Source of the DNA: Gemmatimonadota bacterium
GTDB lineage: Bacteria; Latescibacterota; UBA2968; UBA8231
Assembly: GCA_028875335.1 (NCBI GenBank)
Contig: JAPPEF010000044.1
Coordinates: 1 to 24,006 of the forward strand
Reading direction: 5' to 3'
DNA: 24,006 nucleotides
The notes under the pieces are model-generated. The model saw only the letters and a program-made list of their open reading frames with translations, was not told where the DNA came from and ran no database searches. A program made the position numbers and the translations under genes. Each line of letters opens with the position of its first letter. The stretch's first letter is position 1. Below, piece by piece: positions 1 through 24,006 of this stretch.

Positions 1-2
1 TC

Positions 3-1901
3 AAGCTGGCCATCGCCAAAGGCTACACTCACGACGAACTCTATGGCCTCACGGGCATTGATCCGTGGTTTCTCGATCAACTCTACCAGCTTTTTGAACT
101 CGAACAGCAGCTAGCGCGCGAAGACGTGTTCGCCGATGTTGCCTTATTGCGCCACGCCAAGGAGTGGGGATTTAGCGATCGCCAGCTAGCGCATCTCAAT
201 GGCTGCGATGAGGTTAGCGTCCGTCGGCGTCGCCGCGAGTTGGATCTTCGCCCGGTGTACAAAACAGTCGATACCTGCGCCGCTGAGTTCGAAGCCCACA
301 CGCCGTACCACTACTCGACGTACGACCGCGAGGACGAAGTGCAGCGCTCGACGCGCAAGAAAATCGCCATCCTCGGTGGGGGGCCGAACCGCATCGGCCA
401 GGGAATCGAGTTCGATTACTGTTGCGTCCACGCGTGTTTCGCGTTGCGCGAAATCGGCTATGAGACCATCATGGTCAACTCCAATCCCGAGACGGTCAGC
501 ACGGATTACGACACGGCCGACAAGCTCTACTTCGAACCGCTGACGATCGAAGACGTGCTGCACATCGTCGAGCGCGAAGCCCCAGACGGCGTCATCGTGC
601 AGTTCGGAGGGCAGACTCCGCTGAACTTGGCGGCCGAACTAGCGCGCGAGGGCGTGCCCATCATCGGCACCTCGCCCAGCAGCATTGACTTGGCCGAAGA
701 TCGCGAGCGCTTTGGCCAGTTGTTGAGTGAGTTGGGCATCCGCCAGCCGGCGAATGGCATGGCCTCCAGTTGTGACGAGGCGTGCGCGATTGCCGAGCAG
801 ATTGGCTTCCCGGTCTTGGTGCGGCCCTCTTATGTGCTTGGCGGGCGGGCCATGGTCATCGCCTACGATGTCAGGAGCCTTGAAACCTACATGAACGAGG
901 CCATTGAGGTCGCGCCCGAGCGGCCCGTGCTCATCGATCGCTACTTGCAAGGCGCGGAGGAATTCGACGTGGATGCGGTGGCCGACGGGACGGACGTGGT
1001 AGTAGGCGGGATCATGCAGCACATCGAGCACGCCGGCGTGCATTCGGGCGACAGTGCCTGCGCCTTGCCGCCCTACGACACGCCGGCCAGGCACATTGAG
1101 GCCATGCGCGAGCACACCCACGCATTGGCGCGCTCGCTCGGCGTGGTTGGCTTGATGAACGTGCAATACGCCGTCTATCAAGGCGAGGTCTATGCGATTG
1201 AAGTAAATCCCCGAGCTTCGCGCACTGTGCCTTTTGTCAGCAAGGCCATTGGCCGCCCGCTGGCCAAAATTGCCGCGCTAGCTATGGTGGGGATCAGCTT
1301 GCGCGAGCAGGGCTTCACCGAGGAGATCGCGCCCGCGCACATATCTGTCAAGGAAGCCGTGCTGCCCTTTATAAAATTTCCCGGGGCCGATAGCCTGTTG
1401 GGGCCGGAGATGAAGTCCACGGGCGAGGTCATGGGTATTGGCCACGACTTTGGCACGGCCTTCCTCAAGGCGCAAATGGGGGCGGGTTCGCTGCTGCCGT
1501 CGCGCGGCCGGGTCTTTATCAGCGTGGCCGATTGCGATAAAGAGGAGGTTTTGCCGGTGGCCCGCCGACTGCGCGCGGCCGGGTTCGAGTTGGTGGCCAC
1601 ACAGGGTACGCGCGACTTCCTCGGCAAGCACGACATCGCTGCGGAGCGAGTGCACAAAATTCACGAGGGCAGCCCGCACGTCGAAGATGCGATTCGCAGC
1701 CGCCAGATCGATCTGATTATCAACACCCCTCTCGACGAACCTTCTTACCACGACGACTTCGCGGTGCGTCGAGCCGCGGTCGTAACCGGCGTGCCCTATA
1801 CCACGACAATGGCCGGGGCCCGGGCTGCGGCTGCGGGCATTGAGGCGCTGCAGCGCGCCGAATTGGGCGTGCAATCCCTGCAGGATTACCATCGAGGCTA
1901 G
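3..1901 (+). CDS. carB: Carbamoyl-phosphate synthase large subunit, C-terminal part (5' truncated by window edge)
   Basis: CarB makes carbamoyl phosphate from ammonia (delivered by CarA), bicarbonate and two ATP, in the cytoplasm; this is the first step of pyrimidine and arginine synthesis. The reading frame is open from base 3, so 632 of the usual ~1,070 residues are visible. In order they cover the end of the oligomerisation domain (ELYGLTGIDPWFLDQL), the second ATP-grasp domain (GGGPNRIGQGIEFDYC, FGGQTPLNLA, RPSYVLGGRAM, EVNPRASRTVPFVSKA) and the C-terminal MGS-like allosteric domain (STGEVMGI through VPYTTTMAGA). The GTG at 126 is internal, not the start. The stop (TAG, 1899-1901) lies 10 bp before the next gene, which is followed by pyrK and pyrD, so a pyrimidine operon is likely. 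The motifs look intact. Identification is near certain; the N-terminal half is outside the window. Confidence 0.97.
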   Translation, partial: KLAIAKGYTHDELYGLTGIDPWFLDQLYQLFELEQQLAREDVFADVALLRHAKEWGFSDRQLAHLNGCDEVSVRRRRRELDLRPVYKTVDTCAAEFEAHTPYHYSTYDREDEVQRSTRKKIAILGGGPNRIGQGIEFDYCCVHACFALREIGYETIMVNSNPETVSTDYDTADKLYFEPLTIEDVLHIVEREAPDGVIVQFGGQTPLNLAAELAREGVPIIGTSPSSIDLAEDRERFGQLLSELGIRQPANGMASSCDEACAIAEQIGFPVLVRPSYVLGGRAMVIAYDVRSLETYMNEAIEVAPERPVLIDRYLQGAEEFDVDAVADGTDVVVGGIMQHIEHAGVHSGDSACALPPYDTPARHIEAMREHTHALARSLGVVGLMNVQYAVYQGEVYAIEVNPRASRTVPFVSKAIGRPLAKIAALAMVGISLREQGFTEEIAPAHISVKEAVLPFIKFPGADSLLGPEMKSTGEVMGIGHDFGTAFLKAQMGAGSLLPSRGRVFISVADCDKEEVLPVARRLRAAGFELVATQGTRDFLGKHDIAAERVHKIHEGSPHVEDAIRSRQIDLIINTPLDEPSYHDDFAVRRAAVVTGVPYTTTMAGARAAAAGIEALQRAELGVQSLQDYHRG

Positions 1902-1904
1902 GAG
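1901..1904 (+). promoter_or_regulatory. Ribosome binding site for the TPR/TonB lipoprotein gene
   Basis: GGAG sits 7 bases before GTG 1912 and overlaps the last base of the carB stop codon. It favours the GTG at 1912 over the upstream in-frame ATG at 1840. That ATG lies inside carB and would put 24 cysteine- and arginine-containing residues ahead of a clear lipoprotein signal. Confidence 0.6.
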
Positions 1905-1911
1905 ACAGCTC

Positions 1912-4533
1912 GTGCGGACCGCGCCCTTGGTGCTGTTGCTGACTGGTTGTCTGGCGATTTCGGCCTGCGTCTATTTCAATACGTTTTACAACGCCAAAAA
2001 ATCCTTCCGCGAGGCCGAGAAAGAACGGCGCAAACACGAAGAGACCTACGCCGACTGGGCCTTTGACCGGGCTGGCCCCGAATTGCAGCAGCAGCGCTCG
2101 CAGCAGGCCGACCAACTCTACGACAAAGCAGTGCGCAAAGCGTCCAAGGTGCTCGACAAATACAAGGAGAGCGACTTGGTCGACGACGCCATGTTCCTGA
2201 TCGGCCAAGCGTATTACTGGCGCGGCGAATATCTCAATGCCCAAGAGTCGTTCCGCGATTTGGAGACCTTTTTCCCTTCTAGTCCGTACTTTGATCAATC
2301 CCGCTACTGGCGCGCCCGCTGTCTAGAGGAGCAGCGGATTGACGACCAAGCGCAGTCGCTCTACCGAGTACTTTTTGACGAGGCCGAAGAAAAGATCGCC
2401 GTCCAAGCGGGCCTGCACTTGGCCGAGATGGCGCACGACCGCGAGGACTACGTCGCGGCCATGCGGGAATATCGGGCAACGCTGGAGGCCTTTCCCAAAA
2501 GCGCGGTGCGCGCCCAGTTGTGGTTGCGTTTGGGCGAGGCGCTGATGGCCTTAGAGGATCCGGCTCGCTTAAACGAGGCGCTAGCGGCCTTCGACGAGGT
2601 GCTGCAGGCCGACCCAAGCGACGATGAAAAATACCGCGCCCAGCTCAACAGCGGCCGCGCGCGCTACGCTATGGGCGCGGAGGACGAAGCCCTAGACATA
2701 TACGTCAGCCTACTCGACGAGGGTCGCTTCCGTCGCTTTGAGGGACGCACCCGGCTCCTAATTGGCGAGTGGTATCAGGGCCGCCGCTTGCTCAACGAGG
2801 CCTTGGCCGAGTACGAGCAGGTCCGCAACGACTTTCCCCAAACGCCCTCTGCGGCCATGGCCTTGTATCGCATCGGCTTGCTGCGCCTACAAGAATACGG
2901 GGATACCGAGCTGGCGCGCGAGTACCTTGAGGAGAGCAGCCGCGAGAGCCCAGGAGCACAGGGCGTGCTTTTGGCGCAGGAGATGCTGGGGCACATGCAC
3001 CGGCTGGAGCAGATCCAGCGCCAGATCCACCGCGCCGATTCGCTCTACGCCGACTCGCTGGGCGCGGTGCAGGGGCCGCTGTTGTGGCAGGCAGAGGAAG
3101 CTCCGGCCGATACGGTAGTGGTGGCGCAGAGTTTGGATGTGCTGGACGACCTGTTCAGCGCGTGCGAACTCTATCGCCACGAGATCGGCCAAGCCGATTC
3201 GGCTCGCGCATATTACGAGGAGGTTCTCCGCCGCTTTCCCGACAGCGACCAATTGCCTCGCGCCGTGTACAGTCTCGCTTGGATCGAGCTGCAATTGCGC
3301 GGCGACGAAGAGGGCGCTAAGCCCTATTTGCTGCGGTTGATCGAAGAATTTCCAACCTCGGCTCACGCCAACGAGGCTCGTCACCTGCTGGGGCAAAAGG
3401 CCGAGGCCACAGCCGAAGAGCTAGGGGCGCGCGAGTTTGCGCGGATCGAGACATTGCGCCTAGCGCAACCCGAAGCCACGGAGGCGTACATCCCCCTGTT
3501 GGACAGTTTGAGCCACGCCTTCGTCGGAACGCAGAGTGGGGCCCAAGCGGCGTTTTTAGCGGCCAGTACCTACGAGAATGTCGTCGGCGATACGACTGCG
3601 GCCGAGCAGCGCTATCAATTGTTGCGCGAAGAGTTCGCCGAGACGCGGTTTGGCAAGCTGGCCCAGCAGCGGTGGGAAGCGCGCGAGGAAAGGCTCATCG
3701 ACAAGTTAGAGCGCAGCCTGAAGGCGGTCGGCGGTCAGCTCGGCCCAGGGGAGCGGATTGAGTTGCTCGCCTTGGAGCCGGACACGCTCGACACGGTGGC
3801 CTTGGCGCGCAAATATATCGGCTTTGCCGAGCGCGCGCAGCGGCGCGGGAATGTTGCGCTGGCCCGCGATTTTTACGAGCGGAGTATCAACCAGCAGGTC
3901 GCCAACCCGCGCGCCCTGTATCAACTCGGCAACATCAACTGGGAGGAGGGCTATTTCAACGACGCCATTGAGTTCTACCGTCAGGCCCTATCCTTTGACA
4001 AGAGGAATCTCAACCTCTATTACCGGCTCTGGCGCGCCTTTACCGAGCAGAGCGTAGAGGACTCGGCCAACTACTACTTGCGGGAGATCGCGCGGCGCGA
4101 TCACAACAGCGCGCAGATTCGCTTTTTGTTGGAAAAGTACCCGGATTTTCAGGGGGGCCAAGACCGCGAGAATTTGGACATAGCAGCGATGATCGAGCTC
4201 GACTTATCAATTCCCCCTGACGAACTGGGGTGGAAGGAGGGCGACCTAGCGCTGAGCGATTGGCCGCTGGTGCGGCAGGTGGTGCGACCCGTTTATCCAG
4301 CGACTGCCGAGGATTCAGTCGAGGTTTTGCTCGACGTGCTAATCGACCGCGAGGGACGGCCCGAGCAAGTGGAAGTCTTTCGCGGGGAACCTCCTTTTGT
4401 CGATAGCGCGGTGGATGCCGCGTATGGCTATAGCTTCTATCCCGCGGTGCGCCGCAACGGCGAGGAGATCAAGTCGTGGGTCGAGTTGACTGTGCCGTTT
4501 GGCTTGCCGCAAGAAGAAGGGGAAGATCCGTGA
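1912..4533 (+). CDS. Exported TPR lipoprotein with C-terminal TonB-like domain
   Basis: The product is 873 residues from GTG 1912. The N-terminus is a lipoprotein signal with two possible lipid cysteines: C13 (LTGC) and C19 (ISAC). C19 leaves the better hydrophobic stretch. After VYFNTFYNAKKSFREAEK come many TPR/BamD/YbgF-like helical pairs over most of the protein. Examples are LIGQAYYWRGEYLNAQESF near residue 90 and ALYQLGNINWEEGYFNDAIEFY near residue 670. Residues 784-873 resemble a TonB C-terminal domain: RPVYPATAEDSVEVLLDVLI, then DREGRPEQVEV, SFYPAVRRNGEEIKSWVELT and VPFG. A role in envelope assembly or protein-protein scaffolding is inferred; no enzymatic motif was seen. It starts 10 bp after carB, and its stop overlaps the pyrK start as GTGA, so it is embedded in a pyrimidine cluster with no obvious functional link. 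The membrane that holds it cannot be decided here. Confidence 0.85.
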   Translation: MRTAPLVLLLTGCLAISACVYFNTFYNAKKSFREAEKERRKHEETYADWAFDRAGPELQQQRSQQADQLYDKAVRKASKVLDKYKESDLVDDAMFLIGQAYYWRGEYLNAQESFRDLETFFPSSPYFDQSRYWRARCLEEQRIDDQAQSLYRVLFDEAEEKIAVQAGLHLAEMAHDREDYVAAMREYRATLEAFPKSAVRAQLWLRLGEALMALEDPARLNEALAAFDEVLQADPSDDEKYRAQLNSGRARYAMGAEDEALDIYVSLLDEGRFRRFEGRTRLLIGEWYQGRRLLNEALAEYEQVRNDFPQTPSAAMALYRIGLLRLQEYGDTELAREYLEESSRESPGAQGVLLAQEMLGHMHRLEQIQRQIHRADSLYADSLGAVQGPLLWQAEEAPADTVVVAQSLDVLDDLFSACELYRHEIGQADSARAYYEEVLRRFPDSDQLPRAVYSLAWIELQLRGDEEGAKPYLLRLIEEFPTSAHANEARHLLGQKAEATAEELGAREFARIETLRLAQPEATEAYIPLLDSLSHAFVGTQSGAQAAFLAASTYENVVGDTTAAEQRYQLLREEFAETRFGKLAQQRWEAREERLIDKLERSLKAVGGQLGPGERIELLALEPDTLDTVALARKYIGFAERAQRRGNVALARDFYERSINQQVANPRALYQLGNINWEEGYFNDAIEFYRQALSFDKRNLNLYYRLWRAFTEQSVEDSANYYLREIARRDHNSAQIRFLLEKYPDFQGGQDRENLDIAAMIELDLSIPPDELGWKEGDLALSDWPLVRQVVRPVYPATAEDSVEVLLDVLIDREGRPEQVEVFRGEPPFVDSAVDAAYGYSFYPAVRRNGEEIKSWVELTVPFGLPQEEGEDP

Positions 4534-5342
4534 TTGACGAGCAAGCGCGCCTGTTGAGCAACCGCGAAGTCGCTGCGGACTTCTATTTGGCACGCCTTAA
4601 CGCACCCTACATTGCCACGCGGATTGAGCCGGGTCAGTTCGTCAACATTCAGGTCGGCACAGGGGTTGATCCCTTGTTGCGCATCCCGCTGAGCGTGAGC
4701 GAAGTCGATCACGAGGCCGGTATTATCGAGGTATTGTACGAGGAGGTGGGGCCTAAGACCCGGGCACTGAGCCAATTCGGGCCGGACGCAATCTTGCCGA
4801 CCCTCGGACCACTGGGCAAGGGGTTCGCGTCGCCGCCCGAGGGTACGCGCGTCGTGCTAGTCGGAGGCGGCATTGGCGTGCCGCCGCTGCTGTACTGGGG
4901 ATTGGAACTGAGGCAGCGGACGCATCAGACTGCGCTGTTGGTCGGGGCGCGGACGGCTGATAAGCACCTGCCCAGCGAACTGCTGGCTCCGGCTGCGGAC
5001 ATAGTGCGTCTCGCCACTGACGACGGCAGCCTTGGGCACGCGGGCTTGGTCACCGATCTGTTACGGTACGAGCTAGGTGAAAAAGGGCCGTGCGCGGTCT
5101 ATTGCTGCGGCCCGCACGGGATGATGGAGGCCGTGGCCGCCATGTGCATAGAGGCCCAAGTTCCGTGTCAGGTTTCCCTCGAAGAGTACATGGCTTGCGG
5201 CATTGGCATCTGCGTGGGCTGTGCCGTCGAGTTGGAGACGGCAAAAGGCGATACGGACTATGGCCGCTATGCCCGCGTCTGCGTGGATGGGCCGGCGTTC
5301 GACGCGCGGCAGATAAAATGGGGCGACGCATGGCCGACCTGA
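4530..5342 (+). CDS. pyrK: Dihydroorotate dehydrogenase B, electron-transfer subunit
   Basis: PyrK passes electrons from the class 1B dihydroorotate dehydrogenase PyrD to NAD+ through FAD and a [2Fe-2S] cluster. The 270 residues from GTG 4530 match the family length. An FAD-binding RIPLS lies at 51-55, a nucleotide-binding GGGIGVPPL at 112-120, and YCCGPHGMM near 191-199. The cluster ligands are C223, C228, C231 and C251 (ACGIGICVGC followed by RVCVDGP). The start is supported by AAGGGGA at 4517-4523, 6 bases upstream, and by the GTGA overlap with the preceding stop. Longer in-frame starts upstream would run deep into the TPR gene. The 3' end overlaps pyrD by 13 bp, typical of coupled subunits. 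An NAD+-dependent heterotetramer with the adjacent pyrD is the expected assembly. Confidence 0.94.
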   Translation: MIDEQARLLSNREVAADFYLARLNAPYIATRIEPGQFVNIQVGTGVDPLLRIPLSVSEVDHEAGIIEVLYEEVGPKTRALSQFGPDAILPTLGPLGKGFASPPEGTRVVLVGGGIGVPPLLYWGLELRQRTHQTALLVGARTADKHLPSELLAPAADIVRLATDDGSLGHAGLVTDLLRYELGEKGPCAVYCCGPHGMMEAVAAMCIEAQVPCQVSLEEYMACGIGICVGCAVELETAKGDTDYGRYARVCVDGPAFDARQIKWGDAWPT

Positions 5343-6238
5343 GCATAGATTTTGCTGGCGTGCGACTGCGCAACCCGGTGCTGCTGGCCTCGGGTACCTG
5401 TAACTACGGTCAGGAGCTTTTGCCGCTGACTGATTTTGCGCGTTTGGGTGGGCTGGTCACCAAGACCATTACCCCGCAGCCTCGGGGTGGCAACCCTCCC
5501 CAGCGCATCGTCGAGACACCGGCCGGAATGCTCAATTCCATTGGCTTGCAAAACCCCGGGCTGGCGGCTTTCGTCGAAAAGCAATGGCCCTTGTTGGCCA
5601 GTTTGGACGCGCAGGTCGTGGTAAATATCGCCGGATTCACAGTCGAGGAATTCGGGCAGATGGCGGCGAGCCTTGAAGCGTTGGAGGGCATTGCTGCGCT
5701 TGAAGTCAATATATCTTGCCCCAATGTTGAGGCTGGCGGCGACAATTTCGCCACGCGGCCCCAGACCGCGGCCGCAGCCATTGCCGCAGTTCGCAGCCGC
5801 ACTCAGCGGCCAGTCATCGCCAAGCTGACACCTAATGTCACGGATATTGCCGAAATCGCTCGCGCCGCAGTGGATGCGGGTGCGGATGCGGTCTCGCTGA
5901 TCAATACGCTCGTTGGCATGGCCATTGACGTGGAACAGCGGCGGCCCGTCTTGGGCGGTATTACCGGCGGTTTGTCCGGCCCGGCGATTAAGCCCGTGGC
6001 CCTCGCCATGGTGTGGAAGGTAGCGCAAGCCGTCGCCGTGCCCGTCATGGGCATCGGCGGTATCACCACTGCGAGCGACGCCCTAGAGTTCATGGTCGCC
6101 GGCGCTTCCGCCGTCCAAGTTGGCACGGCCAGTTTCGCCAATCCCAACGCTGGCGTCGAAATTGTCGAGGATCTCCACGCCTATTGCGACGAGCGCAGCA
6201 TTGACCGCATTGCCTCGCTGGTGGGGAGCTTGCGTTGA
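5330..6238 (+). CDS. pyrD: Dihydroorotate dehydrogenase B, catalytic subunit
   Basis: This enzyme oxidises dihydroorotate to orotate using FMN, the fourth step of UMP synthesis. From ATG 5330 it has 302 residues, the normal class 1B length. Visible motifs are TKTITPQPRGGNPP from about residue 44, MLNSIGLQNPG from 67, NISCPNVEAGG from 127 with catalytic base C130, K165 in IAKLTPN, SLINTLVGMAID, GGITGGLSGPAIKP and GIGGITTASDALEF. A catalytic cysteine (not serine), together with an adjacent pyrK, identifies the cytosolic NAD+-linked 1B type. GGGG about 7 bases upstream favours 5330; an in-frame ATG at 5318 would add only MGRR. It is the last gene of the carB cluster. No terminator is evident in the 32 bp before the convergent Uma2 gene. 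Confidence 0.95.
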   Translation: MADLSIDFAGVRLRNPVLLASGTCNYGQELLPLTDFARLGGLVTKTITPQPRGGNPPQRIVETPAGMLNSIGLQNPGLAAFVEKQWPLLASLDAQVVVNIAGFTVEEFGQMAASLEALEGIAALEVNISCPNVEAGGDNFATRPQTAAAAIAAVRSRTQRPVIAKLTPNVTDIAEIARAAVDAGADAVSLINTLVGMAIDVEQRRPVLGGITGGLSGPAIKPVALAMVWKVAQAVAVPVMGIGGITTASDALEFMVAGASAVQVGTASFANPNAGVEIVEDLHAYCDERSIDRIASLVGSLR

Positions 6239-6270
6239 TGGACTGTTGGATTATGTCTCGTCAGCGGGAA

Positions 6271-6825
6271 TTATCCGCGTCTAAATTGTCCCGCCAAGTT
6301 GAGAGAGAATCCCGCCAACGTCGGCGAAGCCAAGGTTTGTCCCTCCTCGTAAGTGCCCACAGTCTCAAAGCGGTGTTTGCCTAATAATAGCAGCATCACG
6401 GTTTTTGCATTGGGGTCCACGAGCCAGTATTCCTTCACGCCGTGACGGGCGTACAGATCGAGCTTGAGCGTTCTATCTCGCTCGGCTGTGGATGGCGACA
6501 GGACTTCGACAATTAGGTCGGGTGCGCCTTGAATGTTCTCGCGGGTGACGATGTGCGCTCGCTCATAGGAGACAAAAAGCAGGTCTGGCTGTACCACATC
6601 CGTGTCTGAAAGCACCACATCGGTGGGGGAAATGTACACCTCACCCAAGTTGTGCTCATCCGAGAATATCCTCATTGCAAGGTGGAGATTACCCAAGACG
6701 TACTGATGAGCCGTAAGCGGTGCTGGCTCCATAACCAACAACTCCCCGTCCAACAGCTCATAGCGCTCGTCGTCGGGCGTCTTCAGATAGTTCTCGTATG
6801 TAAGTTTGGTTTTTGTGCTGGCCAT
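6271..6825 (-). CDS. Uma2 family (DUF820) restriction-endonuclease-like protein
   Basis: Uma2 proteins have a PD-(D/E)XK nuclease-like fold. They are abundant in cyanobacteria and several uncultured phyla, and their biological role is unsettled. The 184 residues show ENYLKTPDDERYELLDGELL at 11-30, the first acidic site QPDLLFV at 79-85, then PDLIVEVLSPST at 102-113, RDRTLKLDLYARHGVKEYW, and VDP. The start at 6825 is fixed by GGAGGA 8 bases upstream; an in-frame start at 6885 would add 20 unrelated residues. The gene is markedly poorer in GC than its neighbours: three 60-base blocks gave 28, 33 and 25 G+C, against 43 of 60 in a block of pcm. That suggests acquisition. It sits alone between pyrD (convergent) and pcm, with its own candidate promoter. 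Confidence 0.91.
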   Translation of the reverse strand: MASTKTKLTYENYLKTPDDERYELLDGELLVMEPAPLTAHQYVLGNLHLAMRIFSDEHNLGEVYISPTDVVLSDTDVVQPDLLFVSYERAHIVTRENIQGAPDLIVEVLSPSTAERDRTLKLDLYARHGVKEYWLVDPNAKTVMLLLLGKHRFETVGTYEEGQTLASPTLAGFSLNLAGQFRRG

Positions 6826-6833
6826 AGTTGCAT

Positions 6834-6839
6834 TCCTCC
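6834..6839 (-). promoter_or_regulatory. Ribosome binding site of the Uma2 gene
   Basis: GGAGGA on the minus strand lies 8 bases before ATG 6825. It selects this start over the further upstream one at 6885. Confidence 0.75.
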
Positions 6840-6856
6840 ACTGACGTTCTGATTTA

Positions 6857-6885
6857 TCTGTACTGTGAATGTCGTACAATGGCAA
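6857..6885 (-). promoter_or_regulatory. Candidate sigma70 promoter for the Uma2 gene
   Basis: On the minus strand TTGCCA (6885-6880, 5 of 6 consensus) and TACAGA (6862-6857, 3 of 6) are separated by 17 bases, in the 75-bp gap between pcm and Uma2. The -10 box is weak, so this is tentative. It would let Uma2 be expressed apart from the GT9-pcm pair. Confidence 0.35.
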
Positions 6886-6900
6886 CCCTTCCGTGGCCTT

Positions 6901-7521
6901 CTATTGCATCGGCACAAATCGCACGGGTAGGAGTTTGCGCTGGCTGAGGCCGGTTGCGCTGCGCTCTAGCAAGACCAAGTGCTGGCGTCGGGTGCCTAGC
7001 GGGAGGATGAAGCGGCCGTTGGGTGCTAGTTGTTCGGTTAGAGCGGGTGGGATGGTCGCGGGTGCGGCCGAGCATACGATGGCGTCAAAAGGGGCTGTCT
7101 CGGGCCAGCCTATGCGGCCGTCGCCGACGCGGAGAGTGACATGCTCATAGCCTGTGTCGGCGAGCACGCGGCGGGCTCGTGCGGCGAGTTCAGAAAAGAA
7201 TTCAATGCTATAGACTTGGCCGGCCAGTTCGGCGAGTAGGGCGGTTTGGTACCCAGAGCCGGTGCCAATCTCCAAGACCCGTTCCCCACCCTGTAAGCCG
7301 AGAGCCGAGAGCATGTAGGCCACTACGTACGGCTGTGAGATAGTTTGGTCCGCGCCGATGGCCAGCGGGTGGTCGGCATACGCGTGGGCGCGCAAAGCCT
7401 CCGGGACGTAGCAATGCCTTGGGACGCGGTCAAACGCCGCGAGTACGCGCGGGTCGCGAATGCCGCGCTGGCTGAGTTGCTCGCGCACCATAGCGCGGCG
7501 TTGGTCGGCGTAGGAAGTCAT
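6901..7521 (-). CDS. pcm: Protein-L-isoaspartate O-methyltransferase
   Basis: Pcm transfers a methyl group from S-adenosylmethionine to isoaspartyl residues in aged proteins, starting their repair, in the cytoplasm. The 206 residues match the family. REQLSQRGIRDPRVLAAFDR is the N-terminal helix region, then RHCYVPEALRAHAYADHPL and the substrate-site GADQTISQPYVVAYM. The SAM-binding motif I is VLEIGTGSGYQTALLAEL, followed by YSIEFF, the post-I region RVGDGRIGWPETAPFDAIVC, and a C-terminal RFVPM. The C-terminus stops two residues after RFVP, slightly shorter than usual. The ATG at 7521 overlaps the upstream GT9 stop as ATGA, so the two genes are translationally coupled. No separate ribosome binding site is obvious. 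Confidence 0.95.
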   Translation of the reverse strand: MTSYADQRRAMVREQLSQRGIRDPRVLAAFDRVPRHCYVPEALRAHAYADHPLAIGADQTISQPYVVAYMLSALGLQGGERVLEIGTGSGYQTALLAELAGQVYSIEFFSELAARARRVLADTGYEHVTLRVGDGRIGWPETAPFDAIVCSAAPATIPPALTEQLAPNGRFILPLGTRRQHLVLLERSATGLSQRKLLPVRFVPMQ

Positions 7522-8417
7522 TGTGCGCTCTGGAGAAGGGCTATGGCAGCGTCTATTGCGGTCTCAGTGGGGATTGCAGCGATATCGGCGGTCGGTGCTT
7601 GGAGGATTTGGCTGCGCTTGCCGCGCGGTGCCCACAGCCGGGGATCGGTGGGGCCAAATAGCGTCAGGGTCGGGGTGCCGACGGCCGTAGCTATGTGTCC
7701 GGGGCCGGAGTCGTTGCCGATGAAGAGTGCGGCTTTGGCGAGCAGGCCGACGAGGGAGCGCAGGTCTGGAGGGTGGAGCGTGGGTAGGTTGCTGACGGTG
7801 AGTTGGCGTTCGCGTTCGACTGGGCCGCACAGGAGCGCGGTATGCCAGCCTTTTTTTTGCAGCGCGCTGGCGAGGGCGTGGAAATTTGTCGCGGGCCAGC
7901 ACTTGGCTGGCGAGCCGCTGCCTAGATGGATGACGACTTCGGGCGCGGCGGCGAGCGCCTCCACATAGCCGTAGTCGTCGGGCCGCAGCTCGATGTGCGG
8001 GGTGCGGTTGCAGACGGGCAGGCCCCATTGCCGCAAGGGGCTTAGCAAGTGATCGATGATGTGGCCGCGGAAATCGGCTGGGGGTCGCGGGTCCCACAGC
8101 AGCACGGGGCCGGCGACGGCTCGGCGCAGTTGCGGGCCGAAGTATTGTTGGGCATCCACCGCATAGGCTAGCACGCGCTGCGTCGCGGCGAAGAGCTGGC
8201 GCGTGGCCGGAGGAAGTGGCCCATCGCGGTGTAGGGGAATCAGGCGCGGGTCTTCGCCGTCGAGGATGGAGGCCGCTGGGCCGAGCGCAAGGGTCGCCGG
8301 GCGGCCGATGAGGCGCAAGTCGGCGGCGGGAAAGGCACGGCGCACGGCATTGATGGCGGGCAGGGTGAGGACGAAGTCACCGATGGCTCCGCCGCGAAAT
8401 ATGGTTATCGCGCTCAA
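7518..8417 (-). CDS. Glycosyltransferase family 9 (heptosyltransferase-like)
   Basis: The 299 residues resemble the ADP-heptose:LPS heptosyltransferases of family GT9. These add heptose to the LPS inner core on the cytoplasmic face of the inner membrane. The N-terminal FRGGAIGDFVLTLPAINAVR is the characteristic GxGD acceptor-side motif. The C-terminal nucleotide-sugar half has VVIHLGSGSPAKCWPATNFH and then FIGNDSGPGHIATAVGTPTL followed by TLFGPTDPRLW. The start is TTG at 8417: an in-frame stop at 8448-8450 leaves no ATG or GTG, and GGAG (8429-8426) stands 8 bases upstream. It is the first gene of a two-gene unit with pcm. Donor and acceptor cannot be told from sequence; some GT9 proteins act outside LPS cores. 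Confidence 0.88.
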   Translation of the reverse strand: MSAITIFRGGAIGDFVLTLPAINAVRRAFPAADLRLIGRPATLALGPAASILDGEDPRLIPLHRDGPLPPATRQLFAATQRVLAYAVDAQQYFGPQLRRAVAGPVLLWDPRPPADFRGHIIDHLLSPLRQWGLPVCNRTPHIELRPDDYGYVEALAAAPEVVIHLGSGSPAKCWPATNFHALASALQKKGWHTALLCGPVERERQLTVSNLPTLHPPDLRSLVGLLAKAALFIGNDSGPGHIATAVGTPTLTLFGPTDPRLWAPRGKRSQILQAPTADIAAIPTETAIDAAIALLQSAQ

Positions 8418-8449
8418 TTTTGCCGCTCCACTGCGGGAGTCTCTTGCTC

Positions 8450-8478
8450 ACTATGGCATTTTTGCGTAATTTTTACAA
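8450..8478 (-). promoter_or_regulatory. Candidate promoter for the GT9-pcm unit
   Basis: On the minus strand TTGTAA (8478-8473, 4 of 6) and CATAGT (8455-8450, 4 of 6) are 17 bases apart, in the 99-bp space shared with rplC. The spacing is ideal but the boxes are only moderate. A convincing rplC promoter could not be picked on the other strand of the same gap. Confidence 0.3.
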
Positions 8479-8502
8479 TTCTGTTTGCTAGACAACTATC
8501 TG

Positions 8503-8508
8503 AAGGAG
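8503..8508 (+). promoter_or_regulatory. Ribosome binding site of rplC
   Basis: AAGGAG lies 8 bases before ATG 8517. It is one of the strongest Shine-Dalgarno matches in the window, fitting a highly translated ribosomal protein gene. Confidence 0.8.
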
Positions 8509-8516
8509 TTGGCCTT

Positions 8517-9134
8517 ATGGGGGCCTTGATTGGCAAGAAATTGGGAATGACGCAGGTGTACAACGACCGCGAGGATCTCACGCCGGTGACGATCGTCGCG
8601 GCCGGCCCCTGCCCGGTGGTACAAGTGCGGACCGAAGAGGACAATGGATACTCGGCTTTGCAACTCGCATTCGACGAAGTGCCAGAGCGCAAGCTGACCA
8701 AGCCGCAAAAGGGCCATCTGGACAAGGCCGGCGTGAGCGGACACCGCATCCTACGCGAATTTCGCGGCGAAGAGGGCGAGTTCGAGGTCGGCCAAGTCTT
8801 GGACGTGAGCCAGTTTGAGGTCGGCAATCGGGTCAAAGTGACGGGCAAATCCAAGGGCAAAGGATTTGCCGGGGTGGTCAAGCGCCACGGTTTCCGCGGC
8901 AAGAACGCCAGCCACGGCACGCCCGACACCATACGCCACGGCGGCTCCATCGGCCAAGGCACGACGCCGGGTAAGGTGTGGAAGGGCAAGAAAATGTCCG
9001 GCCAGATGGGCAACAAGCAAGTCTCCACCAAGGGATTGACCGTCGAGCGGATCGACGCGGATCGCAACTTGCTCTTCCTCAAGGGAGCGGTGCCGGGGGG
9101 AGCCAACGGCTACGTCCTGATACAGACCATTTAA
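8517..9134 (+). CDS. rplC: 50S ribosomal protein L3 (uL3)
   Basis: uL3 binds near the 3' end of 23S rRNA, helps initiate 50S assembly and reaches toward the peptidyl-transferase centre. The 205 residues are full length and colinear with the family. MGALIGKKLGMTQVYNDRED is the start, TIVAAGPCPVVQVRT follows, then KVTGKSKGKGFAGVVKRHGF, then ASHGTPDTIRHGGSIGQGTT and PGKVWKGKKMSGQMGNKQVS (the extended loop). GQ in GSIGQGTTPG falls in the segment holding the methylated glutamine of E. coli L3; I did not align it residue by residue. The context is odd: L3 is normally second in the S10 operon (rpsJ-rplC-rplD-rplW). Here it stands alone between a divergent GT9 gene and a convergent HIT gene, with its own terminator. 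No damage to the reading frame was seen. Confidence 0.98.
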   Translation: MGALIGKKLGMTQVYNDREDLTPVTIVAAGPCPVVQVRTEEDNGYSALQLAFDEVPERKLTKPQKGHLDKAGVSGHRILREFRGEEGEFEVGQVLDVSQFEVGNRVKVTGKSKGKGFAGVVKRHGFRGKNASHGTPDTIRHGGSIGQGTTPGKVWKGKKMSGQMGNKQVSTKGLTVERIDADRNLLFLKGAVPGGANGYVLIQTI

Positions 9135-9158
9135 GCCCCCTGTCTTGAAAGCCTTTGC

Positions 9159-9193
9159 GAGGCGGTGCCCGGTGTGGCATCGCCTCTTTTTTT
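9159..9193 (+). terminator. Intrinsic terminator of rplC
   Basis: GAGGCGGTGCC (9159-9169) pairs with GGCATCGCCTC (9176-9186) over 11 pairs, one of them G-T, around a 6-base loop. Seven T follow (9187-9193). It lies 25 bases after the rplC stop and its T run overlaps the stop codon of the convergent HIT gene. It shows that rplC is transcribed as a single-gene unit at its 3' end. Confidence 0.9.
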
Positions 9194-9539
9194 ATCCGGG
9201 CGGCCACTGCATGGGGCGGCCGCCGAGCAGGTGGACGTGGAGGTGGGCGACCGTTTGTCCTCCGTCGGTACCGGCGTTGATGACCAAGCGGTAGCCCGCT
9301 GCGGCTAGGCCCTGCTCTGCGGCGATCTGGCTGGCCTTGAGCAGCAGGTGACCGAGCAAGGGGCCGTGCTCGGATGCGGCGTGTTGCACGCCAGCGACGA
9401 CTTCCTTGGGTATGACGAGGATGTGCGTCGGGGCTTGGGGCTGGATGTCGCGGAAAGCCAGACAGTCGTCGTCCTCATAGACGATGTCGGCGGGGATTTC
9501 GCAGCGGATGATTTTGCTAAAAATGGTCTCCTCGCTCAT
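9192..9539 (-). CDS. HIT family (HINT-type) nucleotide phosphoramidase
   Basis: HINT proteins are small dimeric cytoplasmic enzymes that hydrolyse purine nucleoside phosphoramidates and similar adducts such as aminoacyl-AMP. The 115 residues show IFSKIIRCEIPADIVYEDDD at the N-terminus, then CLAFRDIQPQAPTHILVIPK. The catalytic histidine triad is HLHVHLLGGR, after NAGTDGGQTVA, close to the C-terminus. Length and motif order fit the Hint/HinT branch rather than Fhit or GalT. A near-perfect promoter precedes it. GAAAGG stands a few bases before ATG 9539. It is transcribed alone, divergent from the GT2 gene, and ends inside the rplC terminator. Confidence 0.93.
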   Translation of the reverse strand: MSEETIFSKIIRCEIPADIVYEDDDCLAFRDIQPQAPTHILVIPKEVVAGVQHAASEHGPLLGHLLLKASQIAAEQGLAAAGYRLVINAGTDGGQTVAHLHVHLLGGRPMQWPPG

Positions 9540-9578
9540 CGGCCTTTCTCACATGGCTTAGGGACTTGGTTGCGGCGG

Positions 9579-9607
9579 ATTATAGGCGCGGCGGCCGGAG
9601 ACGTCAA
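9579..9607 (-). promoter_or_regulatory. Sigma70-type promoter of the HIT gene
   Basis: On the minus strand TTGACG (9607-9602, 5 of 6 consensus) and TATAAT (9584-9579, 6 of 6) are separated by exactly 17 bases. They lie 40 bases before the HIT start codon and point toward it. This is the best promoter match in the window and indicates that the host uses ordinary sigma70 consensus elements. Confidence 0.8.
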
Positions 9608-9632
9608 GCGGGCCGCTGCGATTGCGCTAGTT

Positions 9633-10349
9633 ATGGATTTGAGCATTGTCATACCCGCGTACAACGAAGAGAAGCGGATTCTCATCGCCTTGGAGCAGAC
9701 GCTTGCGTTGCTGCAGCAGCGTCCGTGGTCCTGTGAATTGCTGGTCGTAGATGACGGCAGTACCGACCGCACGGTCGCCTGTGTTGCAGAGTACGCTCGT
9801 GCGCACCCGCAGGTTCGCTGCGTGCAAAACGACCGCAACCGAGGCAAGGGCTATTCCGTACAGCACGGCGTAGCCGAGGCCCAAGGCCGGTATATCGGCT
9901 TTATGGACGGCGACTACAAGACCGACATTGCCGCGCTTGATCAGGTGATGCCCCTATTGGAAGCAGGGTGGGACGGAGCGATCGGCGACCGGACGCTGAG
10001 CGCGACGGAGTTCGTCGTCGCGCGCCGGCGCTATCGGCAGTGGGGGACCGAGGCGTTTGGCTGGCTCTTGCGCGCGCTGATGGGCTTGGGTGAGTTCGGC
10101 GATACCCAGTGTGGATTTAAGTTTTTTCAGGCCGAGGTAGTACGCGACCTCTGCGCGCGTCAGCAGATCGCTGGTTTCATGTTCGACGTGGAACTCCTGC
10201 TGCTGGCACGCCAATCGGGCTACCGCATCGCAAAGATTCCCGTAAAATGGCGTTTTGACCCGGACAGCCGCTTTAATCCGGTGACCGGGACGCTGGCCAA
10301 TCTCGTGGATTTGGCGCAGATCCGCTGGGTGCATCGCCGCCGGTCCTGA
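9633..10349 (+). CDS. Family 2 glycosyltransferase, dolichyl/polyprenyl-phosphate sugar transferase type
   Basis: The 238 residues are most like DPM1/ALG5-type GT2 enzymes, which move a sugar from a nucleotide donor to a polyprenyl phosphate at the cytoplasmic membrane surface. MDLSIVIPAYNEEKRI opens the GT-A fold, then LLVVDDGSTDRT, NRGKGYSVQHGV, the metal-binding FMDGDYKTD (DGD in place of the usual DAD) and GDTQCGFKFF. A C-terminal IPVKWRFDPDSRFNP follows. No transmembrane tail is present. The ATG at 9633 was chosen because the family begins directly at this strand. No ribosome binding site is visible, and the longer open frame back to 9348 runs antisense through the HIT gene. A polyprenyl-linked sugar made here could feed the GT-C transferase at 13535-15784, but that link is only inference. 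Confidence 0.9.
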   Translation: MDLSIVIPAYNEEKRILIALEQTLALLQQRPWSCELLVVDDGSTDRTVACVAEYARAHPQVRCVQNDRNRGKGYSVQHGVAEAQGRYIGFMDGDYKTDIAALDQVMPLLEAGWDGAIGDRTLSATEFVVARRRYRQWGTEAFGWLLRALMGLGEFGDTQCGFKFFQAEVVRDLCARQQIAGFMFDVELLLLARQSGYRIAKIPVKWRFDPDSRFNPVTGTLANLVDLAQIRWVHRRRS

Positions 10350-10353
10350 GCGG

Positions 10354-12645
10354 TCAAATGCTGTCGTCAATCTCGCGGATCAAAGCGGCTAAGCGCCCTA
10401 GGCATACGGTGAGAAAAATCTCTTGGGCAACGAGCGACTCTTGCCGCACCGGGCTGTTGATGAAGCGGCCGATGGCGATGAGGACTACGTACACCGAGAG
10501 TACATCGTAGGCTTGGTCACTGGTGGCAGAGAGTCCGTCGCGCACGGTGCGCACGACCTGCCGCATGGCCTCGACTAGCGCCTCGGCCTTTTCCTCTTCA
10601 TAAGCGACGACCACCTCCCGGCACAAGGTTTTTAATTGCGTGCGGTCTTCGGTGTCGATGCAGCGGGCCTTGCCCAAGGTGTCCGTTGCCCGGCGCAGCA
10701 GGCGGGTGATGGCGGCGACGCGGTCGGTATCCTCGCGCGAGAGCAAGCGGTAGAACTGGTCGCCAGCGCCTAGCGCACGGCAGACCCCGTTGAGCAGTTG
10801 CAAGCGCACGGCCGGGGAGGGGAAGTCGGGCAGGTGGCCTAGCGCAGGTCTGACAATGCGGCGGTCCTGACGATCGCCGAGGACGTCGACCAGCGTCGGG
10901 AACGTCAGAGGGTCGAAATCGCTGCCAAAGTGCCAGAATAGTAGCTCGTGGACTTCGTCTCCACGGAGGCTGGCTAGGCCGCGGATGGCGCTGATGCGCA
11001 CCCGGGGATCGGCGTCGTCCAACGCCTCGACCAGCGGATCAATGCTCGTGGAGGATCCGAGGCGGCCTAGGGCCTCGGCCGCTTCGCTGCGAATGTCCGA
11101 GGCCCCGTCGAGCAGCTCGCGCACCAAGGGTTCGGTGGCGCTTTCCGATCGGCTCTCGCCCAAGGCGCGGGCCGCGGCACGGCGCACCCGGGGGCTGGCG
11201 TCGGCCAGCGCCTGGACCAATTGCTCAATGGCGAGGGGGTTGCCCGAACGGCCTAGGGCCTCGGCGGCGCGGGCGCGGGTTCCCTCGGCCGTGGCTAGGC
11301 TGAAGATGGTGGCGTTGTAGGCGTAACTGAGGACATTGCCGCGCAGCATCCGCGAGAGCAAGCTGCGCGAAGTTGCGCTCCGCGCGTCCTTGACAGTGCG
11401 GAGGATGAACAAAGGCACTAGCCGGACCAAGGCGCTGAGGGCAAAGATGACCTGTAAATCGCCCATGGGCACGCCGAACACAGAAAAGCGCAAGCCCTCT
11501 AGCTGGGCGACGAGCAGGCCGCCGAACAAGGGGCCGAGTGCGCCCATTAAGTTGACCGTTACCGACCAAGTTGCTAGGTACATCGTGCGTTTCTCACCTT
11601 GGGGCAACAGGCCGTAGAGCAGGGGATTGATACCCACTCCGATCCCGGAGAATAGGATGCCGCTGATGACCAAGGCCACGGGAACCAAGTGGTAAGCCCC
11701 TGGCTGATTAAAGGTCCAGATAAGAGGCAAGAACGCGGCCGGCGTCATCAGAATTTGCAGGACGGGTCTGGCACCGAAGCGGTCGATGAGGCCAGCCCAG
11801 AGCCGGTAGCCAGCGATGCTGGTCAGCATGAACAGGGCGTTGAAAATCGAGACCTCGGTGTAGGAGATCTGCAGGCGGTCGAGCATGAAGACGCTGTAGA
11901 GCGGTCCGGCCAGCCCAATGCCAAAGGTCCACAGGCCAAAAAAGAGAGCGGCGCGGCGGAAGTTGGCGTCGTAGAAGGGCAGCACAAGGTCGCGCAAGCG
12001 CGTGCTTTGTTCGTCGCTGGCGGTTGTCTGTTGGGGAAAGGGGGCGCGGAGGAGGTTTAAGTAGCCCAAGAATCCAAAGAGCGACCCGGCGGCAAAGACC
12101 CAGACAAAGCCGCCGCCGGGGAAAAAGTCGAGGAATTGGCCGATCGCAAAACCGGCAATCATAGCTACTATGGTGCTGACGATGGTCTGGCGGCTGGCAA
12201 AGCGCGCGCGGATATTCTCCGGCACGGCGTTGGCGATCCAAGTGCTGTAAAAGGGCGAGATCGCATAGCCGCTGAACATGCTGAGGCAGACCATGGCTAC
12301 CAAGGCCGGGAGACGATACTGCTCTGGGACGAAGAGGGGGATGATCAGCGGCAGTCCGCGGAAGGCGATTTCCACGTAGCCGCCGAAGACGACAAAGCGC
12401 TTCTTGTCGCGGACGCGGGCGCTCAATAGGGGAGCGAGCAATTGCGTCAAAGCGAGGAAGTACGCGGCAGAGGTGAAGAGGGCGATGAAGGCACCGTCGG
12501 CCCCTAAGTATAGGGCGAAGCCGGTAAAGGCCGCCGTTCCCAACCCGCAGGCTTGCCCCCAAGCACCCCACAAACCGCTGGCGACGACGAAGGAGCGGAG
12601 GGCGCGATGCACTTGGCCGCGCGAGAGAGAAGGTGCATTTGCCAT
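10354..12645 (-). CDS. MFS-type transporter fused to C-terminal HEAT repeats
   Basis: The 763 residues from ATG 12645 split in two. Residues 1 to about 418 are hydrophobic with roughly 12 possible membrane spans and MFS-like character, for example a cytoplasmic RVRDKKRF loop near 77-84 and RLWAGLIDRFGARPV near 281-295. Residues 453 to about 600 are HEAT/PBS-lyase-type helical repeats of 31 residues (ARAAEALGR, VRRAAARALGE, IRSEAAEALGRLG, VRISAIRGLASL). A helical tail follows to residue 763. Substrate and role are unknown; the HEAT part probably binds a partner in the cytoplasm. The start is uncertain: an in-frame start at 12738 would add 31 residues and cross into the divergent gene, and neither has a clear ribosome binding site. 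The 3' end is only 4 bases from the convergent GT2 stop. Confidence 0.87.
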   Translation of the reverse strand: MANAPSLSRGQVHRALRSFVVASGLWGAWGQACGLGTAAFTGFALYLGADGAFIALFTSAAYFLALTQLLAPLLSARVRDKKRFVVFGGYVEIAFRGLPLIIPLFVPEQYRLPALVAMVCLSMFSGYAISPFYSTWIANAVPENIRARFASRQTIVSTIVAMIAGFAIGQFLDFFPGGGFVWVFAAGSLFGFLGYLNLLRAPFPQQTTASDEQSTRLRDLVLPFYDANFRRAALFFGLWTFGIGLAGPLYSVFMLDRLQISYTEVSIFNALFMLTSIAGYRLWAGLIDRFGARPVLQILMTPAAFLPLIWTFNQPGAYHLVPVALVISGILFSGIGVGINPLLYGLLPQGEKRTMYLATWSVTVNLMGALGPLFGGLLVAQLEGLRFSVFGVPMGDLQVIFALSALVRLVPLFILRTVKDARSATSRSLLSRMLRGNVLSYAYNATIFSLATAEGTRARAAEALGRSGNPLAIEQLVQALADASPRVRRAAARALGESRSESATEPLVRELLDGASDIRSEAAEALGRLGSSTSIDPLVEALDDADPRVRISAIRGLASLRGDEVHELLFWHFGSDFDPLTFPTLVDVLGDRQDRRIVRPALGHLPDFPSPAVRLQLLNGVCRALGAGDQFYRLLSREDTDRVAAITRLLRRATDTLGKARCIDTEDRTQLKTLCREVVVAYEEEKAEALVEAMRQVVRTVRDGLSATSDQAYDVLSVYVVLIAIGRFINSPVRQESLVAQEIFLTVCLGRLAALIREIDDSI
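10966..11289 (-). repeat. 93-bp tandem coding repeats (HEAT units) in the transporter fusion
   Basis: Successive 31-residue HEAT units are encoded by 93-bp steps. A 17-base segment, CGGCCTAGGGCCTCGGC, occurs exactly at 11063 and again at 11249. These are 186 bases apart, twice the unit. Such identity suggests recent duplication of units or gene conversion. Confidence 0.7.
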
Positions 12646-12675
12646 GTAAAAAAATATCGTTGCGATGTCAGTAAA

Positions 12676-12693
12676 GGGCAACGAACTTTGCCC
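12676..12693. promoter_or_regulatory. Inverted repeat in a divergent intergenic region (possible operator)
   Basis: GGGCAA (12676-12681) and TTGCCC (12688-12693) form a perfect 6-bp inverted repeat with a 6-base centre. It lies in the 86-bp space between the divergent transporter and isomerase genes. An 18-bp dyad here fits a binding site for a dimeric regulator, but a short hairpin or chance is possible. No clear promoter boxes were found around it. Confidence 0.35.
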
Positions 12694-12717
12694 GTAGGAT
12701 TTTATTGAAACCACAAC

Positions 12718-12725
12718 AAAGGAGG
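12718..12725 (+). promoter_or_regulatory. Ribosome binding site of the isomerase/epimerase gene
   Basis: AAAGGAGG is a near-perfect Shine-Dalgarno sequence 6 bases before GTG 12732. It fixes that start against the TTG at 12705, which lies upstream of the site, and the ATG at 12744, which is too far away. Confidence 0.85.
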
Positions 12726-12731
12726 CGGATT

Positions 12732-13538
12732 GTGACATTCAAGATGGGATACGCGACCCTGCGCTGGCGGCAGCCGGATTTGGCAAAGGCCCTGCCCGAG
12801 CTCAAAAAGGCCGGTTGGGACGGTTGGGAGGGGCGGTTGCCGCTCGACTGGCTGGGGCCGCCGCAGCGGCTGAAGCAAGTGTGCGAGGACGCGGACATGC
12901 CGCTGTGCGTATTTACGGCTAGTGGTTCGCCCGAAGACCGCGACTGGGAGCACACTGAGCGCAACAAGCGGCGGATGGATTTCGCCGCGGAGATGGGCGT
13001 GGATTGCTTCATGTTTATGAGCGGCCGCGGGCCGGAGGGGCGGCCGGTGGAACGCGCTGATATCGAGCGGGCGGCCGAGGGGGCCGAGCAGTGGGCCGAG
13101 TACGCGGCCCAGTACGGGCTGGAGCTAAGCTACCACATCCACACCAACTTGCTGGTGGATTCGGCCGAAGACTGGCGGCTGTACATGAGTTTGCTGGACA
13201 AGACGAAGCTGTGCATCGATGTCTCGCACGCCGAGCTGTGGGACTACGATCCGGTGCAGTCGCTGACGGACTTTTGGTCCCAGCTCAACTATGTCCACCT
13301 ACAGGACTATACGTCTTGCACGGTGCGCGAACCGGGGCGCTACAATCCCGAATGGGTTTCGGTCGGCGAGGGCGAGTGCCTCGACTTTGCCGGGGTGCTC
13401 AACACGCTCGCCGAGCGGGGCTTTGACCGCTGGGTGACCAGTTGTCCGGGCGAACCGGCCTACGAGGGCGAGGACCCAGTCAGCGAGGCGCGGAGGAGTG
13501 CGGGGATGCGCCAGTATTTGCGCGGGTTGGGGTACTAG
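12732..13538 (+). CDS. Sugar phosphate isomerase/epimerase (xylose isomerase-like TIM barrel)
   Basis: The 268 residues belong to the AP-endonuclease-2/xylose isomerase-like TIM barrel family, which includes IolE, hydroxypyruvate isomerase and sugar epimerases. MGYATLRW and KKAGWDGWEGRLPLDW form the first strands, and SYHIHTN (133-139) is the central strand. CIDVSHAEL (161-169, D163 and H166) and YVHLQDY (187-193, H189 and D192) carry likely metal ligands. The usual last glutamate, in a W-x-x-x-E-type strand, is replaced around residues 234-241 by WVTSCPGE, so metal coordination may differ. The substrate is unknown. It is divergent from the transporter fusion across a short gap with an inverted repeat, which suggests a sugar-related function for the pair. 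Its stop overlaps the stop of the convergent GT-C gene by 3-4 bases. Confidence 0.86.
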   Translation: MTFKMGYATLRWRQPDLAKALPELKKAGWDGWEGRLPLDWLGPPQRLKQVCEDADMPLCVFTASGSPEDRDWEHTERNKRRMDFAAEMGVDCFMFMSGRGPEGRPVERADIERAAEGAEQWAEYAAQYGLELSYHIHTNLLVDSAEDWRLYMSLLDKTKLCIDVSHAELWDYDPVQSLTDFWSQLNYVHLQDYTSCTVREPGRYNPEWVSVGEGECLDFAGVLNTLAERGFDRWVTSCPGEPAYEGEDPVSEARRSAGMRQYLRGLGY

Positions 13539-15784
13539 GGCTCCTTGAACATGTGCCGCAGTTGATCGGCTAGCTCTTTGGTTTTTTCCAGCGTCTGTTG
13601 CTGCATGCGGTGTTGCCGCTTTAGGCGCTGGTAGTGCGCGTACTCGGCATCGGCGCGTTCGCGCTGGCCCGTTTTGAGCAGGAGATGGGATAGGGCCCGA
13701 CGGGCCTGGAGGTCGCGGGGATGGTGTTGCAAGATGAGCTCAAAGCGCTGGAGGGCTTGGAGATACTGACCTTGGTTGGCCTCTAAGGTGCCCATGCTGC
13801 GCAAGGCGTGCGCGTTGTCGGGGTCGAGCGCCAGCGCCGCGAGTAAATGACCTTTGGCTGTTTCCTCATCTCCTCGCTTTAGCAGTAGATCGGCTAAATG
13901 GCACAACCCGGCGAGATGGTTGGGTTGCTGGGCTAGTAGCTGCTGATAGGCTTGTTCGGCGCGCTCGGGCTGGCCCTGGTTTTCGTATAGCTGGCCTAGC
14001 AGGTAGTGAGCCGACTGGGAGCCTAGTTCGAGTGCGCGGAGGTAGGCCGCTTCGGCTTGCGCTAGCCGATCGGACTCGGCTTCGACCCGACCGAGGCGGA
14101 GGTAGAGGTGGGCTTGATCGGGTTGCCGCGCTAGGAGTTTTTGGTACTCGGTCGCCGATTCTTGGAACTGGCCCCGTAGCCGGAGGAAATCCGCGAACTG
14201 GAGGCGGACGTCGTCTTGGTCGGGATAGTGGTCGAGGAATTGTCGCCACGTATGGGCGGCATCGTCGTAGCGCTGGGTCGCCCCGTACATATGGGCTAGG
14301 CCTAGCAAAGCGTGGCGCTGGGATGGGTCTAATTCGACGGCGCGGCGGTAGTGCTGCAAGGCGTTGGTCTTCATGCCTTTATTCTCATAGACAGCCGCCA
14401 GCGAGTAGTGGTGAAAGGCGGCCACGTGCGGCTTGGTCGTCGCGGTCCCGGCGTTGGCGACCAATAGCAGTACGGCGAGGGCACCTGCCGACAGATACAA
14501 GGGTCTATGGCGCAAACCAGCCAAGGTGCAAGCGCCATAGGCGGCCAGCAGCAAGAGGCAGGGCACGGCTGGCAAGCGATAGCGGCCCGTGACGAAAAAC
14601 AACACCACCGACAGCATATAGACCCCCGCAAAGAGCAAGACGAGATAGGTCGCCGGGGTGCGGCGTTCCGGTTTTAGCAGGACATATGCCACCCCGAGCA
14701 GGGCGAGGGCCGAGACCAAGCCAAAGGGGAACGCGAGGCCGTACTTCCACAGCAAAAGGCGCAATAGCGGCGAATACTCAGCGGCGAAGTACGGATTGGT
14801 ATTGCGGGGGATCTCAGCCCCGTGCCAAAACAGATAGCCCTTGTGCAAGAGCAGGGCTAAATAGTCCCCCGGCTCGGTGCGTATATATTCCCAAGCTTTG
14901 CCCAAAAGGTAATTCGAGCCGGCTCCCGGCCGGGTGATGCCGGCCTCGCGTTGCGGCAAGTCGATCACGTCGCTCCACCCCGCTCCGGGTCGCGCCGCTA
15001 CAGTGCGGTCGTAGTCCGGGTTATTGCCGAGGTAGAAGTTGATCCCCGCGTTGAAGGAGATGAGCACCCACTCGCCACCGACGATGCGGTTGCGCAGCGT
15101 CACCGGGCCTACCAGCATCAGCAGGCCGACGGCAAAGATCGCCACGTGGATGGCGCGGCGACGAGGTACCGCAGCGGGCCACCAGCGATATACCCACCAA
15201 GCCGCTACTGGCGCAAAGAGCAACACGTTTGGCACGGCCAAGGTACCCAGCCCTAGGACGAGGCCGGCGACAAGTGCGGCATGTGCACCACCTCGGCGCT
15301 GGCCCCACAACAAGACTAATAGCAGTATAGCGTCGAAAAGCACGGCCCAAGTCGTGGGCAAAAGTTCGCCCTCAAAGTAGAGAAAGGGGCCGTACAGCGC
15401 CGCTCCTAGGGCCGCTATCCAACCCACCGTCGGCGAGAAGACCTCGCGGCCTAGCTTGAAGACGAGCAGGCAAGTGACCGTGCCGGCTAGGGCTTGGAGC
15501 AGACGCGGCAGATAGTAGTTTTCGTCAAAAAAAGAAAACAGAACAGCTAGGAAATAGGGGTAAAAAGGAGCCTGCCAGAACGGCATAGGACGCCCAGCCC
15601 AAGTGCCGCTCGCCAGTTCGCGGGCGTATTCGGTATAGCTTCTGGCATCGACAATGGGCGTGTCGAAAAAAGGACTGTCGGCGGCTTGGAATAGGTAAAC
15701 TAAGCGCAGGCCTAGGGCCAAGACGGCTAAGGCGGCCAGCTTGGGCCAGTGCAGCGCAGATGCCTTACTTACCCAGGCCAGCAT
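13535..15784 (-). CDS. GT-C membrane glycosyltransferase (PMT/ArnT-like) with C-terminal TPR domain
   Basis: The 749 residues begin with a multispanning membrane domain (about 15-445). Its first outer loop holds VDARSYTEYARELASG (45-60), where D46 suits the catalytic acidic residue of GT39/GT83-type enzymes. These transfer sugars from polyprenyl phosphate to protein or lipid A on the outer side of the inner membrane. FWQAPFYPYFLAVLF and FFVTGRYRLPAVPCLLLLAA are also typical of this family. Residues about 457-722 form seven or eight TPRs, for example AVYENKGMKTNALQHYRRAV from 464, HYLLGQLYENQGQPERAEQA and SMGTLEANQGQYLQALQRFE. A basic, glutamine-rich tail follows. By topology the TPRs should lie in the periplasm, but this is not proven. 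ATG 15784 lies inside the 3' end of the outer-membrane protein gene (20-bp overlap), so the two are coupled. It is last in the surface operon. Confidence 0.86.
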   Translation of the reverse strand: MLAWVSKASALHWPKLAALAVLALGLRLVYLFQAADSPFFDTPIVDARSYTEYARELASGTWAGRPMPFWQAPFYPYFLAVLFSFFDENYYLPRLLQALAGTVTCLLVFKLGREVFSPTVGWIAALGAALYGPFLYFEGELLPTTWAVLFDAILLLVLLWGQRRGGAHAALVAGLVLGLGTLAVPNVLLFAPVAAWWVYRWWPAAVPRRRAIHVAIFAVGLLMLVGPVTLRNRIVGGEWVLISFNAGINFYLGNNPDYDRTVAARPGAGWSDVIDLPQREAGITRPGAGSNYLLGKAWEYIRTEPGDYLALLLHKGYLFWHGAEIPRNTNPYFAAEYSPLLRLLLWKYGLAFPFGLVSALALLGVAYVLLKPERRTPATYLVLLFAGVYMLSVVLFFVTGRYRLPAVPCLLLLAAYGACTLAGLRHRPLYLSAGALAVLLLVANAGTATTKPHVAAFHHYSLAAVYENKGMKTNALQHYRRAVELDPSQRHALLGLAHMYGATQRYDDAAHTWRQFLDHYPDQDDVRLQFADFLRLRGQFQESATEYQKLLARQPDQAHLYLRLGRVEAESDRLAQAEAAYLRALELGSQSAHYLLGQLYENQGQPERAEQAYQQLLAQQPNHLAGLCHLADLLLKRGDEETAKGHLLAALALDPDNAHALRSMGTLEANQGQYLQALQRFELILQHHPRDLQARRALSHLLLKTGQRERADAEYAHYQRLKRQHRMQQQTLEKTKELADQLRHMFKEP

Positions 15785-18425
15785 ATAGGGTAATAAAGCC
15801 TTGGGTCAGGACTTCCGATTCGCGTTCGATGCTTTTGAAATCGCGCCAATCTGCTTTGAGACCCACTTGGGCGGATACCTCGTAGCCCAAGTAGGAACTC
15901 ACATTGGACAGTTGCAAGGCTCCGGCGATTCCGGTGAAATCGTTGTTGTCGCGCTTCATATCGTTGGCGAAAGAGTACTCAATTCCGGTTTGAATGCGAG
16001 TGTTATTGAGAATGGGAAACCCCAAGAGGAATCCCACTATCTCGGTCAGCACTGTCTCCTCGTCGGCGGTGAACAGCCCCACGGTCTGGCGACGGTATTC
16101 GCTCTTCCAGCGCGGCTCGAGTTGGACGGTGCCCAGATCGTAGCGGTAGCTAAGTTTGTTGATGACGCCAAAAAAGGAGTCCGTCTCGCGCAGGGCCGCG
16201 TCGTCGCGCTGGTGAAAAAGTTCCAAATTGAGATAGTTATACGCCTCCAAGCCCCCTCGGTTGTAGTTGTGTCCGATCCAAGTGGTATTAATCCAAGTGT
16301 CTTGGGCCAAAAGTGGATCTACCACTTTTTGCAACTGGCCGTCGCGCTGCGTGTTTTCGGGGAACCACTGGAGCAGGTCGTCTGGGATATTGTCCTGGGC
16401 CAGTTTGACCATCTGCATGAAGCGGAAGCGCCCTTGTTGGGGATTGTCCCGGTCTAGGCTGAACAGGGCGTAGGACGTGTGGTTGCGCTTGTCGGCCGAG
16501 ATCAGTTCCTCGCGCAGGTGCCCGATGGTAAGGCGAATGTCCGGGGTCAGCCGGTATCCCGTATAGACGTTGAAACCCCGGTGGTCTTTCTGATAGGGGT
16601 AGTCTGGGGATTCGTCGTTTTCAAAGCGGTCAACCCACAGGTTGTTGTTCATGTCGATCCCGTAGAGGAAGTCGGGTCGGTCCACGCGGTGTCTGAGAAA
16701 GGCTTCGTCGTAGTCGGGAATGCCATTGGAGATGGTTAGGTTGTCGTTTTGGTTGAAGTCTGAGATGAAGTCGTAGTTCTCGTCCCAGCCGGGGAAGACC
16801 CGGCGGTCGCCGGCTTGTGAATCGGCGCGCACTAGGTCGGGTGCGCGGTCTTGGTCGTCGTTGTCCTCTACCAACTCTACCACGTGGAAGCGCTCGTTTT
16901 CGTAGTCTATATTGCCGGCCGAACCAGTGACAAAGGTGCGGGTGTTGTAGAGCGGGTCCATGCTGTACGCTTCGCCAAAAAAGAACCAAGGATGGGCCAC
17001 CTTGGACAGGTTGAGCATCCAAGCTGGCTCGACTTGCTCCCCGGCCACGCCCGCTGAAGTGGTGTGGCTGGTCCGCGTTACGCTGGGGTATTTGCGGTAG
17101 GCTATACTCAGATCGTACTCGCCGTAGAAGTTGAAGCCGGCCACATCCCGCAGCTCTAGGGTGGCCCCGATAATTTGAGTAGCCGTGGGCAGGCCGTACT
17201 CGAATTTAAGGATGCGCAGATTGGTGTTGTCCTGCACATTGCCCTCGGCTTGCGCCACTAGCAGCAGCACGGGCTCGTCGCTGCGATTGGTTTGGTTGTT
17301 GGACGTCATCCACACCTGATAGTCGTTGCCAATAGTCATTTCGAACTCGACTTTGGCGATTTCTTCTTTCGGACCCGAGGCCCGGTTGACGAAGGCGGGC
17401 GTGTCGAAGTCGTAGAGCAGGCGGATTTCTTCAGAACCATCGGCCGAGATGAATCCCTCTTGGACGAACCCCCCTTGGATAGCAGGTTCAAAGCGGATTT
17501 CTCGGCCGTGGTCAACAGTGCCGTCGTTGTAGGTAATGATGATGTCCGAACCCACTGGGAAGAAGGCAGCTCCACCGCTGCCGTCTGCGGGCGAGTCGTC
17601 ACGTAGAACAAGTTCGATAAAGGAAACGGTTTGGTTCTGGTCAACCGTCAAAGCCCCGGCAATGGGGTTGCCTTTAAAGCCGTCGCGCAGGGTATTGGAC
17701 TGATGGGTGTTGACGAAGTGAACACCCATTTCGGTGAAATCGCCGATTTGCGCGGTGGCCCGACCGCCCATTAGCGTGGTGAGGTTGGTGGTGAGGACTT
17801 CGGTGTTGTCGGTCGAGGCCCCGCCGGGCGAACTAAGGCGCGAGTAGATGACGGTGCCTTGGTACTTGTCGGTCGCTATGTCGAACTGGACTCCGTCCCA
17901 AAAGGGTTTGGAAAAGCTCATGGGGGTGAGCGTGGTGCGCAGGCGATTCGACACCGTCAGGGCGTAGTGGTACTGACCCTTGCTGTCCGAGGCAATAGCC
18001 ACGCCCGAAAACCAGTTGTTAAAGCGAGAGGCCTTGACCAGCGAACTGCCAAATTGCCGCGGCTGAGTCTGCGAGTTGCTAAAGATGAGCCAGCCACGGG
18101 TGATGGCGTTGCCAAATAGGTCGTAGTAATAGTCGCCCTCTAGCCGGATATCGACGTAGCGCTGGTACAGGTTGCGGGCGTAGTTGCTGTACTCCCATTG
18201 GCGCCAACGGTACTCGTTGTAGAGCTCCTGCGGCACGTACCACTTCTTAATGGCCGGGTCCAGCGCGTCGAAAAGGACGCCCGGGCCATAAGGGGCGTAG
18301 CTGGTCTCGCCTTCCCCTCGAGGGACGCCCAGCCGCGTGCCATAGTCGGGTTGGCTGTAGGCTGGGCTTAGCACACAGCTCAAGACCACCAAAACAGACG
18401 CGGTATTTAGCCTTATCACTTCCAT
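15765..18425 (-). CDS. Predicted outer-membrane or surface beta-rich protein, unknown function
   Basis: I do not recognise a named family. The 886 residues start with a signal peptide (MEVIRLNTASVLVVLSCVLS, cleavage probably after PAYS at 24; C17 makes a lipoprotein a weaker alternative). The mature protein is rich in aromatic, alternating-hydrophobic strands such as YVDIRLEGDYYYDLFGNAIT, FDIATDKYQGTVIYSRL and FNFYGEYDLSIAYRKYP, as in outer-membrane barrels. An acidic region near 545-605 contains an EF-hand-like loop DMNNNLWVDRFE (about 590-602) and NQNDNLTISNGIPDYDE, which may bind calcium. The final GFITLYAGLGK lacks the usual terminal aromatic barrel signal. GGGAAG precedes ATG 18425. It lies 24 bp after the large surface protein gene and overlaps the glycosyltransferase by 20 bp. 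A channel or anchor for the neighbouring exported proteins is a guess from position only. Confidence 0.6.
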   Translation of the reverse strand: MEVIRLNTASVLVVLSCVLSPAYSQPDYGTRLGVPRGEGETSYAPYGPGVLFDALDPAIKKWYVPQELYNEYRWRQWEYSNYARNLYQRYVDIRLEGDYYYDLFGNAITRGWLIFSNSQTQPRQFGSSLVKASRFNNWFSGVAIASDSKGQYHYALTVSNRLRTTLTPMSFSKPFWDGVQFDIATDKYQGTVIYSRLSSPGGASTDNTEVLTTNLTTLMGGRATAQIGDFTEMGVHFVNTHQSNTLRDGFKGNPIAGALTVDQNQTVSFIELVLRDDSPADGSGGAAFFPVGSDIIITYNDGTVDHGREIRFEPAIQGGFVQEGFISADGSEEIRLLYDFDTPAFVNRASGPKEEIAKVEFEMTIGNDYQVWMTSNNQTNRSDEPVLLLVAQAEGNVQDNTNLRILKFEYGLPTATQIIGATLELRDVAGFNFYGEYDLSIAYRKYPSVTRTSHTTSAGVAGEQVEPAWMLNLSKVAHPWFFFGEAYSMDPLYNTRTFVTGSAGNIDYENERFHVVELVEDNDDQDRAPDLVRADSQAGDRRVFPGWDENYDFISDFNQNDNLTISNGIPDYDEAFLRHRVDRPDFLYGIDMNNNLWVDRFENDESPDYPYQKDHRGFNVYTGYRLTPDIRLTIGHLREELISADKRNHTSYALFSLDRDNPQQGRFRFMQMVKLAQDNIPDDLLQWFPENTQRDGQLQKVVDPLLAQDTWINTTWIGHNYNRGGLEAYNYLNLELFHQRDDAALRETDSFFGVINKLSYRYDLGTVQLEPRWKSEYRRQTVGLFTADEETVLTEIVGFLLGFPILNNTRIQTGIEYSFANDMKRDNNDFTGIAGALQLSNVSSYLGYEVSAQVGLKADWRDFKSIERESEVLTQGFITLYAGLGK

Positions 18426-18449
18426 AATCTTCCCTTTGGCTGGTGTATC

Positions 18450-21400
18450 CTAATAGACTACGGCCACGATGCGGGCCAAGGCCGTGTCGGTGGCACGGTC
18501 CGAATCAGCACCGAAATCAATCCGGCATATATAGAGTCCTGGCGGCACGGTCTGGCCAGCCGCATCGCGACCGTCCCAGCGGATTTGCTGGGGGCCTCCT
18601 GCCACTTGGGTGCTGTTTTCCCTTATCAGGCGTCCGTCTAGTGAGTAGAGGCGCAGACTTGCTTGGCGCGCTTGGGTCACTTGAAAGATGGAAAACGCAA
18701 TGGTCAGTTCGTCGTTGATCCCGTCGCCGTTGGGCGTAAATGGGTTGGGGGTTAAGCTCAGGTCGCCGAGGACTTGCCCTCCTACGGGGATGCTCAGCGT
18801 CAGTTGACGGCTATCCGTTAGCGCAGTGGCGTCGCCTGGTTCTACTTGCTGCCACAAGTTGCCGTCAGTGCCAGCGGCGGCGCGACGGACAAAAGGCTTA
18901 AAAGTGGTTCCGTTGCGAAAGATGGCGGCGGCAAAGCGCAAGTGGATTAAGGGGCCTTGACCCAAGATGGCACCGCGTTCGGCTCTTGGTAACGCGCGGT
19001 AGGTTGCGCGCGTCAGGGAATCGCCCAAGGCGTCAAAGGGCGACTGGGCCCCGCCGCCGCGCAGTTTGCGGAAATAGCGAATCGGCCCTTGTTCGGCTGG
19101 GGGCAAGTCATCGTACTCAGCACGGCCAGAGACCGCTGCCAAGCCGTCGGCGGTCTGCCGCAAAAAGAGGATAGCTCCGCGCTCGGATTCGTTGAGCAGG
19201 CCGTAGGCCGCCTCGGTGATCGGGTCGCCGTCCTCGCCAACTATGACTTCGGCTCCTTGGGGAGTGATGCGGTGGTAGGTCTGAACTGCCTGCTCTGCTG
19301 GTAGGGTCTGGTGTAGTTGGGGCAGCAGGACCCAGATGGAGTCGGCGTGGTTGCGCTGCACTTGGGCGATGGCCCCAGTAGCGTCGGTCAGGTGGCCGTC
19401 GGCCGCTAGGGTAAACGTCTGCGAGGGACTTCCTTGACTTAGGTCTTCTTCGGTCCCCGTGCTTAGGCTCAACAGGTGCATTGCGAGGCCGGGCGGAGCC
19501 TGCAACAGGATTTCGTCAAAGCCTGGGGTGCGGTCGGCCGCTGGCTCGTCGATGAATACCGGGCGCAGATACAGGTCGAATGTGTCTAACTGGCCGACCG
19601 CGGCCTGCGTGGGCCATACTTCAGCGGTGAGGGCGCGGGCTACGGGCGGGGCCAGTTCTACTTCGATCGAGCTAATGGAGGCGGCTTGCTGGCGGTCTTG
19701 GCTGGTGAAGCGCACCTGCAGCTGCATGTAATTGCGCAGCCCTGGAGAACGAACCCGGTCGCCCGGCTGTAGGTACTGCTGGCTCCAAGGACTCCAGCCG
19801 CTGCCGAGGGCAAAGGTAGTGTCGATGGGTCCCTTCCAACTGCTGATCAGCTTGTCCCATTCTTCTTTGGTTTTCTCGTTGCCATTGACGTCGAAATGGC
19901 GAATTTGCTGCACCAGCAGATCGCCAGTGCGCGTGCGCACTTCCGCGGTCGTGCCGGGAGGGTGGGTGCCGGGAGGCGGATCCCAGCGGATGGCACCGAA
20001 GTTGCGCGGTCCCGGCAGGCGAATGATATCGGACACCAGCGAGGCTTGGCTGACAAACCCCTCGGTGTAGAGCAGGACTTCGGTCAGGTCGTAGAAAAAG
20101 CCCGAAGTCCGCTTGATGCCCGGCAGGCGCAGGTTGAGGAAGCGGATATCTAGGGGTGGGTCAAAGCGGTCGGCAGCGCGCTTGAATTCCCCTTCCATGC
20201 GGTCGGGTAGGCTGACCTGTCGCCACCGGAGCTGACCCTTGGGATCGCGGCTGCCGTCGGCTACCTCGGTGATGTAGCCGGGAATAGAGGGAACGGCCAA
20301 GCGCATGGCGTCGAGCCAGACGCGGGCACCAATATCGACGGTGAGAATGCCTGCGGTGGGATTATTGCTAAACCACGCCGGCATGCGGAAGGTGGTGTTC
20401 CAGTCGCCATCAAAGCCCCCGGCCGGGACTTCCGGCCCGGTAAAGCTAACGCTGCCACCTCCGTCAATTAACTTAGGCGATAGGTTGTCGCCCCAGCCCC
20501 AGACCTCAACTTCGGCTAGGCGAGGCCGCTCGCGGATATAGTACTCTTTGCGGCCCTGTTGTTCTTGGGGGAGACTCTCGTAAATAGCCTGTTCCACCGG
20601 CTCCTCAAAGCCGACGTCGTCGCGGATGTAGTAGAGTATATCGCCCCGTTCATCGACCGTCAGGGCATCCCACGCCGCTTTGTCGATTTGGTGTGCCCGC
20701 CCCAGCTTGCTGTCGCCGATGAGAATGCGCACGGTCTGGGCCATGCGACCGGTCCACTCGGTGCGGCCGCCGTCGTCTTCGGAAAAGCCGGGTGTGTCCT
20801 CGGAAGAAAACGCCATCGTCCGCTGGTCCGTATTGGGAGCCCGGGTTTGGCCGACCACCTTGAACTGGAGCACGCGGCTTTGGGCTTGAATGAGCTTCTG
20901 CTGGGGGGCTAGCATGACGCGGAACTGGCGGAAGGGATCGCCCAAGGTCTCATCGACAAAGTGCAGCACTACCTTCTCAACCACGACCGCGCGGCCCAAG
21001 TCGATCTCGATCCACCACTTGTCTGGAGTGGCCGATAAGTCTGGTTCCCAAAAGGTGTCGCGGTCGCCGTCGACAATGCGGGGGGCTAGGGCTTCGTTGG
21101 AGCCTACTCGACTGACGCCGACGCGCTGGACATAGTCGTACACTGGGAAGGCGATTTTGTCCTTAACACCAAATTCGCGCGTCGATGTTACACCTGTACG
21201 TTCGTCGCGTAGGCTTAGGATCACGGTCTTGCCGTCGCTGCTGAGGGTGGTGTCGACGATGGTTAGGAGTCGGCCGTTAATGGGGATCTGGCTGTGGTTG
21301 CCGGGGAAGCGTTTGAAGTCTCGGTCGAGAAATTTGATCAGTTGCTCGGCCTTGCTGAAGGTGAAACTGCCGTCCGCTTCCAGCGTCGGGGTGCGCTGGA

Positions 21401-21710
21401 GGTTCATAATCGCCCGATCCGCCTTGCGAATGCCCGGTTGGTCCACGGGTTTGGCAAATACCGCGCGGTCTTCGGCGGTGATGTTGTACACATGGCGGAA
21501 GAGATGGGGCTTGACCGTCCCGTCTGGATGCACATCGACCACGTGCGAGGGCCCGGTCCAGTGTCGCCAATAGGAAGCCTTATCGACGATGATGCGGTCG
21601 CCCTGCAGACGGTGGCCTAAGGGCGCTTGGGCACTGACTTGCTGGAGGGCCAAACACCCAAAAGCTAAGGCCCAAATCCGGCTCCAACGGCTGTATCGCT
21701 TGCGGTTCAT
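18450..21710 (-). CDS. Large exported surface protein with discoidin-like region and FlgD/Ig-like C-terminus
   Basis: The 1,086 residues begin with a signal peptide cleaved after VSA at 27. Residues about 205-290 resemble an F5/8 type C (discoidin) fold: RIVDGDRDTFWEPDLS, WWIEIDLGRAVVVEKVVLHF. A second similar segment around 413-550 contains FDGDWNTTFRM and GILTVDIGARVWLDAMRLAV. A motif close to AxYxxLPxxERGxILYxR occurs five times (345-363, 375-393, 834-851, 864-881, 902-916). Residues about 985-1086 are a FlgD-Ig-like module starting LTPNPFTPNGDGIND and ending RIVAVVY; related modules serve as sorting or anchoring domains in FCB bacteria. Carbohydrate or surface binding is inferred from the discoidin-like parts. 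GGAG lies 7 bases before ATG 21710. The gene is 26 bp after the parvulin lipoprotein gene and 24 bp before the outer-membrane candidate. Substrate and export route are unknown. Confidence 0.77.
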   Translation of the reverse strand: MNRKRYSRWSRIWALAFGCLALQQVSAQAPLGHRLQGDRIIVDKASYWRHWTGPSHVVDVHPDGTVKPHLFRHVYNITAEDRAVFAKPVDQPGIRKADRAIMNLQRTPTLEADGSFTFSKAEQLIKFLDRDFKRFPGNHSQIPINGRLLTIVDTTLSSDGKTVILSLRDERTGVTSTREFGVKDKIAFPVYDYVQRVGVSRVGSNEALAPRIVDGDRDTFWEPDLSATPDKWWIEIDLGRAVVVEKVVLHFVDETLGDPFRQFRVMLAPQQKLIQAQSRVLQFKVVGQTRAPNTDQRTMAFSSEDTPGFSEDDGGRTEWTGRMAQTVRILIGDSKLGRAHQIDKAAWDALTVDERGDILYYIRDDVGFEEPVEQAIYESLPQEQQGRKEYYIRERPRLAEVEVWGWGDNLSPKLIDGGGSVSFTGPEVPAGGFDGDWNTTFRMPAWFSNNPTAGILTVDIGARVWLDAMRLAVPSIPGYITEVADGSRDPKGQLRWRQVSLPDRMEGEFKRAADRFDPPLDIRFLNLRLPGIKRTSGFFYDLTEVLLYTEGFVSQASLVSDIIRLPGPRNFGAIRWDPPPGTHPPGTTAEVRTRTGDLLVQQIRHFDVNGNEKTKEEWDKLISSWKGPIDTTFALGSGWSPWSQQYLQPGDRVRSPGLRNYMQLQVRFTSQDRQQAASISSIEVELAPPVARALTAEVWPTQAAVGQLDTFDLYLRPVFIDEPAADRTPGFDEILLQAPPGLAMHLLSLSTGTEEDLSQGSPSQTFTLAADGHLTDATGAIAQVQRNHADSIWVLLPQLHQTLPAEQAVQTYHRITPQGAEVIVGEDGDPITEAAYGLLNESERGAILFLRQTADGLAAVSGRAEYDDLPPAEQGPIRYFRKLRGGGAQSPFDALGDSLTRATYRALPRAERGAILGQGPLIHLRFAAAIFRNGTTFKPFVRRAAAGTDGNLWQQVEPGDATALTDSRQLTLSIPVGGQVLGDLSLTPNPFTPNGDGINDELTIAFSIFQVTQARQASLRLYSLDGRLIRENSTQVAGGPQQIRWDGRDAAGQTVPPGLYICRIDFGADSDRATDTALARIVAVVY
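18713..18749 (-). repeat. Copy 1 of a conserved C-terminal coding segment shared with 23651-23687
   Basis: This 37-base segment encodes the conserved start of the FlgD-like module (NPFTPNGDGIN). It matches 23651-23687 at 34 of 37 positions in the same orientation. One of the three differences falls between otherwise identical codons for the same residue. Shared ancestry of the two C-termini explains it better than chance. Confidence 0.8.
18963..19211 (-). repeat. Copies 3-5 of the five-copy ERG motif in the large surface protein
   Basis: Encodes AAYGLLNESERGAILFLR (834-851), AEYDDLPPAEQGPIRYFR (864-881) and ATYRALPRAERGAIL (902-916). The shared positions are an aromatic at the third residue, then L(P/N), an acidic residue, R/Q-G and I, usually followed by an aromatic and R. 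Spacing is irregular (30 and 38 residues between starts). Confidence 0.7.
20532..20678 (-). repeat. Copies 1-2 of the five-copy ERG motif in the large surface protein
   Basis: Encodes AAWDALTVDERGDILYYIR (345-363) and AIYESLPQEQQGRKEYYIR (375-393), 30 residues apart. They lie between the first discoidin-like region and the second. Similarity to the C-terminal copies is visible by eye in the aromatic, L, E(R/Q)G and YxR positions. Confidence 0.65.
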
Positions 21711-21736
21711 GGAATTTCTCCAAGTTGTGCGACCGT

Positions 21737-23392
21737 TTAAAAGGCGGTGAGGAAATCGTCGGGCAGGGCCGCAGCTAATTGCTGTTGGTCCACTTGGATC
21801 TGATCGGCGTATTGCTGGCGCAGGGTTTCTATATAGGCTTGAAACCGCTCCCGCTCCTCGGCCCGGCGCAGCATGTCGCTAACCTGCCGGCGGACTTGGG
21901 CAAAAGGCATGCGTTCCCCCGGCTGGCGGCGGACGATCTCGAATACGGAGAAGCCATCGTGGACTTGTACCGGCCCGACTAGTTCATCTGGCTGCGCGGC
22001 TAGGATATAGGGTACCAAGTCCGAAGTTTTCTCCATGGGAAAGACGCCGCCCCGCGCTCGGGCCCCTCGGCGTTTGCTACGCTCTTGGGCTAGGGCCGCG
22101 ATGTCGGCTCCCGCTTCGATTTGCCGCCGCACGGCTAGCGCTTCTTCTTCGGTCTCCACCAGTACTTCGGCCACGTCGATCTGGTCCCGGCGACGGAAGC
22201 GCTCGGTCTGCTCGTCGTAGTAGCGGCGCACGGCCTCTGGAGCGATGGTGATGGATGCCACTACTCTTTGCTGGCGCAGTTGGCTGATGACGACCTCTTC
22301 GCGCAGGCTCTGCCGCACCGTTTCGAGGGTCTCTCGGTCAATTAAATCCTCGTGGTGGACCGCGGCGGCAAAGATGTAGGGCTGGAGCAGGAAGCGCTCG
22401 GCGAGTTGGACCAAGGCGGTGCTGTCGGCTACGGCGTTGATGTTGCGGTTTTTGAGTTGGTCGATCAGCTCGCCTAGAGGCACTTGGCCGCCCGTAAACT
22501 TGAACAAAGGCGTTCGTTCTTCCTCTGGCGTCAGTTCCAAGGCCGCCAATGGCTGGCCTTTTTTTAGTAGGAGGCGCAACCCTGGTTCGTGGAGATTCCA
22601 GGCGTATTTGTCGGCCAATTGTTCGGCCCGGGCCGCTCGCGCTTCGCCGAGCCTTTCCTCTTGGAGTTGCTGGAGGATTTCGTCCCGGAAGTCGAAGTAA
22701 GATACCGGCCGTTCCTCGGTAAAGCGCACGACGCAAAAGCCTGCGGAGTGGGGCAGTACGGGCGATAAGACCCCCAAGGGTAAATCGTAGAACAGCGAAT
22801 CGGGGAGGCCCATGCGGCGGATGGATTCCACTCGGAGCCAGCCTAATTCGCCTCCGTTGGCTGCGTCGGGCGTGATGGAGTAGCGGGCGGCCACTTCGCC
22901 AAACGGGGTGCCAGCGGCCAACTCGGCCACGGCTTGTTCTAGTTCCGGCCGCGCCTTGGCCATAATGCCCCACGTCATCCGCTCTAACGTGCGGTGGAGT
23001 CCTTGGCGCTCAAAGCGCTGTTTGATTTCGTCCTCGTCAACGAGGGGCGGTTGCACGGGCTTGCGCTTGAGATAGAAGGCGACCAAATGCCGACGGATTC
23101 TGCGCTCTAGTTGGCGCTGGGTTGTGGCCGCGGTGTCCAAACCGAGGGCTTGGGCTTCCAGCCACATGAGGTGGTAGTCGATGAGGGGTTGGAGGTACTC
23201 GCGCCGCGCTGCCGGGCCTTCTTGGCGGCTCCGCTGGCTTTCGTTCAGCCCTAGGACGTAAGATCGGAGATCCTCGGCGGTGATAGCGCGTGTACCGATC
23301 TGAACCACGGCGGGGGATTCCTGCTCACTACAGCTCCACAAAAAGGCTCCGATCAGGGTGCAAGTTATTATAGCGATGCGTACTCTGTTCAT
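21737..23392 (-). CDS. Lipoprotein with two degenerate parvulin (PpiC/SurA-like) domains
   Basis: The 551 residues start with a lipoprotein signal, lipid cysteine C21 in FLWSC. The order resembles SurA/PrsA foldases. An N-terminal helical chaperone region (about 28-130) contains ITAEDLRSYVLGLNESQRSR. Parvulin-like domain 1 (about 136-228) has GTPFGEVAARYSITPDAANG, then GELGWL. A helical linker follows, then parvulin-like domain 2 (about 403-490; AGADIAALAQERSKRRGARA and RGGVFPME), then a charged helical tail. In both domains the two conserved histidines look replaced: W141 and C220 in the first, E409 and S482 in the second. A chaperone rather than an active prolyl isomerase is therefore likely. 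It acts outside the inner membrane. ATG 23392 follows the preceding stop after one base, and the next gene starts 26 bp downstream, so it is sandwiched between two surface-protein genes whose products it may escort. Confidence 0.86.
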   Translation of the reverse strand: MNRVRIAIITCTLIGAFLWSCSEQESPAVVQIGTRAITAEDLRSYVLGLNESQRSRQEGPAARREYLQPLIDYHLMWLEAQALGLDTAATTQRQLERRIRRHLVAFYLKRKPVQPPLVDEDEIKQRFERQGLHRTLERMTWGIMAKARPELEQAVAELAAGTPFGEVAARYSITPDAANGGELGWLRVESIRRMGLPDSLFYDLPLGVLSPVLPHSAGFCVVRFTEERPVSYFDFRDEILQQLQEERLGEARAARAEQLADKYAWNLHEPGLRLLLKKGQPLAALELTPEEERTPLFKFTGGQVPLGELIDQLKNRNINAVADSTALVQLAERFLLQPYIFAAAVHHEDLIDRETLETVRQSLREEVVISQLRQQRVVASITIAPEAVRRYYDEQTERFRRRDQIDVAEVLVETEEEALAVRRQIEAGADIAALAQERSKRRGARARGGVFPMEKTSDLVPYILAAQPDELVGPVQVHDGFSVFEIVRRQPGERMPFAQVRRQVSDMLRRAEERERFQAYIETLRQQYADQIQVDQQQLAAALPDDFLTAF

Positions 23393-23393
23393 G

Positions 23394-24006
23394 TCAGTAG
23401 GCTATGTATAGAGGGTGTGCCTGCAGGTCGTCGCCCAGGTCTCCGGCTACGGTTATGCCCAACAAGTACACGCCTGGGGGGACGAGCTGGCCGTCAGGGA
23501 CTCGCCCGTCCCAAGTAAGGGCGTAGCGACCGTTGCTGAGCGCCGTCTGCTGTAGGGTGTGTACCAGTCGGCCCGACAGGTCGTACAGGCTCACCGCAAC
23601 AGCACCGGCCTTGGTCAGCGCTAGGATGTTGTAGGCGATAGCGACTTGGTCGTTGATCCCATCGCCGTTGGGCGTAAAGGGATTGGGCGTCAGTTCGAGG
23701 GCATCGATCAGCCGTTCGCTGCGGATTATCGAGGGGCTGAGCACCGTGGTGCCGGAGCGGGTGGGCTGGTCTTCGTCCCCCAAATTGGCGCTATTGCCCG
23801 AGGTGGAGTTTTGAAACGAACCGGGTTCGCTCGACAGCGAAGCCTGCCCGCGAAATTCGGTGCTAAAGGCCAGTACGGCCGCGCGAAACCTGATTTTCAG
23901 CAGACTGTCATCGGCTTGAATGCGCGGAAAGCGCACGCTGAAGTGGTCCTCTGCAATGGCGTTGATGGCAAGCCCCGAACCGCCAGCCGTATCGCCTTGC
24001 GCAAAG
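23394..24006 (-). CDS. Surface protein with FlgD/Ig-like C-terminal module (5' truncated by window edge)
   Basis: The frame is open to the window edge, so only the last 203 residues are visible. The GTG at 23936 is internal. LLKIRFRAAVLAFSTEF resembles LIHLRFAAAIFRNGTTF of the 1,086-residue protein. A serine/asparagine-rich link follows (SSEPGSFQNSTSGNSANLGD), then LELTPNPFTPNGDGIND and a FlgD-Ig-like module (VSLYDLSGRLVHTL, YALTWDGRVPDGQLVPPGVY). It ends HPLYIAY. The C-terminal module is thus paralogous to that of the gene at 18450-21710. It is probably exported, but the signal peptide is outside the window. Its stop is one base from the parvulin lipoprotein start, which puts it in the same operon. 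Function of the missing N-terminal part is unknown. Confidence 0.78.
   Translation of the reverse strand, partial: FAQGDTAGGSGLAINAIAEDHFSVRFPRIQADDSLLKIRFRAAVLAFSTEFRGQASLSSEPGSFQNSTSGNSANLGDEDQPTRSGTTVLSPSIIRSERLIDALELTPNPFTPNGDGINDQVAIAYNILALTKAGAVAVSLYDLSGRLVHTLQQTALSNGRYALTWDGRVPDGQLVPPGVYLLGITVAGDLGDDLQAHPLYIAY
23651..23687 (-). repeat. Copy 2 of the conserved C-terminal coding segment shared with 18713-18749
   Basis: Encodes the NPFTPNGDGIN part of the FlgD-like module in the truncated surface protein. It matches the other copy at 34 of 37 bases. Confidence 0.8.

Follow-up and report, generated by a model that had tools for sequence, protein, structure and literature searches.

Five neighbouring genes on one strand, encoding two exported surface proteins, a lipoprotein candidate, a barrel candidate and a glycosyltransferase, raise the question of whether this locus specifies a system of the bacterial surface and whether such a system would be sufficient by itself, as a first-pass annotation proposed.

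Gene content and order

The window, that is the whole stretch of 24,006 nucleotides analysed here, comes from an uncultured Latescibacterota. Its minus strand carries ORFs of 749, 886, 1086 and 551 amino acids and one that is open at the window end (Table 1). In transcription order, the ORF coordinates give gaps of 1, 26 and 24 bp and then a 20-bp overlap, the spacing described in the first-pass annotation. Pfam likewise confirms its double parvulin in the 551-residue protein and its combination of a GT-C glycosyltransferase (PMT_2) with TPRs in the 749-residue protein. The 886-residue protein, which it had called unrecognised, matches no Pfam family at E ≤ 1 and no NCBIfam model. Its pairing of FlgD/Ig-like C-termini holds in part: CHU_C scores above the cut-off in both exported proteins, FlgD_ig in the partial S protein only (22.0 bits in S1086, cut-off 27). 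The F5/8-type-C domain of S1086 was absent from that description.

Table 1 Features of the window with their positions and the basis of each assignment
Feature	Position	Strand	Basis	Remark
S protein, 3' part	23394-24006 (ORF 23394-24005)	minus	ORF, open at window end	203 aa present; 693 aa in the counterpart of genome G002
Type IX C-terminal domain of partial S	about 23397-23687	minus	Pfam	
P, lipoprotein candidate, 551 aa	21737-23392	minus	lipobox-like LWSC by eye	two parvulin (PPIC) domains
Parvulin (PPIC) domains of P	about 22712-22954 and 21890-22240	minus	Pfam	
S protein, 1086 aa (S1086)	18450-21710	minus	ORF and Pfam	
F5/8-type-C domain of S1086	about 20913-21089	minus	Pfam	32.7 bits, cut-off 28.2
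Type IX C-terminal domain of S1086	about 18453-18752	minus	Pfam	
O, outer-membrane barrel candidate, 886 aa	15765-18425	minus	profiles, fold model	family without a name
Beta-sandwich insert of O	about 17193-17528	minus		
Asp/Asn-rich loop of O, residues 490-614	16584-16958	minus		part modelled with low confidence
G, GT-C glycosyltransferase with C-terminal TPRs, 749 aa	13535-15784	minus	ORF and Pfam	
PMT_2 of G	about 15116-15574	minus		
TPRs of G	about 13568-14419	minus		

The complete chromosome OX638377.1 (genome G002) allowed us to follow the locus upstream of the window end, where two further co-directional genes, S720 and U308, were found. The full cassette thus comprises seven genes on one strand, U308 (2996254-2997180 of OX638377.1), S720, S693, P551, S1086, O886 and G749, and the window holds the last five genes of this U-S-S-P-S-O-G order, the first of them cut. 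The same order occurs at three close-relative loci (L076, L077 and L090, of which L090 is from G002); the window O is 99% identical to O at L076 and L090. In the nearest genome examined (G001), O is 100% identical over residues 297-886, with residues 1-94 on a second contig. At L099, L101 and L107, in two other MAGs, the order S-O-G is found with an O that is 46-48% identical to that of the window. Other relatives of this O sit in bins named, for example, Gemmatimonadota and in one case Bryobacterales; we infer that these bins are misnamed and also Latescibacterota.

Two other genes of the window stand out by their domain content. A ribosomal protein L3 gene (8517-9134; PF00297, 43.1 bits) lies between a GT9 and a GT2 gene; none of the longer ORFs around it, which were those scanned, encodes a further ribosomal protein. 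At 10354-12738, an ORF of 794 amino acids joins an MFS transporter domain to HEAT repeats.

O is predicted to form a large barrel

The single O modelled forms a barrel of about 24 long strands, as counted from the DSSP assignment of the model. This prediction strengthens the earlier naming of the 886-residue protein as an outer-membrane candidate, and O would be placed in the outer membrane. The most conserved part of the family is the Asp/Asn-rich loop (residues 490-614), which may bind calcium and lie on the outside.

We compared O with four kinds of known barrel. In an hhalign comparison with SprA, represented by an alignment of three close SprA sequences, the probability was 4.4 and the match consisted of one 44-column Asp/Asn stretch. 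PorP/SprF barrels have 14 strands according to a passage of PMC9143113, and O, with its about 24 strands against a 14-strand FadL-type barrel, has no match to PF11751 (Pfam, E ≤ 1). A genome search with PF11751 gave no match anywhere, controls included, so that the absence of the family from these genomes does not follow. O likewise has no Pfam match at E ≤ 1 to the TonB-plug and receptor domains of SusC/TonB-dependent receptors or to a fimbrial usher family. The fold likeness to ushers is partial: in a Foldseek listing of 50 rows, the usher rows reach TM values no higher than 0.35, whichever normalisation is used. Structure-search rows for O include porins, ushers, TonB receptors, LptD and others, and among the best 50 rows of each of two structure searches no solved structure covers O well. 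By sequence, the PDB gave a single match (E 1.3), which we set aside.

S proteins and the type IX machinery

The C-termini of the S proteins are type IX domains by Pfam and, in the one S protein that was folded (S693 of G002), by fold: the model contains a CBM32-like domain and a C-terminal domain resembling that of PorU. Membership in CBM32 or F5/8 type C is found by fold (S693) or by family (S1086), and the S proteins are probably sugar-binding. No TonB-plug or SusD-type family was found in S with Pfam or NCBIfam. Scores with the NCBIfam models for a type A or type B signal vary among the tails. TIGR04131 gives 19.5-25.5, below its cut-off of 35 in all four tails, and TIGR04183 (cut-off 23) gives 15.0 for S1086, below the cut-off, and 23.0, 25.1 and 28.1 for the others. 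In a PDB sequence search with the S tail, FlgD and C5a peptidase came closest, and no type IX protein was among the closest matches; like the mixed type A/B scores, this counts against the explanation that we prefer below.

SprA, PorU and a PorV-family gene score above the cut-off in all three genomes searched, away from the cassette. Among 14 control genomes, SprA matched in none, PorU in two and PorV in one, none of them above the cut-off. PorV_fam is broad, with matches at 9-13 places per genome, so the identity of 'PorV' rests on its adjacency to PorU. Given type IX tails on S and a SprA, PorU and PorV-family gene elsewhere, the export machine is probably shared, and the self-sufficient display system envisaged for this locus is not borne out. 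The S proteins are therefore best interpreted as cargo of type IX secretion and not of a self-contained system.

In one further region of G002 (3330000-3349000), four S genes, one of them cut, occur without an O match in 19 kb. They adjoin Gfo/Idh-like and isomerase-like genes, both named by eye.

P, U and G

A PDB search with P returned SurA, PrsA, PpiD and other parvulin chains among its matches. Passages of PMC9143113 report SprA, SprB and a peptidyl-prolyl isomerase together; by analogy, a parvulin in the cassette would fit this association. G is an accessory component, since it lies directly downstream of only 6 of the 47 O genes of G002.

Among four copies of U, one matches PF06452 (CBM9) at 20.1 bits, below the cut-off of 23.4, and the U of the cassette in G002 has no PF06452 match. 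More uniform is the C-terminus, where 23 of the 25 U genes listed in G002 carry TAVExx[ST]W[GA]x[ILV]K (19 exact) or a variant differing at one residue (four); of the two without the motif, one is cut. Genome-wide, the pattern has 32 sites in G002, whereas its reversed form has none. In each of the 30 loci retrieved (L228-L257) it lies 3-14 residues ahead of the stop, in 25 U proteins and in five proteins that match U weakly. The motif resembles a short tag for sorting or docking. Signal peptides were assessed by eye.

Amplification and linkage of the cassette

G002 contains 47 copies of O in 31 clusters (longest-ORF gene calls, with family labels from profiles built in this analysis). Directly upstream of O on the same strand lies S in 31 of the 47 cases and another O in nine. 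Of the 31 cluster regions, 30 have a called S, 23 a U, 22 a P and 8 a G; the one region without a called S (L195) has S matches in the profile search. Homologues of the 886-residue protein are therefore not scattered apart from their partners. Among these partners, S is near-constant, P and U are frequent and G is optional.

The search for S in G002 (150 of 258 candidates scored) gave 171 matches, some genes giving two, of which 150 were listed. For 96 of these 150 matches there is an O gene within 10 kb, compared with 10.8% of random positions, and for 45 of the 47 O genes the listed matches include an S at no more than this distance. The other 54 matches are farther than 10 kb from every O gene, which again counts against our preferred explanation. 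At 72 named loci outside G002, picked for holding O and coming in part from close strains, S is directly upstream of O in 56 of 97 cases, and P (24) or G (19) directly downstream. The gene set is thus more than a chance association, because its order recurs and S matches cluster near O genes, and the earlier proposal of a conserved, linked gene set for surface proteins gains support.

Whether a given S pairs with its neighbouring O is a separate matter. In a Mantel test on the same 15 cassettes, O distances correlate with those of the adjacent S (r 0.55) and at least as well with those of the second-upstream S (r 0.75). The correlation therefore reflects co-inheritance of cassettes and shows no pairing, and we rejected the test as proof of it.

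Profile matches to O occur in 39 of 64 genomes of the phylum (at most 14 candidates scored per genome): in 25 of 25 of the window's family and 14 of 15 in families f5-f9, with none in the two genomes of f10 and none in 22 from other families of the same class. A protein search with O, which together with one contig scan covers other phyla, found 668 relatives at E ≤ 0.001 among 7991 scored candidates. The 120 of these that were listed contain no Pfam domain, and their descriptive names say 'hypothetical protein'.

Outside the five families, the 31 regions of G002 hold 170 ORFs, of which the 96 that are complete and at least 230 aa long were scanned; 25 of the 80 matched families were tallied. 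This coverage (96/170 ORFs, 25/80 families) limits any statement on links to catabolism. The 96 genes include 11 FG-GAP_3, 11 UnbV_ASPIC, about 10 TPR and 7 DUF6785/DUF6784 matches; in some cases O is followed directly by a TPR or ASPIC gene.

A proposed mechanism and its alternatives

Gene linkage, domain content, fold predictions and the encoded SprA, PorU and PorV-family protein form the computed basis for a model that we regard as on balance probable: a multi-copy cassette for type IX display of probable glycan binders, in which O holds S as a dedicated surface partner. A signal peptide would take the S proteins into the periplasm, where the parvulin lipoprotein P may keep them foldable. 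SprA would then export S by way of its C-terminal domain, and the barrel O of the cassette would retain it at the surface, as SprF and PorP do for SprB and PG1035. Glycans may be bound by the CBM32-like domain of S and perhaps also by U, and G, a GT-C enzyme that most cassettes lack, may modify S or O. The lack of a PorP_SprF match and the about 24 strands instead of 14 speak against this model.

The chief rival to O as a surface partner is SusCD-like uptake, with O a glycan channel fed by S and U, dozens of cassettes for as many substrates, and type IX secretion merely delivering S. We consider this possible but rather unlikely: O and S lack any TonB-plug or SusD-type family, no glycoside hydrolase is among the 25 of 80 neighbour families tallied, and the scheme has no assigned energy source. 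Both readings could be true together. O might instead be itself the translocon for S and work without SprA, in the manner of two-partner or usher pathways. This is very improbable, as the S tails are of type IX by Pfam and fold, SprA and PorU are encoded, and O has no usher family match, while the ushers among the 50 structures listed by Foldseek have TM values of at most 0.35. Least probable of all is that there is no functional unit and that S, O, P, U and G, each common, became adjacent through joint duplication. Co-duplication accounts for the O-S distance correlation, and G and P are missing from some clusters, but the S-O order extends beyond close relatives (S-O-G at L099, L101 and L107) and nearly every O gene of G002 (45/47) has a listed S match close by.

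Display by type IX secretion with O as partner could also be part of a larger picture, which we put forward as unlikely yet worth stating. Independently of SusCD, Latescibacterota may have evolved a system that captures glycans at the surface and is put together by type IX secretion. It would consist of dozens of complexes, each of a lectin and its cognate barrel (one genome has 47 barrel genes). O, with its 24 strands, would then represent a new class of barrel and dock the type IX tail by an outer loop loaded with calcium, and the partner U would carry a second, undescribed C-terminal signal, TAVExxSWGxIK.

Relation to known systems

The repeated gene set suggests an unstudied system, for surface display or for uptake, that makes use of a known secretion machine. 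If so, it would be a large unstudied use of type IX secretion in a phylum for which a narrow literature search (type IX secretion or T9SS in Latescibacter*) found no paper on the subject, and it would give a name to a family of barrels whose members number in the hundreds. Should S and O pair, contact between uncultured Latescibacterota and the glycans around them becomes testable by expression of a single cassette. Passages of PMC4454575 on Latescibacterota or PAUC34f mention porins, Plug-domain proteins and a type VI system; the cassette gene set does not appear in those passages or in the ones of PMC12993501 and PMC7081726 on these groups.

The earlier statement that no named system has this composition is uncontradicted in our narrow literature search. 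The pairing of cargo with a barrel, on the other hand, has a precedent: passages of PMC9143113 describe type B cargo paired with PorP-like barrels (PG1035-PorP, SprB-SprF) and ten PorP-like proteins in F. johnsoniae. The cassette resembles these systems in placing type IX cargo near a dedicated outer-membrane barrel, with several pairs per genome. In contrast to PorP/SprF, O is without a PorP_SprF match, is modelled with about 24 strands as against 14, and has 47 copies in one genome; unlike the SprB-SprF and PG1035-PorP pairs, the cassette has a lectin-like domain in the one S that was modelled, and the type A/B scores of the S tail are mixed. The type IX core of SprA, PorU and PorV is encoded in each of the three genomes searched, and O is no relative of SprA.

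SusCD systems combine a large barrel with an inserted domain, surface glycan binders and dozens of paralogues. The cassette differs from them in having no TonB-plug or SusD-type Pfam match and no glycoside hydrolase as a regular partner among the families tallied, and is like them in its large barrel with an insert, its probable surface glycan binders and its dozens of paralogues.
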